Positions 1-64,000 of a stretch of DNA of 64,000 nt are shown piece after piece. Positions within the stretch are counted from its first letter, which is position 1; each line of letters begins with the position of its first letter. This DNA is from Panorpa germanica. Lineage: Eukaryota > Arthropoda > Insecta > Mecoptera > Panorpidae. The stretch is from contig CAVMBN010000163.1 in the NCBI GenBank assembly GCA_963678705.1, forward strand, positions 372,001 through 436,000. Direction: 5' to 3'. The notes beneath the pieces are model-generated. The model was given only the letters and a program-made list of their open reading frames with translations, was not told where the DNA came from and searched no databases. The position numbers and the translations under genes are program-made.

Positions 1-159
1 TAGATACAGTTCTGCAACAACGCGTCATCGTCAATAACATAGTTCTTTGCATGGAAGATCTGGAAGATTGATCCTGTAATACCATGCCGAAGCACAATAC
101 ACAACCATTGGCATAAATGCCCCCTTGTATAGTGTCGGCATAGTTGCCGAGTTTAAGCT

Positions 160-510
160 TCATTCCAGCCTTGTGACACGCGCAAGGTGTGTTACAAGTT
201 TATCATTCGTTGTTACAGTATTTGTTTTGTAGCTTTGTAGCTTCAAGAAACTACAGATTTTATATATAGCAGGTCGAGAACGGATTTCTAGTTGTTCTGT
301 ACTATTTGCACCGATAAGGATCACATTATCGTTGGCAAAACATACGTCTACACAACCTTTCGAGTGAGAAACACAGTTCTCGTCGAATACCATGTTCCAG
401 AGCTCAGGCCCCATTACAGATCGCTTAGGACAACCTTTAGATAGTTGCCTTTTCATGCAACGGTAATCGGTTTGTAAAATTAATGTTCGACAATGAAAAT
501 AGTTCTCCAT
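160..510 (-). pseudogene. R1-clade LINE reverse transcriptase core fragment (exemplar)
   Basis: A 116-codon open frame that matches the middle of a non-LTR retrotransposon reverse transcriptase. The block KGCPKRSVMGPELWNMVFD (residues 26-44) corresponds to the KGCPQGSVLGP...WN.VFD motif typical of R1 and Jockey LINEs. VCFANDNVILIG (56-67) sits at the catalytic YADD box. The box reads FAND, so one of the two metal-binding aspartates is replaced by asparagine and the enzyme would be dead. Motif A lies upstream on the same strand and the C-terminal part lies downstream in other frames, so this is a piece of a decayed ORF2 and not an independent gene. The same frame recurs in most array units at the same phase, often shortened to 110 codons. 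The recurrence is best explained by homogenisation of the array. Confidence 0.85.
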
Positions 511-668
511 AGCGCAGTAGACGTACCTAGAGGTTTTTGCCGGTCTAATTCTTTGAAGGTCACTTGCTTACCAGACATTATCAAAGGCACACTGAATTTC
601 TATATATATCTCATGTACATACTTGTACTTATGCCTACTTACTTTTTATTTGTTTGTTACCATTGAAT

Positions 669-678
669 GTTCATGAAC
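669..678. repeat. Conserved 10-bp palindrome GTTCATGAAC (exemplar)
   Basis: A perfect palindrome in the non-coding half of the unit, repeated at this phase in many units. Some copies carry GTTCATAAAC instead, and one unit has lost it in a 17-bp deletion near 61195. Confidence 0.7.
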
Positions 679-1043
679 GATCAATCACTATTTCCAAGAA
701 AGCCGCATATATTGTTCACTTAATCACTTATAACAATTATTACACTCTCTTTATTATTTAAAACACGCATTTATATAAACTTATTCTTATGTTTTAATAT
801 TATTTATAGTTAATGTTAATCGACTTACTTGATAGTGGGCGGCAACCTTTTGTCTTCCGTATATTTGTAGTGTTTATATGAGGTCTTTCTTATATAGCTC
901 TACAGATTTCTTGAATTTCTTAACCACTTGATGTTTTAGCACTAACACTAACCTAATTATAATCACATTTTTTTGTCTATCGCACTTATTAATGTCTTAT
1001 ATTAATCATCAAAATTACAATTTTGAGGTTATGTTTATAAGAC

Positions 1044-1055
1044 CGCGTGTACGCG
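1044..1055. repeat. GC-rich near-palindrome CGCGTGTACGCG (exemplar)
   Basis: Arms CGCGT and ACGCG around GT, set in otherwise very AT-rich sequence. It is present in essentially every unit, and the array resumes exactly at this motif (15569) on the right side of the island. Confidence 0.75.
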
Positions 1056-1152
1056 TAATGAAAAATTCGTTTTTAACACTGGTTTCCAACTGTCAAACTT
1101 TTGTAAAAACACTTTGTTTAGGGTAAATTAACACAAATTTAAAACAAACTTA

Positions 1153-1177
1153 AATACTTTTCGTTTGAAAAAGTATT
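1153..1177. repeat. Conserved hairpin AATACTTTT / AAAAGTATT (exemplar)
   Basis: A 9-bp perfect inverted repeat with a 7-nt loop (CGTTTGA), found at this phase in nearly all units. A few copies have substitutions in the loop or the right arm. Confidence 0.7.
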
Positions 1178-1370
1178 CATATAATTTATTTAATTTTTTT
1201 CCGTAATTAATTTCTCACTTTTAATCACTATTTTCACCTAAAGTAGCAGGAGCCGATCACACACATAGTAGATAGGAACCACTTGTGTTGTAAAGCAATA
1301 TTAACGTCCTTGTAAATAAATACGAAGGGCTTCCTTTTTGTATTAAGTCCCATCTGTCTTGCCAGAGCTT

Positions 1371-1384
1371 ATGCATATATGCAT
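1371..1384. repeat. Conserved 14-bp palindrome ATGCATATATGCAT (exemplar)
   Basis: A perfect 14-bp palindrome that recurs at this phase in most units, with occasional single-base variants such as ATGCATATATACAT. Confidence 0.7.
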
Positions 1385-1446
1385 TCATCTCTTTGGCAAT
1401 ATATTTGATATCGTCTCCAGACTTTTATCCTACAGCTGCATTAACT

Positions 1447-1752
1447 TTAAATCCTCGAAATTTGTTGCATTAATTTTAAATCATCAAAATTTGATTTTTT
1501 CAGTTCTAGCGTAATTTGTACTTGAGTAAGTGCATGAGTGATATTTAAATCTAAAGGAATTGTCTTCAAAATCACCTGCACCACTTCTGTAGATACAGTT
1601 CTGCAACAACGCGTCATCGTCAATAACATAGTTCTTTGCATGGAAGATCTGGAAGATTGATCCTGTAATACCATGCCGAAGCACAATACACAACCATTGG
1701 CATAAATTCCCCCTTGTATAGTGTCGGCATAGTTGCCGAGTTTAAGCTTCAT
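1447..1752 (-). pseudogene. R1-clade LINE ORF2 C-terminal fragment (exemplar)
   Basis: A 101-codon frame. Residues 39-70 carry the stretch MQRTMLLTMTRCCRTVSTEV followed by VQVILKTIPLDLNI. This matches the post-reverse-transcriptase region of R1-clade LINEs, where a (L)R..A.RTVST.ALQV..G..PLDL.I block is characteristic. A second frame over the same bases (1484-1693) holds the matching upstream piece (TLYKGAF...VVYCASA in better copies), so the gene is split by a frameshift. In six right-block units a 2-base insertion (CAACAAGTCGCG instead of CAACAACGCG) puts the two pieces into one frame of 82 codons. Confidence 0.8.
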
Positions 1753-2872
1753 TCCGTCCTTGTGACACGCGCAAGGTGTGTTACAAGTTTATCATTCGTT
1801 GTTACTGTATTTGTTTTGTAGATTTGTAGCTTCAAGAAACCACAGATTTTATATATAGCAGGTCGAGAACGGATTTCTAGTTGTTCTGTACTATTTGCAC
1901 CGATAAGGATCACATTATCGTTGGCAAAACATACGTCTACACAACCTTTCGAGTGAGAAACACAGTTCTCGTCGAATACCATGTTCCAGAGCTCAGGCCC
2001 CATTACAGATCGCTGAGGACAACCTTTAGATAGTTGCCTTTTCATGGAACGGTAATCGGTTTGTAAAATTATTGTTCGACAATAAAAATAGTTCTCCATA
2101 GCGCAGTAGACGTACCTAGAGGTTTTTGCCGGTCTAATTCTTTGCAGGTCACTTGGCCACCAGACATTATCAAAGGCACACTGAATTTCTATTAATATCT
2201 CATGTACATACTTGTACTTATGCCTACTTACTTACCATTTGTTTGTTACCATTAAATGTTCATGAACGATCAATCACTATTTCCAAGAAAACCGCATATA
2301 TTGTTCACTTAGTCACTTATAACAATTATTACACTCTCTTTATTATTTAAAACACGAATTTATATAAACTAATTTTTATGTTTTAATATTATTTATAGTT
2401 AATGTTAATCGACTTACTTGATAGTGGGCGGCAACCTTTTGTCTTCCGTATATTTGTAGTGTTTATATGAGGTCTTCCTTATATAGCTCTACAGATTTCT
2501 TAAATTTCTTAACCACTTGATGTTATAGCACTAACACTAACCTAATTATTATCACTTTTTTTGTCTATCGCACTTATTAATGTCTTATATCAAACATCAA
2601 AGTTACAATTTTGAGGTTATGTTTATAAGACCGCGTGTACGCGTAATGAATATTTCGTTTTTAACACTGGTTTCCAACTGTCAAACTTTTGTAAAAACAC
2701 TTTCTTTAGGGTAAATTAACACAAATTTAAAACAAACTTAAATACTTTTCGTTTGAAAAAGTATTCATATGATTTATTTAATTTTTTTCCGTAATTAATT
2801 TCTCACTTTTAATCACTTTTTTCACCTAAAGTAGCAGGAGCCGATCACACACATAGTAGATAGGAACCACTT

Positions 2873-3369
2873 GTGTTGTAAAGCAATATTAACGTCCTTG
2901 TAAACCAATACGTAGGTCTTCTTTTTTGTATTAAGTCCCATCTGTCTTGCCAGAGCTTATGCATATATGCATTCATCTCTTTGGCAATATATTTGATATC
3001 GTTTTTAGACTTTTATCCTACAGCAGCATTAACTTTAAATCCTCGAAATTTGTCGCATTAGTTAAAAATCATCAAAATTTGATTTTTTCAGTTCTAGCGT
3101 AATTTGTATTTGAGTAGGTGCATAAGTGATTTTTAAATCTAAATGAATTGTCTTAAATATCACCTGCACCACTTCTGTAGATACAGTTCTGCAACAACGC
3201 GTCATCGTCAATAACATAGTTCTTTGCATGGAAGATCTGAAAGATTGATCCTGTAATACCATGCCGAAGCACAATACACAACCATTGGCATAAATTCACC
3301 CTTGTATAGTGTCGGCATAGTTGCCGAGTTTAAGCTTCATTCCGTCCTTGTGACACGCGCAAGGTGTGT
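2873..3369 (-). repeat. Array unit L3 (partial, cut by the island)
   Basis: The first 497 bp of a unit, with a C-terminal LINE fragment at 3062-3274. The array stops at phase position about 494 from the landmark. Confidence 0.92.
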
Positions 3370-3543
3370 CCGAAATATTAAGTAACTAATCCTTTATTCA
3401 AAGCACGTAAAGTTTCAAATATAGTTTATATTAAAACCAAATACTAATATTCAAAGAAATGATGACGAAATGACTTTTGGATTTAAGATAAACATAGCTA
3501 GAGTTCAAATGAGTTTATATATTTAAACAAAGACTTTTTAAGC

Positions 3544-3582
3544 TATATAAACCTAAGAAAAAGGGGATTCCAGAATCAGTCC
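3544..3582 (+). promoter_or_regulatory. LTR promoter: TATA box plus TCAGT initiator
   Basis: TATATAA at 3544-3550 is followed by TCAGTC at 3576-3581, the arthropod initiator consensus, which puts the probable start at A3578. CGTCG at 3605-3609 falls at +28 to +32 and matches four of five positions of a downstream promoter element. The spacing supports a real RNA polymerase II core promoter. Confidence 0.6.
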
Positions 3583-3763
3583 ATCTTGATCAGCCCAGTT
3601 AGTACGTCGAGTCCCAGTCGAAAGGTCAGTCTAAACAGACCCCGTCAAATAGGGAGTAGCGCCCCTTAGTCGGTGGTTCGGGTAATAGTCAGTCGCTTCA
3701 ATTTAAAGATTATAAAGTTACTAAAAGAATTACTTAAGAACTGTATTAAATAATTGATTGTTC

Positions 3764-3769
3764 AATAAA
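3764..3769 (+). promoter_or_regulatory. LTR poly(A) signal AATAAA
   Basis: AATAAA about 190 bp downstream of the predicted start, in the expected R region of the LTR. A second AATAAA-like motif lies near 3840. Confidence 0.45.
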
Positions 3770-4107
3770 GAAAATAAGTGTGAATGAATACATTGTTTTA
3801 ATTGTAAAGTACTTAGATTTAACGGTCGTGTCGCGTTAAAATAAAGTGATTGTTCAAAAGCGGAGAAAGCAGCCTGCAGAACACAAAAAGTAAGTAAAAC
3901 CTAATATATTTATGTAATATTATTAGAAGAAGTACTAAGTCCTGATAGATAAATAAGACATCCACAATTAGCTCAGGTCATTCGATTTAAGGTGAGCCAG
4001 ATCACTATAAAAGAACCTATCGTTAGAGAGGATTGTAGAATCGCTCTCTTAAAATAAGTAACTACCCTTATATATAGATAGTAGATATAAGGGGTAGGGT
4101 TACATTT

Positions 4108-4123
4108 TGGTGTCAGGTGTGGG
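4108..4123 (+). promoter_or_regulatory. Primer-binding site, tRNA-Leu type
   Basis: TGGTGTCAGGTGTGGG lies three bases after the LTR end. TGG pairs with the CCA end of a tRNA, and the following TGTCAG is complementary to the CTGACA end typical of leucine tRNAs. The tRNA assignment is from general knowledge of tRNA-Leu 3' ends and was not searched. Confidence 0.65.
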
Positions 4124-5271
4124 GTGTGTTAAAAAAGAGGTCCTTTAAAAAAGGGATATTAAAAATGTGGGATATGTTAAAAAGGGGTATTAAAATTGTG
4201 GGATGTTGAAAAAGGCAGAAATTTGATTAATTGGGAAAAAGGGCATTAAATGGAAAATTTAATTTGAGAAAATAAAGGGAAATTTAAGTAACTGGGAAAT
4301 AGAAATAAGAATAAATTTTATCAATTGGTAAAAAAGGATAAATTTGAATAATTTAGAAAAAAGGATAAAATTGTATTAATTGGAAAAAGGAATATAGTTT
4401 ATTAATTGCAACTAGCAAATGCATATTAATAATTAGAAAAAGAAAAGATATCAGCATAATTAAAGAAAAGGGAAAATTTAAATAATTAAAGAACGGGGTA
4501 TTTTAAGTTTTTATAAAAGGGAATAAATTTAAGGAACTAAACAGTATATAATTTTTCTAAACCATAACTTATTAAAGTTGAATATTTTTGTTTTAACCGT
4601 AACTAAATAAGGGATATTTTTTTAAAATAGTTTTGTAATTCACAAGTAAAGTGGCACGTTTTTATAAAGTATAAAGTGTAGAGTCATTGTAACAGGAATA
4701 AAAAAAAAATTAATAGTTTTGTTTTATCGTAATTTTATTAAGTGATTGGAACAATGAAAAAAATATGTAACACAACTTATTTGAAATTATTTTGAATTTG
4801 TTTTTAGTTCATATGATAAATATTGAGTATTGCATAAAATAGTTTATTTTATTTTATTTCAATAATAATTAAAAAATAATTTTATCAATTTACAATTCGT
4901 TAATATACTTTTGTTAGAAATATTGTTTGTTATAATTTTTATTTTGGTTTTTATTGTTCTAAAACAGTCTATATTAAATATACTAGCATTTTGTTTGACT
5001 TACTTTAAAATAATTTGTTTGTTTATTTTTATGTATATAAACAACTAGACGTTCCATTTCGTTTCCAAAAGTAAATCACAAGAGTACAGTTTGTTAAAAT
5101 AACTAAGATAGTGTAAGGTATTGTTTACTTTTAAAAATAGATTATTTTTTCTCTCTTTCTTTTAACGACCAAGATTTTAAAATATTTGTAGTAGTTTATT
5201 GAAGCTTATTTAAGGTTTTTATTTGATTGAAATGATTATTTGATGATTATTTATTCCAAATAGTAAAAAAG
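4124..5271 (+). other. Long AT-rich leader before gag, no gene
   Basis: About 1.1 kb without a usable reading frame. The first 450 bp are strikingly purine-rich on the plus strand, with degenerate repeats of a GGGATATTAAAAA-like unit. The rest is AT-rich with poly-T tracts. No conserved ATG precedes gag. A consensus splice donor (GTAAGT, 3890-3895) in the LTR and an AG at about 5270 raise the possibility that this leader is an intron. Confidence 0.5.
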
Positions 5272-6380
5272 ACAACTAATGAAACAAACGTAGACATTGC
5301 CCCAGAAATTCCTAAATTAAAAGGATTAAATTATATACCATTCTTTGACGGTACAGGTAGCATAGCAACATTTTTAAATGCGGTGGATCAAATGGCAGAA
5401 TTGTTGGATTGGACCGATAAGGTGCAATCAGTTACCGTATTTGCAAAAGTGTCGCCTGATGTAGCTGAATATCTTTAGTCTAATTCGGAGGTTCAAAGTG
5501 AGAACCGTAGTTATATGAGTATTCGTAATGCATTATTGTCTAGATATAGCAGAAAAGGGCCATCTGCTCTAAGACAAGCAGAAATTGAGTTCGGGGGTTG
5601 TAAACAAAGACATGGCGAGACTGTTTATGAATTTTCCTAAAGGTTATGGGCATTAGGGTCAAAATGTGTACCAGAAGCAACTGATAAACAGCAAGAAAAG
5701 AAGCTTTCAGTTGAGTTACAAGTAGCCGTTTTAAAAAGGTTTAAAGAAGGGATATCGCAGAGATATTCTAAGTTTATTTGGGCCGCGGATCCCAAGAGTT
5801 TTAATAACGCCGTTGAAATTGCGGAAAGGGTAGAAACCGATGATTTAATCTCATCAAGGCAAGGCTAAGTAGCAGAGATTACTACAGGTGGAACTAACCG
5901 AATAAACAGAGCCGACCACTATTATGTAAATCGCGCATCTCAAAATAATCAATCGTTTATGCGACCTAGCAACTCGCGTAGCGGTTCACAAAGCCGAAGG
6001 TTTAATAATAGGCAAAGAGATGGAGTAAGGTGCTACAATTGTAACAGATTAGGACATTTTCAGAGAGACGTCCCGTTAAGGACGAAAGAGATCGATTTCA
6101 AAGAAATCGCAGTTAAAGTAGGTATGAAAACCGTAAGCAAAGTAATGACCGATTAGGGAGAGTTAGAGTCCTGCAAGTGTATAATGATAGCCGTAGTCCT
6201 GCGAGAAATCAGCGACAAGTTACTTTCCAAAGTAATAGAAATATTCGAAGCATCGAAAATAAGCCAAGCGAAGTTGAAGAAAGAAATTTACGCGCGTCCA
6301 ATAATTATGAAGATAATTTAAACGAATTGATGGCTTCACTAACTACCCGTAGAGGCCGAGACGTAGAAGCCATTCAATAA
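5272..6380 (+). pseudogene. gag: gag pseudogene
   Basis: Structural polyprotein that would form the retrotransposon particle and bind its RNA. One frame runs from about 5272 to 6156, with in-frame stops at 5476-5478 (TAG), 5638-5640 (TAA) and 5866-5868 (TAA). After a frameshift near 6120 it continues to 6380. The middle has the usual Ty3/gypsy gag look, with a GETVYEFS block followed by RLWALGSK. A basic, Ser/Arg-rich stretch precedes a zinc knuckle at 6031-6072 (C-x2-C-x4-H-x4), in which the last cysteine is replaced by valine. No ATG is present at the start. The tail contains RQVTFQ and an acidic segment. The next frame (pol) is in the -1 position relative to the tail frame, consistent with -1 frameshift expression, though no convincing slippery site was seen. 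Confidence 0.8.
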
Positions 6381-6391
6381 GTAAAAAGGGT

Positions 6392-8893
6392 AATCTTACA
6401 CCTCTGAATGTACCGGCATTTCATGATAATCAATGGTTTCCTAATTTAATAATTAATGGTCAAAATTGCAACGTTCTTATAGATAGTGGTGCAAGCGCCA
6501 GCCTACTAACTAGAGAATGTTAAAAAACGGAAAAAATTACAGAATCGCAAAATATTTTGCTAGATGCACAAAATAATAAAATACATACACTTGATAAAAG
6601 CAAATTAAAGTTAGATTTATTTGGGGATAATGTGACTTTTGATTTTGAAATTGTAGAAAATATGGAGAATTGGACAGGGATAATTGGGTTAGACTTTCTT
6701 CGTAAATTTGGGATAATTGTAGATTTTGGAAAGGGTATTTTAATATATAGAAACGTTATTTACGACAATAATCGTAATACTGTACATGATTTTCAGAGAG
6801 ATAATTTAAATATAAATAATATGATTAGAGAAAATGTAAATCGTATCGTTAGAAAGCAAAAGCGTATTATATCAAAGTCAGGGAAAATCGTTGAAAAGAA
6901 TAGAAATGGTAGAAATATAGGTTGTACTGAAACGGAAAATATTGACGAAAAAAGAGAAGTAAATAATCAGCGAATTAATAAGATAGGGCATGACTATAAA
7001 AGTTTTGATGATTTTCTAAAATGGAAAATTAGTAGATTTCCAACAAAAGAGACGTTGTGCAAAATAAATTTGAATAAGGGAGATTTGTTTAATGAATTTA
7101 GCAAGTATGCATTGGGTCATTGTATAGCCTCAGATTTACGTATGTCACAAGGAATAGCAGTTGAATTTAAAGAAAGATTTGGTAGAGTTGAGCAGCTTTT
7201 GAAACAGAAACAGAAAAAGGGAGGATTAGCTATATTAAAAGATGAAAATCGTTTTATATATTATTTAGTAACAAAGAAGAGGAGTAACGAGAAACCCCTC
7301 TACGCAGATTTATATTTGTCAATAATTAAATTAAGGGATCATATGTTAGAAAATAAAGTGAAATTTATTGCATTACCATACATAGCATGTGGGCTAGATA
7401 AATTAGATTTTAAAATAGTGAGTAAAATGATTGAATATATATTTTCGGAATGTAAAATAAAGATAGCATTCTATGATGGCGAATCGGAAAAAGATAAAAA
7501 AACATATATGAACTGTTTAATAAATAAAAATGATAAAGATTTAAAAGATAACATTGACGGAAAGAATATTAAAGTCCAAGAACAGGTAAAGAAATGGAAG
7601 AATTTACAAACAAAGTGGTTCAAAAGAATAAACACAGCTGAGCGAGTTGAAAAAATAAACATAAATATGAATAAAAAATCTGAAACCATTCGAAAGCGAA
7701 CAGACGCACATACGTGTAGTAGTAATCGGTGTAGTGTTAGGTTATTAGAGCAAGTAACTCTTCCGCCTCGATGTGAAATGAATGTTCATGCATTTCAAAA
7801 AGACATTAAGGAAGGTTATGGGATTTTTAACCCAGAATTGACCGCAGATAAAGTATTAGTAGCTAGAAGTGTAAATTTAATATGTAAGGGGCAAAAGAAT
7901 ATAAATATACCAATAAATACTAAGATAGGTATAATAGAGCCATATGATAACGAATATACTGAAACAGTTGAATTATTAAGAGAACACGTCCGACATAGAA
8001 TTAAAAATATTTTAATTGGTGCTGTACGATCAACAGAAGCAAACACAGAGATTAAAAATATAAAATTATTTGATGAAATAAGTTATAATAATTTAACAGC
8101 TAAAAAAGATAAAATTATACATGAAGTTACAAATCAGTGGAAGCAAAAAAGTCATAAGAATGAAGAGATAAATAAAACACAGAGAATAACGGAACTTTTT
8201 AGTAAAATAAAGTTAAATCATCTAAGTGCTAGAGACCAAAGTAAAATAGAAAATTTAATTTACGAATATCGCGACATATTCTTAACAGAAGGTCAAGAAT
8301 TGAAAACTACCTCGATAGTTAAACATAAGATAATAATTCAAGATGTTCCTCCTATAACTAAACAACCATATAGAGTTCCACACGCGCAGTTACAAGTACT
8401 GAGAGAACAGATAGATCAAATGCTTGAAGATGGCATAGAAGAACCATCAATGTGGTCCAGTAATGTTGTTCTTGTAAATAAGAAAGCAGAAAATAGGGAA
8501 AACAAGGTTAGAGTTTGCATAGATTACAGGGGTCTTAACGCAATAACAAAAAGAGATTACTTTCCATTACCACACTTAGTAGACACTCTTGATAAATTAG
8601 GCAAAGCAAGTTTATTTACCAAATTAGATTTAGCATCGGGATTTTGGCAAATTGAAATGGACGAAAAATCTAAAGAATTAACAGCATTTTCAACACCTGA
8701 TTTACACCTTCAATTTATTGTTATGCCGTTTGGGTTATTATCAGCTCCTGCTACATTTCAGAGACTTATGTATGCAGTGTTAGCAGGTTTAACCGGAGTA
8801 CATTGTTTAGTTTACCTAGATGATATTATAATATTTAGTAACGTTGATGTAGATTCGCATATCCAGAGAATTAAAGAGGTTTTCGATGCTTGA
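6392..8893 (+). pseudogene. pol: pol, part 1: protease, macrodomain, spacer, reverse transcriptase
   Basis: The frame opens near 6365 and is broken by one TAA at 6521-6523. It then runs open for 778 codons from 6557 to the stop at 8891. Aspartic protease: LIDSGAS around 6476-6496 holds the catalytic aspartate, and GIIGLDFL (residues 41-48 of the long frame) is the second conserved block. Residues 65-165 are a basic linker. Residues 168-307 are a TARG1-like macrodomain (separate entry). Residues 398-465 resemble the small beta-rich spacer seen before reverse transcriptase in many Ty3/gypsy polyproteins (LPPR..., LVARSVN..., IGIIEPYD). Reverse transcriptase spans residues 603-762, with VRVCIDYRGLN, FTKLDLASGFWQI, MPFGLLSAPATFQ and catalytic YLDD at 753-756 (8813-8824). 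A single-base frameshift near 8882 separates it from part 2. Except for the stop in protease, this part looks much less damaged than gag. Confidence 0.9.
7058..7477 (+). other. TARG1/OARD1-like macrodomain within pol
   Basis: Residues 168-307 of the long pol frame. Seen in order: KGDLF (174-178), ALGHC (185-189), RMSQGIAVEFKERFG (195-209), AILKDENRFIYYLVTKKR (225-242), then KPLY and a helix, ALPYIACGLDKL (272-283), and IKIAFYDG (301-308). This follows the human ADP-ribosyl hydrolase TARG1 (OARD1) motif by motif along nearly the whole 150-residue domain. TARG1 removes ADP-ribose from acidic residues using Lys84 and Asp125. The aligned positions here are Lys240 (7274-7276) and Asp281 (7397-7399), both kept. 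The usual GCGLD reads ACGLD. The domain lies in the open frame upstream of the spacer and reverse transcriptase, so it would be made as part of the pol polyprotein. Assignment to the family is from motif recognition; activity is inferred. Confidence 0.88.
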
Positions 8894-9849
8894 GAGAAGC
8901 AAGTTTGACATTGAAGCCTAGCAAATGTGAATTTATGAATAAAGAAACGCAATATCTTGGTCATATTATTTCTAGTGATGGTGTAAAGGCAGATCCAGAA
9001 AAAACAGAAGTAATTAGAAACTATCCGCGTCCGAAAACAGTTAAACAAATCCGATCTTTTATAGGGTTAGCTTCATTTTATAGACGATTTATAAAGAATT
9101 TTTTAGAAATATCATCAAGCCTAACAAAACTGACTTAAAGCAAAAATGAGACATTTATTTGGGGACCTGAACAAGAGAAAAGTTTTGAAGCATTAAAAAA
9201 CGCGTTATGTTTTGAGCCAGTTTTAGCTTACCCAGATTTTAGTCAAGAATTTATATTAGGTACAGATGCATTAGGAATCGCATTAGGCGCAATCCTAAGC
9301 CAAGTTCAGGATGGAGTAGAACGTCCTGTCGCATACGCTTCTCGTAAATTAAATAAATGTAAGAAAAATTACTCAACCACAGAAAGGGAATGTTTAGCGA
9401 TTTTATGGAGTTTATCACATTTTCGTACGTATTTATATGGTAAGAAATTTAAGATTCAAACAGATCACCGATCATTATGTTGGTTAATGACTATGAAAGA
9501 TCCAATGAAAAGTAAATTAGCACGGTGGGCTTTAACTTTAGCAGATTACGATTTTGATATTATTTATAGGCCAGGGGTAAAACACGGTAATGTTGATGCA
9601 TTAAGTAAAATAGAAACAGAAAGTATTGCAGCCGTAGCAGCTGAAGAAGTTCCATATTGGGATTGGTGTCAAATTAAAAATGAACAAGCTAGTGATTCCG
9701 ATATTAAACAATTAATAACGCAAACTAAGTATGGGGAGAAAAATGATTATTATTTAGATGATAGGGGTATACTGTATAAGAAAAGTAATGAAAAAACAGA
9801 TAGAAATGACTATGTAGTAGCACCAACACGAATGGTACCGAATATATAA
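8887..9849 (+). pseudogene. pol: pol, part 2: reverse transcriptase thumb, RNase H, start of integrase linker
   Basis: Continues part 1 after the frameshift at about 8882. The thumb and connection are clear: LKPSKCEF, YLGHIISSDGV, then RSFIGLASFYRRFIKNF. A TAA at 9136-9138 interrupts LTKLT/SKNE. RNase H follows, with FILGTDALGIALGAILSQ, STTERECLAI and QTDHRSL, which are the acidic active-site blocks. The tether VKHGNVDALSK near 9570-9608 is the usual end of RNase H in this group. The last 80 codons (to 9849) are the linker with GILYKK and VVAPTRM that normally precedes the integrase HHCC finger. The finger and everything after it are absent; the frame stops where the Polinton-type sequence takes over. 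Confidence 0.88.
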
Positions 9850-9876
9850 ATTATATCGTTATTATTTCCTCCTTAA

Positions 9877-10197
9877 ACAAAATTAAGTGCCTCAGCGTCT
9901 TCAACACCATATTCTCTAGAAAAATTGCAAAACGTTCGATCAAGACTTTTGCAGCGTACGTCCTCAGTTGGTTTACTAAATAATAAACGTTTTGGTAAAT
10001 ATTTCAAAAATCTTATTCCAAATTATATAACTTTCAATAAAAATCCAAAAGAATACATTTATTGGGATAATCTAAACGAATTAGTTGATAGACTAAAATT
10101 ACTAATTAGTTCAAAAAGGGCTGGCAATACATTACATGACAATGAAATTATTTCAATAGTTGAAGAATTAAAAAAAGCTAATATTATTATTATATAA
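9877..10197 (+). pseudogene. Small conserved ORF fragment of Polinton-type element
   Basis: An open frame of 106 codons between a TAA at 9874 and the stop at 10195-10197. It contains no ATG, so it is either the end of a longer or spliced gene or a truncated copy. The middle and end (NKNPKEYIYWDNLNELVDRL followed by a KLLIS...AGNTLHDNEIISIVEELK block) resemble a short protein family I associate with Polinton-like elements in invertebrates; its function is not known to me. The sequence is lysine- and asparagine-rich, with two probable helices at the C-terminus. It lies just upstream of the integrase remnant on the same strand. It could equally be a nucleic-acid-binding accessory protein of the element. 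Confidence 0.45.
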
Positions 10198-10253
10198 ATA
10201 CTTAAACACATTCCCTTCTTTTTCATTAATTTTTAACTACTCATGTAAGTAAC

Positions 10254-10451
10254 ATGACTATTAACAAATTTGGAGTACACATACATAAGAAAAAAATTAC
10301 TCGGCACGAAACAGTATCAAAAAATGATTTAATTATTATAGATAGACGTTTAAAAGCTGCAGAGAAATATATTAATGATGCTTATATTAATAACTTTCTA
10401 AACATTATTGAAGTAAATAAAAAAAATTGCAACATTAATTACAGAATTTAA
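10254..10451 (+). CDS. Unknown small protein, Polinton remnant
   Basis: A 65-codon frame with a true ATG start, 56 bp after the preceding ORF and on the same strand. The product is small and basic (start MTINKFGVHIHKKK), with a helical middle around DRRLKAAEKYINDAYINNF. I do not recognise the family. It has no membrane segment or signal peptide. Position and strand suggest it belongs with the integrase side of the element, but the frame is short enough to be fortuitous in AT-rich DNA. Confidence 0.35.
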   Translation: MTINKFGVHIHKKKITRHETVSKNDLIIIDRRLKAAEKYINDAYINNFLNIIEVNKKNCNINYRI

Positions 10452-10485
10452 AACAAAACATAGTTTAGATATTAGTTCTTGATAA

Positions 10486-10617
10486 ATTTCTCAACTAGAT
10501 ATATCTGTATATCTAGTTGAGAAAGTTTTACAGAAAAAAGGAAAAAAAGTTTTTGTAAAGTGGTTAGGTTTAGATAAATCTCATAACAGTTGGATAGATG
10601 CTAAAAATATTGTATAA
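10486..10617 (+). pseudogene. Integrase C-terminal chromodomain-like fragment
   Basis: The last 43 codons of a gene, opening right after a TAA at 10483 and ending with TAA at 10615-10617. VEKVLQ leads into KVFVKWLGLDKSHNSWIDAK, the signature of the chromodomain-like tail found on integrases of Polinton/Maverick elements, where it is thought to help choose chromatin targets. The catalytic core and zinc finger are not found upstream, so this is a remnant. A perfect hairpin covers its first codons (see 10487-10524). Confidence 0.7.
10487..10524. repeat. Perfect 17-bp inverted repeat, 4-nt loop
   Basis: TTTCTCAACTAGATATA is followed by TCTG and then its exact reverse complement. The right arm overlaps the integrase codons LVEK. 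A perfect stem of this length is unlikely by chance in AT-rich DNA and may mark a fold-back copying event or a transcript structure. Confidence 0.8.
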
Positions 10618-10681
10618 CATTTTAAATAAATAAATCTACTGGTTATTATAAATATGTATTTATTTTACAATAAAAATATAC

Positions 10682-13600
10682 TTATAACAATAAATCGCTA
10701 TCACTTAAATTATCGAAACCCCAAGGCAAAGTATCTGTACTGTTTTTTATAAAACAATGTTTATCATAAAAAGGACTTAAAGCAATTTTTGTTTGTTTAA
10801 TGGAGTACACATTATGCAATTTTGAAACTATTCCTCTCTGAGTACAATTTTTTTTATTAAAAGTTCTCAAACAATTTTCATAATCTTCAAAAGAAATATG
10901 GTTTCTTACTACACTTGTCTTTATTCCTTTTATTTTTTTTATAATGTCATTATTATTAACCTTCATTGTATACATTTTCGATCTTAGTCCTATAAAGTGA
11001 GTCATAATTTTACCGTTATTTTCATCCTTCATTAAACCCAATACCTTTTTATTTACACGGGGAATATTATATTGATTGTTTTCTTTATAATCACTTGTAT
11101 CAAACTTACTTATATCGCGTTTTATAGTTCATAAATATCTGATGTAATAATTTCATAAATTAACGAGTCAGTATCAATATATAATAACTTTAAATTATTA
11201 TTAAAAAATTCTTTGTGCATATAATTATAATGAAAATCATACATTACTGTTTTAGATAAATCTAATATTGAAAAGCCAACATATATAGGTTTATTAAATG
11301 TAATATTAGGTTTTAAAAGTTCAATAGCTACAACATTTTTATTAAAAATTGTTCGGCTATAAAAATTAGGTGGTGCTATTAAACTTTTTACTCCATATCG
11401 ACCACCCCAATTTGTTTTTAATTTTATATCACGATGTTTTCTAACATTTCCATTGTCTTACCAAATACACTATTATTCATTAATTTATACAAGTTTTTTT
11501 CAAAATCATTGGTAGCCATTTTTCTTTTTTCTGTATTTAAATCGATATAGTTTTTTAGCCACGGTGATTGACTAAATTTTAAAACTCGATGTATTTTTGA
11601 TACTTGCATTCCTAAATGTATACATTGCTTTAAATTACTATAATGAATTATATATTTCTCCTTATCATATAAAGTAGTTAAAAGTTTTTTATGTTTACTT
11701 CCTGGTGCAATACAATGCTCAGGACAAAGCGGTTAATCTTTATGGAGATTATGTAAACTTTGAGGATAAGTTAAATCTACTTCTAAAATGTTACCAGTAT
11801 TGCTAGTTTCTGACAAATTGCATATAGTCCAATATTTCCTGGTTGTTTAACCATTTAATATTTCCATATGGTAGGAATTGAGACATTGCATGACCGTATA
11901 AGTTATTAACATCGAAATACATTAGATATTTAGAAGGTAATTCAGGTTTATACTTGTCAGTCATATATTTGTTATTGGCCTCTGCATATCTGTTTGAACA
12001 TTGACTTATACCACCTCTGATACCCTTCTCTATAAATAGCCACATATTTATATCAGTAAACAATTCAAGTTTAATTTTTGTAATTTTAGACATAAAATCC
12101 CATGCTAAGCTAGGAGTAGAAACATAATGCACTGGATCTAATTTATACTTGTCTAAACAATTATCTCGAAAATTTTCAAATATGTCACAAAGTAATAACA
12201 CATCGGTTTTTAAGTACAAATCGGAATATTCACCAAGTGTTTTGATATGAAATGTACTCCATACATCTTGTGCTTTTTTAATAAATTAAAAAAATTATCC
12301 TGAGGTGGTAAAGCTGTCTCATTTAACTTTTCCCAGGAATTTATATAATCATAAGGAAATACACTTTTTTTACTTAACATACTAAATTTTTCATTGCTTA
12401 ACATGTTAAATTCTGATTTTAAAATTTTAAGTTTATTATTTGGTAAATATGATGCCAAATTATTTAAAGAACTAGCCATAAATCGATATGAATCAATAAA
12501 TATTAATGAAATATTAGTTCCATAAACATATTTCGTAAATGAAATATATTTTTATTTATTAATTGATAGCAAAGAAGTTCTTCCACTTATTCCAGTAGCT
12601 AAATCAATTATTATAAAATGTGAATCATAAGATGATAAATTGTGAAAAATTATTGGAATCACATAACTTTCATTATAATTTAAATTACATTCATTATGAG
12701 CTGGTCCTCTATAATTTTCTGTTAAATGACAATGATCTCGAACACGGTCTTGTTAGAACGGTTTTTCACATATATGACAATTTATTGCATTTAAATATTC
12801 CATCTTTTGTTGAGCCGTCAATGTTTTCATTAATAATACATTTTTTATTATATCCTCAACATTATAAGCAATCTCTTTTAATTCATTTACAAACAACTAA
12901 ACGCAATCTTCACCACGATAACTATTATAATAAGATTTAGAGTCATCATATGAATATTTTACATAATATCCAACGCTATGTGCAATATGTGTTTGATATA
13001 CCCCCTTGGTTTCAATATTTGTCACATTACTATCCAATATACTTTCAAAGTCTGCATAAATAACACATGCATTTCTAATGTTTCTCTTAAAGTTTTTAAA
13101 CTCAAGTATATTAGAATTTTCAACTGGCATTATCGGTTTAACTGGTCTGTGTCCTAATCTAACACAGTCTTGTAAATGTTCCTTAAACTTTCACTCATCT
13201 CTAAAGAAATGTAAACATCGATCACAAATAAATTTCTTACAATTTGTTTTTGAAAGTAGATTACTAACAAGTCTTGATAAATTCTTTATCCAACAAAAAT
13301 GAAATTATATTTTATTGTCGCATTCCTCATTATTACTTTCAACAACATCTTGTTCATCCTCTTCTTCTTCTTCTTCTTCTTCTTCTTCAAATTCATAATC
13401 ACTTTGAATCATTAATAAATGAATATGTTTACTTTCATATATTTTACTAACATATACAGGAATAGTTACAAATGTTTTCTTGCTCTTTTTTAAAATATAC
13501 ACATTGATTGATATATTATTTAGTTTTTCAAATTTTAAAACTTGTGATAACGTCATTGGAAATTTAATACCATTTAAATTAAAACAATTTATATATTTCT

Positions 13601-14444
13601 TATAAGATGATACTCTGTCGCCATGAATTTTTGATGGATAAAGTGCTGATAATACTGCCCATACAAAACATTTATCATCTTCATTCTGAACATTTATTAC
13701 AGCCTTTTTTCGTCTTATTTCAACTAGTAAGTCAATAAATGATGAACAATAAAATGGAACAAATTGATTTATATTTACTATCATATTTACTATTTTACAT
13801 AGAGCCCATCCACTTTGATTTTCTTGAAAAGTTTCTAAATATTTTAATACAACATCAATAACATTTTCCTTATACTAATGTTTTAATTCTGTTGATACAA
13901 AAATTTCATTATTTTTAGTATTAAAATAATTGTATTCAAATATATGTTCTTCTTCTTTAGCTGATGGTAAAACAAATTCACCACAAAAAATTACATTAAC
14001 TTTTAAAGCACTATGTTTTTTAAGAGCATTTTTAATTCTAGATGCAAACATATAAAATGCATCATTTAAAAATTGTAATGGATCAATGTGACTTAAATTA
14101 ATTAACACTCCTGTTCTAACACGTCCTTTAAATGATGAATTTATTGCCTGCCATTTATTTCGATCACTACGTTTTGAAGTATTTATAGTTCCTCTTCCAA
14201 TTTTTTCTTTATTTTCTAACAATGTTTGAAAATATTTTAATACACTTATATTGCTTTCAACACTTCGTTTATATCCAATTGAATAAGTATTTTTATTATT
14301 ATTTTTTAATAACTTATTTAATAATCTTATATTAATTTTATTATAATCACACCACTTTTTCGACTGAATACTTGAATAATTTGAACTATTTAAGTGTACA
14401 ATAATTTTTCTCATATGCTTAATAATTTTACAACCGCTATCCAT
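10682..14444 (-). pseudogene. polB: Protein-primed family B DNA polymerase pseudogene (Polinton type)
   Basis: Replicative polymerase of a Polinton/Maverick-like element, about 1,250 codons including breaks. The N-terminal region (13305-14444) has INLSHIDPLQFLNDAF and KKAVINVQNEDDKCFVWAVL. Next come a C2H2-like finger (CDRC...H near 13230), exonuclease motif I YADFE (13044-13058), a Cys/His cluster (CHICEKPF, then DHCHLT), exonuclease motif II around FHNLSSYD (12615-12647) and motif III YLKTD (12202-12216). Polymerase motif A is DVNNLYG (11893-11913), motif [11 protein letters not shown] (11457-11486) and motif C YIDTDS (11164-11181); the usual ending IALSPF...LPWG follows. In-frame stops lie at 13875, 13305, 13191, 12897, 12753 and 12552, all in one frame, plus 11733 in a later frame. 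Frameshifts fall near 12275 (in an A-run), 11820, 11448 and 11125. All three stop codons occur, so this is decay and not a recoded gene. Confidence 0.92.
13361..13388. repeat. (CTT)n microsatellite
   Basis: Nine uninterrupted CTT/TTC triplets. On the minus strand they encode a run of glutamates in the N-terminal part of the polymerase pseudogene, where the family has no such run. Confidence 0.9.
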
Positions 14445-14551
14445 TGTAACTTATATATTTCAGTTTCAAAATCAAAATAAATCACAATTGTTTTTAAAAG
14501 TTCATTTATTTATATAATTTTACATAAAAAAAATATGCAATAATCACTATG

Positions 14552-14908
14552 TTATACTTTTACAATTTCGTCATCAGAGTCTAACACTTCTACAATTTCA
14601 TCGTCAGAGTCTAATATTTCAATAACTTCATTATCATCGTCAAATAATTCTATGATTTCCACATCAGAATCTTCTTCCTGTATTTTAATTTCTTCGTGAC
14701 CTATTATTATTTAATCAGCATAACTCTCTATAATTTTCTCGTATGTCTTCTTTTCTTCATCCGTCATATCCTTTGGATCACAGTCATCTATATTAAAATC
14801 GTCAGTTATATCTTGCACATAATATCTATCTTCACTGTCAATGCCGACGCGTATATCCCCCGAATCCAATAACCATGTTACGCCTGGAATATTCTTAAAT
14901 CTGTTCAT
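14552..14908 (-). pseudogene. Unknown acidic small gene split by one stop
   Basis: An ATG-started frame of 65 codons (14711-14908, start MNRFKNIPGVTWLLDSG) ends in a TAA at 14711-14713. The same frame then stays open for another 52 codons to a second stop at 14552-14554. The second part is extremely acidic and holds a tandem pair of a DSDDEIVEVL-like unit near its end, so both parts were probably one protein of about 118 residues. It is the first gene read inward from the right end of the Polinton remnant and lies 107 bp upstream of the polymerase on the same strand. I do not recognise the family. An acidic tail of this kind can bind basic proteins, but no function should be assumed. Confidence 0.45.
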
Positions 14909-15095
14909 ACTATTAAACTTTAGCTTGAACTAAGAAAACATTACTCTGTAATTACATCTCATTATCATGTCTATTTAAATGACATTTATGCATTAATTTA
15001 CCATATCTACCACTCCATATTAAATACCACCTCCGACAACAGAATCTCCTTACATATGCATACATGCATAAAAATGCATAAGTGGGAATATATAT

Positions 15096-15120
15096 TAACG
15101 TCATCATCTTATAACCAATA
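15096..15120 (-). promoter_or_regulatory. ACGTCA...CCAAT module, copy A
   Basis: ACGTCA at 15098-15103 and CCAAT at 15115-15119, 17 bp start to start, joined by CATCATCTTATAA-like sequence. Confidence 0.5.
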
Positions 15121-15226
15121 ATAAGAAATATGCTAATATGATCTTACACTGACTGCATCCACAGCTACATCGAGGATACGAACATAAACGATTGGCTTCC
15201 GGAAATTAACGAAGAATGCAATAATA

Positions 15227-15258
15227 ACGGCATATCTTCTACACCAATACCAACACAT
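15227..15258 (-). promoter_or_regulatory. CCAAT module, copy B (degenerate)
   Basis: ACGGCA at 15227-15232 and CCAAT at 15244-15248, 17 bp apart, with the joining CATATCTTCTACA matching copies A and C. The CRE half-site has one mismatch. Confidence 0.4.
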
Positions 15259-15358
15259 ACATAATTATTACAATCGCTATCTCACTCTTTACCACTACTG
15301 CTTTCTCACTCACAACCTTGGGTATTGTAGAGAATGTACCAACAGATAAAAGCTGTAA

Positions 15359-15392
15359 TGACGTCATCATCTTCTAAACCAATAGCAATACA
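15359..15392 (-). promoter_or_regulatory. Full CRE (TGACGTCA) plus CCAAT module, copy C
   Basis: A perfect palindromic CRE at 15359-15366 and CCAAT at 15379-15383, with the same joining sequence (CATCTTCTAAA) and spacing (18 bp) as copy A. Confidence 0.55.
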
Positions 15393-15568
15393 TCCCATAC
15401 ATGACATTTGATCATATGACCTTAATGCATCCCCACCCTTACACCCCTTTCACATTCTTATATGTCTAGCCACGCCCCCTCTTCATATCGTGATCTAAAT
15501 GCATACCCACCCAAATAATTTCCAACTCAACTTCTAAACTGTCTCAGAACCGGCTTTGTAACACTACT

Positions 15569-15809
15569 CGCGTGTACGCGTAATGAAAAATTCGTTTCTA
15601 ACTCTAGTTTCCAACTGTCTAACTTTTGTAAAAACACTTTGTTTAGGGTAAATTAAAACAAATTTAAAACAAACTTAAATACTTTTCGTTTGAAAAAGTA
15701 TTCATATAATTTATTTAATTTTTTTCCGTAATTAATTTCTCACTTTTAATCACTTTTTTCACCTAAAGTAGCAGGAGCCGATCACACACATAGTAAATAA
15801 TAACCACTT
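15569..15809 (-). repeat. Array unit R0 (partial, right edge of the island)
   Basis: The array resumes at CGCGTGTACGCG, about phase position 1,347 of a unit. It carries private changes such as CTCTAGTTTCCAACTGTCTAA. Confidence 0.9.
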
Positions 15810-17397
15810 GTGTTGAAAAGCAATATCAACGTCCTTGTAAACCAATACGTAGGTCTTCTTTTTTGTATTAAGTCCCATCTGTCTTGCCAGAGCTTATGCA
15901 TATATGCATTCATCTGTTTGGCAATATATTTGGTATCGTCTCCAGTCTTTTATCCTACAGCCGCATTTACTTTAAATCCTCAAATTTTGTCGCATTAATT
16001 TTAAATCATCAAAATTTGATTTTTTCAGTTCTAGCGTAATTTGTACTTGAGTAAGTGCGTGAGTGATATTTAAATCTAAAGGAATTGTCCCCAATATCAC
16101 CTGCACCACTTTTGTAGATACAGTTCTGCAACAACGCGTCATCGTCAATAACATAGTTCTTTGCATGGAAGATCTGGAAGATTGATCCTGTAATACCATG
16201 CCGAAGCACAATACAAAACCATTGGCATAAATGCCCCCTTGTATAGTATCGGCATAGTTGCTGAGTTTAAGCTTCATTCCGTCCTTGTGACACGCGCAAG
16301 GTGTGTTACAAGTTTATCATTTTTTGTTACCGTATTTGTTTTGTAGCTTTGTAGTTTTAAGAAACTACTGATTTTATCTATAGCAGGTCGAGAACGGCTT
16401 TCTAGTTGTTCTGTACTATTTGCACCGATAAGGATTACATTATCGTTGGCAAAACATACGTTTACACAACCTTTCGAGTGAGAAACTTAGTTCTCGTCGA
16501 ATACCATGTTCCAGAGCTCAGGCCCCATTACGGATCGCTGAGGACAACCTTTAGATAGTTGCCTTTTTATGGAACGGTAATCGGTTTGTAAAATTAATGT
16601 TCGACAATGAAAATAGTTCTTTATAGCGCAGTAGACGTACCTAGAGGTTTTTGCCGGTCTAATTCTTTGAAGGTCACTTGGCCACCAGACATTATCAAAG
16701 ACACACTGAATTTCTATAAATATCTAAAGTACATACTTGTACTTATGCCTACTTACTTACCATTTGTTTGTTACTATTGAATGTTCATGAACGATCAATC
16801 ACTATTTCCAAGAAAACCGCACATATTGTTCACTTAATCACTTATAACAATTAATACACTCTCTTTACTATTTAAAACACGCATTTATATAAACTAATTG
16901 TTATGTTTTAATATTATTTATAGTTAATGTTAATCGACTTACTTGATAGTGGGCGGCAACCTTTTGTCTTCCGTATATTTGTAGTGTTTATATGAGGTCT
17001 TCCTTATATAGCTCTACAGATTTCTTGAATTTCTTAACCACTTGATGTTTTAGCACTAACACTAACATAATTATTATCACTTTTTTTGTCTATCGCACTT
17101 ATTAATGTCTTATATCAAACATCAAAGTTACAATTTTGAGGTTAAGTTTATAAGACCGCGTGTACGCGTAATGAAAAATTCGTTTTTAACACTGGTTTCC
17201 AACTTTCAAACTTTTGTAAAAACACTTTGTTTAGGGTAAATTAACACAAATTTAAAACAAACTTAAATACTTTTCGTTTGAAAAAGTATTCATATAATTT
17301 ATGTAATTTTTTTCTGTAATTAATTTCTCACTTTTAATCACTTTTTTTACCTAAAGTAGCGGGAGCCGATCACACACATAGTAGATAGGAACCACTT
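15810..17397 (-). repeat. Array unit R1
   Basis: C-terminal LINE fragment at 15972-16277. The core frame is broken by a TAA at 16487-16489, in the codon before the VSHSKG block. Confidence 0.9.
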
Positions 17398-18984
17398 GTG
17401 TTGCAAAGCAATATTATCGTCCTTGTAAGCCAATACGTAGGTCTTCCTTTCTGTATTTAGTCCCATCTGTCTTGCCAGAGCTTATGCATATATACATTCA
17501 TCTCTTTGGCAATATATTTGGTATCGTCTCCAGACTTTTATCTTACAGCCGCATTAACTTTAAATCTTTGAAATTTGTCGCATTTATTGTAAATCATCAA
17601 AATTTGATTTTTTCAGTTCAAGCGTAATTTGAACTTGAGTAAGTGCATGAGTGATTTATAAATCTAAAGGAATTGTCCCCAATATCACCTGCATTACTTC
17701 TGTAGATACAGTTCTGCAACAACGCGTCATCGTCAATGACATAGTTCTTTGCATGGAAGATATGGAAGATTGATCCTGTAATACCATGCGAAGCACAATA
17801 CACAACTATTAGCATAAATGCCCCCTTGTATAGTGTCGGCATAGTTGCCGAGTTTAAGCTTCATTGCGTCCTTGTGACACGCGCAAGGTGTGTTACAAGT
17901 TTATCATTCGTTGTTACCGTATTTGTTTTGTAGCTTTGTAGCTTCAAGAAACTACAGATTTTATCTATAGCAGGTCGAGAACGGCTTTCTAGTTGTTCTG
18001 TACTATTTGAACCGATATGGATCACATTATCGTTGGCAAAACATATGTCTACACAACCTTTTGAGTGAGAAACACAGTTCTTGTCGAATATTATGTTCGA
18101 GAGCTCAGGCCCCATTACGGATCGCTGAGGACACCCTTTAGATAGTTGCCTTTTCATGGAACGGTAATCGGTTTGTAAAATTAATGTTCGACAATGAAAA
18201 TAGTTCTCCATAGCGCAGTAGACGTACCTAGAGGTTTTTGCCGGTCTAATTCTTTGAAGGTCACTTGGCCACCAGACATTAACAAATGCACACTGAATTT
18301 CTATAAATATCTCATATACATACTTGTACTTATGCCTACTTACTTACTATTTGTTTGTGACCATTGAATGTTCATAAACGATCAATCACTATTTCCAACA
18401 AAACCGCATATATTGTTCACTTAATCACTTATAACAATTAATACACTCTCATTATTATTTAAAACACGCATTTATATAAACTAATTCTTATGTTTTAATA
18501 TTATTTATAGTTAATGTTAATCGACTTACTTGATAGTGGGCGGCAACCTTCTGTCTTCTGTATATTTGTGGTGTTTATATGAGGTCTTCCTTATATAGCT
18601 CTACAGATTTCTTGAATTTCTTAACCACTTGATGTGTTAGCACTAACACTAACCTAATTATTATCACTTTTTTTGTCTATCGCACTTATTAATGTCTTAT
18701 ATCAAACATCAGAGTTACAATTTTGAGGTTATGTTTATAAGATCGCGTGTACGCGTAATGAAAAATTCGTTTTTAACACTGGTTTCCAACTGTCAAACGT
18801 TTGTAAAAACACTTTGTTTAGGGTAAATTAACACAAATTTAAAACAAACTTAAATACTTTTCGTTTGAAAAAGTATTTATATAATTTATTTAATTTTGTT
18901 TCGTAATTAATTTCTCACTTTTAATCACTTTTTTCACCTAAAGTAGCAGGAGCCGATCACACACATAGTAGATAGGAACCACTT
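17398..18984 (-). repeat. Array unit R2
   Basis: A 1-base deletion (ATGCGAAGC for ATGCCGAAGC) joins TLYKGAF with the next block at 17618-17842. The core is intact at 17861-18211. Its private variants (GAACCGATATGG, TTCGAGAGCTC, ATTAACAAATGC) recur three units later in unit R5. Confidence 0.9.
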
Positions 18985-20572
18985 GTGTTGCAAACCAATA
19001 TTAACGTCCTTGTAAACCAATACGTAGGTCTTTCTATTTGTATTAAGTCCCATCTGTCTTGCCAGAGCTTATGCATATATGCATTCATCTCTTTGGCAAT
19101 ATATTTGGTATCGTCTCCAGACTGGTATCCTACAGCCGCATTAACTTTAAATCCTCGAAATTTGTCACATTATTTTGAATCATCAAAATTTGATTTTTTC
19201 AGTTCTAGCGTAATTTGTACTTGAGTAAGTGCATGAGTGATTTTTAAATCTAAAGGAATTGTCCCCAATATCACTTGCACCACTTCTGTAGATATAGTTC
19301 TGCAAAAACGCGTCATCGTCAATAACATAGTTCTTTGCATATAAGATCTGGAAGATTGATCATGTAATACCATGCCGAAGCACAATACAAAATCATTGGC
19401 ATAAATGCCCCCTTGTATAGTGTCGGCATAGTTGCCGAGTTTAAGCTTCATTCCGTCCTTGTGACAAGCGCAAGGTGTGTTACAAGTTTATCATTCGTTG
19501 TTACCGTATTTGTTTCGTAGCTTTGTAGCTTCAAGAAACTACAGATTTTATCTATAGCAGGTCGAAAACAGCTTTCTAGTTGTTCTGTACTATTTGCACC
19601 GATAAGGATCACATTATCGTTGGCAAAACATACGCTTACACAACCTTTCGAGTGAGAAACACAGTTCTCGTCGAATACCATGTTCCAGAGCTCAGGCCCC
19701 ATTACGAAACGCTGAGGACAACCTTTAGATAGTTGCCTTTTCATGGAACGGTAATCGGTTTGTAAAACTAATGTTTGACAATAAAAATAGTTTTACATAG
19801 CGCAGTAGACGTACCTAAAGGTTTTTGCCGGTCTAATTCTTTGAAGGTCACTTGGCCACCAGACATTATCAAAGGCACACTGAATTTCTATAAATATCTC
19901 ATGTACATACTTGTACTTATGCCTACTTACTTACTATTTGTTTGTTACCATTGAATGTTCATAAACGATCAATCACTATTTCCAAGAAAACCGCATATAT
20001 TGTTCACTTAATCACTTATAACAATTAATACACCCTCTTTATTATTTAAAACACGCATTTATATAAACTAATTCTTATGTTTTAATATTATTTATAGTTA
20101 ATGTTAATCGACTTACTTGATAGTGGGCGGCAACCTTCTGTCTTCCGTATATTTGTGGTGTTTATATGAGGTCTTCCTTATATAGCTCTACAGATTTCTT
20201 GAATTTCTTAACCACTTGATGTTTTAGCACTAACACTAACCTAATTATTATCACTTTTTTTGTCTATCGCACTTATTAATGTCTTATATCAAAAATCAGA
20301 GTTACAATTTTGAGGTTATGTTTATAAGATCGCGTGTACGCGTAATGAAAAATTCGTTTTTAACACTGGTTTCCAACTGTCAAACGTTTGTAAAAACACT
20401 TTGTTTAGGGTAAATTAACACAAATTTAAAACAAACTTAAATACTTTTCGTTTGAAAATGTAATTCATATAATTTATTTAATTTTTTTCCGTAATTAATT
20501 TCTCACTTTTAATCACTTTTTTCACCTAAAGCAGCAGGAGCCGATCACACACATAGTAGATAGGAACCACTT
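18985..20572 (-). repeat. Array unit R3
   Basis: C-terminal fragment at 19170-19451. The core is 98 codons (19448-19744), having lost its usual upstream methionine region (TTTTACATAG for TTCTCCATAG). Confidence 0.9.
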
Positions 20573-22159
20573 GTGTTGCAAAGCAATATTAACGTCCTTG
20601 AAAACCAATACGTAGGTCTTCCTTTTGGTATTAAGTCCCATCTGTCTTGCCAGAGATTATGCATACAGGCATTCATCTCTTTGGCAATATATTTGGTATC
20701 GTCTCCAGACTTTTATCCTAAAGCCGCATTAACTTTAAATCCTCGAAATTTGTCGCATTAATTTTAAATCATCAAAATTTGATTTTTTCAGTTGTAGCGT
20801 AATTTGTACTTAAGTAGGTGCATGAGAGATTTTTAAATCTAAAGGAATTGTCCCCAATATCACCTGCACCACTTCTGTAGTTACAGTTCTGCAACAACGC
20901 GTCATCGTCAATAACATAGTTCTTTGCATGGAAGATCTGGAAGATTAATCCTGTAATACCATGCCGAAGCAAAATACACAACCATTGGCATAAATGCCCT
21001 TTTGCATAGTGTCGGCATAGTTGCCAAGTTTAAGCCTCATTCCGTCCTTGTGACACGCGCAAGGTGTGTTACAAGTTTATCATTCGTTGTTACCGTATTT
21101 GTTTCGTAGCTTTGTAGCTTCAAGAAACTACAGATTTTATCTATAGCAGGTCGAGAACGGCTTTCTAGTTGTTCTGTACTATTTGCACCGATAAGGATCA
21201 CATTATCGTTGGCAAAACATACGTTTACACAACCTTTCGAGTGAGAAACACAGTTCTCGTCGAATACCATGTTCCAGAGCTCAGGCCCTATTACAGATCG
21301 CAGAGGACAACCTTTAGATAGTTGCCTTTTCATGGAACAGTAATCGGTTTGTAAAATTAATGTTCGACAATGAAAGTAGTTCTCCATAGCGCAGTAGACG
21401 TACCTAGAGGTTTTTGCCGGTCTAATTCTTTAAAGGTCACTTGGCCACCAGACATTATCAAAGGCACACTGAATTTCTATAAATATCTCATGTATATACT
21501 TGTACTTATGCCTACTTACTTACCATTTGTTTGTTACCATTGAATGTTCATAAACGATCAATCTCTATTTCCAACAGAACCGCATATATTGTTCACTTAA
21601 TCACTTATAACAATTAATACACTCTCATTATTATTTAAAACACGCATTTATATAAACTAATTTTTATGTTTTGTTATTATTTATAGTTAATTTTAATCGA
21701 CTTACTTGATAATGGGCGGCAACCTTTTGTCTTCCGTATATTTGTAGTGTTTATATGAGGTCTTCCTTATATAGCTCTACAGATTTCTTGAATTTCTTAA
21801 CCACTTGATGTTTTAGCACTAACACTATTCTAATTATTATCACTTTTTTGTCTTTTGCACTTATTAATGTCTTATATCAAACATAAAAGTTACAATTTTG
21901 AGGTTAAGTTTATAAGACCGCGTGTACGCGTAATGAAAAATTCGTTTTTAACACTGGTTTCCAACTCTCAAACTTTTGTAAAAACACTTTGTTTAGGGTA
22001 AATTAACACAAATTTAAAACAAACTTAAATACTTTTCGTTTGAAAAAGTATTTATATAATTTATTTAATTTTTTTCTGTAATTAATTTCTCACTTTTAAT
22101 CACTTTTTTTACCTAAAGTAGCGGGAGCCGATCACACACATAGTAGATAGGAACCACTT
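20573..22159 (-). repeat. Array unit R4
   Basis: The core is intact at 21037-21387. The unit shares CCTTGAAAACC and AGAGATTATGCAT with unit R6. Confidence 0.9.
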
Positions 22160-23747
22160 GTGTTGCAAAGCAATATTATCGTCCTTGTAAACCAATACGT
22201 AGGTCTTCCTTTTTGTATTTAGTCCCATCTGTCTTGCCAGAGCTTATGCATATATACATTCATCTCTTTGGCAATATATTTGGTATCGTCTCCAGACTTT
22301 TATCTTACAGCCGCATTAACTTTAAATCCTCGAAATTTGTCGCATTTATTTTAAATCATCAAAATTTGATTTTTTCAGTTCAAGCGTAATTTGAACTTGA
22401 GTAAGTGCATGAGTGATTTTTAAATCTAAACGAATTGTCCCCAATATCACCTGCACCACTTCTGTAGATACAGTTCTGCAACAACGCGTCATCGTCAATG
22501 ACATAGTTCTTTGCATGGAAGATATGGAAGATTGATCCTGTAATACCATGCCGAAGCACAATACACAACTATTAGCATAAATGCCCCCTTGTATAGTGTC
22601 GGCATAGTTGCCGAGTTTAAGCTTCATTGCGTCCTTGTGACACGCGCAAGGTGTGTTACAAGTTTATCATTCGTTGTTACCGTATTTGTTTTGTAGCTTT
22701 GTAGCTTCAAGAAACTACAGATTTTATCTATAGCAGGTCGAGAACGGCTTTCTAGTTGTTCTGTACTATTTGAACCGATATGGATCACATTATCGTTGGC
22801 AAAACATACGTCTACACAACCTTTTGAGTGAGAAACACAGTTCTTGTCGAATACCATGTTCGAGAGCTCAGGCCCCATTACGGTTCGCTGAGGACACCCT
22901 TTAGATAGTTGCCTTTTCATGGAACGGTAATCGGTTTGTAAAATTAATGTTCGACAATGAAAATAGTTCTCCATAGCGCAGTAGACGTACCTAGAGGTTT
23001 TTGCCGGTCTAATTCTTTGAAGGTCACTTGGCCACCAGACATTAACAAATGCACACTGAATTTCTATAAATATCTCATATACATACTTGTACTTATGCCT
23101 ACTTACTTACTATTTGTTTGTTACCATTGAATGTTCATAAACGATCAATCACTATTTCCAACAAAACCGCATATATTGTTCACTTAATCACTTATAACAA
23201 TTAATACACTCTCATTATTATTTAAAACACGCATTTATATAAACTAATTCTTGTGTTTTAATATTATTTATAGTTAATGTTAATCGACTTACTTGATAGT
23301 GGGCGGCAACCTTTTGTCTGCCGTATATTTGTAGTGTTTATATGAGGTCTTCCTTATATAGCTCTACAGATTTCTAGAATTTCTAAACCACTTCATATTT
23401 TAGCACTAAAACTAACTTAATTATTTTTACTTTTTTTGTCTATCGCACCTAATAATGTCTTATATTAAACATCAAAATTAAAATTTTGAGGTTATGTTTA
23501 TAAGACCGCGTGTACGCGTAATAAAAAATTCGTTTTTAACACTGGTATCCAACTGTCAAACTTTTGTAAAAACACTTTGTTTAGGGTAAATTAACACAAA
23601 TTTAAAACAAACTCAAATACTTTTCGTTTGAAAAAGTATTCATATAATTTATTTAATTTTGTTCCGTAATTAATTTCTCACTTTTAATCACTTTTTTCAC
23701 CTAAAGTAGCAGGAGCCGATCACACACATAGTAGATAGGAACCACTT
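22160..23747 (-). repeat. Array unit R5
   Basis: Near-copy of unit R2 at an offset of about 4,763 bp (three units). C-terminal fragment at 22346-22627, core at 22624-22974. Confidence 0.9.
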
Positions 23748-25334
23748 GTGTTGCAAAGCAATATTAACGTCCTTGAAAACCAATACGTAGGTCTTTCTTT
23801 TTGTATTAAGTCCCATCTGTCTTGCCAGAGATTATGCATATATGCATTCATCTCTTTGGCAATATATTTGGTATCGTCTCCAGACTTTTATCCTACAGCC
23901 GCATTAACTTTAAATCCTCGAAATTTGTCGCATTAATTTTAAATCATCAAAATTTGATTTTTTCAGTTCTAGCGTAATTTGTACTTGAGTAAGTGCATAA
24001 GTGATTTTTAAATCTAAAGGAATTGTCCCCAATATCACTTGCACCACTTCTGTAGATACAGTTCTGCAACAAGTCGCGTCATCGTTAATAACATAGTTCT
24101 TTGCATGGAAGATCTGGAAGATTGATCCTGTAATACCATGCCGAAGCACAATACACAACTATTAGCATAAATGCCCCCTTGTATAGTGTCGGCATAATTG
24201 CCGAGTTTAGGCCTTATTCCGTCCTTGTGACACGCGCAAGGTGTGTTACAAGTTTATCATTCGTTGTTACTGTATTTGTTTCGTAGCTTTGTAGCTTCAA
24301 GAAACTACAGATTTTATATACAGCAGGTCGAGAACGGCTTTCTAGGGTTTCTGTACTATTTGCACCGATAAGGATCACATATCGTTAACAAAACATATGT
24401 CTACACAACCTTTCGAGTGAGAAACACAGTTCTCGTCGAATACCATGTTCCAGAGCTCAGGCCCCATTACAGATCGCTGAGGACAACCTTTAGATAGTTG
24501 CCTTTTCATGGAACGGTAATCGGTTTGTAAAATAATGTTCGACAATGAAAATAGTTCTCCATAGCGCAGTAGACGTACCTATAGCTTTTTGCCGGTCTAA
24601 TTCTTTGAAGGTCACTTGGCCACTGGACATCAACAAAGGCACACTGAATTTCTTTAAATATCTCATATACATACTTGTACTTATGCCTACTTACTTACCA
24701 TTTGTTTGTTACCATTGAATGTTCATGAACGATCAATCACTATTTCCAAGAAAACCGCATATATTGTTCACTTAATCACTTATAACAATTAATACACTCT
24801 CATTATTATTTAAAACACGCATTTATATAAACTAATTCTTGTGTTTTAATATTATTTATAGTTAATGTTATTCGACTTACTTGATAGTGGGCGGCAACCT
24901 TTTGTCTTCCGTATATTTGTGGTGTTTATATGAGGTCTTCCTTATATATCTCTACAGATTTTTTGAATTTTAAACCACTTGATGTTTTAGCACTAACACT
25001 AACCTAATTATTATCACTTTTTTTGTCTATCGCACTTATTAATGTCTTATATCAAACATAAAAGTTACAAGTTTGAGGTTATGTTTATAGGACCGCGTGT
25101 ACGCGTAATGAAAAATTCGTTCTTAACACTGGTTTCCAACTGTCAAAGTTTTGTAAAAACACTTTGTTTAGGGTAAATTAACACAAATTTAAAACAAACT
25201 TAAATACTTTTCGTTTGAAAAAGTATTCATATAATTTATTTAATTTTTTTCCATAATTAATTTCTCACTTTTAATCACTTTTTTTACCTAAAGTAGCAGG
25301 AGCCGATCACACACATAGAAGATAGGAACCACTT
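23748..25334 (-). repeat. Array unit R6
   Basis: First unit with the 2-base GT insertion that fuses the two C-terminal frames (23910-24158). The core is broken by a 1-base loss near 24380 (CACATATCG). The motif A frame is visible at 24490-24672. Confidence 0.9.
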
Positions 25335-26921
25335 GTGTTGCAAAGCAATATTAACGTCCCTGTAAACCAATACGTAGGTCTTCCTTTTTGTATTAAGTCC
25401 CATCTGTCTTGCCAGAGCTTATGCATATATGCATTCATCTCTTTAGCAATATATTTGGTATCGTCTCCAGACTTTTATCCTACAGCCGCATTAACTTTAA
25501 ATCCTCGAAATTTGTCGCATTAATTTTAAATCATCAAAATTTGATTTTTTCAGTTCTAGCGTAATTTGTACTTGAGTAAGTGCATGAGTGATTTTTAAAT
25601 CTAAAGGAATTGTCCCCAATATCACTTGCACCACTTCTGTAGATACAGTTCTGCAACAACGCGTCATCGTCAATAACATAGTTCTTTGCATGGAAGATCT
25701 GGAAGATTGATTCTGTAATACCATGCCGAAGCACAATACACAACTATTAGCATAAATGCCCCCTTGTATAGTGTCAGCATAGTTGCCGAGTTTAAGCTTC
25801 ATTCCGTCCTTGTGACACGCGCAAGGTGTGTTACAAGGTTATCATTCGTTGTTACTGTATTTGTTTCGTAGCTTTGTAGCTTCAAGAAACTAGAGATTTT
25901 ATATATAGCAGGTCGAGAACGGCTTTCTAGGGTTTCTGTACTATTTGCACCGATAAGGATCACATTATCGTTGGCAAAACATATGTCTACACAACCTTTC
26001 GAGTGAGAAACACAGTTCTCGTCGAATACCATGTTCCAGAGCTCAGGCCCCATTACAGATCGCTGAGGACAACCTTTAGATAGTTGCCTTTTTATGGAAC
26101 GGTAATCGGTTTGTTAAATTAATGTTCGACAATGAAAATAGTTCTCCATAGCGCAGTAGACGTACCTAGAGGTTTTTGCCGGTCTAATTCTTTGAAGGTC
26201 ACTTGGCCACCAGACATTATCAAAGGCACACTGAATTTCTATAAATATCTCATGTACATACTTGTACTTATGCCTACTTACTTACCATTTGTTTGTTACC
26301 ATTGAATGTTCATGAACGATTAATCACTATTTTCAAGAAAACCGCATATATTGTTTACTTAATCACTTATAACAATTAATACACTCTCTTTATTATTTAA
26401 AACACGCATTTATATAAACTAATTCTTATGTTTTAATATTATTTATAGTTAATGTTATTCGACTTACTTGATAGTGGGCGGCAACCTTTTGTCTTCCGTA
26501 TATTTGTAGTGTTTATATGAGGTCTTCCTTATATAGCTTTACAGATTTCTTGAATTTCTTAATCACTTGATGTTTTAGCTCTTATACTAACCTAATTATT
26601 ATCACTTTTTTGTCTATCGCACTTATTAATGTCTTATATCAAACATAAAAGTTACAATTTTGAGGTTATGTTTATAAGACCGCGTGTACGCGTAATGAAA
26701 AATTCGTTTTTAACACTGGTTTCCAACTGTCAAACTTTTGTAAAAACACTTTGTTTAGGGTAAATTAACCCAAATTTAAAACAAACTTAAATACTTTTCG
26801 TTTGAAAAAGTATTCATATAATTTATTTAATTTTTTTCCATAATTAATTTCTCACTTTTCATCACTTTTTTCACCTAAAGTAGCAGGAGCCGATCACACA
26901 CATAGTAGATAGGAAGCACTT
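25335..26921 (-). repeat. Array unit R7
   Basis: C-terminal fragment at 25497-25802. The core is shortened to 25799-26053 by a stop near 26113 (TGTTAAATT for TGTAAAATT). Confidence 0.9.
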
Positions 26922-28508
26922 GTGTTGCAAAGCAATATTAACGTCCTTGTAAACCAATACGTAGGTCTTCCTTTTTGTATTAAGTCCCATCTGTCTTGCC
27001 AGAGCTTATGCATATATGCATTCATCTCTTTGGCATTATATTTGGTATCGTCTCCAGACTTTTATCATACAGCCGCAATAACTTTAAATCCTCGAAATTT
27101 GTCGCATTAATTTTAAATCATCAAAATTTGATTTTTTCAGTTCTAGCGTAATTTGTACTTGAGTAAGTGCATGAGTGATTTTTAAATCTAAAGGAATTGT
27201 CCCCAATATCACTTGCACCACTTCTGTAGATACAGTTCTGCAACAACGCGTCATCGTCAATAACATAGTTCTTTGCATGGAAGATCTGGAAGATTGATCC
27301 TGTAATACCATGCCAAAGCACAATACACAACTATTAGCATAAATGCCCCCTTGTATAGTGTCGGCATAGTTGCCTAGTTTAAGCTTCATTCCGTCCTTGT
27401 GACACGCGCAAGGTGTGTTACAAGTTTATCATTCGTTGTTACTGTATTTGTTTCGTAGCTTTGTAGCTTCAAGAAACTACAGCTTTTATATATAGCAGGT
27501 CGAGAACGGCTTTCTAGGCTTTCTGTACTATTTGCACCGATAAGGATCACATTATCGTTGGCAAAACATATGTCTACACAACCTTTCGAGTAAGAAAAAC
27601 AGTTCTCGTCGAATACCATGTTCCAGAGCTCAGGCCCCATTACAGATCGCTGAGGACAACCTTTAGATAGTTGCCTTTTCATGGAACGGTAATCGGTTTG
27701 TAAAATAATGTTCGACAATGAAAATAGTTCTCCATAGCGCAGTAGACGTACCTATAGGTTTTTGTTGGTCTAATTCTTTGAAGGTCACTTGGCCACTGGA
27801 CATCAACAAAGGCACACTGAATTTCTATAAATATCTCATATACATACTTGTACTTATGCCTACTTACTTACCATTTGTTTGTTACCATTGAATGTTCATG
27901 AACGATCAATCACTATTTCCAAGAAAACCGCAATATATTGTTCACTTAATCAATTATAACAATTAATACACTCTCATTATTATTTAAAACACGCATTTAT
28001 ATAAACTAATTCTTGTGTTTTAATATTATTTATAGTTAATGTTATTCGACTTACTTGGTAGTGGGCGGCAACCTTTTGTCTTCCGTATATTTGTAGTATT
28101 TATATGAGGTCTTCCTTATATATTTCTACAGATTTCTTGAATTTTAAACCACTTGATGTTTTAGCACTAACACTAACCTAATTAATATCACTTTTTTTGT
28201 CTATCGCACTTATTAATGTCTTATATCAAACATCAAAGTTACAAATTTGAGGTTATGTTTATAAGACCGCGTGTACGCGTAATGAAAAATTCGTTTTTAA
28301 CACTGGTTTCCAACTGTCAAACTTTTGTAAAAACACTTTGTTTAGGGTAAATTAACACAAATTTAAAACAAACTTAAATACTTTTCGTTTAAAAAAGTAT
28401 TCATATAATTTATTTAATTTTTTTCCATAATTAATTTCTCACTTTTAATCACTTTTTTTACCTAAAGTAGCAGGAGCCGATCACACACATAGTAGATAGG
28501 AACCACTT
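26922..28508 (-). repeat. Array unit R8
   Basis: C-terminal fragment at 27084-27389. The core at 27386-27718 is in the 110-codon form (start MSNIILQ) created by a 1-base deletion upstream. Confidence 0.9.
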
Positions 28509-30092
28509 GTGTTTCAAAGCAATATTAACGTCCTTGTAAACCAATACGAAGGTCTTCCTTTTTGTTATAAGTCCCATCTGTCTTGCCAGAGCTTATACAT
28601 ATATGCATTCATTTCTTTGGCAATATATTTAGTATCGTCTCCAGACTTTTATCCTACAGCCGCATTAACTTTAAATCCTCGAAATTTGTCGCATTAATTT
28701 TAAATCATCAAAATTTGATTTTTTCAGTTCTAGCGTAATTTGTACTTGAGTAAGTGCATGAGTGATTTTTAAATCTAAAGGAATTGTCCCCAGTATCACT
28801 TGCACCACTTCTGTAGATACAGTTCTGCAACAACGCGTCATCGTCAATAACATAGTTCTTTGCATGGAAGATCTAAAAGATTGATCCTGTAATACCATGC
28901 CGAAGCACAATACACAACCATTGGCATAAATGCCCCCTTGTATAGTGTCGGCATAGTTGCCGAGTTTAAGCTTCATTCAGTCCTTGTGACACGCGCAAGG
29001 TGTGTTACAAGTTTATCATTCGTTGTTACTGTATTTGTTTCGTAGCTTTGTAGCTTCAAGAAACTACAGATTTTATATATAGCAGGTCGAGAACGGCTTT
29101 CTAGGGTTTCTGTACTATTTGCACCGATAAGGATCACATTATCGTTGGCAAAACATATGTCTTCACAACCTTTCGAGTGAGAAACACAGTTCTCGTCGAA
29201 TACCATGTTTCAGAGCTCAGGCCCCATTACAGATCGCTAAGGACAACTTTTAGTTAGTTGCCTTTTCATGGAACGGTAATCGGTTTGTAAAATAATGTTC
29301 GACAATGAAAATAGTTCTCCATAGCGCAGTAGACGTACCTATAGGTTTTGCCGGTCTAATTCTTTGAAGGTCACTTGGCCACCGGACATCAACAAAGGCA
29401 CACTGAATTTCTATAAATATCTCATATACATACTTGTACTTATGCCTACTTACTTACCATTTGTTTGTAACCATTGAATGTTCATGAACGATCAATCACT
29501 ATTTCCAAGAAAACCGCATATATTGTTCACTTAATCACTTATAACAATTAATACACTCTCATTATTATTTAAAACACGCATTTATATAAACTAATTCTTG
29601 TGTTTTATTATTATTTATAGTTAATGTTATTCGACTTACTTGATAGTGGGCATCAACCTTTTGTCTTCCGTATATTTGTAGTGTTTATATGAGGTCTTCC
29701 ATATATATCTCTACAGATTTCTTGAATTTTAAACCACTTGATGTTTTAGCACTAACACTAACCTAATTATTATCACTTTTTTTGTCTATCGCACTTATTA
29801 ATGTCTTATATCAAACATCAAAGTTACAAATTTGAGGTTATGTTTATAAGACCGCGTGTACGCGTAATGAAAAATTCGTTTTTAACACTGGTTTTCAACT
29901 GTCAAACTTTTGTAAAAACACTTTGTTTAGGGTAAATTAACACAAATTTAAAACAAACTTAAATACTTTTCGTTTGAAAAAGTATTCATATAATTTATTT
30001 AATTTTTTTCCATAATTAATTTCTCACTTTAATCACTTTTTTTACCTAAAGTAGCAGGAGCCGATCACACACATAGTAGATAGGAACCACTT
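28509..30092 (-). repeat. Array unit R9
   Basis: The landmark reads GTGTTTCAAAGC. The core is cut to 28973-29206; both this unit and R10 have a CAG-to-TAG change in the CPQR block. Confidence 0.9.
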
Positions 30093-31677
30093 GTGTTTCA
30101 AAGCAATATTAACGTCCTTGTAAACCAATACGTAGGTCTTCCTTTTTGTATTAAGTCTTATCTGTCTTGCCAGAGCTTATGCATATATGCATTCATTTTT
30201 TTGGCAATATAGTTGGTATCGTCTCCAGACTTTTATCCTACAGCCGCATTAACTTTAAATCCTCGAAATTTGTCGCATTAATTTTAAATCATCAAAATTT
30301 GATATTTTCAGTTCTATCGTAATTTGTACTTGAGTAAGTGCATGAGTGATTTTTAAATCTAAAGGAATTGTCCCCAGTATCACTTGCACCACTTCTGTAG
30401 ATACAGTTCTGCAACAACGCGTCATCGTCAATAACATAGTTCTTTGCATGGAAGATCTGGAAGATTGATCCTGTAATACCATGCCGAAGCACAATACACA
30501 ACCATTGTCATAAATGCCCCCTTGTATAGTGTCGGCATAGTTGCTGAGTTTAAGCTTCATTCAGTCCTTGTGACACGCGCAAGCTGTGTTACAAGTTTAT
30601 CATTCGTTGTTACTGTATTTGTTTCGTAGCTTTGTAGCTTCAAGAAACTACAGATTTTATATATAGCAGGTCGAGAACGGCTTTCTAGGGTTTCTGTACT
30701 ATTTGCACCGATAAGGATCACATTATCGTTGGCAAAACATATGTCTTCACAACCTTTCGAGTGAGAAACACAGTTCTCGTCGAATACCGTGTTCCAGAGC
30801 TCAGGCCCCATTACAGATCGCTAAGGACAACTTTTAGATAGTTGCCTTTTCATGGAACGGTAATCGGTTTGTAAAATAATGTTCGACAATGAAAATAGTT
30901 CTCCATAGCGCAGTAGACGTACCTATAGGTTTTTGCCGGTCTAATTCTTTGAAGGTCACTTGGCCACCGGACATTAACAAAGGCACACTGAATTTCTATA
31001 AATATCTTATATACATACTTGTACTTATGCCTACTTACTTACCATTTGTTTGTATCCATTGAATGTTCATGAACGATCAATCACTATTTCCAAGAAAACC
31101 GCATATATTGTTCACTTAATCGTTTATAACAATTAATACACTCTCATTATTATTTAAAACACGCATTTATATAAACTAATTCTTGTGTTTTATTATTATT
31201 TATAGTTAATGTTATTCGACTTACTTGATAGTGGGTGGCAACCTTTTGTCTTCCGTATATTTGTAGTGTTTATATGAGGTCTTCCTTATATATCTCTACA
31301 GATTTCTTGAATTTTAAACCACTTGATGTTTTAGCACTAACACTAACCTAATTATTATCACTTTTTTTGTCTATCGCACTTATTAATGTCTTATATCAAA
31401 CATCAAAGTTACAAATTTGAGGTTATGTTTATAAGACCGCGTGTACGCGTAATGAAAAATTCGTTTTTAACACTGGTTTCCAACTGTCAAACTTTTGTAA
31501 AAACACTTTGTTTAGGGTAAATTAACACAAATTTAAAACAAACTTAAATACTTTTCGTTTGAAAAAGTATTCATATAATTTATTTAATTTTTTTCCATAA
31601 TTAATTTCTCACTTTAATCACTTTTTTCGCCTAAAGTAGCAGGAGCCGATCACACACATAGTAGATAGGAACCACAT
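30093..31677 (-). repeat. Array unit R10
   Basis: Shares the GTGTTTCAAAGC landmark and the CPQR stop with R9. Core remnant at 30557-30811. Confidence 0.9.
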
Positions 31678-33262
31678 GTGTTTCAAAGCAATATTAACGT
31701 CCTTGTAAACCAATACGTAGGTCTTCCTTTTTGTATTAAGTCTTATCTGTCTTGCCAGAGCTTATGCATATATGCATTCATCTCTTCGGCAATATATTTG
31801 GTATCGTCTCCAGACTTTTATCCTAAAGCCGCATTAACTTTAAATCCTCGAAATTTGTCGCATTAATTTTAAATCATCAAAATTTGATTTTTTCAGTTCT
31901 AGCGTAATTTGTACTTGAGTAAGTGCATGAGTGATTTTTAAATCTAAAGGAATTGTCCCCAGTATCACTTGCACCACTTCTGTAGATACAGTTCTGCAAC
32001 AACGCGTCATCGTCAATAACATAGTTCTTTGCATGAAAGATCTGGAAGATTGATCCTGTAATACCATGCCGAAGCACAATACACAACCATTGGCATAAAT
32101 CCCCCTTGTATAGTGTAGGCATAGTTGCCGAGTTTAAGCTTCATTCAGTCCTTGTGACACGCGCAAGGTGTGTTACAAGTTTATCATTCGTTGTTACTGT
32201 ATTTGTTTCGTAGCTTTGTAGCTTTAAGAAACTACAGATTTTATATATAGCAGGTCGAAAACGGCTTTCTAGGGTTTCTGTACTATTTGCACCGATAAGG
32301 ATCACATTATCGTTGGCAAAACATATGTCTACACAACCTTTCGAGTGAGAAACACAGTTCTCGTCGAATACCATGTTCCATTGCTCAGGCCCCATTACAG
32401 ATCGCTGAGGACAACCTTTAGATAGTTGCCTTTTCATGGAACGGTAATCGGTTTGTAAAATAATGTTCGACAATGAAAATAGTTCTCCATAGCGCAGTAG
32501 ACGTACCTATAGGTTTTTGCCGGTCTAATTCTTTGAAGGTCACTTGGCCACCGGACATCAACAAAGGCACACTGAATTTCTATAAATATCTCATATACAT
32601 ACTTGTACTTATGCCTACTTACTTACCATTTGTTTGTTACCATTGAATGTTCATAACCGATCAATCACTATTTCCAAGAAAACCGCATATATTGTTCACT
32701 TAATCACTTATAACAATTAATACACTCTCATTATTATTTAAAACACGCATTTATATAAACTAATTCTTGTGTTTTAATATTATTTATAGTTAATTTTATT
32801 TGACTTACTTGATAGTGGGCGGCAACCTTTTGTCTTCCGTATATTTGTAGTGTTTATATGAGGTCTTCCTTATATATCTCTACAGATTTCTTGAATTTTA
32901 AACCACTTGATGTTTTAGCACTAAAACTAACCTAATTATTATCACTTTTTTTGTCTATCGCACTTATTAATGTCTTATATCAAACATCAAAGTTACAAAT
33001 TTGAGGTTATGTTTATAAGACCGCGTGTACGCGTAATGAAAAATTCGTTTTTAACACTTGTTTCCAACTGTAAAACTTTTGTAAAAACACTTTGTTTAGG
33101 GTAAATTACCACAAATTTAAAACAAACTTAAATACTTTTCGTTTGAAAATGTATTCATATAATTTATTTAATTTTTTTCCATAATTAATTTCTCACTTTT
33201 AATCACTTTTTTCACCTAAAGTAGCAGGAGCCGATCACACACATAGTAGATAGGAACCACTT
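31678..33262 (-). repeat. Array unit R11
   Basis: C-terminal fragment at 31840-32079, with the TLYKGD block joined at 31877-32122 by a 1-base deletion. Core at 32141-32473. Confidence 0.9.
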
Positions 33263-34850
33263 GTGTTGCAAAGCAATATTAACGTCCTTGTAAACCAATA
33301 CGTAGGTCTTCCTTTTTGTATTAAGTCCCATCTGTCTTGCCAGAGCTTATGCATATATGCATTCATCTCTTTGGCAATATATTTGGTATCGTCTCCAGAC
33401 TTTTATCCTACAGCCGCATTAACTTTAAATCCTCGAAATTTGTCGCATTAATTTTAAATCATCCAAATTTGATTTTTTCAGTTCTAGCGTAATTTGTACT
33501 TGAGTAAGTGCATAAGTGATTTTTAAATCTAAAGGAATTGTCCCCAATATCACTTGCACCACTTCTGTAGATACAGTTCTGCAACAAGTCGCGTCATCGT
33601 CAATAACATAGTTCTTTGCATGGAAGATCTGGAAGATTGATCCTGTAATACCATGCCGAAGCACAATACACAACTATTAGCATAAATGCCCCCTTGTATA
33701 GTGTCGGCATAATTGCCGAGTTTAAGCCTTATTCCGTCCTTGTGACACGCGCAAGGTGTGTTACAAGTTTATCATTCGTTGTTACTGTATTTGTTTCGTA
33801 GCTTTGTAGCTTCAAGAAACTACAGATTTTATATATAGCAGGTCGAGAACGGCTTTCTAGGGTTTCTGTACTATTTGCACCGATAAGGATCACATTATCG
33901 TTGGCAAAACATATGTCTACACAACCTTTCGAGTGAGAAACACAGTTCTCGTCGAATACCATGTTCCAGAGCTCAGGCCCCATTACAGATCGCTGAGGAC
34001 AACCTTTAGATAGTTGCCTTTTCATGGAACGGTAATCGGTTTGTAAAATAATGTTCGACAATGAAAATAGTTCTCCATAGCGCAGTAGACGTAGCTATAG
34101 GTTTTTGCCGGTCTAATTCTTTGAAGGTCACTTGGCCACTAAACATCAACAAAGGCACACTGAATTTCTTTAAATATCTCATATTCATACTTGTACTTAT
34201 GCCTACTTACTTACCATTTGTTTGTTACCATTGAATGTTCATGAACGATCAATCACTATTTCCAAGAAAACCGCATATATTGTTCACTTAATCACTTAAA
34301 CCAATTAATACACTCTCATTATTATTTAAAACACGCATTTATATAAACTAATTCTTGTGTTTTAATATTATTTATAGTTAATGTTATTCGACTTACTTGA
34401 TAGTGGGCGGCAACCTTTTGTCTTCCGTATATTTGTAGTGTTTATATGAGGTCTTCCTTATATATCTCTACAGATTTCTTGAATTTTAAACCACTTGATG
34501 TTTTAGCACTAACACTAACCTAATTATTATCACTTTTTTTGTCTATCGCACTTATTAATGTCTTATATCAAACATAAAAGTTACAAGTTTGAGGTTATGT
34601 TTATAGGACCGCGTGTACGCGTAATGAAAAATTCGTTTTTAACACTGGTTTCCAACTGTCAAAGTTTTGTAAAAACACTTTGTTTAGGGTAAATTAACAC
34701 AAATTTAAAACAAACTTAAATACTTTTCGTTTGAAAAAGTATTCATATAATTTATTTAATTTTTTTCCATAATTAATTTCTCACTTTTAATCACTTTTTT
34801 CACCTAAAGTAGCAGGAGCCGATCACACACATAGAAGATAGGAACCACTT
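33263..34850 (-). repeat. Array unit R12
   Basis: GT-insertion form, fused frame at 33425-33673. Core at 33729-34061, motif A frame at 34006-34188. A consensus-like unit of 1,588 bp. Confidence 0.92.
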
Positions 34851-36436
34851 GTGTTGCAAAGCAATATTAACGTCCCTGTAAACCAATACGTAGGTCTTCC
34901 TTTTTGTATTAAGTCTCATCTGTCTTGCCAGAGCTTATGCATATATGCATTCATCTCTTTAGCAATATATTTGGTATCGTCTCCAGACTTTTATCCTACA
35001 GCCGCATTAACTTTAAATCCTCGAAATTTGTCGCATTAATTTTAAATCATCAAAATTTGATTTTTTCAGTTCTAGCGTAATTTGTACTTGAGTAAGTGCA
35101 TGAGTGATTTTTAAATCTAAAGGAATTGTCCCCAATATCACTTGCACTACTTCTGTAGATACAGTTCTGCAACAACGCGTCATCGTCAATAACATAGTTC
35201 TTTGCATGGAAGATCTGGAAGATTGATCCTGTAATACCATTCCGAAGCACAATACACAACTATTAGCATAAATGCCCCCTTGTATAGTGTCGGCATAGGT
35301 GCCGAGTTTAAGCTTCATTCCGTCCTTGTGACACGCGCAAGGTGTGTTACAAGTTTATCATTCGTTGTTACTGTATTTGTTTCGTAGCTTTGTAGCTTCA
35401 AGAAACTACAGATTTTATATATAGCAGGTCGAGAACGGCTTTCTAGGGTTTCTGTACTATTTGCACCGATAAGGATTACATTATCGTTGGCAAAACATAT
35501 GTCTACACAACCTTTCGAGTGAGAAACACAGTTCTCGTCGAATACTATGTTCCAGAGCTCAGGCCCCATTACAGATCGCTGAGGACAACCTTTAGATAGT
35601 TGCCTTTTCATGGAACGGTAATCGGTTTGTAAAATAATGTTCGACAATGAAAATAGTTCTCCATAGCGCAGTAGACGTACCTATAGGTTTTTGACGGTCT
35701 AATTCTTTGAAGGTCACTTGGCCACCGGACATCAACAAAGGCACACTGAATTTCTATAAATATCTCATATACATACTTGTACTTATGCCTACTTACTTAC
35801 CATTTGTTTGTTACCATTGAATGTTCATGAACGATCAATTACTATTTCCAAGAAAACCGCATATATTGTTCACTTAATCACTTATAACAATTAATACACT
35901 CTCATTATTATTTAAAACACGAATTTATATAAACTTATTCTTGTGTTTTAATATTATTTATAGTTAATGTTATTCGACTTACTTGATAGTGGGCGGCAAC
36001 CTTTTGTCTTCCGTATATTTGTAGTGTTTATATGAGGTCTTCCTTATATATCTCTACAGATTTCTTGAATTTTAAACAACTTGATGTTTTAGCACTGACA
36101 CTAACCTAATTATTATCACTTTTTTTGTCTATCGCACTTACTAATGTCTTATATCAAACATCAAAGTTACAAATTTAAGGTTTTGTTTATAAGACCGCGT
36201 GTACGCGTAATGAAAAATTCGTTTTTAACACTGGTTTCCAACTGTCAAACTATTGTAAAAACACTTTGTTTAGGGTAAATTAACACAAATTTAAAACAAA
36301 CTTAAATACTTTTCGTTTGAAAAAGTATTTATATAATTTATTTAATTTTTTTCCATAATTAATTTCACACTTTTAATCACTTTTTTCACCTAAAGTAGCA
36401 GGAGCCGATCACACACATAGTAGATAGGAACCACTT
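34851..36436 (-). repeat. Array unit R13
   Basis: Near-copy of unit R18 (offset 7,932 bp, five units), sharing ATAGAAGATAGG, CGTCCCTG and CATTCCGAAGC. Core at 35315-35647. Confidence 0.9.
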
Positions 36437-38021
36437 GTGTTGCAAAGCAATATTAACGTCCTTGTAAACCAATACGTAGGTCTTCCTTTTTGTATTAAGT
36501 CCCATCTGTCTTGCCAGAGCTTATGCATATATGCATTTATCTCTTTGGCAATATATTTGGTATCGTCTCCAGACTTTTATCCTACAGCCGCATTAACTTT
36601 AAATCCTCGAAATTTGTCGCATTAATTTTAAATCATCAAAATTTGATTTTTTCAGTTCTAGCGTAATTTGTACTTGAGTAAGTGCATGAGTGATTTTTAA
36701 ATCTAAAGGAATTGTCCTCAATATCACTTGCACCACTTCTGTAGATACAGTTCTGCAACAACGCGTCATCGTCAATAACATAGTTCTTTGCATGGAAGAT
36801 CTGGAAGATTGATCCTGTAATACCATGCCGAAGCACAATACACAACTATTAGCATAAATGCCCCCTTGTATAGTGTCGGCATAGTTGCCGAGTTTAAGCT
36901 TCATTCCGTCCTTGTGACACGCGCAAGGTGTGTTACAAGTTTATCATTCGTTGTTACTGTATTTGTTTCGTAGCTTTGTAGCTTTAAGAAACTAGAGAAT
37001 TTATATATAGCAGGTCAAGAACGGCTTTCTAGGGTATCTGTACTATTTGCACCGATAAGGATCACATTATCGTTGGCAAAACATATGTCTACACAACCTT
37101 TCGAGTGAAAAACACAGTTCTCGTCGAATACCATGTTCCAGAGCTCAGGCCCTATTACAGATCGCTGAGGACAACTTTTAGATAGTTGCCTTTTCATGGA
37201 ACGGTAATCGGTTTGTAAAATAATGTTCGACAATGAAAATAGTTCTCCATAGCGCAGTAGACGTACCTATAGGTTTTTGCCGGTCTAATTCTTTGAAGGT
37301 CACTTGGCCACCGGACATTAACAAAGGCACACTGAATTTCTATAAATATCTCATATACATACTTGTACTTATGCCTACTTACTTACCATTTGTTTGTTAC
37401 CATTGAATGTTCATGAACGATCAATCACTATTTCCAAGAAAACCGCAAATATTTTTCACTTAATCACTTATAACAAATATTACACTCTCATTATTATTTA
37501 AAACACGCATTTATATAAACTAATTCATGTGTTTTAATATTATTTATAGTTAATGTTATTCGACTTACTTGATAGTGGGCGGCAACCTTTTGTCTTTCGT
37601 ATATTTGTAGTGTTTATATAAGGTCTTCCTTATATATCTCTACAGATTTCTTGAATTTTAAACCACTTGATGTTTTAGCACTAACACTAACCTAATTATT
37701 ATCACTTTTTTGTCTATCGCACTTATTAATGTCTTATATCAAACATCAAAGTTACAAATTTGAGGTTATGTTTATAAGACCGCGTGTACGCGTAATAAAA
37801 AATTCGTTTTTAACACTGGTTTCCAACTGTCAAACTTTTGTAAAAACACTTTGTTTAGGGTAAATTAACACAAATTTAAAACAAACTTAAATACTTTTCG
37901 TTTAAAAAAGTATTCATATAATTTATTTAATTTTTTTCCATAATTAATTTCTCACTTTTAATCACTTTTTTCACCTAAAGTAGCAGGAGCCGATCACACA
38001 CATAGTAGATAGGAACCACTT
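36437..38021 (-). repeat. Array unit R14
   Basis: Near-copy of unit R16 (offset 3,173 bp, two units). Both have a CGA-to-TGA stop that cuts the core (here 37015-37233). Confidence 0.9.
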
Positions 38022-39609
38022 GTGTTGCAAAGCAATATTAACGTCCTTGTAAACCAATACGTAGGTCTTCCTTTTTGTATTAAGTCCCATCTGTCTTGCC
38101 AGAGCTTATGCATATATGCATTCATCTCTTTGGCAATATATTTGGTATCGTCTCCAGACTTTTATCCTACAGCCGCATTAACTTTAAATCCTCGAAATTT
38201 GTCGCATTAATTTTAAATCATCAAAATTTGATTTTTTCAGTTCTAGCGTAATTTGTACTTGAGTAAGTGCATGAGTGATTTTTAAATCTAAAGGAATTGT
38301 CCCCAATATCACTTGCACCACTTCTGTAGATACAGTTCTGCAACAAGTCGCGTCATCGTCAATAACATAGTTCTTTGCATGGAAGATCTGGAAGATTGAT
38401 CCTGTAATACCATGCCGAAGCACAATACACAACTATTAGCATAAATGCCCCCTTGTATAGTGTCGGCATAATTGCCGATTTTAAGCCTTATTCCGTCCTT
38501 GTGACACGCGCAAGGTGTGTTACAAGTTTATCATTCGTTGTTACTGTATTTGTTTCGTAGCTTTGTAGCTTCAAGAAACTACAGATTTTATATATAGCAG
38601 GTCGAGAACGGCTTTCTAGGGTTTCTGTACTATTTGCACCGATAAGGATTACATTATCGTTGGCAAAACATATGTCTACACAACCTTTCGAGTGAGAAAC
38701 ACAGTTCTCGTCGAATACTATGTTCCAGAGCTCAGGCCCCATTACAGATCGCTGAGGACAACCTTTAGATAGTTGCCTTTTCATGGAACGGTAATCGGTT
38801 TGTAAAATAATGTTCGACAATGAAAATAGTTCTCCATAGCGCAGTAGACGTACCTATAGGTTTTTGCCGGTCTAATTCTTTGAAGGTCACTTGGCCACCG
38901 GATATAAACAAAGGCACACTGAATTTCAATAAATATCTCATATACATACTTGTACTTATGCCTACTTACTTACCATTTGTTTGTTACCATTGAATGTTCA
39001 TGAACGATCAATTACTTTTTCCAAGAAAACCGCAAATATTTTTCACTTAATCACTTATAACAATTATTACACTCTCATTATTATTTAAAACACGCATTTA
39101 TATAAACTAATTCATGTGTTTTAATATTATTTATAGTTAATGTTATTCGACTTACTTGATAGTGGGCGGCAACCTTTTGTCTTCCGTATATTTGTAGTGT
39201 TTATATGAGGTCTTCCTTATATATCTCTACAGATTTCTTGAATTTTAAACAACTTGATGTTTTAGCACTGACACTAACCTAATTATTATCACTTTTTTTG
39301 TCTATCGCACTTACTAATGTCTTATATCAAACATCAAAGTTACAAATTTAAGGTTTTGTTTATAAGACCGCGTGTACGCGTAATGAAAAATTCGTTTTTA
39401 ACACTGGTTTCCAACTGTCAAACTATTGTAAAAACACTTTGTTTAGGGTAAATTAACACAAATTTAAAACAAACTTAAATACTTTTCGTTTGAAAAAGTA
39501 TTTATATAATTTATTTAATTTTTTTCCATAATTAATTTCACACTTTTAATCACTTTTTTCACCTAAAGTAGCAGGAGCCGATCACACACATAGTAGATAG
39601 GAACCACTT
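38022..39609 (-). repeat. Array unit R15
   Basis: GT-insertion form. Core at 38488-38820. The motif A frame at 38765-38947 carries a KFSVPLFISGG variant shared with R18. Confidence 0.9.
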
Positions 39610-41194
39610 GTGTTGCAAAGCAATATTAACGTCCTTGTAAACCAATACGTAGGTCTTCCTTTTTGTATTAAGTCCCATCTGTCTTGCCAGAGCTTATGCA
39701 TATATGCATTTATCTCTTTGGCAATATATTTGGTATCGTCTCCAGACTTTTATCCTACAGCCGCATTAACTTTAAATCCTCGAAATTTGTCGCATTAAAT
39801 TTAAATCATCAAAATTTGATTTTTTCAGTTCTAGCGTAATTTGTACTTGAGTAAGTGCATGAGTGATTTTTAAATCTAAAGGAATTGTCCTCAATATCAC
39901 TTGCACCACTTCTGTAGATACAGTTCTGCAACAACGCGTCATCGTCAATAACATAGTTCTTTGCATGGAAGATCTGGAAGATTGATCCTGTAATACCATG
40001 CCGAAGCACAATACACAACTATTAGCATAAATGCCCCCTTGTATAGTGTCGGCATAGTTGCCGAGTTTAAGCTTCATTCCGTCCTTGTGACACGCGCAAG
40101 GTGTGTTACAAGTTTATCATTCGTTGTTACTGTATTTGTTTCGTAGCTTTGTAGCTTTAAGAAACTAGAGATTTTATATATAGCAGGTCAAGAACGGCTT
40201 TCTAGGGTATCTGTACTATTTGCACCGATAAGGATCACATTATCGTTGGCAAAACATATGTCTACACAACCTTTCGAGTGAGAAACACAGTTCTCGTCGA
40301 ATACCATGTTCCAGAGCTCAGGCCCTATTACAGATCGCTGAGGACAACTTTTAGATAGTTGCCTTTTCATGGAACGGTAATCGGTTTGTAAAATAATGTT
40401 CGACAATGAAAATAGTTCTCCATAGCGCAGTAGACGTACCTATAGGTTTTTGCCGGTCTAATTCTTTGAAGGTCACTTGGCCACCGGACATTAACAAAGG
40501 CACACTGAATTTCTATAAATATCTCATATACATACTTGTACTTATGCCTACTTACTTACCATTTGTTTGTTACCATTGAATGTTCATGAACGATCAATCA
40601 CTATTTCCAAGAAAACCGCAAATATTTTTCACTTAATCACTTATAACAATTATAACACTCTCATTATTATTTAAAACACGCATTTATATAAACTAATTCA
40701 TGTGTTTTAATATTATTTATAGTTAATGTTATTCGACTTACTTGATAGTGGGCGGCAACCTTTTGTCTTTCGTATATTTGTAGTGTTTATATAAGGTCTT
40801 CCTTATATATCTCTACAGATTTCTTGAATTTTAAACCACTTGATGTTTTAGCACTAACACTAACCTAATTATTATCACTTTTTTGTCTATCGCACTTATT
40901 AATGTCTTATATCAAACATCAAAGTTACAAATTTGAGGTTATGTTTATAAGACCGCGTGTACGCGTAATGAAAAATTCGTTTTTAACACTGGTTTCCAAC
41001 TGTCAAACTTTTGTAAAAACACTTTGTTTAGGGTAAATTAACACAAATTTAAAACAAACTTAAATACTTTTCGTTTAAAAAAGTATTCATAAAATTTATT
41101 TAATTTTTTTCTATAATTAATTTCTCACTTTTAATCACTTTTTTCACCTAAAGTAGCAGGAGCCGATCACACACATAGTAGATAGGAACCACTT
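39610..41194 (-). repeat. Array unit R16
   Basis: Near-copy of R14. The truncated core lies at 40188-40406. Confidence 0.9.
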
Positions 41195-42782
41195 GTGTTG
41201 CAAAGCAATATTAACGTCCTTGTAAACCAATACGTAGGTCTTCCTTTTTGTATTAAGTCCCATCTGTCTTGCCAGAGCTTATGCATATATGCATTCATCT
41301 CTTTGGCAATATATTTGGTATCGTCTCCAGACTTTTATCCTACAGCCGCATTAACTTTAAATCCTCGAAATTTGTCGCATTAATTTTAAATCATCAAAAT
41401 TTGATTTTTTCAGTTCTAGCGTAATTTGTACTTGAGTAAGTGCATGAGTGATTTTTAAATCTAAAGGAATTGTCCCCAATATCACTTGCACCACTTCTGT
41501 AGATACAGTTCTGCAACAAGTCGCGTCATCGTCAATAACATAGTTCTTTGCATGGAAGATCTGGAAGATTGATCCTGTAATACCATGCCGAAGCACAATA
41601 CACATTTATTAGCATAAATGCCCCCTTGTATAGTGTCGGCATAATTGCCGATTTTAAGCCTTATTCCGTCCTTGTGACACGCGCAAGGTGTGTTACAAGT
41701 TTATCATTCGTTGTTACTGTATTTGTTTCGTAGCTTTGTAGTTTCAAGAAACTACAGATTTTATATATAGCAGGTCGAGAACGGCTTTCTAGGGTTTCTG
41801 TACTATTTGCACCGATAAGGATCACATTATCGTTGGCAAAACATATGTCTACACAACCTTTCGAGTGAGAAACACAGTTCTTGTCGAATACCATGTTCCA
41901 GAGCTCAGGCCCCATTACAGATCGCTGAGGACAACCTTTAGATAGTTGCCTTTTCATGGAACGGTAATCGGTTTGTAAAATAATGTTCGACAATGAAAAT
42001 AGTTCTCCATAGCGCAGTAGACGTACCTATAGGTTTTTGCCGGTCTAATTCTTTGAAGGTCACTTGGCCACTGGACATCAACAAAGGCACACTGAATTTC
42101 TTTAAATATCTCATATTCATACTTGTACTTATGCCTACTTACTTACCATTTGTTTGTTACCATTGAATGTTCATGAACGATCAATCACTATTTCCAAGAA
42201 AACCGCATATATTGTTCACTTAATCACTTATAACAATTAATACACTCTCATTATTATTTAAAACACGCATTTATATAAACTAATTCTTGTGTTTTAATAT
42301 TATTTATAGTTAATGTTATTCGACTTACTTGATAGTGGGCGGCAACCTTTTGTCTTCCGTATATTTGTGGTGTTTATATGAGGTCTTCCTTATATATCTC
42401 TACAGATTTCTTGAATTTTAAACCACTTGATGTTTTAGCACTAACACTAACCTAATTATTATCACTTTTTTTGTCTATCGCACTTATTAATGTCTTATAT
42501 CAAACATAAAAGTTACAAGTTTGAGGTTATGTTTATAGGACCGCGTGTACGCGTAATGAAAAATTCGTTTTTAACACTGGTTTCCAACTGTCAAAGTTTT
42601 GTAAAAACACTTTGTTTAGGGTAAATTAACACAAATTTAAAACAAACTTAAATACTTTTCGTTTGAAAAAGTATTCATATAATTTATTTAGATTTTTTCC
42701 ATAATTAATTTCTCACTTTTAATCACTTTTTTCACCTAAAGTAGCAGGAGCCGATCACACACATAGAAGATAGGAACCACTT
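41195..42782 (-). repeat. Array unit R17
   Basis: GT-insertion form (41357-41605), similar to R12 and R15. Core at 41661-41993. Confidence 0.9.
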
Positions 42783-44368
42783 GTGTTGCAAAGCAATATT
42801 AACGTCCCTGTAAACCAATACGTAGGTCTTCCTTTTTGTATTAAGTCCCATCTGTCTTGCCAGAGCTTATGCATATATGCATTCATCTCTTTAGCAATAT
42901 ATTTGGTATCGTCTCCAGACTTTTATCCTACAGCCGCATTAACTTTAAATCCTCAAAATTTGTCGCATTAATTTTAAATCATCAAAATTTGATTTTTTCA
43001 GTTCTAGCGTAATTTGTACTTGAGTAAGTGCATGAGTGATTTTTAAATCTAAAGGAATTTTTCCTAATATCACTTGCACTACTTCTGTAGATACAGTTCT
43101 GCAACAACGCGTCATCGTCAATAACATAGTTCTTTGCATGGAAGATCTGGAAGATTGATCCTGTAATACCATTCCGAAGCACAATACACAACTATTAGCA
43201 TAAATGCCCCCTTGTATAGTGTCGGCATAGGTGCCGAGTTTAAGCTTCATTCCGTCCTTGTGACACGCGCAAGGTGTGTTACAAGTTTATCATTCGTTGT
43301 TACTGTATTTGTTTCGTAGCTTTTTAGCTTCAAGAAACTACAGATTTTATATATAGCAGGTCGAGAACGGCTTTCTAGGGTTTCTGTACTATTTGCACCG
43401 ATAAGGATTACATTATCGTTGGCAAAACATATGTCTACACAACCTTTCGAGTGAGAAACACAGTTCTCGTCGAATACTATGTTCCAGAGCTCAGGCCCCA
43501 TTACAGATCGCTGAGGACAACCTTTAGATAGTTGCCTTTTCATGGAACGGTAATCGGTTTGTAAAATAATGTTCGACAATGAAAATAGTTCTCCATAGCG
43601 CAGTAGACGTACCTATAGGTTTTTGCCGGTCTAATTCTTTGAAGGTCACTTGGCCACCGGATATAAACAAAGGCACACTGAATTTCAATAAATATCTCAT
43701 ATACATACTTGTACTTATGCCTACTTACTTACCATTTGTTTGTTACCATTGAATGTTCATGAACGATCAATTACTTTTTCCAAGAAAACCGCATATATTG
43801 TTCACTTAATCACTTATAACAATTAATACACTCTCATTATTATTTAAAACACGAATTTATATAAACTTATTCTTGTGTTTTAATATTATTTATAGTTAAT
43901 GTTATTCGACTTACTTGATAGTGGGCGGCAACCTTTTGTCTTCCGTATATTTGTAGTGTTTATATGAGGTCTTCCTTATATATCTTTACAGATTTTTTAA
44001 ATTTTAAACCACTTGATGTTTTAGCACTGACACTAACCTAATTATTATCACTTTTTTTGTCTATCGCACTTACTAATGTCTTATATCAAACATCAAAGTT
44101 ACAAATTTAAGGTTATGTTTATAAGACCGCGTGTACGCGTAATGAAAAATTCGTTTTTAACACTGGTTTCCAACTGTCAAACTATTGTAAAAACACTTTG
44201 TTTAGGGTAAATTAACACAAATTTAAAACAAACTTAAATACTTTTCGTTTGAAAAAGTATTTATATAATTTATTTAATTTTTTTCCATAATTAATTTCAC
44301 ACTTTTAATCACTTTTTTCACCTAAAGTAGCAGGAGCCGATCACACACATAGTAGATAGGAACCACTT
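42783..44368 (-). repeat. Array unit R18
   Basis: Mosaic: the first part matches R13, while the motif A part (43524-43706) matches R15. Core at 43247-43579. Confidence 0.9.
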
Positions 44369-45953
44369 GTGTTGCAAAGCAATATTAACGTCCTTGTAAA
44401 CCAATACGTAGGTCTTCCTTTTTGTATTAAGTCCCATCTGTCTTGCCAGAGCTTATGCATATATGCATTTATTTTTTTGGCAATATATTTGGTATCGTCT
44501 CCAGACTTTTATCCTACAGCCGCATTAACTTTAAACCCTCGAAATTTGTCGCATTAATTTTAAATCATCAAAATTTGATTTTTTCAGTTCTAGCGTAATT
44601 TGTACTTGAGTAAGTGCATGAGTGATTTTTAAATCTAAAGGAAATGTCCCCAATATCACTTACACCACTTCTGTAGATACAGGTCTGCAACAACGCGCTA
44701 TCGTCAATAACATAGTTCTTTGCATGGAAGATCTGGAAGATTGATCCTGTAATACCATGCCGAAGCACAATACACAACTATTAGCATAAATGCCCCCTTG
44801 TATAGTGTCGGCACAGTTGCCGAGTTTAAGCTTCATTCCGTCCTTGTGACACGCGCAAGGTGTGTTACAAGTTTATCATTCGTTGTTACTGTATTTGTTT
44901 CGTAGCTTTGTAGCTTTAAGAAACCACAGATTTTATATATAGCAGGTCGAGAACGGCTTTCTAGGGTATCTGTATTATTTGCACCGATAAGGATCACATT
45001 ATCGTTGGCAAAACATATGTCTACACAACCTTTCGAGTGAGAAACACAGTTCTCGTCGAATACCATGTTCCAGAGCTCAGGCCCTATTACAGATCGCTGA
45101 GGACAACCTTTAGATAGTTGCCTTTTCATGGAACGGTAATCGGTATGTAAAATAATGTTCGACAATGAAAATAGTTCTCCATAGCGCAGTAGACGTACCT
45201 ATAGGTTTTTGCCGGTCTAATTCTTTAAAGGTCACTTGGCCACCGGACATTAACAAAGGCACACCGAATTTCTATAAATATCTCATATACATACTTGTAC
45301 TTATGCCTACTTACTTACCATTTGTTTGTTACCATTGAATGTTCATGAACGATCAATCACTATTTCCAAGAAAACCGCAAATATTTTTCACTTAATCACT
45401 TATAACAATTATTACACTCTCATTATTATTTAAAACACGCATTTATATAAACTAATTTTTGTGTTTTAATATTATTTATAGTTAATGTTATTCGACTTAC
45501 TTGATAGTGGGCGGCAACCTTTTGTCTTTCGTATATTTGTAGTGTTTATATAAGGTCTTCCTTATATATCTCTACAGATTTCTTGAATTTTAAGCCACTT
45601 GATGTTTTAGCACTAACACTAACCTAATTATTATCACTTTTTTGTCTATCGCACTTATTAATGTCTTATATCAAACATCAAAGTTACAAATTTGAGGTTA
45701 TGTTTATAAGACCGCGTGTACGCGTAATGAAAAATTCGTTTTTAACACTGGTTTCCAACTGTCAAACTTTTGTAAAAACACTTTGTTTAGGGTAAATTAA
45801 CACAAATTTAAAACAAACTTAAATACTTTTCGTTTAAAAAAGTATTCATATAATTTATTTAATTTTTTTCCATAATTAATTTCTCACTTTTAATCACTTT
45901 TTTCACCTAAAGTAGCAGGAGCCGATCACACACATAGTAGATAGGAACCACTT
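44369..45953 (-). repeat. Array unit R19
   Basis: The C-terminal 101-codon frame is lost through changes at 44690-44702 (CGCGCTATCG). Core at 44833-45165. Confidence 0.9.
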
Positions 45954-47541
45954 GTGTTGCAAAGCAATATTAACGTCCTTGTAAACCAATACGTAGGTCT
46001 TCCTTTTTGTATTAAGTCCCATCTGTCTTGCCAGAGCTTATGCATATATGCATTCATCTCTTTGGCAATATATTTGGTATCGTCTCCAGACTTTTATCCT
46101 ACAGCCGCAATAACTTTAAATCCTCGAAATTTGTCGCATTAATTTTAAATCATCAAAATTTGATTTTTTCAGTTCTAGCGTAATTTGTACTTGAGTAAGT
46201 GCATGAGTGATTTTTAAATCTAAAGGAATTGTCCCCAATATCACTTGCACCACTTCTGTAGATACAGTTCTGCAACAAGTCGCGTCATCGTCAATAACAT
46301 AGTTCTTTGCATAGAAGATCTGAGAGATTGATCCTGTAATACCATGCCGAAGCACAATACACAACTATTAGCATAAATGCCCCCTTGTATAGTGTCGGCA
46401 TAATTGCCGATTTTAAGCCTTATTCCGTCCTTTTGACACGCGCAAGGTGTGTTACAAGTTTATCATTCGTTGTTACTGTATTTGTTTCGTAGCTTTGTAG
46501 CTTCAAGAAACTACAGATTTGATATATAGCAGGTCGAGAACGGCTTTCTAGGGTTTCTGTACTATTTGCACCGATAAGGATCACATTATCGTTGGCAAAA
46601 CATATGTCTACACAACCTTTCGAGTGAGAACCACAGTTCTCGTCGAATACCATGTTCCAGAGCTCAGACCCCATTACAGATCGCTGAGGACAACCTTTAG
46701 ATAGTTGCCTTTTCATGGAACGGTAATCGGTTTGTAAAATAATGTTCGACAATGAAAATAGTTCTCCATAGCGCAGTAGACGTACCTATAGGTTTTTGCC
46801 GGTCTAATTCTTTGAAGGTCACTTGGCCACTGGACATCAACAAAGGCACACTGAATTTCTTTAAATATCTCATATTCATACTTGTACTTATGCCTACTTA
46901 CTTACCATTTGTTTGTTACCATTGAATGTTCATGAACGATCAATCACTATTTCCAAGAAAACCGCATATATTGTTCACTTAATCACTTATAACAATTAAT
47001 ACACTCTCATTATTATTTAAAACACGCATTTATATAAACTAATTCTTGTGTTTTAATATTATTTATAGTTAATGTTATTCGACTTACTTGATAGTGGGCG
47101 GCAACCTTTTGTCTTCCGTATATTTGTAGTGTTTATATAAGGTCTTCCTTATATATCTCTACAAATTTCTTGAATTTTAAACCACTTGATGTTTTAGCAC
47201 TAACACTAACCTAATTATTATCACTTTTTTTGTCTATGGCACTTATTAATGTCTTATATCAAACATCAAAGTTACAAATTTGAGGTTATGTTTATAAGAC
47301 CGCGTGTACGCGTAATGAAAAATTCGTTTTTAACACTGGTTTCAAACTGTAAAACTTTTGTAAAAACACTTTGTTTAGGGTAAATTAACACTAAATTAAA
47401 ACAAACTTAAATACTTTTCGTTTGAAAAAGTATTCATTTAATTTATTTAATTTTTTTCCATAATTAATTTCTCACTTTTAATCACTTTTTTTACCTAAAG
47501 TAGCAGGAGCCGATCACACACATAGTAGATAGGAACCACTT
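45954..47541 (-). repeat. Array unit R20
   Basis: GT-insertion form. Nearly identical over most of its length to the next unit, sharing GAGAACCACAG and AGAAGATCTGAGAG. Core at 46420-46752. Confidence 0.9.
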
Positions 47542-49129
47542 GTGTTGCAAAGCAATATTAACGTCCTTGTAAATCATTACGTAGGTCTTCCTTTTTGTAT
47601 TAAGTCCCATCTGTCTTGCCAGAGCTTATGCATATATGCATTCATCTCTTTGGCAATATATTTGGTATCGTCTCCAGACTTTTATCCTACAGCCGCATTA
47701 ACTTTAAATCCTCGAAATTTGTCGCATTAATTTTAAATCATCAAAATTTGATTTTTTCAGTTCTAGCGTAATTTGTACTTGAGTAAGTGCATGAGTGATT
47801 TTTAAATCTAAAGGAATTGTCCCCAATATCACTTGCACCACTTCTGTAGATACAGTTCTGCAACAAGTCGCGTCATCGTCAATAACATAGTTCTTTGCAT
47901 AGAAGATCTGAGAGATTGATCCTGTAATACCATGCCGAAGCACAATACACAACTATTAGCATAAATGCCCCCTTGTATAGTGTCGGCATAATTGCCGATT
48001 TTAAGCCTTATTCCGTCCTTGTGACACGCGCAAGGTGTGTTACAAGTTTATCATTCGTTGTTACTGTATTTGTTTCGTAGCTTTGTAGCTTCAAGAAACT
48101 ACAGATTTTATATATAGCAGGTCGAGAACGGCTTTCTAGGGTTTCTGTACTATTTGCACCGATAAGGATCACATTATCGTTGGCAAAACATATGTCTACA
48201 CAACCTTTCGAGTGAGAACCACAGTTCTCGTCGAATACCATGTTCCAGAGCTCAGACCCCATTACAGATCGCTGAGGACAACCTTTAGATAGTTGCCTTT
48301 TCATGGAACGGTAATCGGTTTGTAAAATAATGTTCGACAATGAAAATAGTTCTCCATAGCGCAGTAGACGTACCTATAGGTTTTTGCCGGTCTAATTCTT
48401 TGAAGGTCACTTGGCCACTGGACATCAACAAAGGCACACTGAATTTCTTTAAATATCTCATATTCATACTTGTACTTATGCCTACTTACTTACCATTTGT
48501 TTGTTACCATTGAATGTTCATGAACGATCAATCACTATTTCCAAGAAAACCGCATATATTGTTCACTTAATCACTTATAACAATTAATACACTCTCATTA
48601 TTATTTAAAACACGCATTTATATAAACTAATTCTTGTGTTTTAATATTATTTATAGTTAATGTTATTCGACTTACTTGATAGTGGGCGGCAACCTTTTGT
48701 CTTCCGTATATTTGTAGTGTTTATATAAGGTCTTCCTTATATATCTCTACAAATTTCTTGAATTTTAAACCACTTGATGTTTTAGCACTAACACTAACCT
48801 AATTATTATCACTTTTTTTGTCTATGGCACTTATTAATGTCTTATATCAAACATCAAAGTTACAAATTTGAGGTTATGTTTATAAGACCGCGTGTACGCG
48901 TAATGAAAAATTCGTTTTTAACACTGGTTTCAAACTGTAAAACTTTTGTAAAAACACTTTGTTTAGGGTAAATTAACACAAATTTAAAACAAACTTAAAT
49001 ACTTTTCGTTTGAAAAAGTATTCATATAATTTATTTAATTTTTTTCCATAATTAATTTCTCACTTTTAATCACTTTTTTCACCTAAAGTAGCAGGAGCCG
49101 ATCACACACATAGTAGATAGGAACCACTT
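47542..49129 (-). repeat. Array unit R21
   Basis: Adjacent recent duplicate of R20 at 1,588 bp. Core at 48008-48340. Confidence 0.9.
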
Positions 49130-50707
49130 GTGTTGCAAAGCAATATTAACGTCCTTGTAAACCAATACGTAGGTCTTCCTTTTTGTATTAAGTCCCATCT
49201 GTCTTGCCAGAGCTTATGCATATATGCATTCATCTCTTTGGCAATATATTTAGTATCGTCTTTAGACTTCTATCCTACAGCCGCATTAACTTTAAATTCT
49301 CGAAATTTGTCGCATTAATTTTAAATTATCAAAATTTGATTTTTTCAGTTCTAGCGTAATTTGTACTTGAGTAAGTGCATAAGTGATTTTTAAATCTAAA
49401 GGAATTGTCCCCAATATCACTTGCACCACTTCTGTAGATACAGTTCTGCAACAACGCGTCATCGTCAATAACATAGTTCTTTGCATGGAAGATCTGGAAG
49501 ATTGATCCTGTTATACCATTCCGAAGCACAATACAAAACTATTGCCCCCTTGTATAGTGTCGGCATAGTTGCCGAGTTTAAGCTTCATTCCGTCCTTGTG
49601 ACACGCGCAAGGTGTGTTACAAGGTTATCATTCGTTGTTACTGTATTTGTTTCGTAGCTTTGTAGCTTCAAGAAACTACAGATTTTATATATAGCAGGTC
49701 GAGAACGGCTTTCTAGGGTTTCTGTACTATTTGCACCGATAAGGATCACATTATCGTTGGCAAAACATATGTCTACACAACCTTTCGAGTGCGAAACACA
49801 GTTCTCGTCGAATACCATGTTCCAGAGCTCAGGCCCCATTACAGATCGCTGAGGACAACCTTTAGATAGTTGCCTTTTCATGGAACGGTAATCGGTTTGT
49901 AAAATTATTGTTCGACAATAAAAATAGTTCTCCATAGCGCAGTAGACGTACCTAGAGGTTTTAGCCGGTCTAATTCTTTGCAGGTCACTTGGCCACCAGA
50001 CATTATCAAAGGCACACTAAATTTCTATTAATATCTCTTGTACATACTTGTACTTATGCCTACTTAGTTACCATTTGTTTGTTACCATTAAATGTTCATG
50101 AACGATCAATCACTATTTCCAAGAAAACCGCATATATTGTTCACTTAATCACTTATAACAATTAATACACTCTCATTATTATTTAAAACACGCATTTATA
50201 TAAACTAATTCTTGTGTTTTAATATTACTTATAGTTAATGTAATTCGACTTACTTGATAGTGGGCGACAACCTTTTGTCTTCCGTATATTTGTAGTGTTT
50301 ATATGAGGTCTTCCTTATATATCTCTACAGATTTCTTGAATTTTAAACCACTTGATGTTTTAGCACTAACACTAACCTAATTATTATCACTTTTTTTGTC
50401 TATCGCACTTATTAGTGTCTTATATCAAACATCAAAGTTACAAATTTGAGGTTATGTTTATAAGACCGCGTGTACGCGTAATGATAAATTCGTTTTTAAC
50501 ACTGGTTTCCAACTGTCAAACTTTTGTAAAAACACTTTGTTTAGGGTAAATTAACACAAATTTAAAACAAACTTAAATACTTTTCGTTTGAAAAAGTATT
50601 CATATAATTTATTTAATTTTTTTCCATAATTAATTTCTCACTTTTAATCACTTTTTTCAATTAAAGTAGCAGGAGCCGATCACACACATAGTAGATAGGA
50701 ACCACTT
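49130..50707 (-). repeat. Array unit R22 (chimeric)
   Basis: 1,578 bp: about 10 bp missing at 49543 (AGCATAAAT region). The stretch 49,900-50,100 carries the left-block (L2) variants, giving a 116-codon core at 49585-49935. Flanks match local units. Confidence 0.9.
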
Positions 50708-52293
50708 GTGTTGCAAAGCAATATTAACGTCCTTGTAAACCAATACGTAGGTCTTCCTTTTTGTATTAAGTCCCATCTGTCTTGCCAGAGCTTATGCATA
50801 TATGCATTCATCTCTTTGGCAATATATTTGGTATCGTCTCCAGACTTTTATCCTACAGCCGCATTAACTTTAAATCCTCGAAATTTGTCGCATTCATTTT
50901 AAATCATCAAAATTTGATTTTTTCAGTTCTAGCGTAATTTGTACTTGAGTAAGTGCATGAGTGATTTTTTAATCTAAAGGAATTGTCCCAAATATCACTT
51001 GCACCACTTCTGTAGATACAGTTTTGCAACAACGCGTCATCGTCAATAACGTAGTTCTTTGCATGGAAGATCTGGAAGATTGTGCCTGTAATACCATGCC
51101 GAAGCACAATACACAACTATTAGCATAAATGCCCCCTTGTATAGTGTCGGCATAGTTGCCGAGTTTAAGCTTCATTCCGTCCTTGTGACACGCGCAAGGT
51201 GTGTTACAAGTTTATCATTCGTTGTTACTGTATTTGTTTCGTAGCTTTGTAGATTCAAGAAACTACAGATTTTATATATAGCAGGTCGAGAACGGCTTTC
51301 TAGGGTTTCTGTACTATTTGCACCGATAAGGATCACATTATCGTTGGCAAAACATATGTCTACACAACCTTTCGAGTGAGAAACACAGTTCTCGTCGAAT
51401 ACCATGTTCCAGAGCTCAGGCCCCATTACAGATCGCTGAGGACAACTTTTAGATAGTTGCCTTTTCATGGAACGGTAATCGGTTTGTAAAATAATGTTCG
51501 ACAATGAAAATAGTTCTCTATAGCGCAGTAGACGTACCTATAGGTTTTTGCCAGTCTAATTCTTTGAAGGTCACTTGGCCACCGGACATCAACAAAGGCA
51601 CACTGAATTTCTATAAATATCTCATATACATACTTGTACTTATGCCTACTTACTTACCATTTGTTTGTTACCATTGAATGTTCATAAACGATCAATTACT
51701 AATTCCAAGAAAACCGCATATATTGTTCACTTAATCACTTATAACAATTAATACACTCTCATTATTATTTAAAACACGCATTTATATAAACTAATTCTTG
51801 TGTTTTAATATTATTTATAGTTAATGTTATTCGACTTACTTGACAGTGGGCGGCAACCTTTTGTCTTCCGTATATTTGTAGTGTTTATATGAGGTCTTCC
51901 TTATATATCTCTACAGATTTCTTGAATTTTAAACCACTTGATGTTTTAGCACTAACACTAACCTAATTATTATCACTTTTTTTGTCTATCGCACTTATTA
52001 GTGTCTTATATCAAACATCAAAGTTACAAATTTGAGGTTATGTTTATAAGACCGCGTGTACGCGTAATGAAAAATTCGTTTTTAACACTGGTTTCCAACT
52101 GTCAAACTTTTGTAAAAACACTTTGTTTAGGGTAAATTAACACAAATTTAAAACAAACTTAAATACTTTTCGTTTGAAAAAGTATTCATAAAATTTATTT
52201 AATTTTTTTCCATAATTAATTTCTCACTTTTAATCACTTTTTTCACCTAAAGTAGCAGGAGCCGATCACACACATAGTAGATAGGAACCACTT
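50708..52293 (-). repeat. Array unit R23
   Basis: Founder-like member of a subtype with GATTTTTTAATC and GATTGTGCCTG, also seen in R24, R27 and R28. Core at 51172-51504. Confidence 0.9.
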
Positions 52294-53879
52294 GTGTTGC
52301 AAAGCAATATTAACATCCTTGTAAACCAATACGTAGGTCTTCCTTTTTGTATTAAGTCCTATCTGTCTTGCCAAAGCTTATGCATATATGCATTCATCTC
52401 TTTGGCAATATATTTGGTATCGTCTCCAGACTATTATCCTACAGCCGCATTAACTTTAAATCCTCGAAATTTGTCGCATTCATTTTAAATCATCAAAATT
52501 TGATTTTTTCAGTTCTAGCGTAATTTGTACTTGAGTAAGTGCATGAGTGATTTTTTAATCTAAAGGAATTGTCCCAAATATCACTTGCACCACTTCTGTA
52601 GATACAGTTTTGCAACAACGCGTCATCGTCAATAACATAGTTCTTTGCATGGAAGATCTGGAAGATTGTGCCTGTAATACCATGCCGAAGCACAATACAC
52701 AACTATTAGCATAAATGCCCCCTTGTATAGTGTCGGCATAGTTGCCGAGTTTAAGCTTCATTCCGTCCTTGTGACACGCGCAAGGTGTGTTACAAGTTTA
52801 TCATTCGTTGTTACTGTATTTGTTTCGTAGCTTTGTAGATTCAAGAAACTACAGATTTTATATATAGCAGGTCGAGAACGGCTTTCTAGGGTTTCTGTAC
52901 TATTTGCACCGATAAGGATCACATTATCGTTGGCAAAATATATGTCTACACAACCTTTCGAGTGAGAAACACAGTTCTCGTCGAATACCATGTTCCAGAG
53001 CTCAGGCCCCATTACAGATCGCTCAGGACAACTTTTAGATAGTTGCCTTTTCATGGAACGGTAATCGGTTTGTAAAATAATGTTCGACAATGAAAATAGT
53101 TCTCTATAGCGCAGTAGACGTACCTATAGGTTTTTGCCGGTCTAATTCTTTGAAGGTCACTTGGCCACCGGACATCAACAAAGGCACACTGAATTTCTAT
53201 AAATATCTCATATACATACTTGTACTTATGCCTACTTACTTACCATTTGTTTGTTACCATTGAATGTTCATAAACGATCAATTACTATTTCCAAGAAAAC
53301 CGCATATATTGTTCACTTAATCACTTATAACAATTAATACACTCTCATTATTATTTAAAACACGCATTTATATAAACTAATTCTTGTGTTTTAATATTAT
53401 TTATAGTTAATGTTATTCGACTTACTTGACAGTGGGCGGCAACCTTTTGTCTTCCGTATATTTGTAGTGTTTATATGAGGTCTTCCTTATATATCTCTAC
53501 AGATTTCTTGAATTTTAAACCACTTGATGTTTTAGCACTAACACTAACCTAATTATTATCACTTTTTTTGTCTATCGCACTTATTAGTGTCTTATATCAA
53601 ACATCAAAGTTACAAATTTGAGGTTATGTTTATGAGACCGCGTGTACGCGTAATGAAAAATTCGTTTTTAACACTGGTTTCTAACTGTAAAACTTTTGTA
53701 AAAACACTTTGTTTAGGGTAAATTAACACAAATTTAAAACAAACTTAAATACTTTTCGTTTGAAAAAGTATTCATAAAATTTATTTAATTTTTTTCCATA
53801 ATTAATTTCTCACTTTTAATCACTTTTTTCACCTAAAGTAGCAGGAGCCCATCACACACATAGTAGATAGGAACCACTT
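52294..53879 (-). repeat. Array unit R24
   Basis: Same subtype as R23, with private TTAACATCC and GACTATTATCC changes shared with R27. Core at 52758-53090. Confidence 0.9.
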
Positions 53880-55465
53880 GTGTTGCAAAGCAATATTAAC
53901 ATCCTTGTAAACCAATACGTAGGTCTTCCTTTTTGTATTAAGTCCCATCTGTCTTGCCAGAGCTTATGCATATATGCATTCATCTCTTTGGAAATATATT
54001 TAGTATCGTCTTTAGACTTCTATCCTACAGCCGCATTAACTTTAAATCCTCGAAATTTGTCGCATTAATTTTAAATCATCAAAATTTGATTTTTTCAGTT
54101 CTAGCGTATTTTGCACTTGAGTAAGTGCATAAGTGATTTTTAAATCTAAAGGAATTGTCCCCAATATCACTTGCACCACTTCTGTAGATACAGTTCTGCA
54201 ACAACGCGTCATCGTCAATAACATAGTTCTTTGCATGGAAGATCTGGAAGATTGATCCTGTAATACCATTCCGAAGCACAATACACAACTTTTAGCATAA
54301 ATGCCCCCTTGTATAGTGTCGGCATAGTTGCCGAGTTTAAGCTTCATTCCGTCCTTGTGACACGCGCAAGGTGTGTTACAAGTTTATCATTCGTTGTTAC
54401 TGTATTTGTTTCGTAGCTTTGTAGCTTCAAGAAACTACAGATTTTATATATAGCAGGTCGAGAACGGCTTTCTAGGGTTTCTGTACTATTTGCACCGATA
54501 AGGATCACATTATCGTTGGCAAAACATATGTCTACACAACCTTTCGAGTGAGAAACACAGTTCTCGTCGAATACTATGTTCCAGAGCTCAGGCCCCATTA
54601 CAGATCGCTGAGGACAACCTTTAGATAGTTGCCTTTTCATGGAACGGTAATCGGTTTGTAAAATAATGTTCGACAATGAAAATAGTTCTCCATAGCGCAG
54701 TAGACGTACCTATAGGTTTTTGCCGGTCTAATTCTTTGAAGGTCACTTGGCCACCGGACATCAACAAAGGCACACTGAATTTCTATAAATATCTCATATA
54801 CATACTTGTACTTATGCCTACTTACTTACCATTTGTTTGTTACCATTGAATGTTCATGAACGATCAATCACTATTTCCAAGAAAACCGCATATATTGTTT
54901 ACTTAATCACTTATAACAATTAATACACTCTTATTATTATTTAAAACACTCATTTATATAAACTAATTCTTGTGTTTTAATATTATTTATAGTTAATGTT
55001 ATTCGACTTACTTGATAGTGGGCGGCAACTTTTTGTCTTCCGTATATTTGTAGTGTTTATATGAGGTCTTCCTTACATATCTCTACAGATTTCTTGAATT
55101 TTAAACCACTTGATGTTTTAGCACTAACACTAACCTAATTATTATCACTTTTTTTGTCTATCGCACTTATTAGTGTCTTATATCAAACATCAAAGTTACA
55201 AATTTGAGGTTATGTTTATAAGACCGCGTGTACGCGTAATGAAAAATTCGTTTTTACCACTGGTTTCCAACTGTCAAACTTTTGTAAAAACACTTTGTTT
55301 AGGGTAAATAAACACAAATTTAAAACAAACTTAAATACTTTTCGTTTGAAAAAGTTATCATATAATTTATTTAATTTTTTTCCATAATTAATTTCTCACT
55401 TTTAATCACTTTTTTCACCTAAAGTAGCAGGAGCCGATCACACACATAGTAGATAGGAACCACTT
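53880..55465 (-). repeat. Array unit R25
   Basis: Pairs with R29 (offset 6,344 bp, four units), sharing GGAAATATATTTAGT and CAACTTTTAGC. Core at 54344-54676. Confidence 0.9.
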
Positions 55466-57051
55466 GTGTTACAAAGCAATATTAACGTCCTTGTAAACCA
55501 ATACGTAGGTCTTCCTTTTTGTATTAAGTCTCATCTGTCTTGCCAGAGCTTATGCATATATGCATTCATCTCTTTGGCAATATATTTGGTATCGTCTCCA
55601 GACTTTTATCCTACAGCCGCATTAACTTTAAATCCTCGAAATTTGTCGCATTAATTTTAAATCATCAAAATTTGATTTTTTCAGTTCTAGCGTAATTTGT
55701 ACTTGAGTAAGTGCATGAGTGATTTTTAAATCTAAAGGAATTGTCCCTAATATCACTTACACCACTTCTGTAGATACAGTTCTGCAACAACGCGTCATCG
55801 TCAATAACATAGTTCTTTGCATGGAAGATCTGGAAGATTGATCCTGTAATACCATGCCGAAGCACAATACACAACTATTAGCATAAATGCCTCCTTGTAT
55901 AGTGTCAGCATAGTTGCCGAGTTTAAGCTTCATTCCGTCCTTGTGACACGCGCAAGGTGTGTTACAAGTTTATCATTCGTTGTTACTGTATTTGTTTCGT
56001 AGCTTTGTAGCTTCAAGAATCTACAGATTTTATATATAGCAGGTCGAGAACGGCTTTCTAGGGTTTCTGTACTATTTGCACCGATAAGGATCACATTATC
56101 GTTGGCAAAACATATGTCTACACAACCTTTCGAGTGAGAAACACAGTTCTCGTCGAATACCATGTTCCAGAGCTCAGGCCCCATTACAGATCGCTGAGGA
56201 CAACCATTAGATAGTTGCCTTTTCATGGAACGGTAATCGGTTTGTAAAATAATGTTCGACAATGAAAATAGTTCTCCATAGCGCAGTAGACGTACCTATA
56301 GGTTTTTGCCGGTCTAATTCTTTGAAGGTCACTTGGCCACCGGGCATCAACAAAGGCACACTGAATTTCTATAAATATTTCATATACATACTTGTACTTA
56401 TGCCTACTCACTTACCATTTGTTTGTTACCATTGAATGTTCATGAACGATCAATCACTTATTCCAAGAAAACCGCATATATTGTTCACTTAATCACTTAT
56501 AACAATTAATACACTCTCATTATTATTTAAAACACGCATTTATATAAACTAATTCTTGTGTTTTAATATTATTTATAGTTAATGTTATTCGACTTACTTG
56601 ACAGTGGGCGGCAACCTTTTGTCTTCCGTATATTTGTAGTGTTTATATGAGGTCTTCCTTATATATCTCTACAGATTTCTTGAATTTTAAACCACTTGAT
56701 GTTTTAGCACTAACACTAACCTAATTATTATCACTTTTTTTGTCTATCGCACTTATTAGTGTCTTATATCAAACATCAAAGTTACAAATTTGAGGTTATG
56801 TTTATAAGACCGCGTGTACGCGTAATGAAAAATTCGTTTTTAACACTGGTTTCCAACTGTCAAACTTTTGTAAAAACACTTTGTTTAGGGTAAATTAACA
56901 CAAATTTAAAACAAACTTAAATACTTTTCGTTTGAAAAAGTATTCATAAAATTTATTTAATTTTTTTCCATAATTAATTTCTCACTTTTAATCACTTTTT
57001 TCACCTAAAGTAGCAGGAGCCGATCACACACATAGTAGATAGGAACCACTT
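55466..57051 (-). repeat. Array unit R26
   Basis: Pairs with R30 (four units away), sharing GGTCCTTAGAT-type core variants and the GGGCATCAAC change. Core at 55930-56262, motif A at 56223-56411. Confidence 0.9.
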
Positions 57052-58636
57052 GTGTTGCAAAGCAATATTAACATCCTTGTAAACCAATACGTAGGTCTTC
57101 CTTTTTGTATTAAGTCCTATCTGTCTTGCCAAAGCTTATGCATATATGCATTCATCTCTTTGGCAATATATTTGGTATCGTCTCTAGACTATTATCCTAC
57201 AGCCGCATTAACTTTAAATCCTCGAAATTTGTCGCATTCATTTTAAATCATCAAAATTTGATTTTTTCAGTTCTAGCGTAATTTGTACTTGAGTAAGTGC
57301 ATGAGTGATTTTTTAATCTAAAGGAATTGTCCCAAATATCACTTGCACCACTTCTGTAGATACAGTTTTGCAACAACGCGTCATCGTCAATAACATAGTT
57401 CTTTGCATGGAAGATCTGGAAGATTGTGCCTGTAATACCATGCCGAAGCACAATACACAACTATTAGCATAAATGCCCCCTTGTATAGTGTCGGCATAGT
57501 TGCCGAGTTTAAGCTTCATTCCGTCCTTGTGACACGCGCAAGGTGTGTTACAAGTTTATCATTCGTTGTTACTGTATTTGTTTCGTAGCTTTGTAGCTTC
57601 AAGAAACTACAGATTTTATATATAGCAGGTCGAGAACGGCTTTCTAGGGTTTCTGTACTATTTGCACCGATAAGGATCACATTATCGTTGGCAAAACATA
57701 TGTCTACACAACCTTTCGAGTGAGAAACACAGTTCTCGTCGAATACTATGTTTTAGAGCTCAGGCCCCATTACAGATCGCTGAGGACAACCTTTAGATAG
57801 TTGCCTTTTCATGGAACGGTAATCGGTTTGTAAAATAATGTTCGACAATGAAAATAGTTCTCCATAGCGCAGTAGACGTACCTATAGGTTTTTGCCGGTC
57901 TAATTCTTTGAAGGTCACTTGGCCACCGGACATCAACAAAGGCACACTGAATTTCTATAAATATCTCATATACATACTTGTACTTATGCCTACTTACTTA
58001 CCATTTGTTTGTTACCATTGAATGTTCATGAACGATCAATCACTATTTCCAAGAAAACCGCATATATTGTTCACTTAATCACTTATAACAATTAATACAC
58101 TCTTATTATTATTTAAAACACTCATTTATATAAACTAATTCTTGTGTTTTAATATTATTTATAGTTAATGTTATTCGACTTACTTGATAGTGGGCGGCAA
58201 CTTTTTGTCTTCCGTATATTTGTAGTGTTTATATGAGGTCTTCCTTACATATCTCTACAGATTTCTTGAATTTTAAACCACTTGATGTTTTAGCACTAAC
58301 ACTAACCTAATTATTATCACTTTTTTGTCTATCGCACTTATTAATGTCTTATATCAAACATCAAAGTTACAGATTTGAGGTTATGTTTATAAGACCGCGT
58401 GTACGCGTAATGAAAAATTCGTTTTTAACACTGGTTTCCAACTGTCAAACTTTTGTAAAAACACTTTGTTTAGGGTAAATTAACACAAATTTAAAACAAA
58501 CTTAAATACTTTTCGTTTGAAAAAGTATTCATATAATTTATTTAATTTTTTTCCATAATTAATTTCTCACTTTTAATCACTTTTTTTACCTAAAGTAGCA
58601 GGAGCCGATCACACACATAGTAGATAGGAACCACTT
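57052..58636 (-). repeat. Array unit R27
   Basis: The start resembles R24, but from about 57.6 kb the unit switches to the R25 type. The core is destroyed by a TGG-to-TAA change near 57755. Confidence 0.9.
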
Positions 58637-60223
58637 GTGTTGCAAAGCAATATTAACGTCCTTGTAAACCAATACGTAGGTCTTCCTTTTTTGTATTAAG
58701 TCCCATCTGTCTTGCCAGAGCTTATGCATATATGCATTCATCTCTTTGGCAATATATTTGGTATCGTCTCCAGACTATTATCCTACAGCCGCATTAACTT
58801 TAAATCCTCGAAATTTGTCGCATTCATTTTAAATCATCAAAATTTGATTTTTTCAGTTCTAGCGTAATTTGTACTTGAGTAAGTGCATGAGTGATTTTTT
58901 AATCTAAAGGAATTGTCCCAAATATCACTTGCACCACTTCTGTAGATACAGTTTTGCAACAACGCGTCATCGTCAATAACATAGTTCTTTGCATGGAAGA
59001 TCTGGAAGATTGTGCCTGTAATACCATGCCGAAACAAAATACACAACTATTAGCATAAATGCCCCCTTGTATAGTGTCGGCATAGTTGCCGAGTTTAAGC
59101 TTCATTCCGTCCTTGTGACACGCGCAAGGTGTGTTACAAGTTTATCATTCGTTGTTACTGTATTTGTTTCGTAGCTTTGTAGATTCAAGAAACTACAGAT
59201 TTTATATATAGCAGGTCGAGAACGGCTTTCTAGGGTTTCTGTACTATTTGCACCGATAAGGATCACATTATCGTTGGCAAAATATATGTCTACACAACCT
59301 TTCGAGTGAGAAACACAGTTCTCGTCGAATACCATGTTCCAGAGCTCAGGCCCCATTACAGATCGCTGAGGACAACTTTTAGATAGTTGCCTTTTCATGG
59401 AACGGTAATCGGTTTGTAAAATAATGTTCGACAATGAAAATAGTTCTCTATAGCGCAGTAGACGTACCTATAGGTTTTTGCCGGTCTAATTCTTTGAAGG
59501 TCACTTGGCCACCGGACATCAACAAAGGCACACTGAATTTCTATAAATATCTCATATACATACTTGTACTTATGCCTACTTACTTACCATTTGTTTGTTA
59601 CCATTGAATGTTCATAAACGAACAATTACTATTTCCAAGAAAACCGCATATATTGTTCACTTAATCACTTATAACAATTAATACACTCTCATTATTATTT
59701 AAAACACGCATTTATATAAACTAATTCTTGTGTTTTAATATTATTTATAGTTAATGTTATTCGACTTACTTGACAGTGGGCGGCAACCTTTTGTCTTCCG
59801 TATATTTGTAGTGTTTATATGAGGTCTTCCTTATATATCTCTACAGATTTCTTGAATTTTAAACCACTTGATGTTTTAGCACTAACACTAACCTAATTAT
59901 TATCACTTTTTTTGTCTATCGCACTTATTAGTGTCTTATATCAAACATCAAAGTTACAAATTTGAGGTTATGTTTATAAGACCGCGTGTACGCGTAATGA
60001 AAAATTCGTTTTTAACACTGGTTTCCAACTGTCAAACTTTTGTAAAAACACTTTGTTTAGGGTAAATTAACACAAATTTAAAACAAACTTAAATACTTTT
60101 CGTTTGAAAAAGTATTCATAAAATTTATTTAATTTTTTTCCATAATTAATTTCTCACTTTTAATCACTTTTTTCACCTAAAGTAGCAGGAGGCTATCACA
60201 CACATAGTAGATAGGAACCACTT
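58637..60223 (-). repeat. Array unit R28
   Basis: R23/R24 subtype. Core at 59102-59434. Confidence 0.9.
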
Positions 60224-61792
60224 GTGTTGCAAAGCAATATTAACATCCTTGTAAACCAATACGTAGGTCTTCCTTTTTGTATTAAGTCCCATCTGTCTTG
60301 CCAGAGCTTATGCATATATGCATTCATCTCTTTGGAAATATATTTAGTATCGTCTTTAGACTTCTATCCTACAGCCGCATTAACTTTAAATCCTCGAAAT
60401 TTGTCGCATTAATTTTAAATCATCAAAATTTGATTTTTTCAGATCTAGCGTATTTTGCACTTGAGTAAGTGCATAAGTGATTTTTAAATGTAAAGGAATT
60501 GTCCCCAATATCACTTGCACCACTACTGTAGATACAGTTCTGCAACAACGCGTCATCGTCAATAACATAGTTCTTTGCATGGAAGATCTGGAAAATTGAT
60601 CCTGTAATACCATTCCGAAGCACAATACACAACTTTTAGCATAAATGCCCCCTTGTATAGTGTCGGCATAGTTGCCGAGTTTAAGCTTCATTCCGTCCTT
60701 GTGACACGCGCAAGGTGTGTTACAAGTTTATCATTCGTTGTTACTGTATTTGTTTCGTAGCTTTGTAGCTTCAAGAAACTACAGATTTTATATATAGCAG
60801 GTCGAGAACGGCTTTCTAGGGTTTCTGTACTATTTGCACCGATAAGGATCACATTATCGTTGGCAAAACATATGTCTACACAACCTTTCGAGTGAGAAAC
60901 ACAGTTCTCGTCGAATACTATGTTCCAGAGCTCAGGCCCCATTACAGATCGCTGAGGACAACCTTTAGATAGTTGCCTTTTCGTGGAACGGTAATCGGTT
61001 TGTAAAATAATGTTCGACAATGAAAATAGTTCTCCATAGCGCAGTAGACGTACCTATAGGTTTTTGCCGGTCTAATTCTTTGAAGGTCACTTGGCCACCG
61101 GACATCAACAAAGGCACACTGAATTTCTATAAATATCTCATATACATACTTGTACTTATGCCTACTTACTTACCATTTGTTTGTTACCATTGAATCTCTA
61201 TTTCCAAGAAAACCGCATATATTGTTCACTTAATCACTTATAACAATTAATACACTCTTATTATTATTTAAAACACTCATTTATATAAACTAATTCTTGT
61301 GTTTTAATATTATTTATAGTTAATGTTATTCGACTTACTTGATAGTGGGCGGCAACTTTTTGTCTTCCGTATATTTGTAGTGTTTATATGAGGTCTTCCT
61401 TACATATCTCTACAGATTTCTTGAATTTTAAACCACTTGATGTTTTAGCACTAACTCTAACCTAATTATTATCACTTTTTTTGTCTATCGCACTTATTAG
61501 TGTCTTATATCAAACATCAAAGTTACAAATTTAAGGTTATGTTTATAAGACCGCGTGTACGCGTAATGAAAAATTCGTTTTTAACACTGGTTTCCAACTG
61601 TCAAACTTTTTTAAAAACACTTTGTTTAGGGTAAATAAACACAAATTTAAAACAAACTTAAATACTTTTCGTTTGAAAAAGTTATCATATAATTTATTTA
61701 ATTTTTTTCCATAATTAATTTCTCACTTTTAATCACTTTTTTCACCTAAAGTAGCAGGAGCCGATCACACACATAGTAGATAGGAACCACTT
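60224..61792 (-). repeat. Array unit R29
   Basis: 1,569 bp because of a 17-bp deletion near 61195 that removes the GTTCATGAAC palindrome. Core at 60688-61020. Confidence 0.9.
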
Positions 61793-62549
61793 GTGTTACA
61801 AAGCAATATTAACGTCCTTGTAAACCAATACGTAGGTCTTCCTTTTTGTATTAAGTCCCATCTGTCTTGCCAGAGCTTATGCATATATGCATTCATCTCT
61901 TTGGCAATATATTTGATATCGTCTCCAGACTTTTATCCTACAGCCGCATTAACTTTAAATCCTCGAAATTTGTCGCATTAATTTTAAATCATCAAAATTT
62001 GATTTTTTCAGTTCTAGCGTAATTTGTACTTGAGTAAGTGCATGAGTGATTTTTAAATCTAAAGGAATTGTCCCTAATATCACTTACACCACTTCTGTAG
62101 ATACAGTTCTGCAACAACGCGTCATCGTCAATAACATAGTTCTTTGCATGGAAGATCTGGAAGATTGATCCTGTAATACCATGCCGAAGCACAATACACA
62201 ACTATTAGCATAAATGCCTCCTTGTATAGTGTCAGCATAGTTGCCGAGTTTAAGCTTCATTCCGTCCTTGTGACACGCGCAAGGTGTGTTACAAGTTTAT
62301 CATTCGTTGTTACTGTATTTGTTTCGTAGCTTTGTAGCTTCAAGAATCTACAGATTTTATATATAGCAGGTCGAGAACGGCTTTCTAGGGTTTCTGTACT
62401 ATTTGCACCGATAAGGATCACATTATCGTTGGCAAAACATATGTCTACACAACCTTTCGAGTGAGAAACACAGTTCTCGTCGAATACCATGTTCCAGAGC
62501 TCAGGCCCCATTACAGATCGCTGAGGACAACCTTTAGATAGTTGCCTTT

Positions 62550-62738
62550 TCATGGAACGGTAATCGGTTTGTAAAATAATGTTCGACAATGAAAATAGTT
62601 CTCCATAGCGCAGTAGACGTACCTATAGGTTTTTGCCGGTCTAATTCTTTGAAGGTCACTTGGCCACCGGGCATCAACAAAGGCACACTGAATTTCTATA
62701 AATATCTCATATACATACTTGTACTTATGCCTACTCAC
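62550..62738 (-). pseudogene. R1-clade LINE reverse transcriptase motif A fragment (exemplar)
   Basis: A 62-codon frame with KYVYEIFIEIQCAFVDARWP. This corresponds to motif A of R1-type reverse transcriptases (F.D..GAFDN..WP). The first catalytic aspartate is a glutamate and GAFD reads CAFV, so the site is lost. The frame continues to MENYFHCR and then leaves the core frame because of a 1-base deletion (AAAATAATG for AAAATTAATG), which is shared by most units right of 24.5 kb. Confidence 0.75.
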
Positions 62739-62886
62739 TTACCATTTGTTTGTTACCATTGAATGTTCATGAACGATCAATCACTTATTCCAAGAAAACC
62801 GCATATATTATTCACTTAATCACTTATAACAATTAATACACTCTCATTATTATTTAAAACACGCATTTATATAAACTAATTCTTGT

Positions 62887-63156
62887 TTTTTTTTTTTTAT
62901 TTAATTTATTTAACGTCGGCCTATTTCCGATGCTGAGTTCTATCACCGACGACCTCCTTCAATGTTGGCAGTATTTATGGTCTCGTGGCCTCATATATGT
63001 GGGCTACACCACTGCCTAACAAGTGTACGATTATGTATGACCATAATCAATATAAGTTCATAATAACCAAACCCAGAAAATATATATCTGGTCCGGGGAT
63101 CGAACCCGAAGACACAGCAAGCGTCAAGCATCAATGCTCTCGCCCACTGTGTCGTC
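62887..63156 (-). mobile_element. tRNA-derived SINE
   Basis: A 270-bp insert within unit R30, flanked by a perfect 12-bp target duplication ACTAATTCTTGT (62875-62886 and 63157-63168). On the minus strand it begins with a tRNA-like head, with the B box GGTTCGATCCC at 63096-63106 and a weaker A-box-like AGTGGGCGAGAG near 63140. It ends in a poly(A) tail, the T-run at 62887-62898. Structure and tail fit a LINE-mobilised, polymerase III-transcribed SINE. I do not know the family name. Confidence 0.88.
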
Positions 63157-63660
63157 ACTAATTCTTGTGTTTTAATATTATTTATAGTTAATGTTATTCG
63201 ACTTACTTGATAGTGGGCGGCAACCTTTTGTCTTCCGTATATTTGTAGTGTTTATATGAGGTCTTCCTTATATATCTCTACAGATTTCTTGAATTTTAAA
63301 CCACTTGATGTTTTAGCACTAACACTAACCTAATTATTATCACTTTTTTTGTCTATCGCACTTATTAATGTCTTATATCAAACATCAAAGTTACAGATTT
63401 GAGGTTATGTTTATAAGACCGCGTGTACGCGTAATAAAAAATTCGTTTTTAACACTGGTTTCCAACTGTCAAACTTTTGTAAAAACACTTTGTTTAGGGT
63501 AAATTAACACAAATTTAAAACAAACTTAAATACTTTTCGTTTGAAAAAGTATTCATATAATTTATTTAATTTTTTTCAATAATTAATTTCTCACTTTTAA
63601 TCACTTTTTTTACCTAAAGTAGCATTAGCCGATCACACACATAGTAGATAGGAACCACTT

Positions 63661-64000
63661 GTGTTGCAAAGCAATATTAACGTCCTTGTAAACCAATACG
63701 TAGGTCTTCCTTTTTTGTATTAAGTCCCATCTGTCTTGCCAGAGCTTATGCATATATGCATTCATCTCTTTGGCAATATATTTGGTATCGTCTCCAGACT
63801 TTTATCCTACAGCCGCATTAACTTTAAATCCTCGAAATTTGTCGCATTAATTTTAAATCATCAAAATTTGATTTTTTCAGTTCTAGCGTAATTTGTACTT
63901 GAGTAAGTGCATAAGTGATTTTTAAATCTAAAGGAATTGTCCCCAATATCACTTACACCACTTCTGTAGATTTAGTTCTGCAACAACGCGTCATCGTCAA
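63661..64000 (-). repeat. Array unit R31 (partial, window end)
   Basis: The first 340 bp of the next unit. The window ends inside it, at the phase where the window also begins. Confidence 0.9.

What the first reader, a model, noticed from the sequence alone, without database searches (positions are those of the whole stretch)
7058..7477. A TARG1/OARD1-like macrodomain embedded in the pol of a Ty3/gypsy retrotransposon
Seen: between the protease and reverse transcriptase, inside one 778-codon open frame, lies a domain that follows TARG1 motif by motif (KGDLF, ALGHC, QGIAVEFK, IYYLVTKKR, GLDKL). The residues equivalent to catalytic Lys84 and Asp125 are present as Lys240 and Asp281. Known: TARG1 strips ADP-ribose from acidic residues, and several positive-strand RNA viruses use unrelated macrodomains against host ADP-ribosylation. 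Inference: this element lineage captured a hydrolase, perhaps from its host, to counter PARP-based defence or to protect its particles or cDNA. I am not aware of this arrangement being established for LTR retrotransposons.
Basis: partly seen in the sequence, partly recalled or inferred. Interest (0 to 1): 0.92.

Follow-up and report, generated by a model that had tools for sequence, protein, structure and literature searches.

The report
ADP-ribose eraser inside jumping genes
Several families of retrotransposons in one probable insect genome carry, inside their replication polyprotein, a domain closely related to an enzyme that removes ADP-ribose tags, which suggests, but does not yet prove, that such tagging is something these elements must undo.

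Summary
Window 7058-7477 encodes a TARG1/OARD1-class macrodomain (sequence E 7.8e-37; modelled fold TM 0.90 to TARG1) between protease and reverse transcriptase of a Ty3/gypsy pol, with the Lys84/Asp125 equivalents kept. The window copy is decayed and truncated, but not a one-off: a search of its own genome gave 151 matches. The domain lies in three reverse-transcriptase groups and two pol positions: protease-RT (F1, F7, F9) and RNase H-integrase (F2, F4, F5, F6, F8/F10; F6 with a Baculo_F-like envelope gene). Four database pols carry it after integrase. Of copies found by their RT, 63 of 65 F2 and 32 of 36 F1 have it nearby. F8 against F10 shows purifying selection (dN/dS 0.14). Six relatives of F5, one copy each, lack it between RNase H and integrase. 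Five families and four database pols keep the catalytic pair; F7, F8/F10 and F9 have not. Element versions have replaced a glycine that the tabulated cellular TARG1 domains keep. The likeliest role is removing ADP-ribose that the host puts on element proteins or cDNA; no activity has been shown. Macro-domain frames are reported in fish endogenous retroviruses; my searches found none inside a Ty3/gypsy pol.

The parts
7058..7477 (+). TARG1/OARD1-class macrodomain inside the pol frame (family F1 of this report); Lys84/Asp125 equivalents present
   Evidence: phmmer vs PDB E 7.8e-37; AlphaFold2 model and Foldseek; residue table
6524..8893 (+). Open frame of 789 codons: end of protease, linker, macrodomain, linker, start of RT
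6353..6720 (+). Retroviral-type aspartic protease (IDSGAS at about 6480-6500; stop at 6521-6523); the far end is by eye
   Evidence: weak Pfam matches for 6353-6520: gag-asp_proteas 6.3e-4 and Asp_protease_2 1.3e-3, below cut-off; sequence
8354..8893 (+). Reverse transcriptase, first part; frame change between 8875 and 8893
   Evidence: Pfam RVT_1 E 2.3e-25
8875..9849 (+). Rest of RT and RNase H (one stop at about 9136), cut off at about 9850; no integrase follows
   Evidence: Pfam RT_RNaseH 6.7e-40
5236..6156 (+). Decayed gag with a CCHC zinc knuckle; three in-frame stops
   Evidence: zf-CCHC 4.4e-5
4105..4124 (+). Inferred primer-binding site after the 5' LTR (TTTTGGTGTCAGGTGTGGGG); no second LTR was found, so the LTR start is not defined
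   Evidence: sequence; a similar stretch follows the 5' LTR of F2 copies L031, L032, L043
9850..14930 (.). Remnant of a second element that cuts off the retrotransposon (Polinton-like by recall; DNA polymerase B on -, chromodomain on +); outer bounds approximate
   Evidence: DNA_pol_B_2 4.1e-11 at 11806-12285 and Chromo 6.5e-7 at 10486-10614

Best explanation
The window holds a dead copy of a Ty3/gypsy family (F1) whose Pol carries a TARG1-class ADP-ribosyl hydrolase domain between protease and RT. Related domains sit in several other Ty3/gypsy families of the same genome and elsewhere, between RNase H and integrase or after integrase. Proposed working: the domain is made as part of Pol in a fixed ratio to RT, is carried into the particle with RT or integrase, and removes ADP-ribose that host transferases attach to element proteins (acidic residues) or to its cDNA or RNA, so that reverse transcription and integration go on. 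Shown here: homology, fold, kept catalytic pair in five families and four database pols, repeated placement in Pol, spread with the elements, purifying selection in the pair of families that could be measured well. Inferred: packaging, hydrolysis, the target, and that host ADP-ribosylation is the pressure.
For: TARG1 is the best PDB match by sequence for F1, F5, F6, F7 and F8 (F2, F4, F9, F10 not run). Lys84 and Asp125 are kept in F1, F2, F4, F5, F6 and P0006-P0009, two of 12 positions (of 137) invariant across these nine, host and human (one copy per family). Of RT rows listed, 63 of 65 F2 rows have the macrodomain downstream and 32 of 36 F1 rows upstream. Eight listed F1 copies have open frames of 1636-1638 aa; F2 and F5 copies have LTR pairs identical over 391 (L031, part of the LTR), 281 and 279 bases (L036, L047). 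dN/dS: F8-F10 0.138 (0.065-0.279) at dS 0.40; F6 0.19 and F5 0.15 with wide intervals; F1 macro 0.30 among eight copies with frames of 1288-1638 aa, against 0.52 and 0.36 in the two linkers. Three pol positions in three RT groups. TARG1 removes ADP-ribose from Glu/Asp, from nucleic-acid phosphate ends and from thymidine in DNA (PMC9411070, passages).
Against: F7 has lost both catalytic residues, F9 has Glu for Asp125, and F8/F10 have lost Asp125 and the glycine loops, yet F8/F10 is still constrained and RT rows of the F10 type are very numerous, so hydrolysis is not needed everywhere. One of the two F6 copies has Asn for Lys84. The element versions lack Gly41; F1 also lacks Gly121, F5 has Glu-Phe-Asp in place of Gly-Cys-Gly, F2 has His for Leu124; these may weaken binding or catalysis. 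G1-G6, relatives of F5 with long open frames, do without the domain between RNase H and integrase. Within F1, RT is more constrained (0.06) than the macrodomain (0.30). F2 pairs give 0.40-0.53 and one F7 pair 0.94, with intervals reaching above 1. No assay.
Confidence: 0.55

Rival explanations
1. Reader, not eraser: the domain binds ADP-ribose on chromatin or at broken DNA and steers or tethers the integration complex, as chromodomains are thought to do at the end of chromovirus integrase (comparison recalled).
For: In P0006-P0009 it follows integrase, and in F2, F5, F6, F8 and F10 it lies before integrase (F4 by its separate frames). F8/F10 lost Asp125 but keep the fold under selection. DarG keeps only the lysine and is active; SCO6735 has neither residue and is active (PMC9411070 passages), so residue loss does not exclude binding.
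Against: In F1, F7 and F9 it sits next to protease, far from integrase. Lys84 and Asp125 together are kept in nine families or pols, more than binding alone should require. F8/F10 and F5 lost glycines of the phosphate loop that a reader would be expected to need.
Confidence: 0.2
2. Structural or regulatory part of Pol: the fold was captured and kept as a spacer or interaction surface, with ADP-ribose chemistry irrelevant or only ancestral.
For: Catalytic residues lost in F7, and Asp125 lost in F8/F10 and F9, while the frame stays open; family F11 rows match only the C-terminal half.
Against: Catalytic pair kept in F1, F2, F4, F5, F6 and P0006-P0009 at 29-50% identity to host and human TARG1; the same class of domain is found at three positions, which a mere spacer would not explain.
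Confidence: 0.17
3. Small-molecule role: the domain hydrolyses O-acetyl-ADP-ribose or another ADP-ribose derivative in the particle or cytoplasm.
For: TARG1 also acts on O-acetyl-ADP-ribose (PMC9411070 passage; PDB molecule name).
Against: No reason known to me for a retroelement to need it; the host already has TARG1.
Confidence: 0.05
4. One-off insertion or chimeric assembly.
For: The window copy is broken and lies in satellite DNA.
Against: 55 of 150 listed matches are 90% or more identical to it, on many contigs, eight with frames of 1636-1638 aa; other families and database pols carry the domain too.
Confidence: 0.01

Closest known systems
TARG1 / OARD1 / C6orf130 (ALC1-like macrodomain class)
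   Same: Best sequence and fold match; Lys84/Asp125 pair; KGDLF, TKK, GLD motifs
   Different: Embedded in a retroelement polyprotein; Gly41 replaced in the element versions, Gly121 replaced in F1; activity untested
Macro-domain reading frames in epsilon-like endogenous retroviruses of ray-finned fish (Basta et al. 2009, as cited in PMC4977317)
   Same: A macrodomain carried by an LTR retroelement
   Different: Described in the review passage as additional reading frames in vertebrate ERVs; here fused into pol of Ty3/gypsy elements. I did not read Basta et al. nor check the class of the fish macrodomain
Viral macrodomains (coronavirus nsp3 Mac1, alphavirus nsP3)
   Same: Macrodomain in a replicating parasite's polyprotein; thought to oppose host ADP-ribosylation
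   Different: Farther in fold and sequence (IBV, VEEV and chikungunya rows: TM 0.65-0.71, 9-17% identity, against 0.90 and 47% for TARG1); class difference recalled; other genome type
Accessory domains of LTR retrotransposons (integrase chromodomain, second RNase H, dUTPase, DNA methylase)
   Same: Extra domain captured into a retroelement polyprotein
   Different: None of these is an ADP-ribose domain (chromodomain and methylase from PMC6338049 passages; the others recalled)
Host TARG1 gene of this genome (L042) and beetle proteins P0010, P0011, P0013, P0014, P0016
   Same: Same domain: beetle domains are 44-59% identical to the host's, and 42-50% to F1 and F2
   Different: Host gene has introns and a second, diverged macrodomain close by; the first domains keep Gly41

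Membership tests
TARG1-class macrodomain | Sequence closer to TARG1 than to other macrodomains | tested here: met
   Only TARG1 chains match at E<=1 for the window domain; best for F5, F6, F7, F8 too
TARG1-class macrodomain | Macrodomain fold | tested here: met
   Model pTM 0.81, TM 0.90 to 4j5r; built with only 4 sequences
TARG1-class macrodomain | Catalytic Lys84 and Asp125 | tested here: met
   Met in the window family F1, in F2, F4, F5, F6 (one of two F6 copies has Asn84) and P0006-P0009; not met in F7 (Arg, Cys), nor for Asp125 in F8/F10 and F9
TARG1-class macrodomain | Glycines 41 and 121 of the ligand loops | tested here: not met
   Window family has Ser and Ala; other element families vary. 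I treat these as conserved, not as proven essential
TARG1-class macrodomain | ADP-ribosyl hydrolase activity | not testable with these tools
   Needs purified protein
Ty3/gypsy (Metaviridae) pol | Order protease, RT, RNase H, integrase | tested here: met
   F2, F5, F6, F7, F9 frames and P0006-P0009 show RT-RNase H-integrase; protease matches in F2 and F7, weak in F5. In F1, RT-RNase H-integrase in L049 and protease motif-macro-RT in one frame in 10 fetched copies. The window copy itself lacks integrase
Ty3/gypsy (Metaviridae) pol | Long terminal repeats | tested here: inconclusive
   LTR pairs in F2, F5, F7 loci; in the window no second LTR was found, and no F1 copy was fetched with both LTRs
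Errantivirus-like (insect endogenous retrovirus) | Envelope gene downstream of pol | tested here: met
   Only for F6: Baculo_F E 6.8e-61 in L038. Not for the window family

The most novel reading that the evidence does not exclude
De-ADP-ribosylation is a recurrent activity of Ty3/gypsy Pol: TARG1-class domains were put into pol several times, at three positions, or once and then moved between lineages (the element versions share the loss of Gly41), because host ADP-ribosylation of element proteins or cDNA is a general barrier to LTR retroelements in insects; some lineages later reduced the domain to a non-catalytic part.
Probability: 0.45. Interest if true: 0.92.

Novelty: new variant of a known kind. 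Interest (0 to 1): 0.84.

Why it matters
If the domain is active, it makes a question testable that has been asked mostly of RNA viruses: does host ADP-ribosylation restrain elements that replicate by reverse transcription? A catalytic domain kept in several element families names the modification as a possible point of conflict, and families that seem to lack it (G1-G6) in the same genome are natural controls.

Tried and rejected
Origin by assembly error or single insertion: rejected. Origin from this host's own TARG1: not supported; F1 is 49% and F2 45% identical to the host domain, about as close as either is to human TARG1 (47% and 50%), and trees leave them unresolved. Single clade of element domains: not rejected, AU p 0.365, the free tree 3.35 log units better. 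A hidden macrodomain in the RNase H-integrase interval of G1-G6: no (best E 0.069, in G4; hhalign probability 0.2%). Viral contigs as a source of relatives: no element found, but an RT control query (F6) also found none, so that collection says nothing. The first two protein searches found only five TARG1-like proteins and no pol. The first dN/dS set (29 loci and the window: macro 0.32, protease end 0.40, linkers 0.53 and 0.52, RT 0.20) used loci picked by macro similarity, which favours low values; I therefore added a split of 21 of these 30 by frame length and between-copy pairs of other families. A Fisher test on Gly41 run is not used: the rows are related and one count was typed wrongly. 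The macro tree left out F7, F8 and F10 (long branches), and one search left out one duplicate each of F1 and F2 as well; F9 was in none of the macro trees. F10 macro copy number was sought seven times and never answered, so I give none; only one F10 copy (L055) was checked for the domain. The count '47 of 47' first made for F2 took only the top rows; the full list gives 63 of 65. The split of 36 F1 rows from F9 rows was made by eye (match starts at residue 3 or later); the four F1 rows without a listed macrodomain are C6:16327453, C180:14470, C5:19686675 and C243:34187.

Full report
WHAT IS IN THE WINDOW. The window is C179:372001-436000 of a 464 Mb assembly of 249 contigs. Bases 1-3369 and 15569-64000 are a satellite of about 1587 bases per unit. 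The stretch between holds a decayed Ty3/gypsy copy. Gag (5236-6156) has three in-frame stops. The protease starts at 6353 with a stop at 6521, and the open frame 6524-8893 runs through the end of protease, the macrodomain and the start of RT. A frame change follows between 8875 and 8893, and RNase H goes on to 9849, where a remnant of a DNA-polymerase-B element cuts it off. No integrase and no second LTR were found. So this copy does not work, and the case rests on the family.

THE DOMAIN. The 140 residues match human TARG1 at E 7.8e-37. Pfam's Macro model scores 18.7 bits against a cut-off of 22, so standard annotation would miss it. The model made from four sequences has mean pLDDT 82.7; the best eight of its PDB matches are all TARG1 chains. 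TARG1 Gly41 and Gly121, in the loops that hold the ligand, are Ser and Ala here.

IT RECURS IN THE SAME GENOME. A search with the domain gave 151 matches from 587 candidates, of which only 150 were scored; 150 rows are listed. Some rows are pieces of one copy and one is an exon of the host gene. Fifty-five rows are 90% or more identical (family F1); of the first 53 of these, 7 have a stop inside the match. Eight F1 rows have open frames of 1636-1638 aa. One row at 63% (F3, C2:13165892) is a heavily broken relative (L033). Around other rows I fetched 20 stretches and located domains with Pfam and with profiles built here. F1, F7 and F9 have protease-macro-RT. F2, F4, F5, F6, F8 and F10 have RNase H-macro-integrase. 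F6 has an envelope-like frame (Baculo_F, E 6.8e-61) after pol. Of 65 F2 RT rows 63 have a listed macrodomain 0.3-3 kb downstream, and of 36 F1 RT rows 32 have it upstream; for F7 only 5 of the 16 rows tried were linked, since the F1 query barely reaches that degenerate form. LTR pairs are identical over 391 bases (L031, F2), 281 and 279 bases (L036, L047, F5), 99.3-99.8% alike in L035, L039 and L044, and 97.7-98.8% in L032, L040, L041, L043 and L048; in L034, L037, L045, L049 and L050 no pair was seen within the fetched stretch. Several of these elements moved recently.

IT RECURS ELSEWHERE. The last protein search (F2 pol, residues 740-1085) gave 13 proteins. Four (P0006-P0009) are Ty3/gypsy pols with the domain after integrase; one is filed under a fungus assembly, the others have no name, so their hosts are unknown. 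P0017 and P0018 have integrase and no macrodomain. Six are long host-type proteins, five from named insects (two checked as beetles; the other three beetles by recall), with the TARG1 domain and, in four of the six, a second weak one. One (P0015) is an RNA-virus polyprotein.

WHERE IT IS MISSING. In six families related to F5, G1-G6 (60-76% RT identity to F5), the RNase H-integrase interval has no macrodomain (6 of 6, one copy each). F5 has the HSQ..GIPI-type linker seen in G1-G3, G5 and G6, with the macrodomain placed in front of it. Only this interval was fetched for G1-G6; other positions were not looked at. No row listed (F5 macro query, best 150 of 568) had a frame length typical of G1-G6.

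TREES. RT: F4, F5, F6, F8, F10 group at 96/98; F2 groups with P0006-P0009 at 100/99; F1, F7, F9 are unresolved but nearest each other by identity. Thus within the F2 group the domain sits at two different places. Macrodomain: F4+F5+F6 100/99, P0006-P0009 95/89, F1, F2 and the host-type domains unresolved. One clade of the nine element versions tested is not rejected (p 0.365). Either several captures, or one capture and later moves between pols, would fit. The residue at TARG1 position 41 favours a shared history or a shared demand: Gly in 11 of 11 first or only cellular TARG1 domains looked at (human, host, P0001-P0004, P0010, P0011, P0013, P0014, P0016; P0012 and P0005 not tabulated) and in the RNA virus; not Gly in F1, F2, F4, F5, F6, F8, F10 and P0006-P0009 (11 of 11; Ser in eight, Thr, Asn, Phe); F7 has a gap there and F9 Leu. 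Two diverged second domains of cellular proteins are exceptions: Thr in the host, Ser in P0001, the latter read by eye.

SELECTION. F8 against F10: macrodomain dN/dS 0.138 (bootstrap 0.065-0.279), RT 0.025, at dS 0.4-0.5. F6 0.19, F5 0.15, F2 0.40 and 0.53, F7 0.94 and 0.12, all with wide intervals. Among eight F1 copies with frames of 1288-1638 aa: macro 0.30, protease end 0.15, RT 0.06, linkers 0.52 and 0.36; among 13 short-frame copies: macro 0.39, others 0.59-0.90. The counts are pairwise and not independent. The domain is constrained, less than RT.

FUNCTION. TARG1 is thought to work by the Lys84/Asp125 pair and removes ADP-ribose from acidic residues, nucleic-acid phosphate ends and thymidine in DNA; DarG has only the lysine, SCO6735 neither, and both are active (PMC9411070, passages; PMC5087735, passages). 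Five families here and four database pols keep the pair. An eraser made as part of Pol and packaged with RT or integrase is my first choice. The integrase-side positions and the constrained F8/F10, which lack Asp125, make a reader or a structural part real rivals.

NOVELTY. Ten paper searches (open-licence PubMed Central only; listings of the best hits seen) showed no report of a macrodomain in a Ty3/gypsy pol. A review passage says that some epsilon-like fish ERVs carry additional frames for CNPase or macro domain proteins, citing Basta et al. 2009, which I did not read (PMC4977317, passages). Passages of a paper on accessory domains (PMC6338049) name chromodomain, exonuclease, helicase and methylase, not a macrodomain; term searches of PMC8672886, PMC12992720 and PMC12440569 gave no macrodomain. 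Hence a new variant of a known kind, accessory-domain capture by LTR retroelements.

LIMITS. One genome, unnamed; insect origin is inferred from the Baculo_F-like envelope and from beetle proteins with a similar pair of macrodomains. Only the best 150 candidates are scored per search, so family sizes are lower bounds. F1 was not seen with both LTRs.

Noticed in passing
window 15569-64000 (and 1-3369): Long array of a satellite with units of about 1587 bases, each with an inner 29-base doublet; no Rfam or tRNA match. The retrotransposon and the second element lie inside it.
   Followed up: partly
window 9850-14930: Remnant with DNA polymerase B (minus strand) and a chromodomain; looks like a broken Polinton/Maverick (label recalled).
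   Followed up: partly
P0015, residues 2053-2190 of 2280: An RNA-virus polyprotein (RNA helicase PF00910, RdRp PF00680) carries a TARG1-class macrodomain near its end, with Gly41 and both catalytic residues kept.
   Followed up: no
L042:3743-5349 (C19:719500-728500): Host TARG1 gene: three coding exons for the domain, followed by a strongly diverged second macrodomain; proteins P0011, P0012, P0014, P0016 also have a second weak one.
   Followed up: partly
L055 and the 1652-aa frames (e.g. C1:18940932): F10, a very numerous Ty3/gypsy family with many RT rows of equal score and long frames; the one copy read (L055) carries a macrodomain without Asp125. Copies are probably recent.
   Followed up: partly
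C5:12830019, C10:1406092, C147:125600: A set of rows (F11) matches only the C-terminal half of the F5-type macrodomain (roughly 63-72% identity), many inside long frames.
   Followed up: no
L001, L002 (the window copy), L003, L004, L005, L008, L010, L016, L030: Several F1 copies, one with a 1571-aa frame, start their open frame at the same distance before the macrodomain, so a stop inside protease seems to be shared by a subfamily that still spread.
   Followed up: no
L051-L053 (viral contigs): Three viral contigs encode a TARG1-like domain (29-36% identity); not examined further.
   Followed up: no
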